This document shows positions 1 to 64,000 of a DNA stretch of 64,000 nt, in pieces (positions within the stretch are counted from its first letter, which is position 1; every line of letters starts with the position of its first letter). The notes below the pieces were generated by a model, which was not told where the DNA came from, made no database searches, and worked only from the letters and a program-made list of their open reading frames with translations. Origin of the DNA: Gracilibacillus sp. YIM 98692 (lineage in GTDB: Bacteria > Bacillota > Bacilli > Bacillales > Amphibacillaceae); assembly GCF_010993965.1 (NCBI RefSeq), contig NZ_WIXM01000014.1, positions 1-64,000 of the forward strand. Direction: 5' to 3'. Made by a program: the position numbers and the translations under genes.

Positions 1-364
1 AATGTTTTGGGCGAAAAGCGTTCAATTTTATTGAGCAATAATTGACTATTTTAGTTTAGCAGTTACAACATACTATTGACGACTGTTGAATAACTATGTT
101 TAATAACTTTGCTGAGGTAATGTTAAAAAAAATAAATTAGATGTATAAGTACCTTCTATTCTGACTTGGTATCACTCGACCTGATTATCGTTCAGCATTT
201 ACAGCATAGTGGAATGAAACACTAAAGATATGAAATAAAGGTTTGTAACTGAGCTTGAATACAGGATAGCCTCGAAATAAGGATATAGATTTCGAGGCTA
301 TTATTGTTTTATTGTCATAAAAAAATTATATTTTAAATATTTCGTGTTAGAACTGTGCTTTTAT
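1..364. other. Intergenic, no gene seen
   Basis: No convincing reading frame or RNA gene is visible in this AT-rich stretch. The only structured element is the hairpin near 266-301 described separately. The left end may hold the tail of the region downstream of a gene lying outside the window. Confidence 0.5.
266..315 (+). terminator. Hairpin, probable plus-strand terminator
   Basis: A 12-base stem (ATAGCCTCGAAA pairing with TTTCGAGGCTAT) is followed on the plus strand by a T-rich tail (ttattgtttt). It points to a plus-strand transcript entering from the left. It could also stop the minus-strand gene that ends at 365, but there is no T tract on that side. Confidence 0.55.
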
Positions 365-640
365 TTAATTCTTTTCTTTCAGTTCTCTAATCACCTTTTG
401 TAATTCAGGAATGGTTTCCATTTTTGTGTTTTGAATATTCGTAATTAACTCTTTTACATTTTCAATGCCTTCTAACTCTGGAAACTTATTTATCGTTTTC
501 TCAAGCGTCTTTGCTGCTTTACTTAGTTGTTTCTGAGCCTTTTCTGTTCTTCTTAACGACATGTGTAGAAAATCTTGTGCCTTTGGGTTGTTTGTTTTGT
601 CAAGTTGAGTTGACATTTGTCCTTCTTTATTTTCACTCAT
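365..640 (-). CDS. Small hypothetical protein, helical
   Basis: This 91-residue soluble protein begins MSENKEGQ. It has no signal peptide or membrane segment and is rich in Lys, Glu, Gln and Leu. The middle (about residues 28-60) has heptad-like spacing of hydrophobic residues, which suggests a helical or coiled-coil fold. A good ribosome binding site (aaaaggagag) lies upstream of the ATG at 640. I do not recognise the family. It lies about 200 bases downstream of the poly-EQ gene on the same strand, but a GGACCCCATC/GATGGGGTCC hairpin lies between them, so co-transcription is uncertain. The size and composition would fit a small spore protein, but that is only a guess. Confidence 0.65.
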   Translation of the reverse strand: MSENKEGQMSTQLDKTNNPKAQDFLHMSLRRTEKAQKQLSKAAKTLEKTINKFPELEGIENVKELITNIQNTKMETIPELQKVIRELKEKN

Positions 641-747
641 CTCAATCTCTCCTTTTTTATAATTTAATATAACTTATGAAGGTTATATGATTCTGTTTGA
701 TACATGAACATAGAAATTTGTAAAATAGGCCTTTATACGAATGTTTG

Positions 748-786
748 GGACCCCATCTTATTTAAAGTGTATTGCCGATGGGGTCC
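748..786 (-). terminator. Hairpin after the poly-EQ gene
   Basis: A 10-base perfect stem (GGACCCCATC at 748-757, GATGGGGTCC at 777-786) lies just past the stop of the minus-strand gene. The loop is about 19 bases and there is no clear T tract, so it may be a weak terminator or another structured element. Confidence 0.4.
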
Positions 787-842
787 GCCACATTCTTCAA
801 AAGTTTCCTAAGTGATTATTCCATATGACCTATTAATGATAG

Positions 843-2984
843 TTAACCTAAAATTTCAGATGCAGTAAACGTAATAGGTCCTCTTAAGAAAAGGTCTCCT
901 TCTGCAGTCAGAATATATCTTACATTTTCTTCATTTGATCCAATACTATCAACGTGTAATACTGGAATAGGTTGGTTTTCGTCATCTCTATCTTCTGCAT
1001 CAATTTCAATGGATGGAATATCGTAGATTACGTTAGCTGGGTCTACAGAGTTTTTATAAATTCTTACTCTTAAATCTTCACGTTGAGCTTCATCATTATC
1101 TACGAAAAATTGACCGCTAAGCAATACTTTGTTACCAGCTGCTACATCGTCTAGAGTTACTTCAGCTACTGTAGTTTCCGTTGCTAAAGGAGTGTTTGGT
1201 TGGGTCCCTGTTGGATTTACTGAATTTTGAGTGTCCGATTGAAATTCAACAAGTCGACCACCGCCATTATTGAAAGTAAATCCATCATCTGAAATAGTGA
1301 TGTTTAAAGTTTGGGTTTGCGTAGGGTTTCCAATATTCGTTAATTGCGGGTTACCCACATTTGTAATCGTTTGATCGTTATCCTGCTCCTGCTCTTGTTC
1401 TTGCTCCTGCTCTTGTTCTTGCTCCTGCTCTTGTTCTTGCTCCTGCTCTTGTTCTTGCTCCTGCTCCTGCTCTTGTTCTTGCTCCTGCTCTTGTTCTTGC
1501 TCCTGCTCTTGTTCCTGCTCTTGTTCCTGCTCTTGTTCCTGCTCCTGCTCTTGTTCCTGCTCTTGTTCTTGCTCCTGTTCTTGTTCTTGCTCTTGTTCTT
1601 GTTCTTGCTTCTGTTCTTGCTCTTGCTCCTGCTCTTGTTCCTGCTCTTGTTCCTGCTCCTGTTCTTGCTCCTGTTCTTGTTCTTGCTCCTGCTCTTGTTC
1701 CTGCTCTTGCTCTTGCTCTTGTTCTTGTTCCTGTTCTTGCTCTTGTTCCTGCTCTTGCTCTTGTTCTTGTTCTTGTTCCTGTTCTTGCTCTTGTTCCTGC
1801 TCTTGCTCTTGTTCTTGTTCTTGTTCTTGTTCCTGCTCTTGTTCTTGTTCCTGTTCTTGCTCTTGTTCTTGCTCTTGTTCCTGCTCTTGCTCTTGTTCCT
1901 GCTCCTGCTCTTGTTCCTGCTCCTGCTCCTGTTCTTGCTCCTGCTCTTGTTCCTGTTCTTGTTCTTGCTCCTGCTCCTGCTCTTGTTCCTGCTCTTGTTC
2001 TTGTTCCTGCTCTTGTTCTTGCTCCTGCTCTTGTTCTTGCTCTTGTTCTTGCTCTTGTTCCTGTTCCTGCTCCTGCTCCTGTTCTTGTTCTTGCTCTTGT
2101 TCTTGCTCTTGTTCCTGCTCTTGTTCCTGCTCCTGTTCTTGTTCTTGTTCCTGCTCTTGCTCTTGTTCCTGCTCTTGTTCTTGCTCCTGCTCTTGTTCTT
2201 GCTCCTGCTCTTGTTCTTGTTCTTGTTCCTGCTCTTGCTCTTGTTCCTGCTCTTGTTCTTGTTCTTGTTCCTGCTCTTGCTCTTGTTCCTGCTCTTGTTC
2301 TTGCTCCTGCTCTTGTTCTTGCTCTTGTTCCTGCTCTTGTTCCTGCTCTTGCTCCTGTTCTTGTTCTTGCTCCTGCTCTTGTTCCTGCTCTTGCTCTTGT
2401 TCCTGCTCTTGTTCCTGCTCTTGCTCTTGTTCCTGCTCTTGCTCTTGTTCCTGCTCTTGTTCTTGCTCTTGCTCTTGCTCTTGCCATTGTACTTGAACTT
2501 GTTCTTGCTCTTGTTCCTGTTCTTGTTCCTGTTCTTGTTCCTGTTCTTGCTCCTGCTCTTGTTCTTGCTCTTGCTCCTGCTCTTGTTCTTGCTCTTGCTC
2601 TTGCTCCTGCTCCTGCTCTTGTTCTTGCTCTTGCTCTTGTTCTTGCTCCTGCTCCTGCTCTTGTTTTTGCTCTTGTTCTTGTTCTTGCTCCTGCTCTTGT
2701 TCTTGCTCTTGTTCCTGTTCTTGTTCTTGCTCTTGTTCTTGCTCTTCTTCTTGCTCTTGCTCTTGTTCTTGCTCTTGTTCTTGCTCTTGTTCTTGCTCTT
2801 GTTCTTGCTCTTGCTCTTGCTCTTGCTCTTGTTCTTGCTCTTGTTCTTGCTCTTGTTCTTGTTCTTGTTCTTGCTCTTGTTCTTGCTCTTGTTCTTGTTC
2901 TTGTTCTTGTTCTTGCTCTTGCTCTAGATAGTATCTATATAGATTTCTTTTAGTACGTCTACGTTTACCTTTACGTTTAGGCAT
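843..2984 (-). CDS. Giant poly(Glu-Gln) repeat protein with C-terminal beta-rich domain
   Basis: The 713-residue product has three parts. Residues 1-20 are very basic (MPKRKGKRRRTKRNLYRYYL). Residues 21 to about 534 alternate Glu and Gln almost perfectly, about 257 dipeptides. The interruptions are an EEE near residue 80, two K-for-E changes, and a VQVQWQ patch. The last ~180 residues are a normal-complexity domain starting DNDQTITNVGNPQ, predicted beta-rich with Gly/Asn/Thr, ending FLRGPITFTASEILG. There is no signal peptide. The ATG at 2984 has a good ribosome binding site (aaaaggagtg, about 8 bases upstream). The C-terminal domain has the look of jelly-roll or exosporium-type spore surface domains in Bacillaceae, and the basic tyrosine-containing start resembles coat proteins. 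A spore coat or exosporium role is therefore inferred, not shown. The hexameric DNA repeat must make the length highly variable between strains. Confidence 0.8.
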   Translation of the reverse strand: MPKRKGKRRRTKRNLYRYYLEQEQEQEQEQEQEQEQEQEQEQEQEQEQEQEQEQEQEQEQEQEQEQEQEQEQEQEQEQEEEQEQEQEQEQEQEQEQEQEQEQEQEQKQEQEQEQEQEQEQEQEQEQEQEQEQEQEQEQEQEQEQEQEQEQEQEQEQEQEQEQVQVQWQEQEQEQEQEQEQEQEQEQEQEQEQEQEQEQEQEQEQEQEQEQEQEQEQEQEQEQEQEQEQEQEQEQEQEQEQEQEQEQEQEQEQEQEQEQEQEQEQEQEQEQEQEQEQEQEQEQEQEQEQEQEQEQEQEQEQEQEQEQEQEQEQEQEQEQEQEQEQEQEQEQEQEQEQEQEQEQEQEQEQEQEQEQEQEQEQEQEQEQEQEQEQEQEQEQEQEQEQEQEQEQEQEQEQEQEQEQEQEQEQEQEQEQEQEQEQEQEQEQEQEQEQEQEQEQEQEQEQEQEQEQEQEQEQEQKQEQEQEQEQEQEQEQEQEQEQEQEQEQEQEQEQEQEQEQEQEQEQEQEQEQEQEQEQEQEQEQEQEQEQEQEQEQDNDQTITNVGNPQLTNIGNPTQTQTLNITISDDGFTFNNGGGRLVEFQSDTQNSVNPTGTQPNTPLATETTVAEVTLDDVAAGNKVLLSGQFFVDNDEAQREDLRVRIYKNSVDPANVIYDIPSIEIDAEDRDDENQPIPVLHVDSIGSNEENVRYILTAEGDLFLRGPITFTASEILG
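1383..2924. repeat. Hexanucleotide coding repeat array (Glu-Gln codon pairs)
   Basis: About 1542 bases (257 units) of a degenerate 6-base unit, (GAR)(CAR) on the minus strand, read as Glu-Gln. Both wobble positions vary between A and G. Breaks are at about 2738-2750 (extra Glu), 2664 and 1610 (Lys codons) and 2485-2500 (Val/Trp codons). Because the unit is a multiple of three, insertions and deletions keep the frame. As a side effect the other frames are also open over long distances and give spurious Leu/Phe and Arg/Thr/Ala proteins. Confidence 0.97.
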
Positions 2985-3204
2985 ATAAGATCACTCCTTT
3001 TCAATATTTAGGGGAATGAGTTATAGAAAAATGAAATAATTTATTCCCCTTGAAAGTAATGTATTCATAGCTACATAAATGGAATGGACGAGTAAGTTAG
3101 TATTGATTAGATTTTAGAACCATTTTTATCCTAATGATATTTAAACCTAGATTATTGTCCATATCGATAAAGTTTTTATCAAAAATGATTAAATTAGTTG
3201 TGCA

Positions 3205-3825
3205 AAAGTAAAAATTAAATACGTGGAAGGAAGAAGCGATTTTATTAGAGGAAATTCCGGGTGGTAGAATAAAAATTGGTAAGATGAGAAATTGTATGCG
3301 ACCACTGATGTTACTGACAAGCGAGAAAGTGCTCAAAATGTTGAAAGTTTAACTGCGTATGAACTTGGACGTCACTCTATAGGAAATATAACCCATTTGA
3401 TAACTCATATGTTTATTCCTATGGGCACCAGGGATTAGTCTGGGATGATGATGGACAACTATTTACCTCTGAACATGGCCAATCAGCTCATGATGAAATT
3501 AATCTGATTAAACCAGGAAAAAGATGGACGATTATTGAGGGGGATCAATAAGCGCCTATTATGGTTTCTCCCTGGTATCAAACAGGTGATGATACGTGGG
3601 GTCCTTTAGTATTACAATAAATAACAAAAAAATATATGTAACTAATTTACAAGGAGAGAGCATACGAGTGTTCAATGTAACTGATTATACCGTAGATGTT
3701 ATCTTTGAAAATGCGGGTCGAATGCTAGATTTCAAAAAATCATCTAAGCATTATTCTAAAACTATTGGAAAAAAGGAGATAAATAACACCCCTTTTTTCT
3801 ACCGTTTCAATATGGTTTAATTTAC
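3205..3825 (+). pseudogene. Remnant of glucose/sorbosone dehydrogenase (PQQ-type beta-propeller)
   Basis: Pieces of one protein family can be read in shifting frames. They are WKEEAILLEEIPGG then RIKIG (about 3220-3280), KLYATT..VTDKRESAQNVESLT (about 3290-3350), PFDNSYVYSYGHQGLVWDDDG (about 3390-3455), LFTSEHGQSAHDEINLIKPGK (about 3456-3522), EGDQ-stop, MVSPWYQTGDDTWGP (about 3560-3605) and LQGESIRVFNVTDYTVDVIFENAGR (about 3650-3724). The SEHGQSAHDEIN and YSYGH segments are hallmarks of the GSDH family. The usual HRNPQGL motif has lost two residues, there are several frameshifts and in-frame stops, and the N-terminal half is missing. The gene is dead. An apparent 74-codon frame at 3596-3820 is the C-terminal fragment and not an independent gene. 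Confidence 0.85.
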
Positions 3826-4032
3826 TGTTCTTCTTATAGTTATACTTACACCGCCTTCCGAATTGTTATCTAAATCAATGATTAGGAGCGTTTATTCTAT
3901 CTCCGCTATTATCTTTAATTAATTTAGCATTTTATCCAGGATCATTTGAATATTATGATTTAATTCTATTACCTTATTCTTTCGAAAAACAGTAGATGAA
4001 TCGATCAAAAGAACTAAATCCCTCTTTTTTAA
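3826..4032. other. AT-rich spacer between pseudogene and siderophore promoter
   Basis: I see no gene or clear structural element here. It separates the decayed dehydrogenase from the Fur-controlled promoter region. Confidence 0.5.
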
Positions 4033-4061
4033 TTGACAATGATTATCATTACCGTTAGAAT
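4033..4061 (+). promoter_or_regulatory. Sigma-A promoter with Fur box 1 for siderophore operon
   Basis: TTGACA (4033-4038), a 17-base spacer and TAGAAT (4056-4061) form a near-consensus promoter. A 19-base Fur box (4035-4053, GACAATGATTATCATTACC) fills the spacer and matches 17 of 19 consensus bases. Bound Fur would block polymerase, so iron should repress the operon. Confidence 0.85.
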
Positions 4062-4077
4062 AAGAACCGTTGTAATT

Positions 4078-4096
4078 GATACTGATTATCAATATC
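4078..4096 (+). promoter_or_regulatory. Fur box 2
   Basis: GATACTGATTATCAATATC matches the 19-base Fur consensus at 17 of 19 positions. It lies just downstream of the inferred transcription start and would act as a second operator. Confidence 0.8.
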
Positions 4097-4144
4097 AAAA
4101 AACATGTTGGTTAATAGATTTAGAAAAGGTAACCAAAAATTTTT

Positions 4145-4183
4145 CAACATAATTGATAATGGATATCATTATCAATTATGTTG
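4145..4183 (+). promoter_or_regulatory. Fur box 3 in a 39-base palindrome
   Basis: The 19-base Fur box at 4155-4173 (17 of 19 matches) sits inside a perfect inverted repeat with 17-base arms (4145-4161 and 4167-4183) and a 5-base centre. The symmetry extends well past the Fur core, so in RNA it would also form a hairpin in the leader upstream of the first gene. Confidence 0.8.
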
Positions 4184-4229
4184 TTGAATATTCAGAAAAC
4201 AAAGGTAGTCTATAGGAGGTGTAAGAAGG

Positions 4230-5765
4230 ATGGTAGCCAAAGCAAATATTTTAGAACGTCTAAACACTGATATGGAAACACAAAATTATAGTCGTTACTT
4301 TTTAAATGCAGGTCAAGAAAGTATTACTTTTTATCAACAAGTGATGCAACAAGCACAAACAGCATTAGTTAATCAATTCTCTGCAAATCAAAAACCATAC
4401 AGTGGCTTAAGTTATCAGGAACTTAACTCTCTTTTAAGTAGGACATTCCAGGAAGTTGTTCCAGAAAAACCTGTACATGTGAATCAATTAATGAATGACA
4501 TTGGGGAAGTACTTCTAAAAAATTCGATTGTGGTTACGAATCCCTCATGTATCGCTCATCTTCATTGTCCGCCATTAAACATAGCTTTAGCTGCTGAAGC
4601 TATAATAAGTGGAACAAATCAATCAATGGATTCATGGGATCAAAGTTCAGCTGCGACTATGTTAGAAGAAAAAATGGTGAACTGGTTAACTCAAGCATTT
4701 TTACAGAATGACAAAGCTGATGGTGTTTTTACGAGTGGAGGTACACAATCCAATTTTATGGGATTACTACTCGCACGTGATCGTTATCTTTTTAAGCAAT
4801 TTAAATGGAATACACAAAAACAGGGCCTACCACCTCAAGCTCATAAATTAAGAATCTTTTGCTCTAAGGATGCTCATTTTACCGTAAAACAATCAGCCTT
4901 TTTGCTCGGTTTAGGAGAACAAGCTGTTATCCCGATAGAGACAGATCACAATCACCGAATGTGCTTAAGGGATTTGGATCAACGACTAAGAGAGGCGGAG
5001 GAACAGGATTTGTTACCTTTTGCACTAGTCGCAACTGCTGGGACAACAGATTTTGGCAGTATTGATCCTCTATCTGAAGTAGCAAGATGTGCCAAGAAAC
5101 ATCACATGTGGTTTCACATTGATGCAGCTTATGGTGGCGCACTTATCTTAAGTGACCGTTATCAAGATAAACTAAAAGGTATTAAATTAGGTGACTCTAT
5201 AACCGTTGATTTCCATAAATTATTTTATCAACCAATTAGTTGCGGAGCTTTTCTATTAAAGGATCAATCAAACTTTAAATTTATCAAACAGAATGCAGAT
5301 TATTTAAATCCTGAAGACGATGAGGAGACAGGCATCCCAAATCTAGTTACGAAGTCGATCCAAACAACCAGGCGATTTGATTCATTAAAATTGTTTATGT
5401 CCTTGCAGGCTTTAGGAAGAGAAAAATTTGCTGAAATGATTGACTACACCGTCGACTTAGCGAAGGAGACTGCAATGTTAATCAAAGAAGATAAAGAATT
5501 GGAGTTGGTTAATGTTCCTGAGATGAATGCAGTTGTTTTTCGATATGTCAATCAAACAAACAGTAAAAAAGTTGATAAAATCAATACGTTTATTCGTACA
5601 AGTTTACTAGATAAGGGAAACGCTATATTGGCTAGGACTCGAGTACAAGGACGTGTTTTCTTAAAACTAACACTATTAAACCCTCAGACAACAATGAAAG
5701 ACATAAGGTTAATAATAAATCAGGTAAAAAAAATAGGAGGAGAGTATGAATACAATGGAAATTAA
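4230..5765 (+). CDS. PLP-dependent decarboxylase, L-2,4-diaminobutyrate type (RhbB-like)
   Basis: This 511-residue group II pyridoxal-phosphate decarboxylase has the family blocks: FTSGGTQSN near residue 168, the HIDAAYGG aspartate motif near 299, and the lysine of SITVDFHKLFYQ (Lys330) that should bind PLP. By family it removes CO2 from L-2,4-diaminobutyrate to give 1,3-diaminopropane, or from lysine to give cadaverine. Position decides little by itself, but the five-gene order is that of rhbBCDEF, which favours diaminobutyrate and a schizokinen-like product. The ribosome binding site is aggaggtg upstream of the ATG. The gene overlaps the next by 20 bases, so translation is coupled. It is the first gene after three Fur boxes. 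No diaminobutyrate aminotransferase (RhbA) accompanies it. Confidence 0.88.
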   Translation: MVAKANILERLNTDMETQNYSRYFLNAGQESITFYQQVMQQAQTALVNQFSANQKPYSGLSYQELNSLLSRTFQEVVPEKPVHVNQLMNDIGEVLLKNSIVVTNPSCIAHLHCPPLNIALAAEAIISGTNQSMDSWDQSSAATMLEEKMVNWLTQAFLQNDKADGVFTSGGTQSNFMGLLLARDRYLFKQFKWNTQKQGLPPQAHKLRIFCSKDAHFTVKQSAFLLGLGEQAVIPIETDHNHRMCLRDLDQRLREAEEQDLLPFALVATAGTTDFGSIDPLSEVARCAKKHHMWFHIDAAYGGALILSDRYQDKLKGIKLGDSITVDFHKLFYQPISCGAFLLKDQSNFKFIKQNADYLNPEDDEETGIPNLVTKSIQTTRRFDSLKLFMSLQALGREKFAEMIDYTVDLAKETAMLIKEDKELELVNVPEMNAVVFRYVNQTNSKKVDKINTFIRTSLLDKGNAILARTRVQGRVFLKLTLLNPQTTMKDIRLIINQVKKIGGEYEYNGN

Positions 5766-7590
5766 TTTCAAACGTATTGCCGAGCAAGCGACAATGCAAA
5801 GCTTTTTAAATTGTTATTTGAGAGAGACTCAGAATTTTAAGCTATACGATCAGATACCAGATGAATTATTCACTAAAATCACGTTACATAAAAAAGACCA
5901 AGCCCTTATTCATTGTAAATTAACTCATCTTGAAATGAACTTATATGTCCCATTGATTTATTGGTCAGCTACTGGGCGACACTTATTTTCGTTTCCAATT
6001 TATTATTGTAACTTCGGTGAAAATCAAAAAATATTTGAAGTAGATTACCTGTCATTAGTTCATATGATTATGAAAGAACTAAGCATGGAGAATGGACAGG
6101 ATGGAACGGACAATCAAGAGGAATTAATGTTACGTGTCATGCTAAGCTGTCAAAACGTAGAAACATATATTCGAGAAAGATATCCAGATACCAAGTATTT
6201 ATACAAGATGAATATGGATTTTATTGATACCGAACAGTCATTATTATTTGGGCATTTAATGCATCCAACTCCTAAAAGTCGACAAGGGATCGAGGAATCG
6301 GATGCACCACTTTATTCACCAGAATTAAAAGGGGAATTTTCATTACATTATTTTCGCGTCCACTCTTCAATCGTGAATCGGGGGACAGCGTTAGGATATA
6401 CAGCATCTGAAATTGTTAGAAACCAAGTGATAGAGGATCCATCTATATCAGATGAATTGAAGCAGATAGCTAGTCAAAGAGATGAAAATTATGAATTGAT
6501 TCCCATTCATCCATGGCAAGCAAAATTTTTAATGAACAAGCCTAAGGTGAAAGAGCTGATGGATAAGGGTTTAATCGTGAGTCTTGGGCAGCATGGTCGT
6601 TGTTATTATCCTACTTCTTCTTTACGGACCGTGTATCATCCAAAAACAAATTATATGATGAAGTTTTCCTTAAATGTGAAAATTACAAACTCCGTACGTG
6701 CGAATAAATATATGGAATTAGAACGTGGAGTAGAAGTTAAGAAGCTAATGGAAGGACAGATTGGACAGCATCTTAAGGAAGTACATCCAAACTTTCAAGT
6801 AATGGCAGATCCAGCTTTTATGACCGTTAACATTGATGGCGAAGAAGAGTCAGGTTTTGAGGTTATTTTTAGAGAGAACCCGTTTAAGGAAGACAACGCA
6901 TTAAATGCTACGTCTCTTGCTGCGATTTGTCAGGACACAGTAGAAGGCCATTCCTCTCGTTTAGCAGAGATCATTAAAAAGTTAGCCGAGAAAGAAGGAC
7001 GTACTACTGAAGAAGTAAGTTTGGATTGGTTTAGAAAATATCTTGACGTTTCGTTGAAGCCAATTATGTGGCTTTTCCTAAACTATGGGATTGCGGTTGA
7101 GGCACATCAACAAAACAGTGTCATCCAATTAAAAAATGGTTATCCCGATCAATTCTACTATCGCGATAATCAAGGCTACTACTATTGTGAATCTCACCAT
7201 GAACGACTTAATGAAATCTTACCTGGTATAAGTGAAAAAAGTAACACGATTTGTTCAGATAAGGTTGCAGATGAACGTTTACGCTATTATTTCTTCTTAA
7301 ATCATTTATTTGGATTGATTAATACGTTTGGAACAGGCGGGCTAATTGATGAAAAGAAGCTGTTAGCGGAAGTAAGAATCGTACTTGAGTCGATTAAAGT
7401 TCCAAAGTATAGTTCATCAGAATTAATTCCAAGTTTATTGTTACACCGAAAGCTCCCGTGCAAAGCTAACTTACTTACACGTTTTTATGATATGGATGAA
7501 CTAACAGGTTCACTCGAAACTCAGTCTGTCTATGTTGAAATTGATAATCCTTTGTATCAAAAGGAGTTGGTTACGGATGCAGCAAAATAG
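5746..7590 (+). CDS. IucA/IucC-family siderophore synthetase 1 (RhbC-like)
   Basis: The 614-residue NRPS-independent siderophore synthetase activates a carboxylate (citrate) with ATP and joins it to an amine or hydroxylamine. Visible motifs are GHLMHPTPKSRQG (about residues 164-176), which binds ATP phosphate, IPIHPWQ (about 249), and the C-terminal FhuF-like region with the EAHQQNS segment typical of the family. The start is inside the decarboxylase gene, with aggagga just upstream. The next gene starts 14 bases before its end. In rhizobactin 1021 and schizokinen pathways two such enzymes work in turn, each adding one arm to citrate, and this is one of the pair. Confidence 0.9.
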   Translation: MNTMEINFKRIAEQATMQSFLNCYLRETQNFKLYDQIPDELFTKITLHKKDQALIHCKLTHLEMNLYVPLIYWSATGRHLFSFPIYYCNFGENQKIFEVDYLSLVHMIMKELSMENGQDGTDNQEELMLRVMLSCQNVETYIRERYPDTKYLYKMNMDFIDTEQSLLFGHLMHPTPKSRQGIEESDAPLYSPELKGEFSLHYFRVHSSIVNRGTALGYTASEIVRNQVIEDPSISDELKQIASQRDENYELIPIHPWQAKFLMNKPKVKELMDKGLIVSLGQHGRCYYPTSSLRTVYHPKTNYMMKFSLNVKITNSVRANKYMELERGVEVKKLMEGQIGQHLKEVHPNFQVMADPAFMTVNIDGEEESGFEVIFRENPFKEDNALNATSLAAICQDTVEGHSSRLAEIIKKLAEKEGRTTEEVSLDWFRKYLDVSLKPIMWLFLNYGIAVEAHQQNSVIQLKNGYPDQFYYRDNQGYYYCESHHERLNEILPGISEKSNTICSDKVADERLRYYFFLNHLFGLINTFGTGGLIDEKKLLAEVRIVLESIKVPKYSSSELIPSLLLHRKLPCKANLLTRFYDMDELTGSLETQSVYVEIDNPLYQKELVTDAAK

Positions 7591-8155
7591 TGAATATGAA
7601 TTTACCTTCTATGATCGTGAAATAGATTCTGAGATTGTATTTCGACGAGTAACGCTGGAGAAAGATTTGGATCGACTGCATCAATGGCACCACCAACCAC
7701 ATGTAATACCATTTTGGAACCAAAATTTTTCTGAAACAGCATATAAAGATCATTTGAAAAAGCTGCTAGCAGATCAACACCAGTCGTTATATATTGGTTA
7801 TTTGAACAATGTACCAATGAGTTATTGGGAAGCTTATTGGGCAAAAGATGATCTGATTGCAAATTACTATGATGCAGAAAAAGAGGATCAAGGTATTCAT
7901 TTATTGTTTGGACCGGAAGAATATTTGGGTAAAGGGTTAGCGCTCCCGCTATTAAGAGCAATGATTGCCTTTCAGTTTAAACATAAAAAAACCGAGAAGG
8001 TAGTAGCAGAGCCTGATGTACGCAACAAAAAAATGATCCATATTTTTGAAAAATGTGGATTTGAGCCGGAAAAAGAAATTGAATTACCTGATAAACGAGG
8101 GCTGCTTATGTTTTGTCATCGTGTAACGTTTAACACGGTGAATAATTGTTCGTAA
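7577..8155 (+). CDS. Siderophore N-acetyltransferase, GNAT/IucB family (RhbD-like)
   Basis: A 192-residue GNAT protein. The ATG at 7577 is chosen because AAGGAG stands at 7561-7566, while a longer in-frame start at 7532 lacks such a site and would add residues out of family register. The HQWHHQPHV segment (about residue 35) and the acetyl-CoA loop around FGPEEYLGKGLALPLL (about 114-129) are typical of IucB/RhbD acylases. It should acetylate the hydroxylamine made by the monooxygenase downstream to give the hydroxamate. It overlaps the synthetase gene by 14 bases. Confidence 0.88.
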   Translation: MQQNSEYEFTFYDREIDSEIVFRRVTLEKDLDRLHQWHHQPHVIPFWNQNFSETAYKDHLKKLLADQHQSLYIGYLNNVPMSYWEAYWAKDDLIANYYDAEKEDQGIHLLFGPEEYLGKGLALPLLRAMIAFQFKHKKTEKVVAEPDVRNKKMIHIFEKCGFEPEKEIELPDKRGLLMFCHRVTFNTVNNCS

Positions 8156-8235
8156 TACCCCCACTTAAAAATTTTGCGTAAATCAAAGGAGCAAGTGGGA
8201 TAAGTTGAAGTTTCACTTTAAAAGGAGGTTTAAGG

Positions 8236-9597
8236 ATGCGTTCACCCCATATGTATCCAAATAAAATCGATATGTATGATGTTATAGGAGTAGGAATTGG
8301 TCCTTTTAATTTGGGGCTTGCTGCTTTAACAGAAGAAATAGAAGATTTAAGCACCATTTTCTTTGATCAGAAGCCTTATTTTGAATGGCATGGAGGGCTA
8401 TTAATTGAAGATACGACCTTACAAGTCCCCTTTTTAGCCGATATCGTAACAATGGCTGATCCTACAAGTCGGTATAGCTACCTTAATTATTTACAGGAAC
8501 ATGAACGGTTATATAAATTTTATTTCCTTGAAAGGTTCCATATTCCACGACGTGAATATAATCACTATTGCCAATGGGTTTCTAAGCAATTAGCGAATTG
8601 CAGCTTTGGTAAGAGGATTACAAATATTGAGTGGCAAGTAGATCGAGATAAACTAGCAGGGTATGAAGATAAGGGCTATTTTAAAGTCGAAGCTACTGAT
8701 ACTCAATCAGGAGATATTCAGTACTATTATTCTCGTCATCTCGTATTTGGGGTTGGCAGTGTTCCGTACTTACCAGACTGCTTTTCTGCACAGTCTTCAG
8801 ACGATGTTTTTCATTCTGCAGAGTTCTTAGATAAAAGAGAGCGCTTGCGCCACTCGGAATCGATTACGGTTATCGGTTCGGGTCAAAGTGCTGCAGAAGT
8901 TTTTCTTGAACTTTTAAAGGAACAACGGACCTATCACTATCGACTTGATTGGTTTACACGATCAAAAGGATTTTTTCCAATGGAATATTCAAAGCTTGGT
9001 TTAGAGCATTTTTCGCCAGACCATACAAATTATTTCTATCGTTTATCACAGGATCAAAAAGATCAGTTAATTCCAAAGCAGGATTTATTATACAAAGGAA
9101 TCAGTGAAACAACCATATCAGATATTTACGATGTACTTTATGAACATTCTGTTGGAGGTGAGATTCCTCCAGTTCGTTTACAAGCTAAAACGGAAGTAGC
9201 GGATGTTAAAGAAATAAAGACAGAGGAAGGAAGTAACTATCAATTAATTTGTAACCAGTGGGAACAGGATCAACCGTTCACGCATGAAAGTGAAGTAGTT
9301 ATTGCAGCAACTGGTTATCAACATCCTATTCCTGGCTTCTTGTCTAACCTATCTTCCATTATTAAGTGGGATGATAACGGAAGGTATAAAGTAAGTAAGA
9401 ACTATGAGCTGCAATTAACGAAAGAGATTCCTAACAAAATTTTTATCCAGAATGGGGAAATGCACACACATGGCGTAGGTGCTCCAGATTTAGGATTAGG
9501 ATGCTATCGTAACTCGGTCATTATTAATGAACTGATGAATCAAGAAATCTATCCGGTTCATAAGAGAAATGTCTTTCAACAGTTTGGAGTTGAGTAA
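8236..9597 (+). CDS. Amine N-monooxygenase, IucD/RhbE family
   Basis: This 453-residue flavoprotein belongs to the lysine N6-hydroxylase/ornithine N5-oxygenase family. The FAD motif is GVGIGPFNLGLAAL (about residues 17-30), the NADPH motif is VIGSGQSAAEVFLELL (about 212-227), and ATGYQHPIP near residue 357 is the family's C-terminal ATGY signature. It should hydroxylate the terminal amine of diaminopropane (or cadaverine/lysine) using NADPH and O2. The ribosome binding site is aaaaggaggt. An 80-base gap separates it from the acetyltransferase, with no terminator, so it stays in the operon. Confidence 0.9.
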   Translation: MRSPHMYPNKIDMYDVIGVGIGPFNLGLAALTEEIEDLSTIFFDQKPYFEWHGGLLIEDTTLQVPFLADIVTMADPTSRYSYLNYLQEHERLYKFYFLERFHIPRREYNHYCQWVSKQLANCSFGKRITNIEWQVDRDKLAGYEDKGYFKVEATDTQSGDIQYYYSRHLVFGVGSVPYLPDCFSAQSSDDVFHSAEFLDKRERLRHSESITVIGSGQSAAEVFLELLKEQRTYHYRLDWFTRSKGFFPMEYSKLGLEHFSPDHTNYFYRLSQDQKDQLIPKQDLLYKGISETTISDIYDVLYEHSVGGEIPPVRLQAKTEVADVKEIKTEEGSNYQLICNQWEQDQPFTHESEVVIAATGYQHPIPGFLSNLSSIIKWDDNGRYKVSKNYELQLTKEIPNKIFIQNGEMHTHGVGAPDLGLGCYRNSVIINELMNQEIYPVHKRNVFQQFGVE

Positions 9598-9638
9598 TTT
9601 AAGAATGACGTAATATTAAATTGAGGGAGAGTGAAAGA

Positions 9639-11450
9639 ATGCAATATGAAAACCAACTACAAGTAATCCTTAAATCAGACACGTGGAAAGCTGCAGGTGA
9701 ATATTTATTAGCAAAAATGATATCTGAATTTATGTATGAGGATATTATTTTTCCAACAGTTGTGTCGGAAAAGGACAACATTATCAGATATGAGCTAAAG
9801 CCAAATAACAAAGTGATTTACCAGTTTGAAGGTAAAAAACGTCTAATGGACAGCTATCATATTTTCAAAAACACCATTCGCCGTTTTGAAAATGGAAACT
9901 GGGAAAAAGGAGACAACCCCATCCAGTTTATTCTAGATATTCAAGAGACTGTAGGGATGGCGCCGTTAACAACAGGACATTTGATAAAGGAGTATAACAA
10001 TACGTTATTGGCGGATGCGCATATATTAGAAAAAAAACAAAACATAACGTCGGATGATTTAGTCCATATGGATTATGTTGAATTAGAGGGAGAAATGGAA
10101 GGGCACCCTTGGATCACATACAATAAAGGACGTATTGGATTTGATTATCAGGATTACCTTTCTTACGCACCAGAGCAAAAAAAGAAAGTAAAGCTTTCAT
10201 GGGTGGCAGTACATAAGGATGTTGCAACATTCCAATCGATACCAGATGTAAACTATGAAAATTTAATAAAAGGTGAGTTAGGAAAGGGGAAATTGGAGCA
10301 AATTAAAGAAAAATTAACGAAGGATGGATTGGATGATTCAAACTATTTCTTCCTTCCTATCCATGACTGGCAATGGAACAACGTGATTATTCAATTTTTT
10401 CCAGAGGATATAGCAAAGCAAAAGATTGTTCCACTTGGGAATGGAGAAGATGACTACCTTCCACAGCAGTCAATTCGTACATTTGCTAATACAACGAATA
10501 AAACTAAGCATCATGTCAAATTACCGATAAGTATTTTAAACACGTTAGTATATAGAGGACTTCCTGGAGAACGAACCGTAGTAGCACCAATGATTACAAA
10601 CTATATTCATAAGATTAGAAAGGAAGATTCCTTCTTACATGATGAGTGTCGCGTGATTTTACCAGGTGAAGTGGCTAGTATAAACTATAATCATCCTTAT
10701 TATGAACAATTGAAAGGTGCTCCATATCAATATTTAGAAATGCTAGGAGTCATATGGCGTGAAAGTATTTATTCCTTTTTAGATGAAGGAGAAAAGGCTA
10801 TTACACTGGCGTCCCTCTTGTATGTTGATAAGGACGGAAAGCCATTTGTTTCTTCTTTAATCGAAAAGTCTGGTTTGACTGTGCAGGAATGGTTAGATCA
10901 ATTATTTAGTGTGATGTTACCGCCGTTATTACATTATCTATATAAATATGGCATCGTATTTTCTCCACATGGTCAAAATACGGTATTAGTATTAAAAGAT
11001 AACAAACCGCATCGATTGGCAATAAAAGATTTTGTAGATGATGTCAATGTGAGTGATGAACCTCTTCCTGAGTTAGATTCACTACCGGAGGAATTAATGC
11101 CAGTATTACGTAGTGAACCAGCGGAAGGATTATGTCAATTTATTTTTACAGGTTTATTTGTCTGCCATTTCCGTTATTTAGCTGACATTCTTGATGTCTA
11201 TTACCAATACGATGAAGAAGCGTTCTGGAGTCAGCTTCGACAATCTATTGTTGATTACCAGAAACGGTTCCCGGAATTAGAGGAAAGGTTCCGTATATTT
11301 GATTTATTAAGACCATCTTTTACAAAACTGTGCTTAAACCGAAATAGAATGATTGATTATGGATACAGTGACGATGATGACCGACCACATGCATCGGAAT
11401 TTGGAAAAGTCCTTAATCCATTATATGTAGTTTCTCGTGAACGCGTATAG
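9639..11450 (+). CDS. IucA/IucC-family siderophore synthetase 2 (RhbF-like)
   Basis: The second synthetase has 603 residues from the ATG at 9639, which follows gagggaga by 8 bases. An upstream TTG in frame at 9621 lacks a site. The nucleotide motif appears as EGHPWITYNKGRIGF (about residues 150-164). The second block is FLPIHDWQWNN, where many relatives have HPWQ, and there is a C-terminal SPHGQNT segment. In two-synthetase pathways one enzyme attaches the first hydroxamate arm to citrate and the other attaches the second. It ends the operon: a good terminator follows at 11537. Confidence 0.9.
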   Translation: MQYENQLQVILKSDTWKAAGEYLLAKMISEFMYEDIIFPTVVSEKDNIIRYELKPNNKVIYQFEGKKRLMDSYHIFKNTIRRFENGNWEKGDNPIQFILDIQETVGMAPLTTGHLIKEYNNTLLADAHILEKKQNITSDDLVHMDYVELEGEMEGHPWITYNKGRIGFDYQDYLSYAPEQKKKVKLSWVAVHKDVATFQSIPDVNYENLIKGELGKGKLEQIKEKLTKDGLDDSNYFFLPIHDWQWNNVIIQFFPEDIAKQKIVPLGNGEDDYLPQQSIRTFANTTNKTKHHVKLPISILNTLVYRGLPGERTVVAPMITNYIHKIRKEDSFLHDECRVILPGEVASINYNHPYYEQLKGAPYQYLEMLGVIWRESIYSFLDEGEKAITLASLLYVDKDGKPFVSSLIEKSGLTVQEWLDQLFSVMLPPLLHYLYKYGIVFSPHGQNTVLVLKDNKPHRLAIKDFVDDVNVSDEPLPELDSLPEELMPVLRSEPAEGLCQFIFTGLFVCHFRYLADILDVYYQYDEEAFWSQLRQSIVDYQKRFPELEERFRIFDLLRPSFTKLCLNRNRMIDYGYSDDDDRPHASEFGKVLNPLYVVSRERV

Positions 11451-11536
11451 AATTAAAAACCGTTATTAGTAGCTAAAGATCGCCTCATTATAGGCCTAGG
11501 GACGGCTTATCCTTTAGCACAAAGAATGTTATTTGG

Positions 11537-11571
11537 GTGAACTGATACTTTCAGTTCACTCTTTTTGGTTT
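11537..11571 (+). terminator. Terminator of the siderophore operon
   Basis: A 9-base perfect stem (GTGAACTGA/TCAGTTCAC) with a 5-base loop is followed by tctttttgg and more T residues. Confidence 0.85.
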
Positions 11572-11781
11572 TTAAGGTACATTTGTCATTTTTAATAAGC
11601 ATTGAGGAATGAATCAGAGAAATAATTATATTTAGTTGACTTCCGTATAATGACGACGTGTAGTTTGGAAATATAGTATAATAGTAGTTATGAACTATAC
11701 AGAAATACAGTGATTGGAATGGAAAGCAATTTTTTTCTTATATAGTGATAATGATGATTTTAATTAGGAGATGTTTATCAA

Positions 11782-12831
11782 ATGAGTAAGAAACTTCTCT
11801 TCCCCCTTTTTTTATTAACAACAATCATAATGATTTATATTTTTTTTATCAAATCGTCACAGGGAGATTATGAAATATTGTACACATATGAACCTGAAGA
11901 AAGGGAGCTAGCAATAGAACAGGAATCAAAAAAATATAAGATAGCTGTTGTTCCTAAACAGCATAATATCCCTTATTTTCGTGCTGTTGAAAAAGGAGCA
12001 ATAGATGCAGCTGAGGAATTGGAAATGGAACTGATTTATCAAGGTCCAGCATTAGCTGATTCAGACCTGCAGATCTCAACAATTCAAGAAATAATGGATC
12101 AAAATGTTGATTTAATAGCTGTTTCAGCTATTGATCCAAATAAATTGGCTCCTGTGTTAAAAGAAGCACAAAACAAAGGTATCGAAGTTATTACATGGGA
12201 TTCTGATGTATTATCTTCTTCACGATCTTTCTTTATAAACATGGTCAATCCAGAAACCTTGGGGAGACACCTTATGGATATGATGGCTTTGACAATGGAT
12301 GATCATGGAGATTTTGCTATTATAACAGGCTCTGCTTCAGCGGCAAATATTAATGAATGGCTTAAATGGATTAAAATTCAACATGAAGAGTATTATCCAA
12401 ATATGAATTTGGTTGAAGTTGTTCCAACAGATGATAATCCTGCCAAAGCATATGAAATTGCAATAGATCTTATGAAGGAATACCCTGATTTAAAAGGGGT
12501 TATTGGAAACTCTTCTGTCGGACCACCTGCTGCAGCTCAAGCGGTAATGGATTTAGGGAAAAAAGGAGAAGTTTCTGTAGTAGGTTTATCTTCCCCGTCT
12601 GAAATGAAAGGCTATTTAAATAATGGAGCAGCTCAAGTATCTACTTTATGGAGTCCTGAAAAATTAGGTTATTTAACAGTTAGTTTATCAAAGCAGTTAT
12701 TAGAAGGAGAATATCCAAATGATCTCCAAGATGTTCCTAATGTAGGGAGGATTCAGGTGAAGGGGGACACGGTCATTATGGGAGAACCAATCGATTTTAC
12801 AAAGGAAAATGTGGATCAATATGATTTCTAA
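11782..12831 (+). CDS. Membrane-anchored periplasmic-binding-type sugar sensor protein
   Basis: The 349-residue protein has one N-terminal hydrophobic helix (LLFPLFLLTTIIMIYIFF) with no lipobox cysteine, then a type I sugar-binding fold of the RbsB/XylF family. Signatures are YKIAVVPKQHNIPYFRAVEKGA (about 52-73), a D/N-rich hinge at ITWDSD (about 137) and GNSSVGPPAAAQAV (about 248). No ABC permease or ATPase is near. Instead a YesM-like kinase and a YesN-like regulator follow without a gap. This matches the known arrangement where an anchored XylFII/RbsB-type protein presents the sugar to a LytS/YesM kinase. Its role is therefore sensing, not uptake. The ligand is unknown. The ribosome binding site is taggagatg, 10 bases before the ATG. 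Confidence 0.85.
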   Translation: MSKKLLFPLFLLTTIIMIYIFFIKSSQGDYEILYTYEPEERELAIEQESKKYKIAVVPKQHNIPYFRAVEKGAIDAAEELEMELIYQGPALADSDLQISTIQEIMDQNVDLIAVSAIDPNKLAPVLKEAQNKGIEVITWDSDVLSSSRSFFINMVNPETLGRHLMDMMALTMDDHGDFAIITGSASAANINEWLKWIKIQHEEYYPNMNLVEVVPTDDNPAKAYEIAIDLMKEYPDLKGVIGNSSVGPPAAAQAVMDLGKKGEVSVVGLSSPSEMKGYLNNGAAQVSTLWSPEKLGYLTVSLSKQLLEGEYPNDLQDVPNVGRIQVKGDTVIMGEPIDFTKENVDQYDF

Positions 12832-14608
12832 ACTAATAGCGCCATTTAAAAATTACCGTTTCACATCAAAACTCATGATTACATATATTTTGTTAACGGT
12901 TATTCCAATGGCCTTCCTTGGCTATATTTCATATAATCAGTATACAAAATCGATCGAGCAACAAGCAGGTGAAAATTATCCAAAACTTTTAAGACAAGCT
13001 AAAATGAATATAGATCAGCAACTCTCTGAGATACAAAAACTAAATGAACTTTTGTATAGTTCATCAACCATTATGTCTATTTTAAGAACCGAAGAATATC
13101 AAAACCAGTCTGCTTTATTAAGGGATCAATTTGAAATGAACACTTATTTATCAAGAACTTTCTTAAGTGGGATTCATTCCGATATATTGGCGGTATTTGT
13201 CCAGTCCAATGATCGTTTATTTCATAGTACGAGAGTACCATTAGTCGAAGAAGTAAACAGTACTAATTTGCAGCATATTAGCTATAATCGAGCAATACCG
13301 TTTTATGAAACCGAACTTAGATTTGAAGGCGACATTCCATATCTCATGCTTGAAAGAGAGATCATTGATTTTGATAATCGCGAAAGTTTAGGCACGATGT
13401 ATATTGTGGTTGACATTAGGTTTGTCGATCGAGTGATTCAGGATATAAGTGAAAAAGCTGATGTATGGATTATGGATCATAACCAACGATTTATTTATCA
13501 TACAGATCAAGAGAAAATCGGAAGGATATATGATGAAATAAAAAGGATTCCAGTGTTTAATGGGAGTTTTAAGACATTGTCTGAAGAGGATAATAAAGTC
13601 ATGAGTGTAAGCCAGTCAGAAAAAAACGATTGGACGTTTGTTCACAGTATTCAAACCAAATATTTAACTGAACAAACAAATCTAGTTCGTAACGTAACAA
13701 TTATTTTCTTTATTGTGTTTGTCTTGATCTCTGCTATTATTTCTATTCTATTAGCTTGGAATGTAACAAAACCTATACATCAATTGAAACTTTTGATGAA
13801 GGATGTTGAGAAAGGAAACTTTAATGTTGATCTCTCTATGAATTCAAAAGATGAAGTAGGAATGTTAGCAAAAAGCTTTAATTCAATGGTATATAGGATA
13901 AAAGAGTTAATTAGAATAAATTATCAAACGGGTCTTCGGCAAAAAGAAGCTGAATTGTATGCGTTACAATCTCAAATAAACCCCCATTTTATGTACAATA
14001 CATTAGAAACGATAAGTATGTCAGTAGAAGAAGGAGAAACCGACTCAGTTGTTGAGATGGTTGCACTTCTAGGTCAAATGTTACGTTATTCATTAAGTAA
14101 TAAAGATGAAGTGGTTCCTATAACAACTGAAGTTTCACACATTAAAGATTATCTCATCATCCAGAAGTACCGATTTGAAGAAAGGTTATCTTTTAAGGTG
14201 GAGGAGAAAATCGATATAAGCCTGTACAATACACCAAAATTTATTTTGCAGCCAATTGTAGAGAATGCAATTAAATATACGATTGAAAGAAATGAACTTG
14301 CGAATGTCACAATTATTATTGCAAAAGAAACGTTTGATGCTGGAGAAGAAACGATCGTTTTTCGAATTGTTGATAACGGTCCAGGTATTCCTCCTGATAA
14401 ATTAAAGTATCTTGAAACGTTACTAAAAGATGACCCGATGACGAAGAAAAGCTCCAGTTTTGGATTGTTAAATGTTCATGCAAGGATCGCCATCATGTTT
14501 GGCGATAACTATGGAATTACAATCAACAGTCATGAAAACATGGGTACTGAAATTGAAATACGTATTCCGGTTTTAGATCGTTTGAAAGAAGAGGTTGTTG
14601 AATCATGA
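12809..14608 (+). CDS. Sensor histidine kinase, YesM/LytS type
   Basis: This 599-residue kinase has a transmembrane helix near residues 25-45, an extracellular Cache-like region of about 240 residues, a second helix near 290-315, a HAMP domain (VTKPIHQLKLLMKD onward), a His_kinase domain with the phospho-acceptor in QSQINPHFMYNT (His393), and a HATPase domain with DNGPGIPPDKL. It overlaps the sensor gene by 23 bases. Two starts are possible. The ATG at 12809 has AAAGGA only about 3 bases away and the ATG at 12821 has it about 14 bases away, so the true start is uncertain by four residues. It should phosphorylate the regulator encoded next in response to the bound sugar. Confidence 0.88.
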   Translation: MWINMISKLIAPFKNYRFTSKLMITYILLTVIPMAFLGYISYNQYTKSIEQQAGENYPKLLRQAKMNIDQQLSEIQKLNELLYSSSTIMSILRTEEYQNQSALLRDQFEMNTYLSRTFLSGIHSDILAVFVQSNDRLFHSTRVPLVEEVNSTNLQHISYNRAIPFYETELRFEGDIPYLMLEREIIDFDNRESLGTMYIVVDIRFVDRVIQDISEKADVWIMDHNQRFIYHTDQEKIGRIYDEIKRIPVFNGSFKTLSEEDNKVMSVSQSEKNDWTFVHSIQTKYLTEQTNLVRNVTIIFFIVFVLISAIISILLAWNVTKPIHQLKLLMKDVEKGNFNVDLSMNSKDEVGMLAKSFNSMVYRIKELIRINYQTGLRQKEAELYALQSQINPHFMYNTLETISMSVEEGETDSVVEMVALLGQMLRYSLSNKDEVVPITTEVSHIKDYLIIQKYRFEERLSFKVEEKIDISLYNTPKFILQPIVENAIKYTIERNELANVTIIIAKETFDAGEETIVFRIVDNGPGIPPDKLKYLETLLKDDPMTKKSSSFGLLNVHARIAIMFGDNYGITINSHENMGTEIEIRIPVLDRLKEEVVES

Positions 14609-16224
14609 GGAAAATTCGAACTATTATTATTGAAGACGAAGCAAAGATTCGAAGAGGGATCGAACGAATGTTACGGCAAAGTGGGGATGAATGGGAAGTA
14701 GTTAATACATTTTCAGATGGCGAGAAGGTGCTTCATGCTATTGAAAAAAACGATCTAACCTTTGATCTCCTTATTACGGATGTAAAGATGCCAAAAATGG
14801 ATGGGTTAACACTCATTAAAAGTCTAAAGAAAATGAACTTTTCATTTATACCAGTTATCATCAGTGGTTTTAATGATGTTGAACTTCTCCAAGATGCATT
14901 ACGTGAGGGGGCGGTTGATTATTTGATCAAACCGATTAACCGTAATCATTTCAAAGAACAAATGCAAAAAGTAAAGTCAAGAATAATAGAAAAACGAAAT
15001 ATGGAATCGCAGTTACAGGAGATAGAGGAGAAAGATGCAAAATTATCTTATGCCAATAAGGTATATCAACTTAGTGAGGTTACATGGAAAAAGGAAACAG
15101 ATCTATCATTAATGCAATGGACCCAGCAATTCCCAGATGGATATTATTTATTGCTGTATGCAAGCATAGATAACCTAGCTGATAAAGAAAAGACTTTCAA
15201 AACGGACGAACGAGAAACATGGAGATTCACAGCTGAAAATATTATCGATGAGCTAACAAATGAAATGAAGCAACGGAAGCAATGTTGGTGGTGGAGAGGG
15301 GAGAAAATAAGTTATTGGATTTTGATTCGTCAGCAGGTCGTAGAGGATGACATCGACCTTCATGGGCATAAGACAGCAGAATTGATCAAAAAAAGCATTC
15401 AGAAATATACACCTTTTACATTTACTGTAGCAATTAGTAATAAGTTTTCTGACTTGTTATTACTGTCAAATGCTAGAGATCAATTGTTATCACTTATTCA
15501 AAATCGACTTGTCCATGGTGGTAACCGTATTTATTCTCCTTCTACTGTTAAAAAGCTTCAACAAAATGGGGATCAGTCAATGCTGCCAACAGATTTATAT
15601 CCGATGATCCAGCATCTGGTGATTGCTGTAGAGAAACGTTTAACTAAGGAAATAGAAAGTCATCTTCAGCAATTTTTTGTGAAATTAAAGCAGCTTCAAT
15701 CACCGGTGCTAATTACAAAGGCTATCCATGTTTACTTCATTACTCTCGTGAATCAATTAATTTCAAATAACGAAATGCCTCAACTTTCCATTGAAGATAT
15801 TTTATATAAAGTAAGGAATGCTACTGATTTTTCGCTATTAAAATCAGAAGTAATCAATTGGACCAAACAGTTAGTGAGGAACAAAGAGATGAACCCGAGG
15901 TTGGATCATGTACAGGTGGCAAAAGATTGGGTTAAGAATCATCTAAAAGAAAACATCACGATTACCAAAGTAGCGGAACAGGTTTACATGAATCCCAATT
16001 ATTTTTGTGAGGTATTTAAAAATCAGACGGGTGAAACGGTGTTAGATTATGTAACAAGAGTAAGGATAGAAAAAGCAAAGGAACTGCTAGTACAGTCAAA
16101 TATGAAGGTGTATGACATTGCATCAGAAGTAGGATATAAGGATAATAGGTACTTTAGCCGTCTGTTTAAACAACATATTGGAGAAGTTCCGTCGAAGTAT
16201 AGGGAGCTATATAATAGAAGCTAA
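14605..16224 (+). CDS. Response regulator, YesN type (REC plus AraC)
   Basis: A 539-residue regulator with an N-terminal receiver domain (acidic pair at Glu10/Asp11, phospho-acceptor Asp59 in LLITDVKMP, Lys109 in YLIKPI), a poorly conserved middle of about 300 residues, and a C-terminal AraC domain with two helix-turn-helix units (VAKDWVKNHLKENITITKVAEQ and YDIASEVGYKDNRYFSRLFKQ). It overlaps the kinase gene by ATGA, so the two are translationally coupled. The likely targets are this locus and the MFS gene at 16489, whose product may carry the sensed sugar. A terminator follows. Confidence 0.9.
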   Translation: MRKIRTIIIEDEAKIRRGIERMLRQSGDEWEVVNTFSDGEKVLHAIEKNDLTFDLLITDVKMPKMDGLTLIKSLKKMNFSFIPVIISGFNDVELLQDALREGAVDYLIKPINRNHFKEQMQKVKSRIIEKRNMESQLQEIEEKDAKLSYANKVYQLSEVTWKKETDLSLMQWTQQFPDGYYLLLYASIDNLADKEKTFKTDERETWRFTAENIIDELTNEMKQRKQCWWWRGEKISYWILIRQQVVEDDIDLHGHKTAELIKKSIQKYTPFTFTVAISNKFSDLLLLSNARDQLLSLIQNRLVHGGNRIYSPSTVKKLQQNGDQSMLPTDLYPMIQHLVIAVEKRLTKEIESHLQQFFVKLKQLQSPVLITKAIHVYFITLVNQLISNNEMPQLSIEDILYKVRNATDFSLLKSEVINWTKQLVRNKEMNPRLDHVQVAKDWVKNHLKENITITKVAEQVYMNPNYFCEVFKNQTGETVLDYVTRVRIEKAKELLVQSNMKVYDIASEVGYKDNRYFSRLFKQHIGEVPSKYRELYNRS

Positions 16225-16230
16225 TACTCT

Positions 16231-16267
16231 AACGATTGGTCTTTAAATGAGACTAATCGTTTTTTTC
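16231..16267 (+). terminator. Terminator after yesN-like gene
   Basis: A 12-base stem with one G-T pair (AACGATTGGTCT / AGACTAATCGTT) is followed by a run of seven T. Confidence 0.88.
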
Positions 16268-16374
16268 TTAAATGATGGGGGAAGAAATATAAAACATTCT
16301 GAGAAGTGTCTACCCCATCTGAAGAATGTGGCATTGTGCGGAAAACGGTTTCTTAGTATAGTGAAAATATGAAA

Positions 16375-16388
16375 GGTAAACGCATTCA
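16375..16388 (+). promoter_or_regulatory. Possible cre site upstream of MFS gene
   Basis: GGTAAACGCATTCA matches the CcpA consensus TGWAANCGNTNWCA at 12 of 14 positions. It would make the sugar transporter subject to catabolite repression. The match is imperfect. Confidence 0.35.
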
Positions 16389-16488
16389 CTTTTTATAGAA
16401 AGCGTTTTTTTATAAAGTCCAGTTCAGTAGGGACTAAAAAAGCGTATTTTATTTACCTTAGAGTTAAAAAACGAAGAAGGTGAGAAGA

Positions 16489-17775
16489 ATGGCAAAAGAA
16501 CCGTTAAAACAAGGAAGTTTAAAAGCAACATTAACTGTTGCAATGTCAAATTATTTGGAAGCAGGCTCTATCGTAGCAGGTGCCGCGGGTCTAACGTTAT
16601 GGGTAGAGTATTTAGGTCTTACAGATGGAAGTGTGGGTTTGTTGGGAGCAATAAGTGCTAATGGTTTTGGAGCTGCAATTGGTGCGTTAATAAGTGGTAT
16701 TTTAGTAGATAGATATGGAAGGAAATTTATCTATAAATATAATTTATTAATTTACATGCTAGGAATCTTGCTAATTGCATTATCTTTTAACTTTCCGATG
16801 CTGCTGATAGGGTATTTAATTACCGGGGTATCTGTAGGTGCTAGTATCCCTCCATCCTGGACATACATTGCAGAAGAAGCGCCTGATAATGAGCGTGCAG
16901 CACGTGTTGGTTGGGGGCAGCTGGCGTGGTCGCTTGGTCCGGTAGTGATTTTTATTTTAGCCGTATTGTTAGCTCCTTTAGGTTTGTTAGGAAGTAGAAT
17001 TATTTTTGCAAAATTATTTGTAATCGCTCTTATTACTTGGCTCTTCCAGAGACAAATCTCTGAATCTGCTATTTGGGAAGAGCAGCAGAAGGAAAGACAA
17101 AAGAGTGGCAAGAAAAAACCTGTTTTTGATAAAGTTGCTTTTAAAGAGCTCTTTACGAATAAAGCAAATCGCCAAGCAATGATTTTATTAGTTGGTACCT
17201 ATACCTTCTGGAACTTAGTTGCTGGTACAATGGGTTACTTCATGCCTTTTATTTACGAAACTATTGGAGGTTTAACTGGAGCTCAAGCAAACTTATTACA
17301 AGCTGGACTTTGGATATTAACGGTTGCGACTTCCTATTTCGTATTCATTAAATCCGCAGACAAAGTGAATCAAAGAAATCTATTTGCGCTTAGTGCTATT
17401 TTAGGTATTGCCGGGTGGGCTGTTTTAACATATGGCACAATGGGTGTCGTTGAATTAATCTTATTTGTGACCCTTTGGGGATGTGCGGCAGGTTTTGGTG
17501 CACAAGCATTTTATGGTTTGTGGGCAGCAGAGCTGTTCCATACCAAATATCGAGCAGGTGCTCAAGGGCTTTTATTCTTTATAGCGAGGGTAGGAGTAGG
17601 ATTGATTTCACTAGTAGTACCGTTAATGCTAACGATTTATGGGTTTAGATTAACTGGTACATTTATGATTGCTCTATTAGTTGTCCATTTAGTTGTTGGT
17701 ATCCTGTTAGCTCCAAATAATAATGGAAAATCTTTAGAACAAATTCAAAAAGAGAGATACGGAAAAAGTGCTTAA
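16489..17775 (+). CDS. MFS transporter, sugar-porter type
   Basis: A 428-residue protein with about 12 hydrophobic helices. The family signature LVDRYGRKFIYKYN follows helix 2 (about residues 73-86), and a charged cytoplasmic loop (QQKERQKSGKKKPVFDK) splits the two halves. The ATG at 16489 is preferred because aagaaggtgag precedes it; a start nine bases upstream overlaps that site. The substrate cannot be read from sequence. The locus lies behind a sugar-sensing two-component system and in front of a strong terminator, so it probably imports the sensed sugar or polyol. Confidence 0.8.
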   Translation: MAKEPLKQGSLKATLTVAMSNYLEAGSIVAGAAGLTLWVEYLGLTDGSVGLLGAISANGFGAAIGALISGILVDRYGRKFIYKYNLLIYMLGILLIALSFNFPMLLIGYLITGVSVGASIPPSWTYIAEEAPDNERAARVGWGQLAWSLGPVVIFILAVLLAPLGLLGSRIIFAKLFVIALITWLFQRQISESAIWEEQQKERQKSGKKKPVFDKVAFKELFTNKANRQAMILLVGTYTFWNLVAGTMGYFMPFIYETIGGLTGAQANLLQAGLWILTVATSYFVFIKSADKVNQRNLFALSAILGIAGWAVLTYGTMGVVELILFVTLWGCAAGFGAQAFYGLWAAELFHTKYRAGAQGLLFFIARVGVGLISLVVPLMLTIYGFRLTGTFMIALLVVHLVVGILLAPNNNGKSLEQIQKERYGKSA

Positions 17776-17825
17776 ACAATTACTTGAAACGAGAACTTAT
17801 CCATTTAGTTAAGGAAATAGTTAGG

Positions 17826-17873
17826 GAGGGAGTCACAAAAGTTCAACTTTTGGTGACTCCCTCTCTTTTTTTA
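17826..17873 (+). terminator. Strong terminator after MFS gene
   Basis: A long stem (GAGGGAGTCAC / GTGACTCCCTC, extended by aaaag/cttt) is followed by tctttttttattt. It may also serve the convergent gene that ends at 17882. Confidence 0.92.
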
Positions 17874-17881
17874 TTTATCAC

Positions 17882-18778
17882 TTAATTCTTTACAGTTTTT
17901 TTATTATTCTTTTGGAAAACAGTTAAAAACGAAGAATTAATAACGAAGATAATGCCGATAGCTTGTAAAACATTTAGCGCATCTCCAAAGATCAGTACAC
18001 CAACTAAAACGGCCACAATGGGTTCCATGGCTCCTAGAATAGCAGCTTTACTTGATTCAATATATGCTAAACCAAAAGTATATAACGTATAGGCTAATAT
18101 AGTCGATATAACGGCAATACCAAAGAGGTTTAGCCATACATCAAATGAGTGGAAAGCGGCCGTTTTATTCCATAAACCACTAGTAGGCAAAATAAAAAGA
18201 CTTCCCATCATTAAGGCATATACTGTAATCGTTAGTGGATGATAATACCAGCTAACAAATTTTCCTATAATACTATAAAGTGCACAGAAAAACGCAGATA
18301 GTAATCCTAAGATAATACTGATAAAAGGTATGGTGACATTGCCTATCGGTATTAATTGAATCGCAAGTGAACATCCGATGAAGGTAAGAATGAGTGAAAG
18401 GATTTTTGTTCGATTAATCTGTTCTTTAAAAATAAATTTTGATAAAGTCGCAACAAACACTGGAGCAGTGTATAGCAAAACAACGGCTATCGATAACGAG
18501 GTCTGTTCCATCACAGTGAAATAACACCAGTTAAAAATAACGATGCTGACAAAACCTAAGCCGATAAAATGAGGAATATGTTTGATATGGATACGTAAAT
18601 ACTGTCTGGCAATTAAACTCATGAAGACGACCAGAATAATAGTGGAGCTTGTAAGTCGTGCAGCTACTATCTCCCATGCTGTAAAACCGTGATTATATAA
18701 TGACTCTACAAACAATCCTGTTAATCCCCAAAAGCTTGCGCCTAAAATCGTAATGAGGTAAGCGAAATAATTCTTCAT
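17882..18778 (-). CDS. EamA/DMT-family transporter
   Basis: The 298-residue protein has ten predicted transmembrane helices in two EamA repeats, beginning MKNYFAYLITILGASFWG. It has the usual length for the drug/metabolite transporter family and the GAMEPIVAVLVG motif in the second half (about residue 246). Such proteins export amino acids, nucleotides or drugs; the substrate is not evident. Upstream on the minus strand, gaaggtg precedes the ATG. It is a single gene, convergent with the MFS gene. Confidence 0.85.
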   Translation of the reverse strand: MKNYFAYLITILGASFWGLTGLFVESLYNHGFTAWEIVAARLTSSTIILVVFMSLIARQYLRIHIKHIPHFIGLGFVSIVIFNWCYFTVMEQTSLSIAVVLLYTAPVFVATLSKFIFKEQINRTKILSLILTFIGCSLAIQLIPIGNVTIPFISIILGLLSAFFCALYSIIGKFVSWYYHPLTITVYALMMGSLFILPTSGLWNKTAAFHSFDVWLNLFGIAVISTILAYTLYTFGLAYIESSKAAILGAMEPIVAVLVGVLIFGDALNVLQAIGIIFVINSSFLTVFQKNNKKTVKN

Positions 18779-19154
18779 ACTTACACCTTCTTTTCTCTCT
18801 CTATTTTCAAAGGTTTCCGCAAAGAATATTGATTATGTTATTTTAGTGAATCTAGTTAGCATTAAGTATTGGAATTATAACATAATGAATGAACAAGTAA
18901 ACCTATTGCCTATTATTTACAAAAGTTTTACAATCAAATATTTGCACTAACCTTTTTATTCACGAAAAATCGATACATACAGATTCATATCGCTTACTTT
19001 AATTTCAAAAAACATTTAATAGTAATAAAAGCTGTTAAGCAAAATAGAATCGATTTATCATAATAATCATAATAAAAATGTTAGCGTTTTATTCATGGTG
19101 GATAAAACGGAAAGCAGCACGAATCAACTAAAATATTATCCAGAAATGGAGCGG
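18779..19154. other. Intergenic region between exporter and malic enzyme
   Basis: This AT-rich divergent region must hold promoters for both flanking genes. I see no clear consensus promoter, operator or RNA gene in it. The MalR target expected in front of the malic enzyme gene cannot be recognised by eye. Confidence 0.45.
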
Positions 19155-19160
19155 ATGATG

Positions 19161-20354
19161 ATGAGTACATTACGTGATAAAGCGTTGCAAATGCATCGAG
19201 ACCACCAAGGGAAATTAGGTGTAACAGCGAAAGTACCTGTGGAAAATGCTCACGACCTTAGTCTAGCTTATTCACCAGGAGTAGCAGAGCCATGTAAAGA
19301 TATCTATGCAGACAGTAGTAAGGTATTTGAATATACAATGAAAGGAAATACGGTAGCGATAGTGTCGGATGGATCGGCTGTATTAGGTCTTGGCAATATT
19401 GGACCAGAAGCTGCTTTACCGGTATTAGAAGGAAAAGGGGTATTGTTTAAAAGTTTCGCGAATATTGATGCCTTTCCAATTAGTCTGAACACCAATAAAA
19501 TAGACGAAATAATTGAAACAGTAAAACGAATGGAACCAACTTTTGGTGGAGTTAATTTAGAAGATATCTCTGCACCAAGATGTTTTGAAATAGAAGAACG
19601 ATTAAAACAAGAGACGAATATCCCTATATTTCATGATGATCAGCACGGCACTGCTATTGTAACCGTTGCTGGACTAGTAAATGCTTTAAAGCTTGTTGAT
19701 AAAAAAATGGAAGATGTAAAAGTGGTGATCAACGGAGCTGGAGCAGCTGGTATAGCAATCGTCCATTTGCTGAATCGCTTTGGCGTTCAAGATATTATTT
19801 TATGTGATTCCAAAGGCTCTATTTTCGAAGGGCGTACTTATGGGATGAATCCAATCAAAGAGGATATAGCCAAAGTGACCAATCGAAATAGAATAGAGGG
19901 AGATTTACAAGAGGTGGTCAAAGATACGGATGTATTTATCGGTGTATCGGTAGCAGATGCGCTGACAAAAGAAATGGTGTTAACCATGAGAGAGGATGCG
20001 ATTATCTTTGCGATGGCTAATCCGAATCCTGAAATTACACCAGAAGATGCAAAAGAAGTGGGAGCAAGAGTTATCGGCACGGGTCGTTCTGATTACCCGA
20101 ATCAAGTTAATAATGTGCTAGCCTTTCCAGGAATTTTTAGAGGTGCCTTAGATGTACAAGCGACACATATAAATGAACAAATGAAAAAGGCTGCTGTACT
20201 TGCGATCGCTTCTTTAATTTCAGAAGATCAACTCTCAGAAAATTATGTGATACCAGCACCATTTGATGAACGAGTAGCACCTGCTGTTGCATCAGCAGTT
20301 GCAGATGCAGCAATGGAATCAGGAGTCGCAAGAAAAATATTGGTACATCAATAA
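19161..20354 (+). CDS. NAD(P)-dependent malic enzyme (YtsJ-like)
   Basis: Malate dehydrogenase (oxaloacetate-decarboxylating) converts malate to pyruvate, CO2 and NAD(P)H. The sequence matches the short bacterial form. Visible segments are LSLAYSPGVAEPCKDIY (about residues 33-49), LFKSFANIDAFPI, NLEDISAPRCFEIE, the metal-binding HDDQHGTAIV, the nucleotide motif VVINGAGAAGIAIV, and AMANPNPEI. The start is placed at one of three consecutive ATG codons (19155-19161) after tggagcgg, giving MSTLRDKALQMH, which lines up with the family. A longer frame from 19095 has no ribosome binding site. It stands just before the malate sensor kinase and with maeN forms a malate-use module. Confidence 0.9.
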   Translation: MSTLRDKALQMHRDHQGKLGVTAKVPVENAHDLSLAYSPGVAEPCKDIYADSSKVFEYTMKGNTVAIVSDGSAVLGLGNIGPEAALPVLEGKGVLFKSFANIDAFPISLNTNKIDEIIETVKRMEPTFGGVNLEDISAPRCFEIEERLKQETNIPIFHDDQHGTAIVTVAGLVNALKLVDKKMEDVKVVINGAGAAGIAIVHLLNRFGVQDIILCDSKGSIFEGRTYGMNPIKEDIAKVTNRNRIEGDLQEVVKDTDVFIGVSVADALTKEMVLTMREDAIIFAMANPNPEITPEDAKEVGARVIGTGRSDYPNQVNNVLAFPGIFRGALDVQATHINEQMKKAAVLAIASLISEDQLSENYVIPAPFDERVAPAVASAVADAAMESGVARKILVHQ

Positions 20355-20384
20355 AGTTTTAAGAGTAAGGAAAGATTGATTTTT

Positions 20385-20421
20385 AAAAAAGTCGACTGTC
20401 ATGGGTGCAGTCGACTTTTTC
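20385..20421 (+). terminator. Terminator after malic enzyme gene
   Basis: Stem AAAGTCGACTG / CAGTCGACTTT with a T run. It separates the enzyme from the two-component genes. Confidence 0.88.
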
Positions 20422-20489
20422 CATTTGAGAGTTTCTTCTAATGTAAAGATTTCTGCTATAATGCAAGATAAGAAATGAGGTGGTTCGAA

Positions 20490-22076
20490 TTGAAAGTACG
20501 TTTCAAATTAAGTGCTATTATTACCATATTTGTATGTATCGTTGTGCTAGTATCTTTACTCATAACGGATCTTTTAATAAGTGACACAACAAGTGAGAGA
20601 ATTCAAAATAATCAAGAAGAAAAAGCGCAAATTGTATCTAGGACAGTGGCTGAATCTAGGATAGTAAAGCAAGGATTACAGAATGAAGTTTCAGATAATA
20701 TCCAATCATATACGAGTGAGATTCAATCTATTACGGAGATGATGTTCGTCGTTGTAATGGATATGGAAGGGATTCGGTACTCACACCCAAATCGAAATAG
20801 AATCGGGGAGAAGTTTGCAGGTGGTGATGAGAAGAGAGTGTTACAGGGGGAAGAATATGTCTCTACTTCTAAGGGTACGCTCGGTGATTCCTTACGAGCA
20901 TTCACACCAGTCTATGATAACAGTGGAAATCAAATAGGTGCTGTTGCCGTAGGAATATCCTTAGGAAACATTCAGCAAGCTCTTACCCAAGGGCACCATA
21001 ATATTATAAAAGGAACGGTGTACGGTATTTTAGTTGGCATGATAGGAGCCCTTTTACTAGCTAAATATATTAAAAGGATGTTATTCGGACTAGAGCCTTA
21101 TGAAATATCGAAACTTCTAAAAGAACGAAGTACGATGTTACAGTCTGTTCATGAAGGGATACTAGCAGTAGATGAAAACTTGCATATAACGTTAGTGAAC
21201 AAATCAGCCCTCCGCATATTTAAAAAGGCAGGGCTAACTGATAATCCAATTGGAAAAGAAATATCCGAGTATATGCCAAACTCCAAATTAGCCCGAGTGA
21301 TCGAAACAGGACAATCAGAACGGAATGAAGAATTAGATTTAAATGGTGTATCGATATTAACCAATCGCGAGCCATTGATCGTTAATAATCAAACCATTGG
21401 TGCCATATCCACCTTTAGAGACAAGACTGAAGTCAATCAACTTGCGAAACAACTAACAGGCATTCGCACTTATGTCGAGGCTCTTCGTGCACAATCTCAC
21501 GAATTTATGAATCGTCTGCATGTTATACTAGGGATGGTCCAAATGGAAGCCTACGATGAATTGGAAGAATTTATTCGGAAAATAATTGATCATAAGAACC
21601 ATGAAACATCCATGATTACCAATAGCATAAAAGATCCAGTAATAGCCGGTTTTCTAATGGGAAAATTAAGCTATGCTAGAGAAGAAAATGTAGAATTAGT
21701 CGTCACACCAGATTCCCAAATGAAAGACCCATTAAGCGTAGAGATGAGCCAAGAACTTATCACTATTATCGGCAATTTAATAGATAATGCAATCGAAGCA
21801 CTTTCCGATAGTGAAGAAAAAAGGATAGAGCTAACATTAAAAGGAGATAATGAGAAATTATCGTTAGAAGTTCTGGACACAGGTCCAGGAATTCCAAATA
21901 TAGAAAAGATCTTCCAAAAAGGTTTCTCGACCAAAGGTTCAGATAGAGGGTTTGGCCTATACTTAACAAAGCAGAGTGTAGATAAATTAAATGGAGAAAT
22001 AGATGTCATAAGTTATGAAAATGGTACGAATTTTAAGGTTTTTGTAAAAATGGAAGAAGGGATAGAAAATGATTAA
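20490..22076 (+). CDS. malK: Malate sensor kinase, MalK/CitA-DcuS family
   Basis: From a TTG start at 20490, 7 bases after GAGGTGG (20477-20483), the protein has 528 residues. The ATG at 20475 overlaps that site and is less likely. It has an N-terminal helix, an extracytoplasmic PASc domain (about residues 33-170, with MEGIRYSHPNRNRIGEKF and AVAVGIS), a second helix, a cytoplasmic PAS domain, the phospho-acceptor in AQSHEFMNRLHV (His337) and a HATPase domain with DTGPGIPN and GFGLYLTK. This is the dicarboxylate/tricarboxylate-sensing family. The partner is MalR directly downstream and the likely ligand is malate. The gene overlaps malR by 8 bases. Confidence 0.87.
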   Translation: MKVRFKLSAIITIFVCIVVLVSLLITDLLISDTTSERIQNNQEEKAQIVSRTVAESRIVKQGLQNEVSDNIQSYTSEIQSITEMMFVVVMDMEGIRYSHPNRNRIGEKFAGGDEKRVLQGEEYVSTSKGTLGDSLRAFTPVYDNSGNQIGAVAVGISLGNIQQALTQGHHNIIKGTVYGILVGMIGALLLAKYIKRMLFGLEPYEISKLLKERSTMLQSVHEGILAVDENLHITLVNKSALRIFKKAGLTDNPIGKEISEYMPNSKLARVIETGQSERNEELDLNGVSILTNREPLIVNNQTIGAISTFRDKTEVNQLAKQLTGIRTYVEALRAQSHEFMNRLHVILGMVQMEAYDELEEFIRKIIDHKNHETSMITNSIKDPVIAGFLMGKLSYAREENVELVVTPDSQMKDPLSVEMSQELITIIGNLIDNAIEALSDSEEKRIELTLKGDNEKLSLEVLDTGPGIPNIEKIFQKGFSTKGSDRGFGLYLTKQSVDKLNGEIDVISYENGTNFKVFVKMEEGIEND

Positions 22077-22773
22077 CGTTTTAATAGTAGAAGATGACCC
22101 AATGGTCGCAGAATTTAATAAGCGTTACTTAAGTAAAGTGGATGGGTTTCAAGTGATTGAAATTGTCCATTCCGTTGATGAAGCAGCAAAAGTGATGGAA
22201 AGGGAAGACATTCAGTTAATGTTACTGGATGTTTATATGCCAGGAAAAAATGGGATAGAATTACTTTCTATGGTCAGAGAAAAGAATTTGCCGATCGATG
22301 TTATTTTAATAACCGCTGCTTCAGATGTGGATAAAATACAATCGGCCTTACATTATGGTGCGGTAGATTATTTAATTAAGCCGTTTGAATTTACTCGGTT
22401 TAAACAGGCCTTGTTACGATATAAAGAGAAATCAGAAGTACTAAAACAAAAGGAAAATTTAGATCAGAAGGAATTAGATCAAACATTATGGAGCACAGAT
22501 AAAGAAAAGATGAAAGAGCCAAAAGCCCTGCCAAAAGGTCTGACAAAAAGCACTTTGCTTATCATTATGGATACAATTAAAGAAAAAAAGTCTTTTTCTA
22601 CAGATGAGATCTCAGAAATCACTAATATATCAAGAGTGTCTGTGCGGAAATATCTGATGTTTCTAGTAGAAATCGAGGTACTGGAAGAAACACTCGTATA
22701 CGGGATTGGCAGACCTGTGTACCGTTATTCCTATCAAGGAAATACAGAAGCTTTAGATCCATATCTTACATGA
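22069..22773 (+). CDS. malR: Response regulator MalR, CitB family
   Basis: The 234-residue regulator has a receiver domain (Glu8/Asp9/Asp10, phospho-acceptor Asp54 in LLDVYMPGKNG, Lys104 in LIKPF) and a C-terminal helix-turn-helix of CitB/DcuR type (about residues 178-210, FSTDEISEITNISRVSVRKYLMFL). It overlaps the kinase gene and ends at a terminator. By analogy to B. subtilis it should activate maeN, 340 bases downstream, and perhaps the malic enzyme gene, when malate is present. Confidence 0.88.
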   Translation: MINVLIVEDDPMVAEFNKRYLSKVDGFQVIEIVHSVDEAAKVMEREDIQLMLLDVYMPGKNGIELLSMVREKNLPIDVILITAASDVDKIQSALHYGAVDYLIKPFEFTRFKQALLRYKEKSEVLKQKENLDQKELDQTLWSTDKEKMKEPKALPKGLTKSTLLIIMDTIKEKKSFSTDEISEITNISRVSVRKYLMFLVEIEVLEETLVYGIGRPVYRYSYQGNTEALDPYLT

Positions 22774-22806
22774 CTCAAAAACGAAATGTTTTTGAGTCTT
22801 TTTTTT
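22772..22806 (+). terminator. Terminator after malR
   Basis: Perfect stem GACTCAAAAA / TTTTTGAGTC with a 7-base loop and a run of eight T. Confidence 0.92.
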
Positions 22807-22938
22807 ACCGTTTCAGCTGATAACGTGTTAAAGCTTGATAACATCCAATTCTTTTACTTTCTTTAATTACAAAAAGTATTCATTAATTACATAAGCTGTT
22901 TTAAATGTCGAAAATTTATTAAAATGAGGGCATGTCAC

Positions 22939-22952
22939 TGAAAACGATTACA
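22939..22952 (+). promoter_or_regulatory. CcpA cre site upstream of maeN
   Basis: TGAAAACGATTACA fits the cre consensus TGWAANCGNTNWCA at every position. It lies about 160 bases before the maeN start. CcpA control of malate uptake would agree with what is known in B. subtilis. Confidence 0.75.
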
Positions 22953-23115
22953 GATAAAGCTGTTTCTTGCTTATAGGAACCGAAAGTAATAAGGCTCCCA
23001 AGCACATTAAAATGATGGTTGAACAGGAATTGCCTAGCATGTGATGAAAACATAAAGAAAAAAATGTACACGTTTTACAAAAAAATTCTGAAAAGGGGAT
23101 AAGGAGGAAGTACTT

Positions 23116-24456
23116 ATGTCAAATGCAGCAAGAAGTTATGCGAATGAAGAGTTATCAAATAGAACGATAGAAACGAAAAAAGTCCGATCACTTCCATTAA
23201 ACAATCAAGTATCTATTTTTAATATACCAATTGTTTGGTTTTGTATATTTACAGCTATTACATTAATAAGTATGTACACAGGTAACTTACCAGGCGGAAT
23301 GATTGGAAGCCTATTAGTAATGATTGTGTTAGGCGAGTTGTTCGGCTGGGTTGGAGATCGATTACCGATTGTCAAAACGTATTTAGGCGGTGGGGCGATT
23401 ATAGCGATTTTTGGTTCCGCGTATATGGTTTATAGTGGACTCCTTCCAGAGACGATTACGACTTCTGTAACTGATTTTATGAAATCTGGTGGGTTTTTAA
23501 GCTTTTATATAGCTGCACTAATTACAGGTAGTATTCTAGGCATGAACTCAAAAATTCTTTTAAAAGTAGGATTGCGATATTTTCTTCCGATTGGCGGAGC
23601 GGTTCTAGGAGCAGTTGCTATTACAGGACTGATCGGTTATTTAGTTGGATTTACACTTCAAGAAGCGGTTTTAGTGATTGCGATGCCAATATTAGGCGGC
23701 GGCATGGGAGCTGGTGCTGTTCCAATGAGTCAAATCTATTCTGAATTATTAGGGAATGACCCAAGTTATTATATTTCCATGTTGGTTCCAGCTTTAGCAT
23801 TAGGAAATGTATTTGCCATTGTTTTGGCTAGTATATTAGATAAAATAGGCAATAAATATCCAGCATTATCTGGGAATGGTCAATTAATTAAAGGGTTTCA
23901 ATATAAAAAGCCTGATCTTCAATATGACATTCAAAAAATGGGAGCAGGATTATTAGCAGCATTAACCTTTTTTACGTTAGGAACTTTGCTAGGAGCAATC
24001 ATTCCATTACACCCTTATGCAATTATGATTATACTTGTAGCCGTTGCTAAAGTGGCAAATATTATGCCATCACCTGTAATCGAAGGCGCAAGCCAGTGGT
24101 ATCAGTTTGTAGCAAAAAATTGGACATTTGCTTTATTATTTGGCATTGGGGTTGCGTATACTGATTTAGGAACAGTATTAGAAGCACTGACTTTACAATA
24201 TATATTAACTGTTTTCGGAGTTATAGTAGGAGCCATTATAGGAGCAGGATTATTAGGTAAACTTGTTGGGTTTTATCCAATTGAAGCAGCCATAACAGCA
24301 GGATTATGTATGGCAAATATGGGAGGTACTGGTGATGTAGCGGTACTTTCTGCATCAAGACGAATGGAGCTTATGCCATTTGCACAGATTTCTTCCCGTT
24401 TAGGTGGAGCGCTTATTCTGTTATTAGCTGGTTTAATCATACCATTGTTTGTGTAA
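23116..24456 (+). CDS. maeN: Malate:Na+ symporter, 2-hydroxycarboxylate family
   Basis: A 446-residue membrane protein with about 11-13 hydrophobic segments. The family GGxG motifs appear as MPILGGGMGAGAVPMS (about residues 191-206) and again as MANMGGTGDVAVLSAS (about 400-415), the two re-entrant loops of CitS/MaeN transporters. It imports malate with sodium. The ribosome binding site is aaggagg before the ATG. Placed after malK-malR and behind a perfect cre site, it completes the uptake half of the malate module. Confidence 0.9.
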   Translation: MSNAARSYANEELSNRTIETKKVRSLPLNNQVSIFNIPIVWFCIFTAITLISMYTGNLPGGMIGSLLVMIVLGELFGWVGDRLPIVKTYLGGGAIIAIFGSAYMVYSGLLPETITTSVTDFMKSGGFLSFYIAALITGSILGMNSKILLKVGLRYFLPIGGAVLGAVAITGLIGYLVGFTLQEAVLVIAMPILGGGMGAGAVPMSQIYSELLGNDPSYYISMLVPALALGNVFAIVLASILDKIGNKYPALSGNGQLIKGFQYKKPDLQYDIQKMGAGLLAALTFFTLGTLLGAIIPLHPYAIMIILVAVAKVANIMPSPVIEGASQWYQFVAKNWTFALLFGIGVAYTDLGTVLEALTLQYILTVFGVIVGAIIGAGLLGKLVGFYPIEAAITAGLCMANMGGTGDVAVLSASRRMELMPFAQISSRLGGALILLLAGLIIPLFV

Positions 24457-24477
24457 AATTATATTTCTGTGATAAAA

Positions 24478-24532
24478 GAGAGGTCGATTCCAAACATCGT
24501 AACTATTGATTTGGGGTAGGCCTCTTTTTTTG
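24478..24532 (+). terminator. Probable terminator after maeN
   Basis: An imperfect stem (gagaggtc.../...ggcctc) is followed by a run of seven T. The middle of the stem is poorly paired. Confidence 0.6.
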
Positions 24533-24744
24533 TCCTAAGAACTGCGTCTATGCTACGAAACTTATGAAAGGGACACCAATTTATACCGTGAAAAAAAGGT
24601 CATGAACCTACCACTGTTGTAGTAGAGTTAGATGGCCGAGTTGAAATTTATCAATCTTTGAGAGAATGTTAATTACTGGTTGTAGCCTACCATTTTGGAA
24701 AGCGGACAAAAATAGATAAAAGAAAAAGTTTTTGTAAAACCCCC
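24533..24744. other. Intergenic stretch with possible decayed coding fragment
   Basis: Short open pieces in different plus-strand frames (for example PTTVVVELDGRVEIYQSLREC near 24610-24670) look like protein-coding remnants broken by stops. The family is not recognised. Nothing here looks functional. Confidence 0.3.
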
Positions 24745-24810
24745 TAGACAAATTGATCTAAAAACAGTATGATAATAACGAACTCATAAATGATAATAAT
24801 TTTCAATCTC
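24745..24810 (+). promoter_or_regulatory. Promoter and Fur box of iron-uptake gene
   Basis: TAGACA (24745-24750), 17 bases, TATGAT (24768-24773) form a promoter. Downstream, 24792-24810 matches the 19-base Fur consensus at 15 positions (GATAATAATTTTCAATCTC). Iron repression is likely. Confidence 0.7.
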
Positions 24811-24838
24811 AATAGTAACTTTTAGGGGGAATTACATA

Positions 24839-25825
24839 ATGAAGAAAATATATTTTATGTTATTACTTTCTCTTCTGTTTGTATTAGCAGCTTGTGGAGC
24901 AGAGGAAACAAATCCAGAATCAGATGAAGAACAACAAGAGCAAACAGAAGCGGATGCAGAAGGAGAAACAGAGGAACAGGAAGGTCAGAGTCAAGAGCGT
25001 GTGATCAGTCATGAAATGGGCGAAACTCCTATAACGGGTACACCTGAAAATATCGTAGTACTAGAATTTTCATATGTGGATGCACTAGCTGCACTAGACA
25101 TCTCACCAGTAGGAATTGCTGACGATAATGACAGTGAACGTATTATCGAGCCAATTAGTGAAAAAATCGATGATTATACATCAGTTGGTACAAGAAAACA
25201 GCCAAGCTTAGAAGTCATTTCTTCTCTACAACCTGATTTAATCATTGCAGATTTACAACGACATAAAGAGATTTACGATCAGCTCAATGATATAGCACCA
25301 ACGATTGTATTGGCGTCTCTATCAGCAGATTATCAAGGTATTTTAGATGGATTTGAAGTTATTGCTGAAGCTGTGGGCAAGGAAGAAAAAGGGGCCGAAG
25401 TAATGCAAGCTCATGATGAAAAAATGGAGGAACTTCGAGCACAAGTTCCTGAAGATGAAGAAAGAACTGTTCTTCCTGCTGTAGTAGCGAGCAGTGGATT
25501 CTTTGCACATGATGACAATTCCTATACGGGATCATTATTGGCATCCATTGGTTTAGATAATGCGATTAAAAGTGGAGATGAGCGCTATAACAAAATTAAT
25601 CTAGAGCAAGTAGTAGAGTTTAATCCTGACGTCATGTTTCATATGGTAGCTGGTGATGAAACAGTGGTGGATGAATGGGAAGAAAATGATTTATATCAAG
25701 GTATTAGCGCTGTAGAAAGTGATCAAGTATATGAAGTGAACCGTAATATGTGGTCACGCTTTAGAGGATTAATATCTTCGGAGCAAATTTTAGAAGATGC
25801 AATTGAGCATTTATATGGTGAATAA
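24839..25825 (+). CDS. Iron-siderophore/Fe-citrate binding lipoprotein (YfmC-like)
   Basis: A 328-residue lipoprotein with signal peptide and lipobox VLAAC (Cys19), an acidic Glu/Gln-rich linker (about 22-50) and a class III substrate-binding fold (ISHEMGETPITGTPENIVVLEFSYVDALAALDISPVGIADD onward). The segments VDALAALDISPVGIADDND and YTSVGTRKQPSLE resemble YfmC of B. subtilis, the Fe(III)-dicitrate binding protein. Related proteins bind hydroxamates such as schizokinen. It may therefore return the siderophore made at 4-11 kb, but this is inference. The permeases follow 575 bases later, beyond a hairpin and a repeat element. Confidence 0.85.
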   Translation: MKKIYFMLLLSLLFVLAACGAEETNPESDEEQQEQTEADAEGETEEQEGQSQERVISHEMGETPITGTPENIVVLEFSYVDALAALDISPVGIADDNDSERIIEPISEKIDDYTSVGTRKQPSLEVISSLQPDLIIADLQRHKEIYDQLNDIAPTIVLASLSADYQGILDGFEVIAEAVGKEEKGAEVMQAHDEKMEELRAQVPEDEERTVLPAVVASSGFFAHDDNSYTGSLLASIGLDNAIKSGDERYNKINLEQVVEFNPDVMFHMVAGDETVVDEWEENDLYQGISAVESDQVYEVNRNMWSRFRGLISSEQILEDAIEHLYGE

Positions 25826-25836
25826 TAAATAGTGAA

Positions 25837-25862
25837 AGCGAGGTAACTACCTCGCTTATTGC
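25837..25862 (+). terminator. Hairpin after binding-protein gene
   Basis: A 9-base perfect stem (AGCGAGGTA / TACCTCGCT) with a 2-base gap lies 11 bases past the stop codon. The downstream tract (tattgctatttta) is only moderately T-rich, so read-through to the permeases is possible. Confidence 0.6.
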
Positions 25863-25944
25863 TATTTTATTAATAACAGAAAGTATAAAAATAGTGCACA
25901 AAAAAATATAATACGCAATAAACCTAAAAAGCTTTCCTCTCACT

Positions 25945-26100
25945 CTGTTCACGATGAGTGCTTAATCGACGCTGCGGAAAAACACTCGCTTTCCGTGGGG
26001 ACGCTTCAGCCTCCTCGGAAGCAAAGGACGCTTCCTGCGGGTCTTCAGACTGTTCCTTTCCCAAAGGAGTCTCGCATTTTTCGCAGCTTAGAAAGCTTTA
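25945..26100. repeat. Dispersed palindromic repeat, copy 1
   Basis: A GC-richer block (GAGTGCTTAATCG at its start, CGCTTCAGCCTCCTCGG in the middle, GAGTCTCGC near the end) is largely self-complementary and bordered by AAAGCTTTC-type ends. The same blocks recur at 41885-42110 in opposite orientation and, shortened, at 56345-56430. It is non-coding and looks like a MITE-like element. Confidence 0.75.
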
Positions 26101-26190
26101 CTATTCTATAAAGAAGGAGTTCTCGAAATGTTGATTACATGGGCTTCCTTCTTTTATACATTAGACCATTACTATCAGCGTAGACAACAT

Positions 26191-26235
26191 ACGTAGACTC
26201 CCGCGGAAAGCGAAGTTTGTTGCCGGAGCGTCATA
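26191..26235. repeat. Partial repeat fragment
   Basis: GTAGACTCCCGCGGAAAGCGA and the following ttgttgccggagcg resemble the GAGACTCCTGCGGGAAAGCGA core of copy 3. It looks like a second, partial copy next to copy 1. Confidence 0.5.
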
Positions 26236-26400
26236 ATAGCAGCACCAAAAATGAGCGAGATATAGGTGCACTCCATTTACTTTTCACTATTGCGAAGTTT
26301 GGTTCTGATGAGAATTAGTTCATGTAAGATAAAGGCGGCTAATATCGGACTGGTTTTGCCCGATTTTTCTTACGAGATATTAATGACAAGGTGTGTTGTG

Positions 26401-27417
26401 ATGCAAGATCAAAATGCGAATATAAATGATAAACGTGTACAAAAACGTATTACTGTATTTTTTATAGGTATTATACTTCTTATCATTGGTTTCTTTTTTA
26501 GCTTGAGTGTCGGTTCGTCAACCATTGAATTTCAAACGGTGCTTCGTTCCTTATTTTTTAATATAGAAACACAAGATGCTAAAATCATTCAAGACCTTCG
26601 TTTGCCACGAGCAATTATCGGTGCCGTTGTCGGCGCTAACTTGGCGATGGCTGGTGCAATTATGCAGGCGATGACCAAAAACCCATTAGCATCTCCTCAA
26701 GTATTTGGAATTAATGCTGGTGCATCTTTGATGGTAGTGATTGGAGTTGTATTAATGCCTCATTTCTCACCATCTTTTTTGGTTGCTTTTGCTTTTATTG
26801 GTGCTGCTTTAGGAGGTGCCGTCGTATATTATTTAGCATCATCGGGGGGAATGACGCCAGTAAAGTTAGCACTTGCTGGTATAACCGTTCACTTATTTTT
26901 ATCTAGTATTACAGAAGGTCTAATCATTTTTCATGAGCATACAACAGAGGATATCCTTTTCTGGCTTGCTGGAGCTGTTGATGGGACAGTTTGGAGAGAT
27001 GTCAATATGATTTATCCTTGGTCATTGATCGGGATAGTGATGGGCTTATTGCTTTCTCGACAGCTGACGCTTTTAGGATTTGGAGATGAATTAGCGACAG
27101 GTCTTGGTCAAAAAATTGCTTTAACGCGTATATTGTCATCGGTCACTGTTATTCTTTTAGCAGGTTCATCTGTAGCAGTAGCCGGCCCAATCGGTTTTGT
27201 TGGACTCATTATTCCACATATTGCTCGTAAGTTGGTGGGGTTTGATTATCGATTAGTCATTCCAGCATCTGCTATATTTGGAGCGGTATTGTTAGTCAAT
27301 TCAGACGTACTATCACGTTTTATATCTTTTCCATCAGAATCGCCAGTAGGAATAGTCACGGCTTTAATTGGCGGACCTTTTTTCCTTTACATAGCTCGTA
27401 AAGGAGGTAAGGGTTGA
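26401..27417 (+). CDS. Iron-siderophore ABC permease, FecCD family (YfmD-like)
   Basis: A 338-residue permease with about ten helices. Signatures are RLPRAIIGAVVGANLAMAGAIMQ (about 71-93) and NPLASPQVFGINAGAS (about 97-112), and the EAA-like loop GLGQKIALTR. The ATG at 26401 follows aaggtg by seven bases and gives the family's normal length; an earlier in-frame start would add 45 unrelated residues. It overlaps the next gene by one base in TGATG. With the second permease it should form the membrane channel for the YfmC-like binding protein. Confidence 0.87.
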   Translation: MQDQNANINDKRVQKRITVFFIGIILLIIGFFFSLSVGSSTIEFQTVLRSLFFNIETQDAKIIQDLRLPRAIIGAVVGANLAMAGAIMQAMTKNPLASPQVFGINAGASLMVVIGVVLMPHFSPSFLVAFAFIGAALGGAVVYYLASSGGMTPVKLALAGITVHLFLSSITEGLIIFHEHTTEDILFWLAGAVDGTVWRDVNMIYPWSLIGIVMGLLLSRQLTLLGFGDELATGLGQKIALTRILSSVTVILLAGSSVAVAGPIGFVGLIIPHIARKLVGFDYRLVIPASAIFGAVLLVNSDVLSRFISFPSESPVGIVTALIGGPFFLYIARKGGKG

Positions 27418-28409
27418 TGAAAAAACTACAAAAAGAAAAATCTATTATGCTGTTATTATGTACTATAGTCGTTTTGGTTACCATTATAGGCATTGGAGTG
27501 GGAGCAGTATTTATACATCCTAAGGATATTTTGCTGTCATTAGCAGGTGTAGATATTGGTCCAAATGGTTTTATTATTCAACAATATCGTTTACCGCGAA
27601 TTATTATTGCCTTATTAGCAGGTTCTAGTTTAGCGATTTCAGGAGCGATTTTACAAGGAATAATACGAAATCCCCTTGCATCACCAGATGTCATAGGTAT
27701 TACAAAAGGTGCTGGTTTAGCGGCTGCTATTGTTATTATCCTATTTCCACATGCGTTTATTTTAGCAAGACCAATTGCTGCGTTCGTGGGAGCTAGCATT
27801 GTAGCCATTCTATTATATTTGTTTGCCTATAAAACAGGCTTAAGACCTACAACATTAGCATTAGTAGGGATTGCACTTGGAGCGATTTGTCATGCTGGTA
27901 TTCAATTTCTTCTGGTGAAATTTCCAGTTGATGTCAATGCAGCATTAATTTGGCTCACAGGCAGTTTATGGGGAAAAGGATGGGAAGACGTGTGGTTGCT
28001 GCTTCCTTTAGTATTAATTCTTATACCTTTAACCGTTGCCCTAGCCCTAAAACTGGATATTCTAAACCTTGGAGATGATGTAGCTGAAGGGCTTGGGGAA
28101 CCTGTTGGTATAACACGCATGGTCTTGTTATTTTTGGCGGTAGCCCTTGCTGGATCCAGTGTTGCCATTGTCGGTTCCCTTGGGTTTATAGGCTTAATCG
28201 CCCCTCATATGGCAAGGCAATTAGTAGGGAATAAACATCGTCTTTTACTTCCAACCTCAGCTTTAGTTGGAATGCTGATTGTGTTAGTCGCAGATGGGCT
28301 TGGGAGAGGAGTAATGCCACCTGTAGAGATCCCTGCTGGCATATTCACCGCTGTCATTGGCGCCCCTTATTTTCTTTTTCTATTAAAAAGACTTCAAACG
28401 AAATCATAG
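27417..28409 (+). CDS. Iron-siderophore ABC permease, FecCD family (YfmE-like)
   Basis: A 330-residue permease with the same signatures: RLPRIIIALLAGSSLAISGAILQG (about 59-82), RNPLASPDVIGITKGAG (about 84-100), GLIAPHMARQLVG near residue 260. AAGGAGG at 27401-27407 serves the ATG at 27417, which sits inside the TGATG overlap with the first permease. No ATP-binding protein follows. In B. subtilis the YfmCDE system has its own ATPase YfmF, so this locus must borrow one encoded elsewhere, as known for YusV. Confidence 0.88.
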   Translation: MKKLQKEKSIMLLLCTIVVLVTIIGIGVGAVFIHPKDILLSLAGVDIGPNGFIIQQYRLPRIIIALLAGSSLAISGAILQGIIRNPLASPDVIGITKGAGLAAAIVIILFPHAFILARPIAAFVGASIVAILLYLFAYKTGLRPTTLALVGIALGAICHAGIQFLLVKFPVDVNAALIWLTGSLWGKGWEDVWLLLPLVLILIPLTVALALKLDILNLGDDVAEGLGEPVGITRMVLLFLAVALAGSSVAIVGSLGFIGLIAPHMARQLVGNKHRLLLPTSALVGMLIVLVADGLGRGVMPPVEIPAGIFTAVIGAPYFLFLLKRLQTKS

Positions 28410-28469
28410 GATTCTATCCTAGTTTTGAAGTCTATAAGAGTGGATAATGGAAGGGATGTCCAATAGGCT

Positions 28470-28589
28470 TTATTTATTAACCATTTGCTGTAGCATACGT
28501 TTTGCTTCTTCGGTCAAGTAGACATTTTCGTCTTTTAATAGCTTTTTAGCTAAGTCTACCGTCATTGGTGATGTGTTCTTTTCAGCCAC
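28470..28589 (-). CDS. Small 39-residue protein
   Basis: A GTG-started frame reads VAEKNTSPMTVDLAKKLLKD and ends AKRMLQQMVNK. AAAGGAGG stands seven bases upstream, an excellent site. The product is polar and probably a two-helix peptide. It has no membrane segment or known motif. It is too short for ordinary gene finders. It lies on the minus strand, convergent with the permease genes. Confidence 0.6.
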   Translation of the reverse strand: MAEKNTSPMTVDLAKKLLKDENVYLTEEAKRMLQQMVNK

Positions 28590-28703
28590 AGGATCGCCTC
28601 CTTTCCTATTCATACTTATAGTGTATGTTTATGGTTGATTATTGAAAGAGACAGGTATACTTAGTCTAACGTGGATTTTTACAAAAATAGATGGATAAAC
28701 AAT

Positions 28704-28747
28704 AAAAAAAGTGACAGGGGAGTCATTTACTCCTTGTCACTTTTTAA
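28704..28747. terminator. Bidirectional terminator
   Basis: AAAAAAAGTGACA...TGTCACTTTTT forms a stem with A and T runs on both sides. It serves the methyltransferase gene on minus and possibly any transcript on plus. Confidence 0.85.
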
Positions 28748-29519
28748 ATTTTTCTTTAAAACCTATTACACGAATTCTTTTATAGTCTGCAACCCACTCG
28801 CCATTTTTATATAAGTCTTCTGTTAGCTGCTGTTCTATCTTTCTTATCAAGCCTTTTTGAGTATCTTTATCTATATTGTCTAATATTTCTTGGGCAAACA
28901 TTTTGATCCAATTTTGCAATCCGTTAGAACCTTCTAAAGGAGTCGGTCTATCAAAATGTTGTGCAAAACGTACATGAAACCCAACTTCCTCCATTAAAGA
29001 TGTATATTCTCCTATACTTGGGAAGTACCATGGAAATTCATCAGGCGGATGATCTACTCCAATAGCATGAAGCTGCTTTATTAACTCATCCGTAATAAGC
29101 TGCACATTGCCTTCTCCTCCAAATTCTGCGACAAGCCTACCTCCAGATTCTAAGCTATCAAACATTTGTTGTAATGCTTGTTTCGGCTGTTTCACCCAGT
29201 GGAGGGTAGCATTTGAAAAAACGGCATGAAACTCATTATGATACGGTAAATCTAATACATCTTTCTCTTCAAATGTAAGGGAAGGATATTTTTCTTTTGC
29301 TTGCTTAATCATATTAGCAGATTGATCAATTCCAATAACATGGGCACCGTACTTGCCTATTGCATGGGCTAAATCCCCTGTGCCACATCCGATGTCCAAA
29401 ATCGATTCCCCATTTTGGGGTGATAATAGTTCGATTAACTCATTGCCGAAGTTTGAAACAAAATGATGCTTCTGATCATATAAATGGGCGTTCCAGCTGT
29501 CTTTTATATATGGTGGCAT
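28737..29519 (-). CDS. Class I SAM-dependent methyltransferase
   Basis: A 260-residue protein with the AdoMet motif ILDIGCGTGDLAHAIG (about residues 40-55), the acidic residue after strand 2 in VIGIDQSANMI, and the VFSNATLHWVKQPKQAL segment seen in BioC and trans-aconitate methyltransferases. The acceptor substrate is unknown; length and motifs fit the trans-aconitate 2-methyltransferase/BioC-like group. The ATG at 29519 follows aaaggagaatt. It is a single gene with its own terminator. Confidence 0.82.
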   Translation of the reverse strand: MPPYIKDSWNAHLYDQKHHFVSNFGNELIELLSPQNGESILDIGCGTGDLAHAIGKYGAHVIGIDQSANMIKQAKEKYPSLTFEEKDVLDLPYHNEFHAVFSNATLHWVKQPKQALQQMFDSLESGGRLVAEFGGEGNVQLITDELIKQLHAIGVDHPPDEFPWYFPSIGEYTSLMEEVGFHVRFAQHFDRPTPLEGSNGLQNWIKMFAQEILDNIDKDTQKGLIRKIEQQLTEDLYKNGEWVADYKRIRVIGFKEKFKK

Positions 29520-29878
29520 CCGGAATTCTCCTTTCTCAATAGTATCTTCCGATAATGAGTTAAATTATATCATAAATGGATTAAATTGGTACAAACTAAT
29601 TAGTGTTTATCCATTTTGCTAAGGAAATTTACCATAATTGGTAAATTTTCTTATATCAAAACGACTGCTATGTGTCAATATATATCTAGAGAATAAAAGT
29701 GCAAGGAGATAGTAAATAACTAAATGAGGTTACCGCCATTTTTATTAGAAATAAGTATAAAAAACCGTCTCAACTGATTGCTAACGCGACAACTTAATAA
29801 GTTTTTCTTATGCATGATTTTATAAAATGTACAGATAATAAACGTAATGAAATTCTCCATTAAAGAGGGTAACGGATT
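29520..29878. other. Intergenic region before gerA with hairpin
   Basis: The region has a perfect inverted repeat (AAATTTACCA at 29625-29634, TGGTAAATTT at 29639-29648) followed by tctta, which could end a transcript or form an operator. A sigma-G promoter expected for the germination genes cannot be placed with confidence. Nothing else is seen. Confidence 0.5.
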
Positions 29879-31438
29879 ATGAGAAATATTCGTCAAGCTT
29901 TACATAATAGACTCGTTAAATCCAATCATTCGTCATCAAAAAACGATGACAACAAAAGCCTTACACCATCTGTCAAAATAAATATAAAGTGGTTAAAAGA
30001 AGCTCTTAAAAATAGTGCGGATATCATCCATAGAGAGTTTGGAATAATCAAGAATAACAATACAGATACAGCAATTTTTTATATTGATGGCATAGTGGAT
30101 AATGACTATATTAACCGATATATCATTGTGCCATTAATGGATATGGAACAGAAGCAAGAAAAAAACATAACCATTGATCATTTACTAAATCACCTGTTAG
30201 ACAAAGTGCTGCCTTCTTCTAATGTGAAAGTAGTGCATAATTTGAATGAAGTAATACACGGGGTATTAGTTGGAAAAACGGTTCTATTTTTAGAGAATCA
30301 CCAATCTGCTATTTTAGTCAATACAATAAGTTACGATTCAAGACCGATTGAAGAACCTGATACAGAATCTACAGTAAGAGGTTCTCGAGAAGGATTTAAT
30401 GAAGTACTAAACACCAATACTTCCTTAATTCGAAGGAAAATTGTGAATCCTGATTTAGTTTTTGAGGAAAAAGTTATTGGGAAACAAACACAAACCCGAA
30501 TTCGTATTGCGTACATTGATGGTATTGTAAATCAGGAAATAGTGGAAGAGGTAAGAAAACGTATCAATCAAATAGATACAGATATGGTCTTGGAATCTGG
30601 ATATATTGAGCAGTTCATTGAAGATACCCCTTCATCACTATTCCCAACAGTTGGAAATAGTGAGAAGTCAGATAAAATTGCAGCGAAATTGTTGGAAGGA
30701 AGGGTGGCAATATTCTGTGATGGAACCCCATTTGTGATTACGGTTCCTTATTTATTTATTGAATCATTACAAGTACCAGAAGATTATTATTCTCGTCCTT
30801 TTATATCATCGTTCGTAAGATTGCTTCGTTTGTTAGCTTTATTTCTTACAATATCTACACCCGGAGTATTTGTCTCTGTAGCCACTTATCATCATGAAAT
30901 GGTTCCTACTCAACTTTTGATTACTATGGCAGCTGCTCAAGAAAGAGTCCCATTTCCATCTTTTTTAGAAACACTGATTATGATTACCATTTTCCAATTA
31001 TTACGAGAAGCCGGTGTGCGAATGCCACGGCCAGTAGGCTCTGCCATTAGTATTGTGGGTGCATTAGTAATTGGTGAAGCCGCTGTACAAGCAGGGTTAG
31101 TAGGAGCTCCTACTGTTATTGTAGTTGCCCTAACTGCAATAACGGGGTTTGTTGTATCTGCTTTAAATAATACCGTTATTATACTACGGTATGTCATTTT
31201 ATTTTTAGCTGGCGGGTTAGGATTTTATGGAATATTATTAGGAGCTTTAGTAATAGTAGGTCATTTATGTTCCTTAAGATCATTTGGTTCTCCATACTTA
31301 TCACCATTTGCGCCAGTATTTTTTAAAGAGTGGAAAGATGCTCTAATTCGAATGCCATTATGGTCTTTAAATAAGCGTCCTGAATCAGTTATTTGGGAGC
31401 CACAGCGTAGACAGGATGATTATAATAATCGGAAATGA
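29879..31438 (+). CDS. Spore germination receptor subunit A (GerA family)
   Basis: A 519-residue GerAA-type protein. The N-terminal soluble half (about 1-290) includes the family blocks FYIDGIVDNDYINRYI and TESTVRGSREGFNEVL (about 161-176). The C-terminal half has about five membrane helices and motifs REAGVRMPRPVGSAISIVGALVIGEAAVQAG (about 378-408). It is part of a nutrient germinant receptor in the spore inner membrane. The gene ends 13 bases before the GerC start. The plus strand has A and C; the B subunit is on the opposite strand. Confidence 0.92.
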   Translation: MRNIRQALHNRLVKSNHSSSKNDDNKSLTPSVKINIKWLKEALKNSADIIHREFGIIKNNNTDTAIFYIDGIVDNDYINRYIIVPLMDMEQKQEKNITIDHLLNHLLDKVLPSSNVKVVHNLNEVIHGVLVGKTVLFLENHQSAILVNTISYDSRPIEEPDTESTVRGSREGFNEVLNTNTSLIRRKIVNPDLVFEEKVIGKQTQTRIRIAYIDGIVNQEIVEEVRKRINQIDTDMVLESGYIEQFIEDTPSSLFPTVGNSEKSDKIAAKLLEGRVAIFCDGTPFVITVPYLFIESLQVPEDYYSRPFISSFVRLLRLLALFLTISTPGVFVSVATYHHEMVPTQLLITMAAAQERVPFPSFLETLIMITIFQLLREAGVRMPRPVGSAISIVGALVIGEAAVQAGLVGAPTVIVVALTAITGFVVSALNNTVIILRYVILFLAGGLGFYGILLGALVIVGHLCSLRSFGSPYLSPFAPVFFKEWKDALIRMPLWSLNKRPESVIWEPQRRQDDYNNRK

Positions 31439-31451
31439 GAGGATAAGTAGC

Positions 31452-32633
31452 ATGATTTTAAGAAAAACATTTATCATTATCCTTACCACTATTTTCTTGA
31501 CAGGGTGTTGGGATCGATTAGAGTTAACAGAGATTGGTATGGTAGTTGCAATGGCAATTGACATAGATTCTGAAACTGGAGAATATATTTTAACTTCTCA
31601 ATATTTGAGGCCAGCAACTGAGAGTACGCTATCCCCAAGCGGGGATAATCCCACTGTTTTAGTTTCGGTAAATGGTAAAACCATTTCAGATCTAATGAGA
31701 AAAGCGAATCAAGAAATCGATAGAAAAGGCTTTTATGCTCACAATAAAATGGTGATTGTGAGTGAAGATGTGGCGAAAGCAGGCTTAATCCCAGTTTTAG
31801 AGACGTTTCAAAGGCGTCAAGAAGTACGGGGGTATGTCTGGCTCGCTGTAGCAAAAAATGTGAAAGCAAAAGATATTCTTTCCGTAGAAGGAAACAGTAT
31901 TTCTCGGATACCCGCTCAGTTTTTATACAGTTTATTTAGTAATGCTGAATATAACGCCGTGACTAGTAACCTTCTTCAATATTATAAACAAGTACTGAAA
32001 AAAGGGGAAAACCCAGTAACTGGTGTTGTGAAAATGGAAGAAGAAAAAGAAGTTCCTCATGATGTGGTAAACCTTGTTGGAGGTGCAGCGTTCCAAAAAG
32101 ATAAGTTAGTGGGGTTTTTAAATGAACGAGAAGCACGGGGTTATAACTGGTTAAAGGCTAAAGGCCCACATTTTGAGAGAGGAGCATTGTATCTGACATC
32201 TTTATTAGAGGAAGAAAAGTTGGTCACAGTATTAATTAAAGATGTAAAGTCCAATATTACCCCTATTGTAAAAGGACCATCTGAAATTTCATTCCGGATT
32301 GATGTAAAACAAGTTGCAGAAATTACTGGTCAGCAATCGACGAAAAAAATGGAAAAGAAATTGACATTGGCTGATTATTTAAAAAAGGTAGAAAAATTGG
32401 CCGAAAATGAAGTGAAAGATCAAGTACAAGCAGTTATTGCAAAAGCTCAAAAGGAATACAAATCTGACATCTTTGGCTTGGGAAATACCTTAAAAAGAAA
32501 AGAACCAGAAACATGGTCAAAGGTAGAAAACAATTGGCCTCAAACTTTTCAGGAGGTAGAGTGCACAGTAAACGTTGAAGTTGACTTGTTAAACTCTGGT
32601 TTGATTCAAGGAACATTAGATCCAAGCGAATAA
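31452..32633 (+). CDS. Spore germination receptor lipoprotein subunit C (GerC family)
   Basis: The 393-residue Ger(x)C protein starts at the ATG at 31452 after agagga; an upstream ATG at 31416 would lie inside the GerA gene without a site. The signal peptide ends in the lipobox FLTGCWD (Cys20), with the conserved WDRLEL just after. It is anchored by lipid to the outer face of the spore inner membrane and assembles with the A and B subunits. It ends one base before the convergent small ORF. Confidence 0.9.
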   Translation: MILRKTFIIILTTIFLTGCWDRLELTEIGMVVAMAIDIDSETGEYILTSQYLRPATESTLSPSGDNPTVLVSVNGKTISDLMRKANQEIDRKGFYAHNKMVIVSEDVAKAGLIPVLETFQRRQEVRGYVWLAVAKNVKAKDILSVEGNSISRIPAQFLYSLFSNAEYNAVTSNLLQYYKQVLKKGENPVTGVVKMEEEKEVPHDVVNLVGGAAFQKDKLVGFLNEREARGYNWLKAKGPHFERGALYLTSLLEEEKLVTVLIKDVKSNITPIVKGPSEISFRIDVKQVAEITGQQSTKKMEKKLTLADYLKKVEKLAENEVKDQVQAVIAKAQKEYKSDIFGLGNTLKRKEPETWSKVENNWPQTFQEVECTVNVEVDLLNSGLIQGTLDPSE

Positions 32634-32634
32634 G

Positions 32635-32766
32635 CTAAAGCTTAAAGAATACTTTAAATAAGTAATAAAAAAGAACAATAATAAGAACTATTATATAGAC
32701 CAATCCGCCAAAAGTTATAAAGGCTAAAAAGTAATCTTCTTTTAACACTTGTATGTAGGTATTCAT
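32635..32766 (-). CDS. 43-residue single-helix membrane peptide coupled to gerB
   Basis: The frame reads MNTYIQVLKEDYFLAFITFG and continues with a run of about 22 hydrophobic residues (VYIIVLIIVLFYYLFKVFF). Its ATG overlaps the gerB stop codon as ATGA, and aaagga stands about nine bases upstream inside gerB, so it is translationally coupled. Some germinant receptor operons encode a small membrane D subunit; those are usually longer with two helices. A reduced D-like subunit is a reasonable inference. It ends one base from the convergent gerC stop. Confidence 0.6.
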   Translation of the reverse strand: MNTYIQVLKEDYFLAFITFGGLVYIIVLIIVLFYYLFKVFFKL

Positions 32767-33857
32767 TGATGGGATTCCTTTCTTTTCATGGTTTTATTCT
32801 TTAAGTGTAAGATCAACATAAGCAGAATGGGGATAAATGAATATATTAATATAACATATACGCCTGTCTCAAATCCTTTCCATCGCTGATCATCTAAACT
32901 AGAAAATCTGTACATAGAAAATAACGGTAATAAAATCCCTCCAATACGTATTACCCAATTGGGGTTGTGACGTTCAAAAAACCAAACCATAGCTAAGGAA
33001 AAACCTAGAAAGTGGACAGCTGTTTTATAGAAACCTCCAATAAACATGAGAAATACACCGATACTGTCCAAGTTAGTGATAATTTCCGCTATATTTATGG
33101 ATAACAAGGTTTCTAATAAAGGAATTTCCGTTCTACTGGCTAACTCTGCACCTAAAACAGCAATAATTTGAATTAAAGATAGGATCAGAAGAAAAGTTGA
33201 TAACCCAACGGCCCAATAGGTTGATTTACGAATCGCTGATTGCTGTCTTATAAAATGCCATAAGGTAAGAAACACAACGGTTTCCCCGTATGGGAACGCT
33301 ATCACCCTTGGAACTTCTCCCATAATAGAGGGAATATCATTTAAAACAGGTCTTAAGTTTTGTAATTCAAATTCACCAGAAAACATATTTAAAATGGCTA
33401 TGACAACCATAAAAAATATAATGTAAGGTAAGAATATTTCTACAGTTCGCCCTAATACTTCAATTCCTAGACTCAGGATATAAATAATTGCAAAAATAAA
33501 AAAATATAATATGACGATAAGAGGGGTATTAGCAAGTGCCGTCATTTTAATTAATGCACCAAATTCATAGAAATTATGAGTTGTTTGATGTAAAAAGTAT
33601 AAACTGAACAAAAGAATTAGCGGCTTTGCCAAAGGTTTCCCTAATGTTTCATTCAAAATTTCAGAAAAAGTTCGGTGAGGGTAGTATTTGGGTATTTGTG
33701 TGAAAACCCACAATAAACCCAATCCTATGATATAGGCCACAATAATAACAATCCATGCATTTTGCTTAGCCCCAATCCCTAAAGCGAACAGAGTAGTGCT
33801 TCCCACTTCAAATGCAACGATAAGAGCAAAAAGCTGAGTATGTGAAATACGTGTCAT
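32763..33857 (-). CDS. Spore germination receptor permease-like subunit B (GerB family)
   Basis: A 364-residue protein with ten hydrophobic helices of the amino-acid/polyamine transporter superfamily (Spore_permease). It begins MTRISHTQLFALIVAFEVGSTTLFALG, where the GSTTLF loop is typical. It ends in a basic tail (KNKTMKRKESHQ). It is thought to bind the germinant. A ggag site precedes the ATG. It is on the opposite strand to gerA-gerC and faces them tail to tail, which is unusual for this receptor family. Confidence 0.9.
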   Translation of the reverse strand: MTRISHTQLFALIVAFEVGSTTLFALGIGAKQNAWIVIIVAYIIGLGLLWVFTQIPKYYPHRTFSEILNETLGKPLAKPLILLFSLYFLHQTTHNFYEFGALIKMTALANTPLIVILYFFIFAIIYILSLGIEVLGRTVEIFLPYIIFFMVVIAILNMFSGEFELQNLRPVLNDIPSIMGEVPRVIAFPYGETVVFLTLWHFIRQQSAIRKSTYWAVGLSTFLLILSLIQIIAVLGAELASRTEIPLLETLLSINIAEIITNLDSIGVFLMFIGGFYKTAVHFLGFSLAMVWFFERHNPNWVIRIGGILLPLFSMYRFSSLDDQRWKGFETGVYVILIYSFIPILLMLILHLKNKTMKRKESHQ

Positions 33858-34312
33858 GACGTTTATAACTCCTTCATGATAATCTACTTAATATTTTTAC
33901 CATAAAAGAATTTAGTTATAACTATAATTATAGGAAGCTGCTACACCAAATCTGATTTTTTATCTATTTGCAAAAATATACTCAGGTCTTACAATAGCGC
34001 TGCTAGTAAAAGTAGTTGTTTTACTGTTAATAAATGTAACTGATTATTTTTATTTATTGTAGGATTCATTTAATAAATGACATAGAACTTGTATGAAATC
34101 TAATTAAATTGTTGGGAGATTTGTCTGGGAAAGCTTGATCATCATAGTGATCATAGTGAATTAGTAAAAATTATTTCGAAATAGCGTGTAAGGAAACCTA
34201 ACATAGTGTTTGTGTTAAAGTATTATCCTCCTTATGCTAGGTATTGTTAATAAATCTTACTAAAAAATGATTAATCCGGATTAGTTATTCATTCATTGGA
34301 GGATATTTATTT
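33858..34312. other. Divergent intergenic region (gerB / symporter)
   Basis: This AT-rich region must carry promoters in both directions. Near 34136-34160 there is a short tandem repeat (atcatagtgatcatagtga). I cannot place a promoter or an RNA gene. Confidence 0.45.
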
Positions 34313-35863
34313 ATGTTAACGTCAAGCACTGGTTATTTAATTTTGCTAATATTCGGGGTATTCTTTACAGGATTAACGATTGTAATGCAACGCCGTAAGA
34401 AAACGAAAATGACAGCAGAGCAGTTTAGTACAGCTGGGAGAAGTGTAGGGGTAGGTTTAGCAAGTGCATCGATTATTGCAGCATGGACATGGGCTGCAAC
34501 CTTGATGATGTCATCTTCAACTGGGTTTAAATATGGAATTAGCGGTCCTTATTGGTATGCAGCAGGGGCATGTATTCAAGTATTGTTGTTTGCCATTGTA
34601 GCGATTCATTTAAAACGTAAAGCACCAAAAGCCCATACTTTTTTAGAATTTATAGGAAAAAGGTTTGATGAAAAGAATCATAAACTGATGATGATGTTCG
34701 CACTCATGACTAACATTATTGTAACGGCTATGGTCATCTTAGGTGGTGCGATTGCCTTAAACTCATTGACAGGAATGAATATATATATTGCAGCTTTTCT
34801 TATTCCACTAACCTTTACCATTTATACAATGATTGGCGGGTTGAAAGCATCGTTTATCGCAGACTATTTAAACACTGTTATGATATTTGTGATATTAACG
34901 ATTTTTGCATCAGTGGTTTATTTTAAATTTGGTATTTCTAGTGTGTATGAAGGGCTAAGTTCTTTACCTGATTCTAACCAAATGTTAACAATGGCTTCGA
35001 TTCCTGGTTTATTCTTCGGAATGATTAATATTATTGGAAACTTTGGAACAGTATTCGTTGATCAATCATATTGGCAAAGAGCGATTGCGAGTAAGGATAG
35101 CGCGGCTTCTAAAGCCTATATTTATGGTGGTATCGCTTGGTTTGCCATTCCATTTTCTATTGCCACCTTTCTAGGGGTAAGTGCAGCTGGTCTAGGAATT
35201 GATGTCACAGACCCAGACGCGTCGGCGCCATTAATGGCAGCTCATTTATTAGGTACAGCAGGATCAATTTTATTCTTGGTTATGTTATTTATGGCAGTTA
35301 TGTCAACAGGAGCAGCAGAGTTGACGGCAATTACGAATATTATCGTAACAGATATTTATCGCCAATCTATTAATCCAAAAGCGACAAGTAAACAAACATT
35401 AAAGGTTTCTAGAATTGTAACATTAAGTTTTGGTCTTGGAATGGGTATCTTGTCCATCCTATTATTCAACATTGGAATTGGTTTAAGCTTTGTGTATATG
35501 GCAATGGGTATCTTTGTAAGTGGTGCGGTTATCCCATTAACACTCGGGTTATTGTGGAAACGTGCAACGAATGAAGGTTGTTTTTATGGTGCTCTATTAG
35601 GAATGGTTTCTGGTGTGACAGTATGGATGTTAACAGCACATTTCAAGTTTGGTGGCATTAATGTAGCCAATTTAGGTGAATTACATTCGATGCTTTATGG
35701 TAACTTAACCGTTTTTGCAGTGAGTGGTTTGATTTCTATTGGTCATGCTTTTGCTAGTAAGCAAGAATTTGATTTTGAATCATTAAAAGACAAATTCCAC
35801 AGCTTTGACGAAGATCAAAATAACGATCAAGATCAACAGAAAGCAAGAAAGGATGTTATATAA
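34313..35863 (+). CDS. Sodium:solute symporter (SSS family)
   Basis: The 516-residue protein has about 13-14 helices. Family features are the GRSVGVGLASASIIAAWTWAAT segment (helix 1-2, about 42-63), MIGGLKASFIADYLNTVM (about 176-193) and STGAAELTAITNIIVTDIYR (about 332-351). This subgroup resembles DUR3-type urea or polyamine symporters and the bacterial transporters annotated as urea permeases; the actual substrate is uncertain. The C-terminal tail is very acidic (FDEDQNNDQDQQKA). The ribosome binding site is ggagg, nine bases before the ATG. The small membrane gene follows one base after. Confidence 0.83.
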   Translation: MLTSSTGYLILLIFGVFFTGLTIVMQRRKKTKMTAEQFSTAGRSVGVGLASASIIAAWTWAATLMMSSSTGFKYGISGPYWYAAGACIQVLLFAIVAIHLKRKAPKAHTFLEFIGKRFDEKNHKLMMMFALMTNIIVTAMVILGGAIALNSLTGMNIYIAAFLIPLTFTIYTMIGGLKASFIADYLNTVMIFVILTIFASVVYFKFGISSVYEGLSSLPDSNQMLTMASIPGLFFGMINIIGNFGTVFVDQSYWQRAIASKDSAASKAYIYGGIAWFAIPFSIATFLGVSAAGLGIDVTDPDASAPLMAAHLLGTAGSILFLVMLFMAVMSTGAAELTAITNIIVTDIYRQSINPKATSKQTLKVSRIVTLSFGLGMGILSILLFNIGIGLSFVYMAMGIFVSGAVIPLTLGLLWKRATNEGCFYGALLGMVSGVTVWMLTAHFKFGGINVANLGELHSMLYGNLTVFAVSGLISIGHAFASKQEFDFESLKDKFHSFDEDQNNDQDQQKARKDVI

Positions 35864-35864
35864 T

Positions 35865-36104
35865 ATGGAAGACAACAAACAATTAGTCAAAGATGCAAAG
35901 ATGTGCACAAGATGGGCGTTCGGTCTTACCTTTGTTTTCATCATCCTTTTCCCGGGAATCATGTTTGTCACTGGTTATAATTACAGTTTATCCTTTTTTA
36001 AGGGATGGAGTTATTTAGCTTTTACATGGTTAATCATTGCTGGGCTATATATTGCGATACGCCCATGGGTGGAATTGTATTTAGACAAAAAAAGGTCCTC
36101 TTAA
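35865..36104 (+). CDS. Two-helix small membrane protein, putative symporter accessory subunit
   Basis: The 79-residue product begins MEDNKQLVKDAKMCTRWAFG and has two hydrophobic helices (about residues 17-38 and 47-66). The ATG at 35865 follows AAAGGA by 12 bases; an alternative ATG at 35853 abuts that site. Small two-helix partners of SSS transporters are known in other systems (for example YhdT with PanF). Direct adjacency and shared terminator make a partnership with the symporter likely. I do not recognise the exact family. Confidence 0.65.
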   Translation: MEDNKQLVKDAKMCTRWAFGLTFVFIILFPGIMFVTGYNYSLSFFKGWSYLAFTWLIIAGLYIAIRPWVELYLDKKRSS

Positions 36105-36108
36105 CAAT

Positions 36109-36150
36109 AAAAGGTTTCAAGCGTCCTTGATGCTTGAAACCTTTTTATTT
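36109..36150 (+). terminator. Terminator after symporter pair
   Basis: AAAAGGTTTCAAGC / GCTTGAAACCTTTTT with an 8-base loop and T run. The stem could also stop the convergent propeller gene ending at 36169. Confidence 0.9.
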
Positions 36151-36168
36151 TATTATTTTTATGAAAAT

Positions 36169-37185
36169 TTAACAGCTGCCACCGACACCAGGTAACGCTT
36201 TGATTTCAATGCCATGTGGTGCTTCTCCGACAGAGATGGTTTCCTTCACTTCAAACCCTTCCATATTAATAACAGAAACCTTATCACTACCATTTAAAGT
36301 GACATAAACACGTGATTCCTTTCGGTTAAAAGCAATATGTTTTGCACCTGCTTGATCTTCAATCGTTTTTTCTACTTCGCCAGTTTCTAAATTAACAAGA
36401 CTTACTGAGCTACTCTCCATACCTGTAACGACTGCTTGAGAACCATCTTCAGAAATAACAAAATCTGTTACACCATCGACTACATCGATATTGCGAATAT
36501 GTTCGCCAGTTTCTTTATTATATTCCTCTAATGTACCAGTTTCACTTGCGGCAACATATAAGGAATTTTCACTAATGCGGATAACTCTTGGAGTGTCTCC
36601 AGTTTCTATCGTTTCCGTTACTTCATGGCTTTCTACATCCACGATATAAACACGATGATTTTCATGATCACTAACATATAACTTGTCGTCATCTAAATAA
36701 GGATAATTGGACTGAGCTCCTTCTCCTAAATCGATTTGTTCTGTCACTTCACCATCATTAATATCAATAATATCTACAAATTGATCACCAACTGTAGCCA
36801 CGTAGAGTGTTTGGTTGTTGTTGGCTAAGGCTAAACCATGAGGCATTGGTCCAACTTCGATTTCTTGCGCTGCTGAAAGGTCTTGTGTATTAATAACAGA
36901 AACTGTACTGCTATTCTGATTAGAAACATAAGCTTCTCTCATCGTACTGGAGAACGTAGCAACAGTCGGTTTTTCCCCTGTTTCGATTGTACCAACCACT
37001 TCACTAGAAGGAATATCAATAATAGATATATTATTTTCTTCTTCACTTGGAACATAAAATTGCACAGATGTTAAATCCCCTGCACTACTATTTTCATTAT
37101 TACCTTCTTCTTGGCTGTTATCTTCCGTTTCTAATGCACAAGCAGAAAGTAGTATCGCCATTAAAATAATGATCCATTTTTTCAT
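36169..37185 (-). CDS. YVTN-type beta-propeller lipoprotein with C-terminal Cys
   Basis: The 338-residue protein has a signal peptide with lipobox LLSACALE (Cys16), an acidic linker (about 17-40) and seven or so 40-residue repeats of the YVTN/YncE propeller family (SVINTQDLSAAQEIEVGPMPHGLALANNNQTLYVAT and similar). It ends in PGVGGSC, so the last residue is an exposed cysteine. The role is unknown; such propellers bind partners or metals. It is divergent from the double-rhodanese lipoprotein across 132 bases, so the two may be co-regulated and the terminal Cys may take part in sulfur chemistry. That last step is speculation. Confidence 0.8.
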   Translation of the reverse strand: MKKWIIILMAILLSACALETEDNSQEEGNNENSSAGDLTSVQFYVPSEEENNISIIDIPSSEVVGTIETGEKPTVATFSSTMREAYVSNQNSSTVSVINTQDLSAAQEIEVGPMPHGLALANNNQTLYVATVGDQFVDIIDINDGEVTEQIDLGEGAQSNYPYLDDDKLYVSDHENHRVYIVDVESHEVTETIETGDTPRVIRISENSLYVAASETGTLEEYNKETGEHIRNIDVVDGVTDFVISEDGSQAVVTGMESSSVSLVNLETGEVEKTIEDQAGAKHIAFNRKESRVYVTLNGSDKVSVINMEGFEVKETISVGEAPHGIEIKALPGVGGSC

Positions 37186-37228
37186 CTATAAAGTCTCCTT
37201 TTTTTGAACAATTCTTACTTAAATAAAA

Positions 37229-37242
37229 TACTATATATAGTA
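37229..37242. promoter_or_regulatory. Palindrome in divergent sulfur-gene promoter region
   Basis: TACTATATATAGTA is a perfect 14-base palindrome midway between the two divergent lipoprotein genes. It could be an operator for both. Pure AT palindromes arise by chance in this background, so caution is needed. Confidence 0.35.
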
Positions 37243-37317
37243 AAGAAAATAAACCCTTTTAAATTGATCGGAATTATAGTATTATAGTTTTAGCTTAAGA
37301 TTTAAGGGGGAGACATC

Positions 37318-38301
37318 ATGAGAAAGAAGCTTTTATATATGTTGATTATAACTGGATTACTTATTCTTGCAGCTTGCTCACAAGAATCAGCAAATGATGA
37401 GCAAGAAAGTGACCAAGTGGAAGATAATAATACACAGCAAGAGGAAACAAGTGGGGATGAAACAAGTGATGAAGCAGCTTATCCTAATCAAGAGTTGCTT
37501 GTTAATACAGATTGGGTAGAAGAGCATTTAGAAGATGAAAATGTGAAAATAGTAGATATGCGTGGAGAAAACTATGAAGGTGGTCATATTCCCGGTGCTG
37601 TAAATATCACATGGCAAGATCTGAATGATATGGATCATAGCGTAGATGGGGTTATATTGGGAGCTGAGGCTTATGCAGAAAAGATTCAAGAATTAGGAAT
37701 CAACAATGATTCAACTGTTGTTATTTATGATGGAGGATCCGGACTTTCAGCTGCCAGACTATTTTATGGACTTGAGTATTATGGCCATGATAACATTAAA
37801 ATATTGAATGGTGGTTTTCCTGCTTGGTTAGTTGATGGGAAAGAAGTATCAACAGGAGCACCTGAAGTAAAACAAGGAGACTTTACAGCAGAAGAAAACA
37901 CAGATATTCCAGTGGATAAAGAGTATGTAGAAAGTGTTATCGATAGTGAAGATTCAGTCATTTTTGACGTTCGTTCTATAGAGGAGTTTAATGGTGAAAA
38001 TGTCAGAGCAGAACGCGGAGGTCATATCCCATCTGCTGTTCATCTTGATTGGACAAATGCTTTACAAGATGGAGAAGTACCTTATTTGAAACCGGCTGAA
38101 GAGCTTGCAGCACAATATGAAAAACTAGGTGTAACAAAGGATAAGGAGATTATTCCTTATTGCCAGACAAACGTTCGTGGAGCACATGCATACTTTGTAT
38201 TACGGTTAATGGGATATGAAAATGTACATCCATATGAAGGTTCATGGGCTGAATGGGGTAATGATCCGGATGTACCAATTGAAAACCCATCTGAAGCTTA
38301 A
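37318..38301 (+). CDS. Double-rhodanese lipoprotein, thiosulfate sulfurtransferase family
   Basis: A 327-residue lipoprotein: signal peptide with lipobox ILAACSQE (Cys20), acidic linker to about residue 55, then two rhodanese domains. The first carries the aspartate loop VIYDGGSGLSAARL and no catalytic cysteine. The second has the loop IIPYCQTNVRGAHAY with Cys282 as the likely catalytic residue. The loop CQTNVRG differs from the common CRIGER or CRxGxR. It acts outside the membrane on thiosulfate or persulfides. It starts a plus-strand sulfur operon (rhodanese, TusA, TsuA); the ribosome binding site is aagggggaga. Confidence 0.88.
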   Translation: MRKKLLYMLIITGLLILAACSQESANDEQESDQVEDNNTQQEETSGDETSDEAAYPNQELLVNTDWVEEHLEDENVKIVDMRGENYEGGHIPGAVNITWQDLNDMDHSVDGVILGAEAYAEKIQELGINNDSTVVIYDGGSGLSAARLFYGLEYYGHDNIKILNGGFPAWLVDGKEVSTGAPEVKQGDFTAEENTDIPVDKEYVESVIDSEDSVIFDVRSIEEFNGENVRAERGGHIPSAVHLDWTNALQDGEVPYLKPAEELAAQYEKLGVTKDKEIIPYCQTNVRGAHAYFVLRLMGYENVHPYEGSWAEWGNDPDVPIENPSEA

Positions 38302-38320
38302 GAATAGGTAGGTGTTTGAA

Positions 38321-38695
38321 GTGGCGTATATGAAGGAAGATGTAAATCAACTTTCTAATCAAGAAGTAAAAGAGATATTTGAAGATAAACAATCCAAGCA
38401 AATTTTGGTGGATGTTAGAGAATATGAGGAATATGTTGATCAGCATATTCCGGGCATACCACTTGTTCCAATGAGCGAAATTGCGGAGAAAGTCGAGGAT
38501 TTTAAAAAAGATGAATCCTATGTGTTCGTTTGCCGCAGTGGACGCAGGAGCCATGAAGTTTCGAGATTCTTTTTAGAAAATGGGTTTCAAAAAGTGGCTA
38601 ATTATGATGGTGGTATGCTTAATTGGGATGGTCCAGTCGAAACTGGCGAAGAAAATATTGTGGATGATGTAAAAGACATCTATAAGGAGGGATAA
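38321..38695 (+). CDS. Single-domain rhodanese
   Basis: A 124-residue cytoplasmic protein with one rhodanese domain. The active loop FVCRSGRRSHEVSRF carries Cys71, a good CRxGxRS match. The GTG at 38321 follows the aggtaggtg site by about six bases; GTG at 38312 and ATG at 38330 are alternatives. It would pass sulfane sulfur from transported or oxidised thiosulfate to TusA or other acceptors. It lies 20 bases after the lipoprotein gene and 2 bases before the TusA-like gene. Confidence 0.87.
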   Translation: MAYMKEDVNQLSNQEVKEIFEDKQSKQILVDVREYEEYVDQHIPGIPLVPMSEIAEKVEDFKKDESYVFVCRSGRRSHEVSRFFLENGFQKVANYDGGMLNWDGPVETGEENIVDDVKDIYKEG

Positions 38696-38697
38696 AC

Positions 38698-38961
38698 ATG
38701 AGTTTATCTACGGAAGAACTGCAAAACCTAGAGGCAGATCATACAGTTGATGGGATCGGGGAGGTTTGCCCACATACGTTAAACTTAGCATTAGACGGAT
38801 TGAAAAAAGCTAAGCCAGGTGAAGTGGTAGTAGAAGTAACCGATCACTCCATTGCAACCAAAACCATTCCAGCAGCAGTGAAAATGAGAAAAAATGCAGA
38901 ACACCTTGGAACCATTTCTGAAGGTGGAGAATATAAAATCTTCTTGAAAAAATTAAAATAA
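38698..38961 (+). CDS. TusA/TsuB-like sulfur carrier protein
   Basis: An 87-residue TusA (SirA) fold protein. The cysteine motif is GEVCPHT with Cys24; most relatives have CPxP, so the second proline is replaced by Thr. An N-terminal extension of about 16 residues precedes the core. Together with the downstream TsuA/YeeE transporter it matches the TsuA-TsuB pair that imports thiosulfate in E. coli. It should accept persulfide sulfur. A ribosome binding site (aaggagg) stands before the ATG. Confidence 0.86.
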   Translation: MSLSTEELQNLEADHTVDGIGEVCPHTLNLALDGLKKAKPGEVVVEVTDHSIATKTIPAAVKMRKNAEHLGTISEGGEYKIFLKKLK

Positions 38962-38969
38962 TCTTTGTG

Positions 38970-39004
38970 ATGGAAGACTTGGCTGCAGGCCAGGTCTTTC
39001 CAAA
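38970..39004 (+). terminator. Hairpin between TusA-like and TsuA-like genes
   Basis: GGAAGACTTGGC / GCCAGGTCTTTCC forms a stem with one bulge. It has no strong T run, so it may attenuate or stabilise mRNA rather than terminate. Confidence 0.5.
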
Positions 39005-39030
39005 TTTTATGGACAAAAGGTGATAAATAA

Positions 39031-40149
39031 ATGTTTACGATAGATATGTTTATTTTAGCAGCAGTCTTTGGGTTAGTGTATGGCTTTTTGCTGCAGAAGG
39101 CAGATTTTTGCTTTGTAGCATCCGTGCGTGATTTTGTTAGTGTGAAGGATTCACGGATTGGTAAAGGTGTATTAGTCCTAATGGCTACTGCCTTAATCGG
39201 TTGGGGACTAGTTTTAACATTTGGAGCAGCTTCGACTGATCAGGTTTGGACAGTGCCTTTTGGATTTTCGAATTTGATTGGCGGACTATTATTTGGTATT
39301 GGCATGACGATTGCAGGCAGCTGCGCATCAGGTGCTCTTTACCGTTCAGGAATGGGGTATGTACATTTCTGGATTGTGCTTGCAAGTATGATTGCTGGTA
39401 ATCTATTATTTGCCTTTGTGTATAACCCTTGGGCGGAAAACTATTATTTTGAACCATTATTAATGGGAGATGGATATAGCTTATTTGAAACGAATTTGCC
39501 GTTCCTTTTATTGCCGTTATTGATCGTTGGTATTATGCTGTTTATAGTTATACGTCAGTTTGGTTGGAAAGGTTTTTGGGATGGTGTGAAAGGGTCTTTA
39601 ACAGATTGGAGCCAAAACCCTCTAACTCAACAACATTGGGATGTTCGGTTTGTTGCCTTCCTCATGGGAATAACAGCAACGATTCAATTTGTGACATTTT
39701 CCAATATTAGTGTGACTGGCCCAGAAACAAGAATGGGCGGAATTGTATTAAGTGCCATATTCGGTGAAGAATTTATTTATAACAATGCTTATTTAAATCA
39801 AATGTTTGCGAATTATCCAGTAGTTGGACTTGGACCAGAAGAAGCGCTTGTTATTTTTATCATTGTTGGTGCATTTATTTCTTCATTATTAAGTAAAAGC
39901 TTTAAATTCCGTTTACCAAAAGCAAAACGATTGCCATCTGCTATTGGCGGTGGTTTGTTAATGGGAATTGCTTCTCGTATGGCGCCCGGTTGTAATATTG
40001 CAAATGTTATTGCAGGTGTAGGCGGACTTTCTATTGCTAGTTTCCTAGTGATTATTGGAATGGCTGTTGGGGTATTCATCGTCACAGCCTATGTATTTAA
40101 AATGCCTATTATGCTCTTTTATAAATTTGATGAAGACGAAGCAGCGTAA
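39031..40149 (+). CDS. Thiosulfate transporter, TsuA/YeeE-YedE family
   Basis: A 372-residue membrane protein with about nine to ten helices in two halves. Three spaced cysteines fit the family's transport path: Cys27 (KADFCFVA), Cys98 (IAGSCASGALYR) and Cys321 (APGCNIANV). In TsuA three such cysteines relay thiosulfate by transient S-S hydrogen bonds. The gene follows TusA with a hairpin between. It should import thiosulfate (or a related sulfur anion) for the rhodaneses and TusA. A plain ggtgat site precedes the ATG. Confidence 0.88.
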   Translation: MFTIDMFILAAVFGLVYGFLLQKADFCFVASVRDFVSVKDSRIGKGVLVLMATALIGWGLVLTFGAASTDQVWTVPFGFSNLIGGLLFGIGMTIAGSCASGALYRSGMGYVHFWIVLASMIAGNLLFAFVYNPWAENYYFEPLLMGDGYSLFETNLPFLLLPLLIVGIMLFIVIRQFGWKGFWDGVKGSLTDWSQNPLTQQHWDVRFVAFLMGITATIQFVTFSNISVTGPETRMGGIVLSAIFGEEFIYNNAYLNQMFANYPVVGLGPEEALVIFIIVGAFISSLLSKSFKFRLPKAKRLPSAIGGGLLMGIASRMAPGCNIANVIAGVGGLSIASFLVIIGMAVGVFIVTAYVFKMPIMLFYKFDEDEAA

Positions 40150-40176
40150 TCATAGATAAATAGATTTGACGTAAAT

Positions 40177-40212
40177 AAAGACATGGGAGTATATAATGCC
40201 CATGTCTTTTTT
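40177..40212 (+). terminator. Terminator of the sulfur operon
   Basis: AAAGACATGGG / CCCATGTCTTT with an 11-base loop and T run. Confidence 0.9.
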
Positions 40213-40382
40213 GGTTTCAGATTGAACCAATTTTGCGAACATATATGTAATATTTTCTCACAAAAAATAACGGTTATGAGCTTTTGTTACGAAAAAATAT
40301 TGTTAGATATATTAACCAGTTAATGGATACAATCTTTTATATTCTTATAATGAGGTGTATAAGAATACAGGAGGTTGTTTAA

Positions 40383-41825
40383 ATGAATAGTAATTATCAA
40401 GGGAATGTAAAAGTATTAGGTTTTACGACTTTAGCGTTTTTTATTACGTTTGTTGTGTGGTTCAATATGGCACCATTTATGACAACTTTGAAAAATCAAT
40501 TTGGTCTTACGAATGATGAAGTGGCATTATTATTAGTAGCCAATGTGACCTTAACGATTCCAGCTCGTGTACTGATTGGAATGTTGGTCGATCGTTTCGG
40601 CCCGCGTCGAGTGTATGCAAGTTTACTCATTATTTTGAGTATTCCTTGTTTTGCATTTGCATTGGCTAATTCCTTTACTCAATTAATGATTTCTAGAATG
40701 TTATTAGCTGTCATTGGTGCAGGTTTTGTTGTCGGGATTCGCTTAGTATCAGAATGGTTTCCGCCTAAAAATGTTGGGTTTGCTGAAGGTATATATGGCG
40801 GCTGGGGGAATTTCGGTTCTGCAGCTGCTGCGATGACATTACCGACTTTAGCTGTTCTTTTTGGCGGAGATAATGGATGGAGATATGCTGTAGCGTTAAC
40901 AGGACTTATTTGCTTAGTTTACGGATTTATCTTCATGCGTTTAGTGAAAGATACGCCAAAAGGGAAAGCATTTAAACGTCCGAAGAAAAGTGGAGCTTTA
41001 GAAGTGACAAGCTATAAAGGAATGATAGGGTTAATGTTCATGGGGATACCGATTTTCGGTATACTGGCTTTTCAAACCTATCGTTTATGGAGTTTGGATT
41101 TTATTAGTATGAGTGTATCAGTTATCATTTACCTGTCCTTAATTGCCCTTTTTGTCTATAATTTGTTGAAAATTTGGAATGTAAACAAGGATCATCTAAA
41201 AGAAGGTGTACCAGAAAAAGACAAGTATCCTTTTAAACAGGTAGCTATTCTTAATTTTGCTTATTTTTGTACATTTGGTTCAGAATTAGCAGTAGTTTCT
41301 ATGTTACCGCAATTTTTTGAAGAAACATTTGCCTTAGGAATCGCACAAGCAGGTTTGATTGCCGGTAGTTTCGCATTTATGAACTTAATGTCAAGACCTA
41401 GTGGTGGATGGTTTAGTGATAAATTTGGAAGAAAGAAAACATTGATGATTTTTATGATTGGATTAGCAATAGGTTATGCAGGCATGGCCTTAATTGGATC
41501 AAGCTGGCCGCTTTGGGTTGCGGTCGTATTAACGATGTGTTGTTCTTTCTTCGTTCAAGCTGGAGAAGGTGCTGTATATGCTATGGTACCATTAGTAAAG
41601 AAAAGAGTAACAGGTCAAGTATCAGGTATGGTTGGAGCGTTTGGTAATGTAGGTGCCGTTACCTTTTTAACCGTATTCTCTATGGTTAGTCCTACTGCTT
41701 TCTTTATCATGATTGGTTTATCTGCAGTGGTATGCTTTTTCTGTATGTTCTTCTTAGAAGAGCCAGAAAAAGAAGCAGCTGTTCAAGAGGAAGAGGATGC
41801 AAACAAGAAAGTGGTATCTTTATAG
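40383..41825 (+). CDS. Nitrate/nitrite transporter, NarK family MFS
   Basis: This 480-residue, 12-helix MFS protein has the NarK/NasA signatures: MAPFMTTLKNQFGLT near the start, IGMLVDRFGPRRVY (about 61-74) and the first nitrate signature GIYGGWGNFGSAAAA (about 136-150). It has the usual length. The second half carries GAFGNVGAVTF (about 419-429), the second glycine-rich signature. It should bring nitrate in or let nitrite out. The ribosome binding site is aggagg. No nitrate reductase gene is in the window. It stands alone after the sulfur operon. Confidence 0.85.
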   Translation: MNSNYQGNVKVLGFTTLAFFITFVVWFNMAPFMTTLKNQFGLTNDEVALLLVANVTLTIPARVLIGMLVDRFGPRRVYASLLIILSIPCFAFALANSFTQLMISRMLLAVIGAGFVVGIRLVSEWFPPKNVGFAEGIYGGWGNFGSAAAAMTLPTLAVLFGGDNGWRYAVALTGLICLVYGFIFMRLVKDTPKGKAFKRPKKSGALEVTSYKGMIGLMFMGIPIFGILAFQTYRLWSLDFISMSVSVIIYLSLIALFVYNLLKIWNVNKDHLKEGVPEKDKYPFKQVAILNFAYFCTFGSELAVVSMLPQFFEETFALGIAQAGLIAGSFAFMNLMSRPSGGWFSDKFGRKKTLMIFMIGLAIGYAGMALIGSSWPLWVAVVLTMCCSFFVQAGEGAVYAMVPLVKKRVTGQVSGMVGAFGNVGAVTFLTVFSMVSPTAFFIMIGLSAVVCFFCMFFLEEPEKEAAVQEEEDANKKVVSL

Positions 41826-41884
41826 AAGACTCCATTCTTGATTATTTTACTACAAAGTTGAACAAAACTACGACATAAGCCTTG

Positions 41885-42110
41885 AAAAAGCTCTGAATAC
41901 CGCTCCAGAAATATACTTCGCTTTCCGGGGGCACGGCTTCAGCTTCCTCGGCAGCGTCCTTTGCTTCTGAGGAGGCTGAAGCGTTCCCCACGGCAAAGAA
42001 GACACTGCGAAAGCGACCAAAAGGGAGCTTGAGTAGATGTCGCACTTGTGCCCTTGGGTGAAAGTGAGTGTTTTTCCTCAGCGACGATTAAGCACTCTTC
42101 TTTAAACGAG
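41885..42110. repeat. Dispersed palindromic repeat, copy 2 (inverted relative to copy 1)
   Basis: The block holds the same words as copy 1 in the opposite orientation, including GAGGAGGCTGAAGCG, and at its right end GAGTGTTTTTCC and CGATTAAGCACTC. Its centre is self-complementary (GGCTTCAGCTTCCTC with GAGGAGGCTGAAGC). It lies between the narK-like gene and a terminator and encodes nothing credible. Confidence 0.75.
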
Positions 42111-42197
42111 GGGGAGCAAAATATTTATAAGTTACTGCGCAGTTTATGGATATTGTGTAATTAGATTATAGAAAGAAATGGATATGTTAAACTAGTT

Positions 42198-42230
42198 CCT
42201 CACAGAATCATTGTCTGTGAGGATTTTCTT
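42198..42230 (+). terminator. Terminator downstream of repeat copy 2
   Basis: CCTCACAGA / TCTGTGAGG with a 7-base loop, then attttctt. It probably ends the narK-like transcript after it crosses the repeat. Confidence 0.75.
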
Positions 42231-42633
42231 ACCATATTATATCGTGTTACAGATGAAGTGAATTCGACGTAGAAACCACGATTAGGAAGATAGATAAGTA
42301 GCAACTAACGTCTCTAACTTCGCCAAAGGTTCATCAATCGACGAGTTTTCTTTATGAGCACTATTCAAAAAATTTGTTCTTATACCTATTTCACTTAATA
42401 TATTAAGACTATATAGTCATTTTTTAAGGTAGGGATAACAAAGTGAGAATTTATATTGCTCGTTAAAGTGATACACTTCGGTCATTTCAAAAAGTCAACA
42501 ATAACCTTCATGATTTAATGTTATATAACTCGAATATAAAAGATCCAGATAGTGCTTTGAGCAAGGGATGAAAGTGGGGAAGCAAGTATAATCATATGAA
42601 GTTTTTTTATTTCCCTTAAGGGAGTGTAGATAA
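42231..42633. other. Intergenic region before the isomerase-like gene
   Basis: No gene of reasonable length and no clear promoter is seen. The DNA may be the worn remains of something that preceded the frameshifted gene. Confidence 0.4.
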
Positions 42634-43403
42634 TTGAAGTTTTCGGTGGTGTTAGATTCTGTTTTTGAAAATCAAGATATAGTCAAGAGCATGAGGGAAT
42701 TAAGACAATTAGGTTTTCAAGCATTTGAATTTTGGAATTGGTGGGAAAAAGATTTAAAGGATATTCAGATAGAAAAACAATTATTACAACTTAAGGTAGC
42801 TGCTATTGCTACGAAGTTTATTAGCTTGACCGATCCAGCAAAGAGACAAGAATATGTAGAGGGATTAAGGCAAACGATAGCAGTTGCTAGGATGCTGGAT
42901 TGTTCCATTATTGTTTCACAAGTCGGTCAGGAAATAGTAGGGATTACTCGTTACTTGCAGCATCAAAGTATTGTAGAAGGTTTGAAAACATGTGTACCTA
43001 TGCTTAGAGAGTCTGGAATAAAGTTAGTCATTGAACCTCTCAATACAATAGTGGATCACCCAGGATATTACTTATATAGTGCTCAGGAAGGATTTCGGAT
43101 TGTTGATGAAGTCAACAGCCCTTATGTTAAAATTCTTTACGATATTTACCACATGCAAATTATGGAAGGCAATATTATCTCTACTATCATGAACAATATT
43201 GATAAAATTGGACATTTTCATGTTGCTGGGGTGCCTGGTAGACATGAACCATATTTCGGTGAGTTGATTATATGAATATTTTTAGAGTGATTAAGGACAC
43301 GGGATTTAATGGCTATGTTGGGCTAGAATATTCTCCACTTGAATTACCATGGATAGGGCTTTGGAGATTTCAAAATTGGTTTTATCGGGAAGGTTTATTA
43401 TAA
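42634..43403 (+). pseudogene. Hydroxypyruvate isomerase-like TIM barrel, frameshifted
   Basis: From a TTG start after aaggga, 213 codons encode a TIM-barrel protein like hydroxypyruvate isomerase (FEFWNWWEKD, KLVIEPLNTIVDHPGYYL, YDIYHMQIMEG, HVAGVPGRHEPYFGEL). The frame ends at TGA (43273). The missing tail continues in another frame as MNIFRVIKDTGFNGYVGLEYSP to a stop at 43401. Adding one G in the GEL-DY junction near 43267 restores a 256-residue family-length protein, so a single base was lost. It may be a dead gene or a sequencing error. The gene next to it is ThuA-like, and this pair is seen in sugar-use operons. Confidence 0.8.
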
Positions 43404-43440
43404 ATTGTTTCGTATCCAAATCTGAAAGGAGTTGGATAAG

Positions 43441-44193
43441 TTGATGTTTAGAGTAAGAGTTGGAAGTAATAGTTTTCATATCGAAACCATTCGTGTAACC
43501 ATTTGGAATGAATTTATCCATGAACAAACAGAGCCAGATATAGCTTCGATTTATCCTCAAGGTATTCATCATGCTATAGCTAAGGGGTTAAAGCCATACG
43601 GTTTCCATATTCAAACAGCAACTTTCGATCAACCAGCGCATGGGTTAACAGAAGAGGTACTGAATCAAACAGATGTATTAATCTGGTGGGGGCATATTGC
43701 TCATGAACAAGTGTCAGATAAAGTCGTTGAACAAGTGTATTATAGAGTATTAAATGGTATGGGATTGATTGTATTACATTCAGGACATTTTTCGAAGATA
43801 TTTAAAAAATTGATGGGAACAACATGTAACTTAAAATGGAGAGAAAGTGATGATAAAGAGCGGCTATGGGTGGTAGACCCAGCTCATCCCATAACAGAAG
43901 GAATAGGGCCTTATATTGAGCTTGAAGAAGAGGAGATGTATGGAGAATACTTTGATATACCTGAGCCTGATCAGCTGATATTTATTGGTTGGTTTACAGG
44001 AGGGGAGGTGTTTCGGAGTGGATGCGCGTTTCATCGTCAACAAGGAAAAATCTTCTACTTCCAGCCAGGAGATCAAGAATACCCCACTTATTATAATGAA
44101 AAAATTATCAGAGTTATAGCGAATGCCGTACGGTGGGCTGCATCTCCACATGGTGAAGTGCCAGCTTTTGGATACTCTGAACCTTTGGAATAA
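43441..44193 (+). CDS. ThuA-like domain protein (trehalose utilisation family)
   Basis: About 250 residues of the ThuA glutamine-amidotransferase-like fold: [12 protein letters not shown] near the start, [34 protein letters not shown] (about 108-128) and [15 protein letters not shown] near the end. ThuA of rhizobia acts in trehalose catabolism through 3-keto sugars; the enzymatic role here is unknown. Starts at TTG 43441 or ATG 43444 after ggag are both possible; the first 15 residues are outside the family core. It follows the frameshifted isomerase by 38 bases. Confidence 0.78.
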
Positions 44194-44264
44194 GGGGTAC
44201 TATGGTCCTTATATTATTGCTAAATAACTGCTTTTACCAAAATATATTTCTGTTTGATTTATAT

Positions 44265-44939
44265 CTATTCTATATCTTTTTTGTCTCTACAGGATATTTT
44301 CTCAGCTATTTTATCTACAATCATTGCAATCGATGATGGATCATAAACGATATCGTATTCCTTCATATTTATTCGTAGAACTGGGCAAGCTTGAAATTGA
44401 TTAATCCAATTATCGTACCGATTATACATTTCTTCCCAATAACTAACAGGAGTCTCTTGCTCCATCTTTCGGCCTCGCGTCTGGATACGTCTTAAAATAT
44501 CATCAAAGGAACCTTCTAAGTAAATAAGTAAATCAGGATGCTGGAAATATGGTGTCATAACCATTGATTCAAATAGGCTGTAATAGGTTTGATAATCTAT
44601 TTCTGTCATGGTTCCTGTTTCGTATTGCATCCGAGCAAAAATATCATGATCCTCATAGATAGATCTATCCTGTACAAACCCTCCGCCAGCTTCGTAAATT
44701 CGCTGCTGATTTTTAAAACGCTCTGACAAAAAGTATACCTGCAAATGAAAGCTCCATCTCTCAAAATTTTGATAGAATTTTTCCAAATATGGATTGTTAT
44801 CGATTTCTTCTAAAGAGGTTCGAAAATGTAGAACCTCTGCTAATCGTTTCGCCAACGTTGTTTTACCAATTCCTACAGTGCCTGCAATAGCAATTACAGT
44901 ATCTCGAGGAATAAGGTCAATTTTGTTCATCACAATCAT
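44265..44939 (-). CDS. Deoxynucleoside kinase (dGK/dAK family)
   Basis: A 224-residue kinase with P-loop AIAGTVGIGKTTLAKRL (about residues 18-34), the EEIDNNPYLEKFYQN segment (about 43-57), the DRS motif in FVQDRSIYEDHDIF and an arginine-rich lid (IQTRGRKMEQE). It phosphorylates deoxyguanosine, deoxyadenosine or deoxycytidine in nucleotide salvage. In Bacillus two such enzymes (Dgk, Dck) are usually neighbours; here only one is present. It is divergent from the aminoglycoside gene. Confidence 0.87.
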   Translation of the reverse strand: MIVMNKIDLIPRDTVIAIAGTVGIGKTTLAKRLAEVLHFRTSLEEIDNNPYLEKFYQNFERWSFHLQVYFLSERFKNQQRIYEAGGGFVQDRSIYEDHDIFARMQYETGTMTEIDYQTYYSLFESMVMTPYFQHPDLLIYLEGSFDDILRRIQTRGRKMEQETPVSYWEEMYNRYDNWINQFQACPVLRINMKEYDIVYDPSSIAMIVDKIAEKISCRDKKDIE

Positions 44940-45069
44940 CTCCTCATAGTTATCCTATCCAATATTTCCTATTAAAAAACATAGATACAATGCTGTTGTT
45001 TTAAGAAAAATAGGTAGTAAGAATTCTAGCTGTTATAATAAGTTAAAAATGAAACGGGAGGTATTTATT

Positions 45070-45921
45070 ATGAGAAGTGAAAAAGAGATGATGAATCTGA
45101 TCTTACTTTTTGCCAAGGAAGATGAACGAATTCGAGTAGTTGGCATGAATGGGTCCAGAGTAAATCAAAATGTACCAAGAGATGATTTTCAAGATTATGA
45201 CATAGTGTATGTCGTAACAGACATGTTGTCATTTATTGAGGATGACAAATGGATCGATTATTTTGGTGAGCGTATTATATTACAAAAACCAGAGGCTATG
45301 TCTTTATATCCAGCGGAATTAGGCAATTGGTTTTCCTATTTAATGTTACTGGAGGACGATATTCGCCTGGATTTGATGCTCATTCCACTTGAAGAACTGG
45401 ATTTTTATCTGAACGACGATTCATTAACAGAGATCTTATTGGATAAGGATCAGCGAGTAAACCAAACACTTAGTCCGTCAGACCGTGACTATCATGTAAA
45501 AAAACCTAGCAATACATGCTTTGATGATTGTTGCAATGAGTTTTGGTGGGTTTGTACATATGTTGCTAAAGGGTTATGCCGTAATGAGTTAATCTATGCA
45601 AATGATCATTTTGAAAAGATAGTACGTGAAGAGTTATTGCGTATGTTGGCATGGAAAGTAGGGATTGAAACGAATTTCAGTGTTAGCGTAGGAAAATCAT
45701 ATAAATACTTGGTTGAATTTGTAGACGAAAAAGTATGGGAACAAATCATATCTACATATAAACTGGATACGATTGCAGCATGTTGGCAGTCATTATTTAC
45801 AGCACAACAATTATTTCGTGTGCTTTCTTCCAATGTTGCCAAGCAGCATGGGTATGCCTATCCCGAATATGATGAAATGGTGAGCAAATATATCAAAAAG
45901 CTTTATCAGAATCACAGTTAG
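45070..45921 (+). CDS. Aminoglycoside 6-adenylyltransferase (AadK family)
   Basis: The 283-residue protein from the ATG at 45070 (gggagg site before it) has the length and motifs of AadK: nucleotidyl-transfer segment VVGMNGSRVNQNVPRDDFQDYDIVYVV (about 24-50), DIRLDLMLIPL (about 97-107), and NTCFDDCCNEFWWVCTYVAKGL (about 148-169). Such chromosomal enzymes adenylylate streptomycin at position 6 and give low-level resistance. It is a lone gene with no mobile-element marks nearby, so it looks intrinsic. Confidence 0.87.
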   Translation: MRSEKEMMNLILLFAKEDERIRVVGMNGSRVNQNVPRDDFQDYDIVYVVTDMLSFIEDDKWIDYFGERIILQKPEAMSLYPAELGNWFSYLMLLEDDIRLDLMLIPLEELDFYLNDDSLTEILLDKDQRVNQTLSPSDRDYHVKKPSNTCFDDCCNEFWWVCTYVAKGLCRNELIYANDHFEKIVREELLRMLAWKVGIETNFSVSVGKSYKYLVEFVDEKVWEQIISTYKLDTIAACWQSLFTAQQLFRVLSSNVAKQHGYAYPEYDEMVSKYIKKLYQNHS

Positions 45922-46007
45922 CTATCATAATCCTATATGAACTCAACTATCAATGTTAAAACAAACTAAATCATCATTTTAAACCAAAAAAAGTGTTCAT
46001 AGACTGA

Positions 46008-46036
46008 TTGACAAAATGGGGGAAAGCGAATACAAT
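46008..46036 (+). promoter_or_regulatory. Sigma-A promoter of the GH32 gene
   Basis: TTGACA (46008-46013), a 17-base spacer and TACAAT (46031-46036) make a near-perfect promoter. The transcript would have a leader of about 250 bases before the GH32 start. Confidence 0.8.
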
Positions 46037-46042
46037 GTATTT

Positions 46043-46075
46043 AAACGATTACGTTAATCGTTTACGTAATCGTTT
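46043..46075 (+). promoter_or_regulatory. Three-half-site operator overlapping the GH32 transcription start
   Basis: AAACGATTA (46043-46051), then TAATCGTTT twice (46055-46063 and 46067-46075), each 3 bases apart. The first two form a 9-3-9 inverted repeat and the third repeats a half site. The CG-centred words fit a LacI/GalR-type repressor. Its place just after the -10 box suits a roadblock. Confidence 0.7.
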
Positions 46076-46296
46076 AATAGATCGATGAAGCTATTGAAAA
46101 GTTGAAATAGCGGTGTTAACGCTTGCAATATTGCTACGTACAAGGGTTAACTGTACAGGGGCTAAAAACTAGCAAAATGATTTAGTATTGTTCATGAATC
46201 AAGAAATCACTAAGTAATACAAAAAGGTTATCGATGTCATAAATGTTTGACGATAAATAGCTATTTTTACCAATATGATGGATAGGAGTGTTAACG

Positions 46297-47784
46297 TTGA
46301 CTGTTATGGGTTTAAAAGAAAATTCAAATTATTATACAGAAGAACATCGTCCAAGCTTTCATTTTACTCCTCAAAAAAATTGGATGAATGATCCAAATGG
46401 CTTGGTCTACTATAAAGGGGAGTATCACTTGTTTTATCAGTACCATCCTTTTGGTATGCAATGGGGTCCTATGCACTGGGGGCATGCAGTAAGTAATGAT
46501 TTATTACATTGGAAGCATTTGCCGATAGCGCTAGAACCCGATGAGTTAGGGATGATTTTTTCTGGCAGCGTAATGGTTGATAAGAAGGATACAACAGGTT
46601 TTTTTGGTGGTGATGAGGGGTTAGTAGCTTTTTTTACACATCATTCAAAAGATGAAGTGCAGAGTCAAAGTATGGCTTATAGTAAAGATAATGGCAGAAC
46701 ATGGACGAAATATGAAGGAAACCCTATTATATCTAATCCAGGTATTAAAGATTTTCGTGATCCCAAAGTAGTCTGGCATGAGGGCTCTGATAAATGGGTG
46801 ATGGTGCTTGCAGTTGGGGACAGAGTACAGTTTTATGGATCACAAAATTTAATAGATTGGGATTTATTAAGTGAGTTTGGCCAAGGAGAAGGAGCCCACG
46901 GCGGAGTGTGGGAGTGTCCTGATTTGTTTCCATTGAATGTAAATGGGGATACATCTAGAACAAAATGGGTTTTACAAGTAGATTTACAAGAGAAAGCGTA
47001 TGCAGGTGGTTCAGGAGCACAATATTTAATAGGAAACTTTGATGGAAAGAAGTTCATCAATGATCAGTCACCTGACCATGTGAACTGGGTAGATTATGGA
47101 AAAGATTTTTATGCTGCACAATCTTTTTCAGATATCCCTTCAGAAGATGGTCGACGAATATGGTTAGCATGGATGAGTAATTGGCAATATGCAAATGATG
47201 TCCCAACAAACCCATGGCGAAGTGCGATGACTATACCGAGAGAAGTACGATTAGTGGAAGATGAAAAAGGTGACTTAAAACTGATCCAGCAGCCAGTCCG
47301 AGAATTGGATGAAATAAAAATGCATCAAAAGAATTTGTGTAACGTGAATGTGTCTCCTGAGGATAACCCAATAGAGTCACTTCAATACGATACCTGTGAA
47401 ATCATTACACAGATGAAATCGATTGATGCAAAGGAATTCGGTTTTAAAATAAAACAAGGAGTAGATGAGGAAACTATGATTGGTTATTATGCTCAGGAGG
47501 AGGTTATATTTTTTAATAGAACCAAATCAGGCTCAAAAGTTGACTTCCATGAACAGTTTCCTACTAAACAACAGGTGCATTTACCTTTAAAAGATCAAAC
47601 TCTTCAGTTAAGAATATTAGTTGACCGTTCTTCGGTTGAAGTGTTTGTAAATGATGGAGAAGTTGTACTCACTAATCTTATACTCCCATCTAAAACGAGT
47701 AATAACATGGGTTTCTTTGTAAAAAATGGTAATGTGCAAATTTCAGAATTGTCTATTTGTGAGATAGAGAGTGTGTGGAATTAA
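46297..47784 (+). CDS. GH32 beta-fructofuranosidase (sucrase/levanase type)
   Basis: From a TTG at 46297 (taggag eight bases before) the protein has 495 residues. An earlier GTG overlaps the site, and the ATG at 46306 is also possible. The five-blade propeller motifs are WMNDPNG (nucleophile Asp32), FRDPK (Asp155) and WECPD (acid/base Glu206). The C-terminal beta-sandwich carries LRILVDRSSVEVFVNDGE. It cleaves beta-fructosyl bonds of sucrose, sucrose phosphate, levan or inulin. It has no signal peptide, so it should act inside the cell on imported sugar. No transporter accompanies it. Confidence 0.9.
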   Translation: MTVMGLKENSNYYTEEHRPSFHFTPQKNWMNDPNGLVYYKGEYHLFYQYHPFGMQWGPMHWGHAVSNDLLHWKHLPIALEPDELGMIFSGSVMVDKKDTTGFFGGDEGLVAFFTHHSKDEVQSQSMAYSKDNGRTWTKYEGNPIISNPGIKDFRDPKVVWHEGSDKWVMVLAVGDRVQFYGSQNLIDWDLLSEFGQGEGAHGGVWECPDLFPLNVNGDTSRTKWVLQVDLQEKAYAGGSGAQYLIGNFDGKKFINDQSPDHVNWVDYGKDFYAAQSFSDIPSEDGRRIWLAWMSNWQYANDVPTNPWRSAMTIPREVRLVEDEKGDLKLIQQPVRELDEIKMHQKNLCNVNVSPEDNPIESLQYDTCEIITQMKSIDAKEFGFKIKQGVDEETMIGYYAQEEVIFFNRTKSGSKVDFHEQFPTKQQVHLPLKDQTLQLRILVDRSSVEVFVNDGEVVLTNLILPSKTSNNMGFFVKNGNVQISELSICEIESVWN

Positions 47785-47978
47785 ATATAAGAAACAAGGA
47801 CACGATTGTCCACATCATTATAGGCAATCGTTTGCTTAAGGTATTCAAAGGAAAATGATAGGGTGGAAATATATGTAATTGATTCGTAATAGGTGGATTA
47901 CTATTAGTTATAGGTATAGCGTTTATTATCGTAACCAATTATAGATCTATAAAACATAGTTATTTTCATTTCTACAAT
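47785..47978. other. Short spacer with a possible membrane-protein remnant
   Basis: A frame near 47888-47980 reads IGGLLLVIGIAFIIVTNYRS without a proper start and with an upstream stop. It may be the tail of a lost membrane protein gene. Nothing functional is evident. Confidence 0.3.
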
Positions 47979-48033
47979 AAGCTAACCCTCATTATGGACA
48001 TTTGTTCATAGTGAGGGTTAGCTTTATTTTTTT
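47979..48033 (+). terminator. Strong terminator after GH32 gene
   Basis: AAGCTAACCCTCA / TGAGGGTTAGCTT, a 13-base perfect stem, then tattttttt. Confidence 0.92.
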
Positions 48034-48159
48034 AAGATACCTATGACTCATTTATTACTAATGGAGGAATTTTATAGACTTTAAGTCCTGTTATATAAAA
48101 GGAAAAATATAGATTTATTTACTCATTTTTGAAAATCTTATAAAACGTTTTCCAAAAAG

Positions 48160-48173
48160 TGTCAACGTTTTCG
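48160..48173 (+). promoter_or_regulatory. Possible cre site upstream of GH31 gene
   Basis: TGTCAACGTTTTCG matches the cre consensus at 12 of 14 positions. A nearby AAAACGTTTT (48142-48151) is a weaker candidate. Catabolite repression of the glucosidase would be expected. Confidence 0.4.
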
Positions 48174-48269
48174 AATGTTTGTGCAATCGGTTGTATAGGT
48201 AATAGGGACCTCTTGTTAGAGCATTAAATGGTAGATTGTAAAGATTCGAAATTGTCTGTAAAATCAAAC

Positions 48270-48287
48270 TTGTCTTGCGCAAGACAA
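48270..48287 (+). promoter_or_regulatory. 18-base perfect palindrome, LacI-type operator
   Basis: TTGTCTTGCGCAAGACAA is its own reverse complement and is centred on TTGCGCAA, a core used by LacI/GalR repressors. It lies 26 bases before the GH31 start, so it could block transcription or, as RNA, form a hairpin next to the ribosome binding site. Confidence 0.65.
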
Positions 48288-48312
48288 ATTTATCCAAGAG
48301 AAAGGTGATACT

Positions 48313-50859
48313 ATGAAGAAACTTAGTCAAACAATGATAGTTTCTGTAATGATTATAGCAATGATCATTACAATGGCTCCTATCACTTCTTTGGCAGTGG
48401 ATAAACCGCATCCGGAAATTCCACTAAACAAAGAAAATTTTGAAGAGCCCTTAATTGTGCAAGATATTAAAGAATTAGAAAATGGTGTAAAACTGGATTT
48501 GGGCGCAGATCACGATGGGTATATTTACTTGTTGGATAACGATATTGCTCAAATAGCAGTTGTCGAAAAGGGAGAAGAAGTTGAATATTCACGAGGAATT
48601 GCAAAGAAAGAATGGGAAACACCTTCATTCAAAACAACAGACAAAGAGAATACATACCAACTAGATACTGACGAGATCTCTGTTGTTATTAATAAAGAAC
48701 CTTACGGTGTGAAATTCTTAGATGAGAATGGCAACCTCATTAATGAGGACTATACTGGATTCGATTCATCTGCTGGTTATGAAGATGGGAAACCGTATGT
48801 ATTCAGAGAAACAACAAATGATGAAGCATTCTATGGCTTTGGTGAGCAAACCGGATTGGAGCTAAATAAACGTGGGAAAAGCATGGGTATGTGGAATACG
48901 GATAACTATGCTTACTCTAAAGATTCAAAATATGTTTATGTGTCTATTCCGTTTTTTATGGGCTTGAAAGACGAAAAAGCATACGGTATTTTCTTTGACA
49001 ACTCGCATCGTTCCTATTATGAAATGGCTAGTGAGAGCGATGATTACTACTATTTCTATGCCGATGGCGGACAGTTAAATTACTATTTTATTTATGGGCC
49101 TGAAATCAGCAATGTAGTGGATCAATATACAGAAATCACAGGTAAATATGAGCTTCCTGCAGAGTGGACAATGGGTCTGCATCAAAGTAAGTGGGAATAC
49201 ACTGCTGACGAAATTTTAGAAGTAGCTCAAACATACCGTGATAAAAATATTCCGTTAGATGTAATGCACTTTGATATCGACTATATGCAAGAATATCGAT
49301 TGTTTACATGGTCAGAAGAGTACAAACAAGCATTGGATCAATTAAAGTCTATGGAAGGATTTCATGCGATTGCTATTAATGACCCAGCGGTGAAAAAAGA
49401 AGAAGGCTACTTTATGTATGATGAAGGAACAGAAAATGATTATTGGGCAAAAAATGCTGATGGAACTCCATTTGTAGGTCCAGTATGGCCTGGAGATTCT
49501 ATGTTCCCAGACTTCTCAAAAGAAGAAGTAAGAGACTGGTGGGCTGATAAGCATAGCATTCTGTTTGATGCAGGAATCGATGGTATTTGGAATGATATGA
49601 ATGAGCCTGCAGTGTTTGAAGCAGAATCTTACTGGACCATGCCATTAGATTCGTATTTTGGTTCAGAAGATAATAAAATCTTACACGAAGAATATCACAA
49701 TTTATTCGGGCATGACGAAGCAGAAGCAACATATAATGCATTTGAAATGCACAAGCCTAATGAGCGTCCGTTTGTTTTAACACGTGATATGTACGCTGGT
49801 ACTCAACGTTATTCTGCTCTTTGGACGGGTGATAACGTGAGTAATTGGGAGCACCTAGAAATGACTCTTCCAATGAACATGAACATCGGTTTATCCGGGG
49901 TTCCAATGGTCGGTGGAGATATCGGCGGTTTTGCCGGTCGTCCTGATGCAGAATTGTTCGCACGTTGGATCCAAATCGGCGCCTTTTCTCCTTTTGCACG
50001 TATCCATTACGACAGTGATTCAAAGGCTGAAGTTAAACAAGGACAAGAACCTTGGGCATTCGGTCAGGAAGTAGAAGATATTAGCCGTAAATATATTGAA
50101 ATGCGTTATCAGCTAATGCCTTATTTGTATAATGCGATGCAAGAGGCGACTGAAACAGGTAAACCCGTTCAGCAGCCACTTGTCTACCATTTCCAAGAAG
50201 ATAAAAACACATATGATATTCATAAGCAATTCATGTTTGGTGACAGTATCATGGTAGCTCCAGTTTTAGAAGAAGGTGCTACATCTGTTGATGTGTACTT
50301 GCCAAAAGGCGAAACGTGGGTAGACTTCTGGACTGGAAAAGAATACGAAGGAAATCAAACGATAACACAACAAGCGGAATTAGATCACACGCCTATCTTT
50401 ATCAAAAAGGACTCTATCATTCCAACACGTGAAGTACAGCAATACACTGGGGAAAAACCACTTAAAAATCTAGTGTTAGACACATACTTGAATGATAGTG
50501 CTACTTATTCATTCTATGAAGATGATAGTCAATCACTAGATTATAAGAATGGTGAATACAATGTGACAAACTTTACAGTGAACAAACAAAATAAAAACAT
50601 CATCACATTTGAACAACAAAAAGAAGTACAAAATTACGGAGATTCAGATATAGCATCTTACACATTAAAACTGAACCAAGTAGAAGAGCCACGAAAAGTT
50701 CAGGCAGCTTCTGCTAAGTACAAACAAGTGGATAGCAAAGATGACGTGAAAGATACAAAAGAAACATATTATTATGACCAAGCAGAAAGTACGTTATATG
50801 TTAACATTCCGGAAGACGAAGAACGTAAAGTACAACTTTTCTTCAATGGGAAAAAATAA
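48313..50859 (+). CDS. Secreted GH31 alpha-glucosidase
   Basis: An 848-residue protein with a signal peptide (residues 1 to about 28, ending SLA). The N-terminal beta-sandwich includes FYGFGEQTGLELNKRG (about 173-188). The barrel carries the nucleophile Asp428 in GIWNDMNEPAVF and the acid/base Asp507 in WTGDNVSNWEHL. The C-terminal beta domains follow. It splits terminal alpha-linked glucose from maltodextrins or isomalto-oligosaccharides outside the cell. Its ribosome binding site is aaaggtg. The amylase gene follows after 96 bases with no clear terminator, so the two may be co-transcribed. Confidence 0.92.
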   Translation: MKKLSQTMIVSVMIIAMIITMAPITSLAVDKPHPEIPLNKENFEEPLIVQDIKELENGVKLDLGADHDGYIYLLDNDIAQIAVVEKGEEVEYSRGIAKKEWETPSFKTTDKENTYQLDTDEISVVINKEPYGVKFLDENGNLINEDYTGFDSSAGYEDGKPYVFRETTNDEAFYGFGEQTGLELNKRGKSMGMWNTDNYAYSKDSKYVYVSIPFFMGLKDEKAYGIFFDNSHRSYYEMASESDDYYYFYADGGQLNYYFIYGPEISNVVDQYTEITGKYELPAEWTMGLHQSKWEYTADEILEVAQTYRDKNIPLDVMHFDIDYMQEYRLFTWSEEYKQALDQLKSMEGFHAIAINDPAVKKEEGYFMYDEGTENDYWAKNADGTPFVGPVWPGDSMFPDFSKEEVRDWWADKHSILFDAGIDGIWNDMNEPAVFEAESYWTMPLDSYFGSEDNKILHEEYHNLFGHDEAEATYNAFEMHKPNERPFVLTRDMYAGTQRYSALWTGDNVSNWEHLEMTLPMNMNIGLSGVPMVGGDIGGFAGRPDAELFARWIQIGAFSPFARIHYDSDSKAEVKQGQEPWAFGQEVEDISRKYIEMRYQLMPYLYNAMQEATETGKPVQQPLVYHFQEDKNTYDIHKQFMFGDSIMVAPVLEEGATSVDVYLPKGETWVDFWTGKEYEGNQTITQQAELDHTPIFIKKDSIIPTREVQQYTGEKPLKNLVLDTYLNDSATYSFYEDDSQSLDYKNGEYNVTNFTVNKQNKNIITFEQQKEVQNYGDSDIASYTLKLNQVEEPRKVQAASAKYKQVDSKDDVKDTKETYYYDQAESTLYVNIPEDEERKVQLFFNGKK

Positions 50860-50955
50860 ATAGTTAAGTTATAGTTTTATGAATTTTTATCTATGATTTG
50901 AATAGATGCCTGATACAGCAGGTGTCTGTTTAAATCAAAAAGGGAGGAGAATCAC

Positions 50956-52566
50956 ATGAAAAAGAAAGTATTAGCAGGTTTATTAACGATTCCATTACTA
51001 TTTAGTACTCAAACCAGCATTCTTGCTGAAGGCAAAGCACCAATAAAGCAAGATAAAATAGTTCAGACAGAAAATGATGTATTTTATGAAATATTAGTCC
51101 GATCATTTGCTGATTCAGATGGAGATGGTGTAGGAGATTTGCGCGGAGTTGCAGAAAAATTGGATTATATTGAAGATTTAGGTGCGACTGCTATTTGGTT
51201 AATGCCAATTACTCCTTCCCCAACTTATCATAAATATGATACAACAGATTACTATTCTATCGATCCAGAATATGGTGACATCGAAGATTTTCAATATTTA
51301 GTTGAAGAGGCTGATAAGCGCGGTATTGATGTTATTATGGATTTTGTTGTGAATCATACAAGCATAGAGCACCCATGGTTCCAGCAAGCGATGGATCCAG
51401 ATAGTGAATATCGTGACTATTATATTTGGGCAGATGAAAATACGGATACTAATGAAAAAGGCCCGTGGGATCAACAGATGTGGCATGAGGCAGAAAGTGG
51501 CGATCACTATTTAGCACATTTTTATGACACACTACCATCTGTTATTCCAGACTTGAATTTTTATAATAATGAAGTGCAAGACGAAATTATTAATGCTGCA
51601 AAACATTGGATGGATCTAGGAGTTGATGGCTTCCGTCTGGATGCTGCACCTCATATCTACTGGCCGGGCGATGGTGTACATTATGATCATGAAGCGAACG
51701 TTCAATGGTGGAAAAAATTCGAAACAGAATTACAAAAGGTAGATCCAGATGTTTATTTAGTAGGGGAGATTTGGCAGGATAAAGAAGTAGTTGCTTCTTA
51801 CTATGAGGGAATGGAATCCGCATTTAACTTTGATCTTGGTGATGCAATCATGGAGTCTGTTCAAACGGGAGAAAATCATGATATCGCTGAACTTCAAGAA
51901 GAAGTACTTGCGCTTTATAATAAGAAAAGAGAAGGTGGGGCAACAGACGCTGTCTTTTTAAATAACCATGATGAAGTGCGTACGATGACCCAATTTGAGG
52001 GAAATGAAAAGAAGGCTAAATTAGCAGCATCTATCTTAATGACTTTATCAGGTAATCCGTATATTTACTATGGTGAAGAGCTTGGTATGGTAGGAGATAA
52101 AACTAGCAGATCAAATAAATTTGGTGATAATCCTGACATCTATATTCGAGAACCATTTAAGTGGGAAGTAGAAGATGACGAATATTTAACAAATTGGATG
52201 GAACCAATATATAACACTGGTGAGACAGCAGTAACGGTAGAGGAGCAAATCAACGACCCGAATTCTATGTTAGGTCATTACCGTGATCTGATTGAAGTAC
52301 GTAAATCTAGTAAAGCACTGATGAATGGTGAGATTGAAGCCGTTGAAACAGGCAATGAAAAAGTACTAGCATATAAACGTGTTGATGAAGAGGAAACGAA
52401 TCTAGTTGTACACAACTTAAGCAAGGAAACGGTTAAGGTCAGCTTAACTTTGGACGATATGAGAAAAGTAAATATTGTGTATGCGACAGACAAAGTCAAA
52501 CGCAATCATGGTAAAAAGCGAATTAACCTTACCCTTCCAGCACAATCCAGTGCGATTTTAGAATAA
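50956..52566 (+). CDS. Secreted GH13 alpha-amylase-type glucosidase
   Basis: A 536-residue secreted protein (signal peptide to about residue 24, SILA/EG). It has a Ca-binding DSDGDGVGDLRGV loop (about 54-66), the GH13 blocks VIMDFVVNHT (about 131-140), GFRLDAA (nucleophile Asp229), LVGEIW (acid/base Glu271) and NNHDEVR (Asp339). The family includes alpha-amylases, oligo-1,6-glucosidases and cyclomaltodextrinases; the DSDGDGVGDLRG loop also occurs in the oligo-1,6-glucosidase group, so a dextrin or isomalto-oligosaccharide substrate is possible. A terminator follows. Confidence 0.9.
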   Translation: MKKKVLAGLLTIPLLFSTQTSILAEGKAPIKQDKIVQTENDVFYEILVRSFADSDGDGVGDLRGVAEKLDYIEDLGATAIWLMPITPSPTYHKYDTTDYYSIDPEYGDIEDFQYLVEEADKRGIDVIMDFVVNHTSIEHPWFQQAMDPDSEYRDYYIWADENTDTNEKGPWDQQMWHEAESGDHYLAHFYDTLPSVIPDLNFYNNEVQDEIINAAKHWMDLGVDGFRLDAAPHIYWPGDGVHYDHEANVQWWKKFETELQKVDPDVYLVGEIWQDKEVVASYYEGMESAFNFDLGDAIMESVQTGENHDIAELQEEVLALYNKKREGGATDAVFLNNHDEVRTMTQFEGNEKKAKLAASILMTLSGNPYIYYGEELGMVGDKTSRSNKFGDNPDIYIREPFKWEVEDDEYLTNWMEPIYNTGETAVTVEEQINDPNSMLGHYRDLIEVRKSSKALMNGEIEAVETGNEKVLAYKRVDEEETNLVVHNLSKETVKVSLTLDDMRKVNIVYATDKVKRNHGKKRINLTLPAQSSAILE

Positions 52567-52576
52567 GCTTTCTTCA

Positions 52577-52615
52577 AATAAGCAAAAAGTCAGATGGCTT
52601 TTTGCTTATTTATTT
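52577..52615 (+). terminator. Terminator after GH13 gene
   Basis: AATAAGCAAAAAG / CTTTTTGCTTATT, a 13-base perfect stem, with a T-rich tail. Confidence 0.9.
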
Positions 52616-52663
52616 ATCGTCCTTAAAATAAAAAAGATAATGATGCAAATGGGAAGTGAATTT

Positions 52664-54433
52664 ATGTGGAAAAAAGAAATATTTCTTTCTTTTTACGTAT
52701 TGGGGAGTCTTCTTATATTTTCCATAGGATGTACACCTAATGAACCAAATGAATCAGATGGAAAAGTTAGTTTGTTAGAAATTACAAAGGATAAAGCTGC
52801 ATATTCACCAGGCGAAGCTGTTACTTTTCGTTTAACCTTAAATAAAGAAGTAATTGGCCAAAACATTTTTGTTCGTTATAAACATTTAAATGACGTGATT
52901 CAGGAGGAGAAAATAGAGTTAACTGGTGACCAAGAGATTACGTGGGAATGGCAGCCACCTAATAAAGATTTTCAAGGGTATATGGTGGAAATTGTTTTAA
53001 CTGATGGTGAGGAAATAACCAATCAACTTAATATGGGAGTAGATGTTTCTTCGGATTGGAGCAAATTTCCGAGATATGGGTACTTGGCAAATTTTCAGAC
53101 GATCAATGAACAAGAACAGCAAAGAATTATAGAAAAGTTAAATCGATTCCATATAAATGGGATTCAATTTTATGATTGGCAAGATAGACATGATCATCCT
53201 TTGAAAATGGAAAATGGAGAAGTTGCTTCAACATGGCAGGACATTGCCAACAGAGAAGTTTCTAAGCAAACAATAGAAAACTATATTGAAATGGCTCATG
53301 AAAAAAATATGAAGGCAATGAATTACAATCTATTATTCGGTGCTAATGAGAACTATGAGGTAAAAGGGGTGAGCAGAGAATGGGGGATATTTAAAGATCC
53401 TAATCAGAATGAACAAGATAAGCACCCATTACCAGAGGAATGGAAAAGCAACATTTATTTATTTGATCCCTCTAATTTAAAGTGGCAGAGGTTTCTATTT
53501 GAAAAGGAACAAGAGGTATTTAACCAGTTAAATTTCGATGGCTGGCACGTTGACCAGCTTGGTCATCGAGGAGACGTGTGGAATAAGGACGGAGAAAAAG
53601 TAGACTTATGGGAAACTTATCCCACTTTTTTAAAAAAAGCGAAGGATAAATTGGATGTAGACTTAGTAATGAATGCTGTATCACAGTATGGCCAGGCTGA
53701 AATTGCCCAATCGCCTGTAAACTTTTTATATACAGAAACATGGGAGCATCCGTATTATCAAGACCTAAAGCAAATAGTCGACGAGAATAAACGACTAAGT
53801 GACGGCAGGCTTCAAACTGTATTAGCAGCCTATATGAACTATGATCTTGCTGATTCTCCAGGAGAATTTAACACTCCTGGTGTATTGTTTACGGATGCGG
53901 TTATTTTTGCTTCCGGAGGTGCTCACATAGAACTTGGGGAAAATTTGCTAGCTAAAGAGTATTTTCCAAATAAGAACTTAAATATCTCTAAAGAATTAAA
54001 TGAACAACTTATTAGTTATTATGATTTTTCTGTAGCCTATCAAAATCTTCTACGTGATGAATCGGTAGAAATAGACAAAGAGGTTCTGTCTAAAGAGAAC
54101 CTGTCCATAACCAAACACCCAGAGATAGGTTCTATTTGGAACTTTAACAAAAAAGTAGATAATAAAGAGATTCTACATTTTATTAATTTTACAAACGCCA
54201 CTTCATTAGAGTGGAGAGACCAAATGGGGGAACAAACAGAACCTAGATGGCTGGAAGATATCAGCATAACAGTTGATACGGATAAAAGAGTAGATAAAAT
54301 CTGGGTAGCTTCACCAGATATTGATCATGGTTCTGCTATTCCACTAGATTTCGAGCAATTAGATAACCGAGTTACCTTCAGGTTACCATCATTAAAATAT
54401 TGGGACATGGTTGTTCTTGAGTACAAATCTTAA
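52664..54433 (+). CDS. GH66 dextranase, lipoprotein
   Basis: The 589-residue protein starts at the ATG at 52664 and has a signal peptide with lipobox FSIGC (Cys23), so it is held on the outer membrane face. A beta-sandwich domain (about 30-125) precedes the GH66 barrel: GYLANFQ (about 136-142), GIQFYDWQDRHDHPL, the nucleophile Asp297 in DGWHVDQLGHRG and the acid/base Glu358 in LYTETWE, spacing that suits the family. A C-terminal beta domain ends it. GH66 enzymes are endo-dextranases or cycloisomalto-oligosaccharide synthases. No inserted CBM35 module is seen between strands, which favours plain dextranase. Confidence 0.88.
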   Translation: MWKKEIFLSFYVLGSLLIFSIGCTPNEPNESDGKVSLLEITKDKAAYSPGEAVTFRLTLNKEVIGQNIFVRYKHLNDVIQEEKIELTGDQEITWEWQPPNKDFQGYMVEIVLTDGEEITNQLNMGVDVSSDWSKFPRYGYLANFQTINEQEQQRIIEKLNRFHINGIQFYDWQDRHDHPLKMENGEVASTWQDIANREVSKQTIENYIEMAHEKNMKAMNYNLLFGANENYEVKGVSREWGIFKDPNQNEQDKHPLPEEWKSNIYLFDPSNLKWQRFLFEKEQEVFNQLNFDGWHVDQLGHRGDVWNKDGEKVDLWETYPTFLKKAKDKLDVDLVMNAVSQYGQAEIAQSPVNFLYTETWEHPYYQDLKQIVDENKRLSDGRLQTVLAAYMNYDLADSPGEFNTPGVLFTDAVIFASGGAHIELGENLLAKEYFPNKNLNISKELNEQLISYYDFSVAYQNLLRDESVEIDKEVLSKENLSITKHPEIGSIWNFNKKVDNKEILHFINFTNATSLEWRDQMGEQTEPRWLEDISITVDTDKRVDKIWVASPDIDHGSAIPLDFEQLDNRVTFRLPSLKYWDMVVLEYKS

Positions 54434-54565
54434 CTATTTGAATAGATGAACGTAAGTAAGGAGAAGAATTAAATAGATTACCCCATGATCTATGAATTTC
54501 CTCTCCTTAGTTTATCTTGCTAAATAGTGAATATCCCCCTTCTTGAATAATGTTAATTTTGAACG

Positions 54566-54595
54566 ACTTATCATGAAAAACCTATCATGATAAGT
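54566..54595. promoter_or_regulatory. Inverted repeat upstream of ABC operon, site 1
   Basis: ACTTATCATGA (54566-54576) and TCATGATAAGT (54585-54595) form 11-base perfect arms with an 8-base gap, a probable operator or hairpin. Confidence 0.55.
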
Positions 54596-54632
54596 GCTGG
54601 TAATTTTATAATTTGGAGGATTTATTTTACTT

Positions 54633-54655
54633 ATGTCACTTTTGAATAGTGACAT
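54633..54655. promoter_or_regulatory. Inverted repeat upstream of ABC operon, site 2
   Basis: ATGTCAC / GTGACAT, 7-base arms 9 bases apart, 40 bases upstream of the promoter. A candidate activator site. Confidence 0.45.
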
Positions 54656-54673
54656 TACCTGTATAACATTGTA

Positions 54674-54715
54674 TTTACATACATAATTTTCAACCCTATA
54701 ATGAAAACGTATTCA
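54674..54715 (+). promoter_or_regulatory. Promoter with overlapping cre, ABC transporter operon
   Basis: TTTACA (54674-54679), 17 bases, TATAAT (54697-54702). TGAAAACGTATTCA (54702-54715) starts in the -10 box and matches the cre consensus at 13 of 14 positions. CcpA bound there would block initiation, so the operon should be repressed by glucose. Confidence 0.8.
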
Positions 54716-54758
54716 AAAAAGGGCCCTTTCATAAAAAAATTTAAAGGAGGAACAATTA

Positions 54759-56303
54759 GTGAGAAAAATAAATCTTTGGTTTTCAGCAATTGTTATGTTT
54801 ATGTTATTCACTTTAATGGCATGTTCATCAGGTGAAGATGAACAGGTAGATGTGTCAAGTGGAGATGATGAAAACATTAATCCAGATGTACAAGAGCCAG
54901 CACCATTTGACGGATGGGTAGAAGGTTTACCACAAATCACGGCACCTGAAGGATATGATTGGAAACAATTTGAAGGTGTAGAGTTAAACTTTATCTCAGA
55001 AAATACTCCTCCTTCCTCTGCTATTGCAGCCAATATTGATTTATTTGAAGAAGTTACTGGAATTAAGGTCAATATTGAGCAAACAGATTTAGCAACAGTG
55101 GTAGAAAAGGCTGGTCTTGATTTCAATGCACAATCTGCCAAATATCATTTAGTATATGCAGATCCATATCAAATTCTAGCAAAGCAATCCGATCATTTCT
55201 TTGATTTAAATCAATTTATTGATGAACCAACTGTTCCTCAAATTCCTGGAGGCTTAGAGGATTTTCCAGCTTCCCAATTAGAAGCAGCTGGTTATATGGG
55301 CGATAAAGAGGAATTGTACACATTACCATATGATAACCCAACAATGGTTTTAGCCTATCGAAAAGATGTTTTTGAAAAATATAAAGATCAATTTGAAGAA
55401 GAGATGGGATATGACTGGACACCAGATGAGGACATGACTTGGGATGAATACTATGAAATAGCAAAATGGATCACCGAAAAAGCAGAAGAAGGTGTTATTA
55501 CAGAAGTAGAATATGGTACAGGTCATCAAGCAAAACAACATGATTCCTTAATGAATGACTTTAGTAACATATTAGCAGCGAACGGTGGCGATTATTTTGA
55601 AAAAGGAGACTTAGGCAGCATTGGTTCAATGGATCCAGGAGCATCTGCAATGGACTCAGAAGTTGCAGTAGAATCCGCTGAATTTTATAACAAATTATTA
55701 GAAGTAGCAGATCCAGGAAGCTTGTCTTGGGATTGGTCCGGAGTAGCAGAAGGGTTTGCTTCGGGTAATATTGCTATGATTCCGGAATGGCATGAATTTA
55801 GTGCCATGTTCGAAGATGAAAGCAGCTCGAATATCGCAGGAGATGTAGCTTGGACAACATTACCAAAAGGGAAAGAAAGAAAAGCGCATATGTACGGTGG
55901 CACAGGAATTGGTATTAATAAATATGCGAGTGAAGAAGAAATTAAAGCAGCATGGTTATTCATCGTTTGGTCTACTTCTCCACAAGCACAATACATGATT
56001 TTAAAATCAGATGAAGGTGGTTCTACACCAACTCGTAATTCTGTTTATGAGTTAGAAGATGTACAAAAAGGGATGCAACCTGGCACACCGGAATCTGAGG
56101 AGATGCCAAACTTATTAGCGATGGAAGCTACATTGAAAGCATGGGAGCCTGAATATGCATATATGCGTCCGAAGATTCCGCAATGGCCGCAAGTTGATAC
56201 GTTCATATTTACAGAACTGTCGAAAATGTTAGCCGGACAACAAACCCCAGAAGAAGCAGTAAATGAAATCGCAGAGCAAACCAATCGTTTAACAAATAAA
56301 TAA
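54759..56303 (+). CDS. CUT1-type sugar/polyol ABC transporter binding lipoprotein
   Basis: The 514-residue lipoprotein starts with GTG at 54759 (aaaggagg before it), has lipobox LMACSS (Cys22), an acidic linker, then a family 1 solute-binding fold (VELNFISENTPPSSAIAANIDLFEEVTGIKVN, about 68-99; GGTGIGINKYASEEEIKAAWLFIVWST, about 379-405). It is longer than most at about 430. The neighbours (two dehydrogenases, epimerase) suggest a polyol ligand such as arabitol, mannitol or sorbitol; the alternative is an oligosaccharide released by the glycosidases upstream. It is the first gene of the operon; a repeat element lies before the permeases. Confidence 0.87.
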   Translation: MRKINLWFSAIVMFMLFTLMACSSGEDEQVDVSSGDDENINPDVQEPAPFDGWVEGLPQITAPEGYDWKQFEGVELNFISENTPPSSAIAANIDLFEEVTGIKVNIEQTDLATVVEKAGLDFNAQSAKYHLVYADPYQILAKQSDHFFDLNQFIDEPTVPQIPGGLEDFPASQLEAAGYMGDKEELYTLPYDNPTMVLAYRKDVFEKYKDQFEEEMGYDWTPDEDMTWDEYYEIAKWITEKAEEGVITEVEYGTGHQAKQHDSLMNDFSNILAANGGDYFEKGDLGSIGSMDPGASAMDSEVAVESAEFYNKLLEVADPGSLSWDWSGVAEGFASGNIAMIPEWHEFSAMFEDESSSNIAGDVAWTTLPKGKERKAHMYGGTGIGINKYASEEEIKAAWLFIVWSTSPQAQYMILKSDEGGSTPTRNSVYELEDVQKGMQPGTPESEEMPNLLAMEATLKAWEPEYAYMRPKIPQWPQVDTFIFTELSKMLAGQQTPEEAVNEIAEQTNRLTNK

Positions 56304-56344
56304 AAAGGTTGTCTCAAAGCCAAGTTTGTAGATGAATGAAATGT

Positions 56345-56430
56345 TCAGCAACTGGAATATGCGAGACTCCTGCGGGAAAGCGAGTATATTCCAGTTGCGT
56401 ATACAGTGAGCGGACTTGAAGACCAGCTCA
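56345..56430. repeat. Dispersed palindromic repeat, copy 3 (short)
   Basis: GCGAGACTCCTGCGGGAAAG is flanked by 13-base perfect inverted arms (56348-56360 and 56386-56398). The core words match the ends of copy 1, so it looks like an internally deleted relative. It lies between binding protein and permease genes. Confidence 0.7.
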
Positions 56431-56458
56431 CCTTATAAAAGGAAAGGTGGTGTAAATA

Positions 56459-57373
56459 TTGCAGATTAATGCGGAAAAATCATGGAGCAAAAATACAGAC
56501 CATCATGTTAAAAAAAAACGAAGGAAGTTTAGCACAGAGTTTTGGATGTTGATTCCTTCGATGGTTCTATTAGCTATTATTAGCATTTTCCCATTTCTAT
56601 ATCTTATCTATGCCAGTTTTATGGATTTTACGATCTCATTTCAACGACCGGAATTTATTGGACTAGGAAACTGGATATATGTTTTATCTGACTCTCTTTT
56701 TTGGAGTTCATGGGGACGCACCATTTTATATGTCGGAGTTGGTTTAGGACTGCAATTGCTTATTGGTGTGGGGATGGCATTAGCTATTTATCATTTACCA
56801 AAAGGTAAAAATATTGTTGTAACACTGTGGATGATTCCTGTTTTCGTAGCCCCAGTTGTGGCTGGTTTACTAGGACGGTATTTGCTAAATTCCACATATG
56901 GTTTATATGATTGGTTTTTTAGTTTGCTAGGTATGGAAACCCAAATTTTAGGAGATACAATGACCTCAATGCCTGCAATCATTTTAATGGATGTTTGGGA
57001 GTGGACACCTCTTATTACTTTAATTGTATTAGCAGGGTTAAATTCACTTTCATCAGAGCCCTTAGAGGCAGCCGATGTGGATGGAGCAAATTATTTACAA
57101 AAGCTAACCTACGTCATTTTACCATTGATAGCAAAAACGATTGTAGTGGCTTTGTTAGTTAGATCAATGGATATTTTACGATTTGTTGATAAGATTAAAA
57201 TTGCTACAGAAGGTGGTCCAGCTGATTCTACCAAAGTAGCTGGCTATTATTTAATGGAAGTTGCTTTTAAGTTTCAAGATTTCGGAGCAGGTTCTGTCTT
57301 AGGGATAACGATGTTAATTGTGACAATTTTCTTAGGACAGTTTTTTGTGAAATTCATGATGGATAAACAATAA
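56459..57373 (+). CDS. CUT1 ABC transporter permease (MalF-like)
   Basis: A 304-residue protein with six helices from a TTG start at 56459 after aggtggtg. The EAA loop is EPLEAADVDGANYLQKLTYVILPLI (about 201-225). It forms half of the membrane channel with the next gene. The N-terminal 30 residues are charged and cytoplasmic. No ATPase is encoded in the operon, as usual for Bacillus CUT1 systems that share MsmX. Confidence 0.87.
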   Translation: MQINAEKSWSKNTDHHVKKKRRKFSTEFWMLIPSMVLLAIISIFPFLYLIYASFMDFTISFQRPEFIGLGNWIYVLSDSLFWSSWGRTILYVGVGLGLQLLIGVGMALAIYHLPKGKNIVVTLWMIPVFVAPVVAGLLGRYLLNSTYGLYDWFFSLLGMETQILGDTMTSMPAIILMDVWEWTPLITLIVLAGLNSLSSEPLEAADVDGANYLQKLTYVILPLIAKTIVVALLVRSMDILRFVDKIKIATEGGPADSTKVAGYYLMEVAFKFQDFGAGSVLGITMLIVTIFLGQFFVKFMMDKQ

Positions 57374-57414
57374 AGGGTATGATTGTTTGGTGAAAAGGAA
57401 GGAGGACAATAAAA

Positions 57415-58257
57415 ATGGCAAGGAAAAAACGAAATAATAAAAAGCTGTTAACACAAATGGCTTTATATTTCATTGTTTTTCTAGGTCTTACATGGGCGTT
57501 GGTACCAATCATTTGGATGGTTTTATCATCTTTAAAGACACAAGCAGGTATGTTTGCCATGCCGCCAAAAATCTTTTTTGAACCGAACTTTGACACATTT
57601 AAATATATGTTCTCAGAAGACGGTGGGTTTTTAAATTATCTTAGAAACAGTGTGGTAGCTTCTGTTACCTCCACCGTGATCTCACTCGTACTCGGGGCAC
57701 TAGGTGGATATGCTTTAGCAAGAGGCAGGTTCAAACAAACGAAGCATATTGCATTTTGGATTATTAGTACAAGAATGGCCCCAATTCCGGCCGTGATGTT
57801 ACCACTTTATTTGCTTTTCACACAATTAAATTTAGTTGGAACCATGACCGGTCTCATTTTTGCTTACACGACATTTAATTTACCATTTGCCTTATGGATG
57901 ATGATGATCTTTTTTAAAGAAGTTCCAGAAGCACTTGAAGAAGCGGCTATGATTGATGGATGCAGTAAGTTTCAAGCCTTCTTGAAAATTGCTGTCCCAA
58001 CGGCAACAACAGGTCTTGTAGCTACTGGCATCTTATGCTTAATGTTTGCATGGAACGACTTTATGTTTGCTTCTATTTTCTCAGGGCATAGTACACAAAC
58101 GATACCCGTTGCTGCTTCGATGTTAATAACTCAACAAGGGATAGCTTGGGGGCAAGCGATGGCAACAGGTACAGTAATTATAACACCAATGGTTGTAGCA
58201 GGTTTAGCCGTAAGAAAATACCTAGTGCAAGGACTTTCGATGGGCGCTGTTAAATAA
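57415..58257 (+). CDS. CUT1 ABC transporter permease (MalG-like)
   Basis: The 280-residue permease has six helices and the EAA loop EALEEAAMIDGCSKFQAFLKIAVP (about 171-194). It starts 41 bases after its partner with aaggagg before the ATG. Together they should carry the ligand of the binding protein into the cell using a shared ATPase. Confidence 0.88.
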   Translation: MARKKRNNKKLLTQMALYFIVFLGLTWALVPIIWMVLSSLKTQAGMFAMPPKIFFEPNFDTFKYMFSEDGGFLNYLRNSVVASVTSTVISLVLGALGGYALARGRFKQTKHIAFWIISTRMAPIPAVMLPLYLLFTQLNLVGTMTGLIFAYTTFNLPFALWMMMIFFKEVPEALEEAAMIDGCSKFQAFLKIAVPTATTGLVATGILCLMFAWNDFMFASIFSGHSTQTIPVAASMLITQQGIAWGQAMATGTVIITPMVVAGLAVRKYLVQGLSMGAVK

Positions 58258-58282
58258 AACATTTTATTGAGGAGGAATTAGA

Positions 58283-59368
58283 TTGACACATTTAACAGAC
58301 ATACCAAAAACAATGCAGGCTGCTGTCATGAATAAAACATTTGACATTGAAATAAAGGAATTACCTGTTCCGGAAATTGCAGAAGATGAAGTCTTAATTA
58401 AAGTAATGGCCGTTGGCATATGCGGTTCAGATATCCACTATTATGAGCATGGTAAAATTGGCCCATATGTAGTAGAAAAACCTATCATTTTAGGGCATGA
58501 ATGTGCTGGATTTGTAGTGGAAAAGGGAGACAGAGTCACAGATTTAGAGATTGGAGATCGTGTTGCGATCGAGCCTGGTGTTACTTGTGGGAAGTGTAAG
58601 CATTGCAAAGCAGGCCGCTATAATTTATGTCCAAAGGTAGAATTTCTAGCAACTCCTCCAATTGATGGTGCATTTGTACAATACTTTAAGCATAGACAAG
58701 ATTTCGTTTATAAAATTCCCGATCATTTAAGTTTTGAGGAAGGGGCGTTTAACGAACCTTTTTCAGTTGGTATCCATGCTGCAAACCGTACGAAATTAGA
58801 GCCAGGTTCTACTGTTGCAATCATGGGGATGGGGCCAGTAGGTTTAACAGCCGTAGCAGCAGTGAAAGCATTTGGAGCTAAAGAAGTAATCGTGACAGAT
58901 TTAGCACCTATCAGACTAGAAGCAGCGAAAAAAATGGGAGCAGATCATGTAATTAATGTGTTAGAAGAAAATCCGGATGATAGAATACAAGAATTAACAA
59001 ATGGAGAAGGCGTTGATGTTGCATTTGAAACAGCAGGTAATCCCAAAGCGCTGCAATCGGCATTAGCATCGGTTAAAAGAGGAGGTAAAATGGCGATTAT
59101 TGGACTGCCGCCACAAAGTGACATTGCCATGAATGTTCCAGCGATTGCTGATAATGAAATTGATATTTCTGGTATTTTCCGATACGTAAACACTTATCCT
59201 AAGGGAATTGATTTTCTATCGTCTAAAATAGCGAATATGCATGACTTAATTACGGATCGCTTTGAATTAAAAGACACACAAGAAGCGATGGAAAAGGCTC
59301 GTACCAATAAAGAAGAAAGTATTAAGATTATGGTCTATCCCAATGGTTTTATTGGAGATGAGGATTAA
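58283..59368 (+). CDS. Polyol dehydrogenase, zinc MDR (sorbitol/xylitol dehydrogenase-like)
   Basis: A 361-residue medium-chain dehydrogenase. Catalytic zinc ligands lie in VGICGSDIHYYEHG (Cys48) and GHECAGFV (His73, Glu74). The structural-zinc cysteines are in CGKCKHCKAGRYNLC (about 99-113). The coenzyme motif is GMGPVGL, followed by VTDLA with Asp at the end of strand 2, favouring NAD. It oxidises a polyol (sorbitol, xylitol or similar) to a ketose. The start is a TTG after gaggagg. The next gene begins only one base after its stop. Confidence 0.88.
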   Translation: MTHLTDIPKTMQAAVMNKTFDIEIKELPVPEIAEDEVLIKVMAVGICGSDIHYYEHGKIGPYVVEKPIILGHECAGFVVEKGDRVTDLEIGDRVAIEPGVTCGKCKHCKAGRYNLCPKVEFLATPPIDGAFVQYFKHRQDFVYKIPDHLSFEEGAFNEPFSVGIHAANRTKLEPGSTVAIMGMGPVGLTAVAAVKAFGAKEVIVTDLAPIRLEAAKKMGADHVINVLEENPDDRIQELTNGEGVDVAFETAGNPKALQSALASVKRGGKMAIIGLPPQSDIAMNVPAIADNEIDISGIFRYVNTYPKGIDFLSSKIANMHDLITDRFELKDTQEAMEKARTNKEESIKIMVYPNGFIGDED

Positions 59369-59369
59369 T

Positions 59370-60299
59370 ATGACGATAGAGTTCGGTATTTCAACTGGTT
59401 TTGCGATTAAGCGCTGGGCTGACCCGAAGGAGTGGGCAAAAGTGGTAAAAGAGGAGCTGGGTTTAGAGCATGTACAATTCTCTTTTGATCAGTTTGACCC
59501 AAGAGCGAAGGAACAAAGTGTAGAATCTTATTGTTATCGTGTACAAAACGAATGTGAAAAACACGGTATAACCATTCAATCTACCTTTGCTGGACTTTCC
59601 ATTTATGCACACAATCTATTATATCATCCCCTAGTAGAAGGTAGAATGGATGGTGCCGACTGGTTTGCACATGCTTTTCATATGACAAAATTATTAGGGG
59701 TACAAACAACAGGTGGCCCAATTGGCGGAATGGATGTTGCTACTTTTCACGATTCACAAAAAAGTGATTATGTGCAACAGCATAGTACAGAGTTACTGAT
59801 TTACTTACTCACAATTGCCAAGCAAAAGTATGGAATAGAAGCATTTTACTGGGAGCCAACCCCAGTTGAGCGAGAGAGTACTTTAACGATAGAAGAAACC
59901 GAAAAATTTGTGGAGGATATTAATCAGAAGCTAAACGGTCGAGGGGCAAGACTTTCGCTTTGTTTTGATATAGGTCACACCACCAATCCGAAACTGGATG
60001 ACAACAATCGAAATCCACTACATTGGATAGAGACATTGGATGATAAAATCGACATGATCCATTTGCAGCAAACAGATGGTTATTTGGATCGTCATTATCC
60101 ATTTACAGAAAAATATAACCGGGATGGTATGATTCGTGGAGAAGAGGTATTACAAACAGTAAAGAAAAATACTACCGAACGTTTATACTTAGAAATAGGT
60201 CATGCCTTTGAAGAAGATGATCAACAGGTGTTAAATGATCTAATAGAAAGTGTGGAGTATTGGAAGAATACGATGAAAAGAATGGGGTGTTCTTACTGA
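59370..60299 (+). CDS. TIM-barrel sugar isomerase/epimerase
   Basis: A 309-residue protein from the ATG at 59370 (gatgagg before it) of the AP endonuclease 2-type sugar isomerase/epimerase fold. Likely metal ligands are the Glu of AFYWEPTPVERE (about residue 168), the Asp and His of LCFDIGHTTNP (about 205-208) and the Glu of LYLEIGHAF near the end. The family includes tagatose/ribulose 3-epimerases and D-erythrulose-1-phosphate 3-epimerase. The exact substrate is unknown, presumably the ketose made by the dehydrogenase or its phosphate. It overlaps the next gene in TGATG. Confidence 0.8.
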   Translation: MTIEFGISTGFAIKRWADPKEWAKVVKEELGLEHVQFSFDQFDPRAKEQSVESYCYRVQNECEKHGITIQSTFAGLSIYAHNLLYHPLVEGRMDGADWFAHAFHMTKLLGVQTTGGPIGGMDVATFHDSQKSDYVQQHSTELLIYLLTIAKQKYGIEAFYWEPTPVERESTLTIEETEKFVEDINQKLNGRGARLSLCFDIGHTTNPKLDDNNRNPLHWIETLDDKIDMIHLQQTDGYLDRHYPFTEKYNRDGMIRGEEVLQTVKKNTTERLYLEIGHAFEEDDQQVLNDLIESVEYWKNTMKRMGCSY

Positions 60300-60856
60300 T
60301 GGTGAAGATGGATCAACGTGTTGAAATTGTAGATGAAGCAAAAAAAGCTTTTCTATCTGTTAATGAAAAAGATATAGAGGAGTTTGCAAAACATATTCAA
60401 CAAGCAAGGAAAATTTTTATATATGGATTAGGCAGAGAGCGTCTTATGTTACAAGCCTTTGCAATGCGTTTGATGCATTTAGGTTTTGAGGTGCATATGG
60501 TAGGAGATGTGACGACACCCAAAATAACGGAAGAGGATTTATTTATTACGAGTTCTGGCACTGGATATTTATCAACTGTAAAAGCTCTTTTAAATGTTGT
60601 AAAAGAAAGCAAAGCAGAGGTTGTTTATATGACGGCAGATAAGGATTCTCCTCTTACTGAATTTGCATCACAAATGATTGTCATTCAAGCTCAAACAATG
60701 AAAGATGCTATTGATAGCCGCCAATCTCTTCAACCTATGGGGGCTGTGTTTGAGCAAGCTCAATTATTCTTGTTTGAATGGCTGATTATTTGGTTAAAAG
60801 ATAAAGTTAACATTTCAGACGAAACAATGGAACAATATCATACGAATTTAGAGTAA
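60299..60856 (+). CDS. SIS-domain sugar phosphate isomerase (HxlB-like)
   Basis: A 185-residue protein with a single SIS domain, like 6-phospho-3-hexuloisomerase: IFIYGLGRERLMLQAFAMRLMHLGF (about 40-64), FITSSGTGYLSTVKAL (about 82-97) and SLQPMGAVFEQAQLFLFEWLII (about 145-166). It converts hexulose phosphates or related sugars. The start overlaps the epimerase stop. No matching synthase (HxlA) or kinase is in the window, so the phosphorylated substrate must come from elsewhere. Confidence 0.85.
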   Translation: MVKMDQRVEIVDEAKKAFLSVNEKDIEEFAKHIQQARKIFIYGLGRERLMLQAFAMRLMHLGFEVHMVGDVTTPKITEEDLFITSSGTGYLSTVKALLNVVKESKAEVVYMTADKDSPLTEFASQMIVIQAQTMKDAIDSRQSLQPMGAVFEQAQLFLFEWLIIWLKDKVNISDETMEQYHTNLE

Positions 60857-60874
60857 AGGAGTGTTTGTTACAAA

Positions 60875-61876
60875 ATGAAAGCGTTAGTCATAGAAAAACC
60901 ATATGAAGCAAGTGTGAAAGAAGTTTCTTATCCCAATCCTGGTCATGGGGAAGTAACGATTAAGGTGGAGAATATAGGTGTTTGTGGTACAGATGTGCAT
61001 ATTTTCAAAGGTGAATTTCTATCTCCTTATCCGATTATTCCTGGTCATGAGTTCTCAGGTACAATATATGAAATAGGAGAAGGAGTTACTGCTTTTGAAA
61101 AGGGGGATCGTGTTACAGCAGACCCATCTTTATTTTGTGGTAAGTGTGAATACTGTTTAACAAACCGTGGTAATCATTGTCTGAATTGGGGAGCTTTAGG
61201 GAATACAGTGGATGGAAGTATGGCGGAATATGTTAAAGTTCCAGTAGATAATGTGATTAAAATTCCAGATACCATGAGTTTTCAAGAAGCGGCTTTTATC
61301 GAACCAATGGCTTGTGTGGTACATGGCATGAATCGGTTACAGCTCAATGTTGGGGACAGAGTATTGTTATTTGGTGCGGGTGCTATGGGTCAACAGCTCG
61401 TTCAATCCTTGAAGATGTCTGGGGCTTCTGAATTGGTTATTGTCGATATTGCACAGGAAAAATTGGACCTTGCATTAAAATGGGGAGCAACTAAAGGAGT
61501 ATTAAGTGAAAACTTGGAATCAGAAATGAAAAATTATCCAAATGGTTTTGATGTTGTGGTAGATGCGACGGGAATTCCGTCAGTTATTGAAACAGCCATT
61601 GACTATTTAGGTCCATATGGGAAATATTTGCAATTCGGTGTAACACCAGACGATGCTAAAATTACGGTCAACCCCTTTAAACTCTATCATAAAGATTGGA
61701 CATTACTTGGATCAATGGCGATAAACCATACTTTTTTACCTGCTTATCATTGGGTAAAGGAAGGTCGGATTCAGGTCAATCACCTGATTTCAAAAGAAAT
61801 CTCTTTAGAGGATACGGTGAGTTTTCTCAAAGAGAGAAGAGATCCGAATTTATTGAAAGTACAAATTAAAATTTGA
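60875..61876 (+). CDS. Polyol dehydrogenase, zinc MDR (arabitol/threonine dehydrogenase-like)
   Basis: The 333-residue second MDR enzyme has Cys38 in IGVCGTDVHIFKGE, GHEFSG (His/Glu about 60-61), structural cysteines CGKCEYCLTNRGNHC and the coenzyme motif GAGAMGQQL. It differs clearly from the first dehydrogenase, so a second substrate (D-arabitol or a related polyol) or step is likely. The aaaggag site precedes the ATG. It is the last gene of the operon in this window. Confidence 0.85.
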   Translation: MKALVIEKPYEASVKEVSYPNPGHGEVTIKVENIGVCGTDVHIFKGEFLSPYPIIPGHEFSGTIYEIGEGVTAFEKGDRVTADPSLFCGKCEYCLTNRGNHCLNWGALGNTVDGSMAEYVKVPVDNVIKIPDTMSFQEAAFIEPMACVVHGMNRLQLNVGDRVLLFGAGAMGQQLVQSLKMSGASELVIVDIAQEKLDLALKWGATKGVLSENLESEMKNYPNGFDVVVDATGIPSVIETAIDYLGPYGKYLQFGVTPDDAKITVNPFKLYHKDWTLLGSMAINHTFLPAYHWVKEGRIQVNHLISKEISLEDTVSFLKERRDPNLLKVQIKI

Positions 61877-61902
61877 TGAAAAGGTGATTTCTTTACCTCT
61901 CC

Positions 61903-61925
61903 TTGCTATGATAGATATATAGCAA
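61903..61925 (+). promoter_or_regulatory. Inverted repeat before the MtlR-like gene
   Basis: TTGCTAT (61903-61909) and ATAGCAA (61919-61925) are 9 bases apart and end just before the aaggagg of the next gene. It may be an operator or a structure that affects translation. Confidence 0.4.
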
Positions 61926-61940
61926 TAAGGAGGTCAACCT

Positions 61941-64000
61941 ATGAATCTACCAACCTTTACACATAGGCAAAAGCTAGTGATTGAATTGTTATTTCATGCT
62001 GATCGTCTCATATCTTATCAAGAACTCGCAGAAGAGTTAAATGTAAGTAAACGAACAATTCAACGTGAAATGAATCAATTAAAGAAACAGTTAAAGCCAT
62101 TCTATATAAAGATGAAAAGTAAAGCAGGTGCTGGAATAGAGCTTGTTGGAAATACAAATGATAAACAACAGCTTCAACAGTATCTAAATCAGCAAAAAAT
62201 GAAATCGCATTATAGCATTACAGATAGAAGAGATGGAATAACTTACGATTTAATTGTCTCCAAGGAACCTATCAAACAATATGCATTAAGTAAACAATAT
62301 GATGTAACAGAGGCAACCATTGCAACAGATCTGGAGTTTATAGATAAAAAGTTGCGCAAAGATGAAATCATTCTATTCAAAAGGCCAGGAATAGGTATTT
62401 ATGTAAAAGCTTCTGAGCAGCAAAGAAGACATTACTTATCAAAATTACTCCATAAGGATGTTCCTTTTGAGGAATGGCTGCAATTATTTCATGGGGTAAA
62501 TAAAGAAGATGGTGCAAGTTCGTTGATGGATAATATGATTTACACCCGATTATTAAAAATAGCTAGCAATAATGACATAAATACAATAGAACGTATCGTC
62601 CGTCAAACGCTTCAACAACATACAAACATTGAATTATCAGATAAAAATTATGTTAATTTAATTGTTCATATTCTGCTAACCGTAGAAAGAGTGAAAGCTG
62701 GTAATTTCGTGGAGGACAACAGTTTATCTTTTTCCCTGCAAGAAGATTTAGTTTTCTATCAATTAGCGGATCACATTGTAGAAAGCCTAGAAGAACAATT
62801 TGATATACCGATTCCTAAGATAGAAAAAGAATATATTGCTCTACATTTAGCTGGAGCCCGAGTATCTAAATCCAATTTAGTGACAACGAGTAATGAGGAA
62901 CTCACATGGATTGAATTAACGGATTTATTTATTAACGAAACGGAAAGGCATCTGCAATCCTCTTTACAAGGAGATGAAGTATTACGTGAAGGCTTGATTG
63001 CTCATTTTGCTTCAGCTTTTAACCGGTTGAAATATGGATTACAAATTCATAATCCTATGATAGATAGGATAAAAACCAAATACCAAGACGTATTTAAATC
63101 ATGCTCAAATGCATGTGCTTTTCTCGAGAAAAGATTAAATATTAATATTCCTGAAAGTGAAGTCGGTTACTTAACAATGCATGTAGGGGCATCTAAATTA
63201 AGAGAAGAAGAGGAAATGGTGCAGCATTATCATGTACTCGTTGTTTGTGCCAGCGGATTTGGCACATCAACCTACTTGGCTTCTAATATTAAAAAAGCTA
63301 TGCCGCAATTAATAGTCAAAGAAATTGTATCATTGCATCAACTCCAATCGATGCCAGAAAATAGTTTAGATGTGGATTTTATTATTTCAACTATTTCCCT
63401 TTCAGAAGAAGTAAGCAGTCTTAAAGTAGTAGTTGTCAGCCCTTTTTTAACAGAAGAAGATAAAGAAAATATAAAAAAACATATGGTTCAGTTAGAAAAA
63501 AATACTTATCCCAAAACTAACACCAAAAGTAGTGTGAATATATTAGCAAGATATGGAGCAGCAATGGTTGAAATATTAGACCATTTATATATCACTCCTG
63601 TTACAGCAACTAAGAATGTTGGTTTGTCAGATTTTGTTAATTTGGTAGGGAACCATGCACTAGTCTGTAACAAAGATTTGTTAATAGACGATTTATCTTT
63701 TCGTGAGAAATTAGGTGGATTCGTTTTAGATGGTGTGGCCATGATTCATGCCAAAACAGATGGGGTAAAAGGCTTATTTGCAGGAGTTTTTTGTTTAGAA
63801 AAGCCAACGAATTGGGTGGATGACACTGGACAAGATCAATTTATTCAGACAGCCTTAATATTAGCAACTCCTAAAGATGTTACGACAGAGTATAAAAAAA
63901 TGATTAGTGAAATTAGCGCTTCATTAGCAGATGAAGAATTTATTCAAGTTCTTCATTCGCGAAAGGATCCCTTAATAAGAGAAGTCATCGAATCTATATT
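61941..64000 (+). CDS. PTS-regulated transcriptional activator, MtlR-like (3' end cut by window)
   Basis: At least 686 residues continue off the right edge. Order: HTH (about 18-45, LISYQELAEELNVSKRTIQREM), second HTH (about 105-130, QYDVTEATIATDLEFID), PRD1 with His in LIVHILLTVERV (about 240) and YIALHLAGAR (about 305), PRD2 with YLTMHVGAS (about 416), EIIB-Gat-like domain with Cys in VLVVCASGFGTSTY (about 436) and EIIA-Mtl-like domain with His in VAMIHAKTDGVKG (about 603). Such regulators are phosphorylated by HPr and EII proteins and turn on PTS operons. The aaggagg site is clear. Its PTS partner, if any, lies beyond the edge. Confidence 0.88.
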   Translation, partial: MNLPTFTHRQKLVIELLFHADRLISYQELAEELNVSKRTIQREMNQLKKQLKPFYIKMKSKAGAGIELVGNTNDKQQLQQYLNQQKMKSHYSITDRRDGITYDLIVSKEPIKQYALSKQYDVTEATIATDLEFIDKKLRKDEIILFKRPGIGIYVKASEQQRRHYLSKLLHKDVPFEEWLQLFHGVNKEDGASSLMDNMIYTRLLKIASNNDINTIERIVRQTLQQHTNIELSDKNYVNLIVHILLTVERVKAGNFVEDNSLSFSLQEDLVFYQLADHIVESLEEQFDIPIPKIEKEYIALHLAGARVSKSNLVTTSNEELTWIELTDLFINETERHLQSSLQGDEVLREGLIAHFASAFNRLKYGLQIHNPMIDRIKTKYQDVFKSCSNACAFLEKRLNINIPESEVGYLTMHVGASKLREEEEMVQHYHVLVVCASGFGTSTYLASNIKKAMPQLIVKEIVSLHQLQSMPENSLDVDFIISTISLSEEVSSLKVVVVSPFLTEEDKENIKKHMVQLEKNTYPKTNTKSSVNILARYGAAMVEILDHLYITPVTATKNVGLSDFVNLVGNHALVCNKDLLIDDLSFREKLGGFVLDGVAMIHAKTDGVKGLFAGVFCLEKPTNWVDDTGQDQFIQTALILATPKDVTTEYKKMISEISASLADEEFIQVLHSRKDPLIREVIESI

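Follow-up and report, generated by a model that had tools for sequence, protein, structure and literature searches.

The stalk-and-head proteins of the spore surface that are described in passages of PMC10470788, PMC11952670 and PMC4674009 have collagen-like stalks. The collagen stalk of F-BclA comprises 701 residues and reaches 196 nm according to one such passage (PMC11952670), ~190 nm is predicted for BclA1 of B. megaterium in another (PMC4674009), and BxpB and the BclA head are described as jelly-roll-type trimers (PMC10470788). Here, a gene encoding a protein with a very long Glu-Gln tract was analyzed in a stretch of 64,000 nucleotides from Gracilibacillus sp. YIM 98692 (contig NZ_WIXM01000014.1; this whole stretch is hereafter the window). 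The tract was found to be real and unusual, and the reading that fits its protein best is a stalk-and-head protein of the spore in extreme form, with a stalk of alternating glutamine. Judged by titles and abstract openings, no work about such an alternating-Gln or Glu-Gln stalk was found in literature searches.

The gene and its Glu-Gln tract

The reading frame starts with an ATG codon and has a good ribosome-binding site upstream (Table 1). Because it begins 842 bases from the start of its contig, in a draft genome of 69 contigs with a completeness of 98.8%, one flank of the gene was unseen. The very basic head of 20 residues described in the earlier note was confirmed. The 180-residue tail described there as beta-rich is indeed so, but really consists of a low-confidence linker of ~40 residues and a core of 139 residues. 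The fold of the leader was nothing special (z -1.19; 26 of 200 shuffles were equally good).

Table 1. Coordinates of the tract gene and its parts, as positions in the window
Feature	Position	Strand	Remarks
Whole gene, 713 aa	843..2984	-	88 kDa, net charge -262, zero cysteine
Ribosome-binding site AAGGAGTGA	2991..2999	-	judged by eye
Basic head, residues 1-20	2925..2984	-	net charge +10, RYYL at its end
(Glu-Gln)257 tract (candidate stalk), residues 21-534	1383..2924	-	six deviations
Linker, residues 535-574	1263..1382	-	contains TITNVGNP
Predicted jelly-roll core, residues 575-713 (139 aa)	846..1262	-	AlphaFold and Foldseek
Leader inverted repeat AGGGGAAT...ATTCCCCT	3010..3050	-	

The near-purity of the tract, first remarked on from the letters alone, held on recounting: among its 257 pairs, 508 of the 514 residues were as expected, and the net charge was -251. 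Glutamine occupied 256 of the 257 Q slots, the one deviation being E80, and the E slots deviated at K107, V163, V165, W167 and K459. Codon usage was mixed in both slots, with 134 GAG and 118 GAA codons in the E slots and 178 CAA and 78 CAG codons in the Q slots. Codon positions 1 and 2 departed from GA or CA at 7 of 1,028 sites, whereas the minority base was found at 198 of the 514 wobble positions, a contrast that is a rough measure, yet one far from neutrality, provided that the seed repeat had not been mixed from the outset. The proposal of the earlier note that the protein is under selection draws support from this contrast and from the conservation of glutamine in relatives.

Recurrent expansion of a repeat, also proposed earlier, received a mixed answer. 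Tandem Repeats Finder (TRF) reported units of 18 and 42 nt in the tract, and wobble bases matched at a lag of six codons (18 nt) in a proportion of 0.606 versus 0.539 in shuffles, with 1 of 1,000 shuffles as high and the strongest matching in the last third, whereas matching at a lag of two codons was below all 1,000 shuffles; six lags were tried in four stretches and these shuffle counts are uncorrected for that number. By contrast, when every even lag up to 198 was considered, the highest proportion, again 0.606, was unexceptional against the maxima of shuffles (mean 0.596, highest 0.641). The longest repeated wobble run comprised 23 codons, a length reached by 3 of 200 shuffles. Taken together, the 18-nt beat and the TRF unit, set against the unexceptional maximum over all lags, indicate that the tract probably grew by repeats, but long ago, and has drifted since then. 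Mis-assembly is unlikely because the longest exact DNA repeat, of 71 nt, lies within the span of ordinary reads.

A tail family and its alternating-glutamine branch

Neither the whole protein nor the tail matched any Pfam or NCBIfam family at E<=1. NCBIfam presumably includes a model of the exosporium leader; zero NCBIfam families were found in the whole protein, and a motif so short could escape such a scan. Comparison of the tail with PDB sequences, those of ExsFA and BxpB included, gave nothing convincing. A single-sequence search with the core of the window protein recovered relatives from 10 further genomes, with identities of 30-69%. Counting the genome of the window each time, the tail was present in 11 of 150 genomes searched, in 9 of 159 genomes of the family and in 26 of 397 genomes of the order, with relatives at sixteen named loci; the profile E-value of 8.3e-56 for the window protein takes in its own row. 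The tail was found once in its own genome, on two plasmids of Priestia megaterium and on one plasmid named Brevibacterium. It was absent from all 16 genomes of the same genus, two of which are less than 90% complete, and its sister in the tree was L002, from another family (support 97/84), which suggests that the gene is accessory and has probably moved between lineages or been lost often.

Some observations were made in passing. The Brevibacterium plasmid (sp. JNUCC-42, L091), whose label may be wrong, carries a Spo0E-family gene in addition to the tail. A partial tail match in another genome (L042, G173) contains two in-frame stops and is a decayed copy. A viral origin of the tail was ruled against, since of 175 viral-contig stretches that matched a pattern, 0 encode a tail relative.

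The 180 residues of the tail were modelled with AlphaFold from an alignment of 16 rows. The model showed eight strands and a mean pLDDT of 76.7, with 89 of 180 residues at pLDDT >=90 and the first 39 residues disordered. Its PDB matches in Foldseek were jelly rolls, with birnavirus capsids on top, a ranking that weighs against a spore role, and included the TNF-like N-domain of BC2L-C (TMt 0.53-0.64) and the heads of C1q and TRAIL. In the viral library, ranks one and three were cedratvirus collagen-repeat proteins, among many phage proteins, the part aligned being unspecified. The tail core is thus predicted to have a TNF/C1q-like jelly-roll fold and is probably trimeric.

An alternating-glutamine tract was found in 3 of 41 distinct tail proteins: that of the window, L002, and L003, which is the same protein as L016 from Paraliobacillus ryukyuensis (G072). 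The three share the tail, a linker motif TI[TS]N[VL]GNP following the tract (TISNLGNP in L002, TISNVGNP in L003) and a glutamine at every second residue, which fills 38 of 38 Q slots in the 76-residue tract of L002 and 20 of 20 in the 40-residue tract of L003, both in the same place as in the window protein. They differ in length, the window tract being 7 to 13 times longer, and in the other slot, here called X, which in the relatives is mixed: Leu 13, Ala 8, Lys 5, Val 4, Glu 3, Ile 2, Gln 1, Arg 1 and Asn 1 in L002, which also has a Cys-rich linker, and Leu 10, Lys 2, Asn 2, Asp 2, Ala 2, Glu 1 and Val 1 in L003. Since their X codons are varied, the tracts of L002 and L003 are not plain DNA repeats. 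The remaining 38 distinct proteins lacked an alternating-Gln tract; their heads measured between 10 and 139 residues and were in many cases rich in Lys, Asp, His, Tyr or Cys. The three plasmid proteins, examined in addition to the 41, lacked such a tract as well.

A tree was built from 36 of these tail proteins, after four with three domains and a short fragment had been dropped from the 41. In it, the three proteins formed one side of one branch, which points to a single origin, with a support of 95/78, falling just under the star of the tree tool, and 96% of 200 bootstraps. Because these proteins keep the Gln slots, with X mixed in the two relatives, and share one branch, the conserved and inherited feature is a glutamine at every second residue, (XQ)n, the near-constant Glu at X being a choice of the lineage of the window. 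The earlier note had missed this, taking Glu-Gln itself as the element.

Queried with the L002 tract at E<=1e-4, 4 of 397 genomes of the order responded, namely that of L002, G112, G224 and G473; this count is a lower bound because the search missed the tract of the window itself. The matches in G112 and G224, which also encode three-domain tail proteins, were small stand-alone XQ proteins, and the one in G473 had a stop inside and lay over an Asp-Pro tract. The genome of L002 held a second, weak XQ place. A search that started from one of the stand-alone XQ proteins picked up 3 of 397 genomes (G112, G224 and, with a stop, G405). At L080:1483-1990, two adjoining proteins of 78 and 76 residues consist mainly of a QAQLQ alternation and have a common KNGxSSIE end. 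A further dipeptide stalk is suggested at L082:1032-1943, where a long Asp-Pro dipeptide tract precedes a sequence that, by eye, resembles a wall anchor of the LPATA type.

These data bear on the likeliest alternative, in which a slippage unit of ~18 nt grew mostly neutrally in a tolerant linker, with no function beyond disorder. The TRF unit and the matching at lag 6 are in its favor, as is the finding that the genome of the window is the only one of 159 in the family with an EQ tract at E<=1e-6. We nevertheless consider mostly neutral growth rather unlikely, in view of the scarcity of departures at codon positions 1 and 2 relative to wobble variation, the unexceptional maximum over all lags, and relatives in which no Q slot has lost its Gln although the codons in between are varied and non-repetitive. 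This alternative and those discussed below overlap with one another and with the main reading, and the likelihoods given to them are not meant to total one.

Coat genes, promoters and neighbors

Three neighbors of tail genes scored as Spore-coat_CotZ. By tblastn with one of them, CotZ (PF10612) was found to adjoin the tail gene in six of the nine genomes of the family that carry the tail (Ornithinibacillus massiliensis, O. halophilus, Lentibacillus saliphilus, two Paucisalibacillus and G027), and in all six both genes were divergent, which lends support to a spore-surface role. In addition, a BMQ_0737 spore-coat gene lies ~1 kb from a weak tail relative (L013). CotZ was not beside the copy of the window, L016 or the broken copy L042 and, outside the family, was not found within the short flanks of tail genes that were covered. 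No coat family was detected among 10 ORFs around L016, the sole coat hint there being a Hydrolase_2 gene 2.7 kb off. The spore-surface idea of the earlier note therefore stands in part: the tail family is tied to CotZ and BMQ_0737 and is predicted to fold as a jelly roll, like proteins of the exosporium, but no coat gene was found on the visible flank of its own locus, and a role of the window protein on the spore surface is supported by kinship.

By gene content, the organism makes coated spores, since its genome showed two CotZ and six DUF4183 matches. Among the latter (L092 and L096, on contigs C2 and C46), a 122-aa DUF4183 protein is encoded beside a 458-aa protein that has three DUF4183 stretches and matches BMQ_0737 in part (66.6 bits, where the cut-off is 71). 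By analogy with the fibre-and-anchor pairs described in a passage on F-ENA (PMC11952670), these two are likely an F-ENA-type fibre and its anchor. At L083:1121-1948, the genome that holds the closest relative encodes a CotG/ExsB-like Lys/Ser/Cys repeat protein (NF047410, 24.7 bits, under the cut-off of 28).

A sigma-K promoter, suggested earlier as a check, was not found: the 416 nt upstream contained no consensus for sigma-K or sigma-E. A sigma-70-like site (10/12) was located at 3161..3134 on the strand of the tract gene, in a region with 19 such sites versus 8.6 expected, and would be in keeping with expression during growth. A broken-looking coding remnant (3245-3620) separates the tract gene from a likely siderophore operon. 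The operon (4230-9597), as read by eye, encodes a PLP decarboxylase, IucA/IucC-like proteins, a GNAT protein and a lysine hydroxylase-like protein, and has by it a palindrome (4145-4183) that we take to resemble a Fur box.

It is conceivable, from these surroundings, that the protein resides in the cytoplasm or on the surface of growing cells, with no tie to the spore; the sigma-70-like site, the adjoining apparent siderophore operon and the missing CotZ would agree with this. A location in growing cells is distinctly improbable, however, given the ties of the family to CotZ and BMQ_0737 and a 713-aa sequence in which neither a signal peptide nor a wall anchor was seen by eye.

Transglutaminase cross-linking of the tract was another idea of the earlier note; the tract would then be a glutamine donor joined into the coat, in the manner of involucrin in skin. 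The filling of nearly every Q slot here, and of all of them in the relatives, is what such a donor might display. The idea is weakened to the point of being highly doubtful because TGL (PF20085), the one fold searched, had 0 matches in this nearly complete genome, the Bacillus subtilis control being positive. Storage of calcium or other cations by the tract, as an ionic sponge on the spore or in the mother cell, would suit its charge and recalls the calcium-binding loops of BxpB described in a passage of PMC10470788, but is very improbable, because Leu, Ala, Val or Lys fill most X slots of the relatives and negative charge is thus not the feature that was kept.

A candidate stalk compared with known spore-surface systems

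With modest confidence, we regard the window protein as probably a spore-surface protein laid out as head, stalk and jelly roll, similar to BclA but with a polyanionic, non-collagen stalk. The basic head, to judge from its charge, may anchor the protein on the outer protein layer of the spore. The 514-residue Glu-Gln chain would form a stretched or swollen polyanionic stalk and would carry the TNF/C1q-like domain, probably as a trimer, outward. With textbook rises per residue of 0.15 to 0.34 nm, the tract would span 77 to 175 nm depending on its shape, which is in the range of the collagen stalks of spore proteins. Many such stalks together could form a hydrated, negatively charged brush on the spore.

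As to the shape of the stalk, a strict period of two gives sides to an extended chain, not to a helix, and would suit a ladder of glutamines. A single-sequence model of L016 counts against an extended stalk, as residues 2-54 were helical, with a pLDDT of ~78-94 up to residue 50, the rest being poor (mean 49.0). A bolder proposal, which we hold to be unlikely, is that (XQ)n represents a new kind of stalk in which Gln amides line up as a continuous ladder along one side of an extended chain, zipping the chains of the trimer, while the other face is set by the lineage (Leu, Ala, Lys or, here, nearly always Glu), its chemistry being tunable without touching the zipper. If true, the Gln ladder would give spores a non-collagen nap whose chemistry each lineage can tune.

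Replacement of collagen by this tract was considered and rejected. No Collagen match was found in the genome of the window, but the same was observed in 61 of 159 genomes of the family, and 4 of the 9 tail-bearing ones did contain a match (G027, G058, the XQ-bearing G072 and G191). As the tail is not associated with missing collagen, there is no pattern of replacement.

Among known systems, ExsFA and BxpB appeared in the Foldseek matches of the predicted tail (7r1m, E 7.9e-4, and 8d02, E 1.1e-3), but with TM-scores of just 0.33-0.39, an rmsd of 9-11 and no match in sequence; moreover, BxpB lacks a long stalk, unlike the window protein, because it comprises 167 residues as described in PMC10470788. 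F-ENA resembles the proposed protein in forming spore-surface fibres of small beta subunits, and DUF4183 genes are carried by the genome of the window, whereas the tail had no DUF4183 match at E<=1. BclA and F-BclA, as far as passages of PMC10470788 and PMC11952670 describe them, share with the window protein an N-terminal head, a long repeat stalk and a C-terminal jelly roll, the last being predicted here. They differ in having Gly-X-Y stalks in place of (EQ)n, and the BclA_C domain of BclA (PF18573) neither matched the tail of the window protein, which is without any Pfam or NCBIfam match, nor appeared when 16 members were scanned, where the matches were seven families at noise level. The tail also points to a probable domain family of the spore surface, one that went unrecognized here by Pfam and NCBIfam. 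An alternating-Gln stalk would be a second solution beside the collagen-like ones, following a simple dipeptide rule, which the lineage of the window would have taken to a natural, near-pure Glu-Gln polymer.
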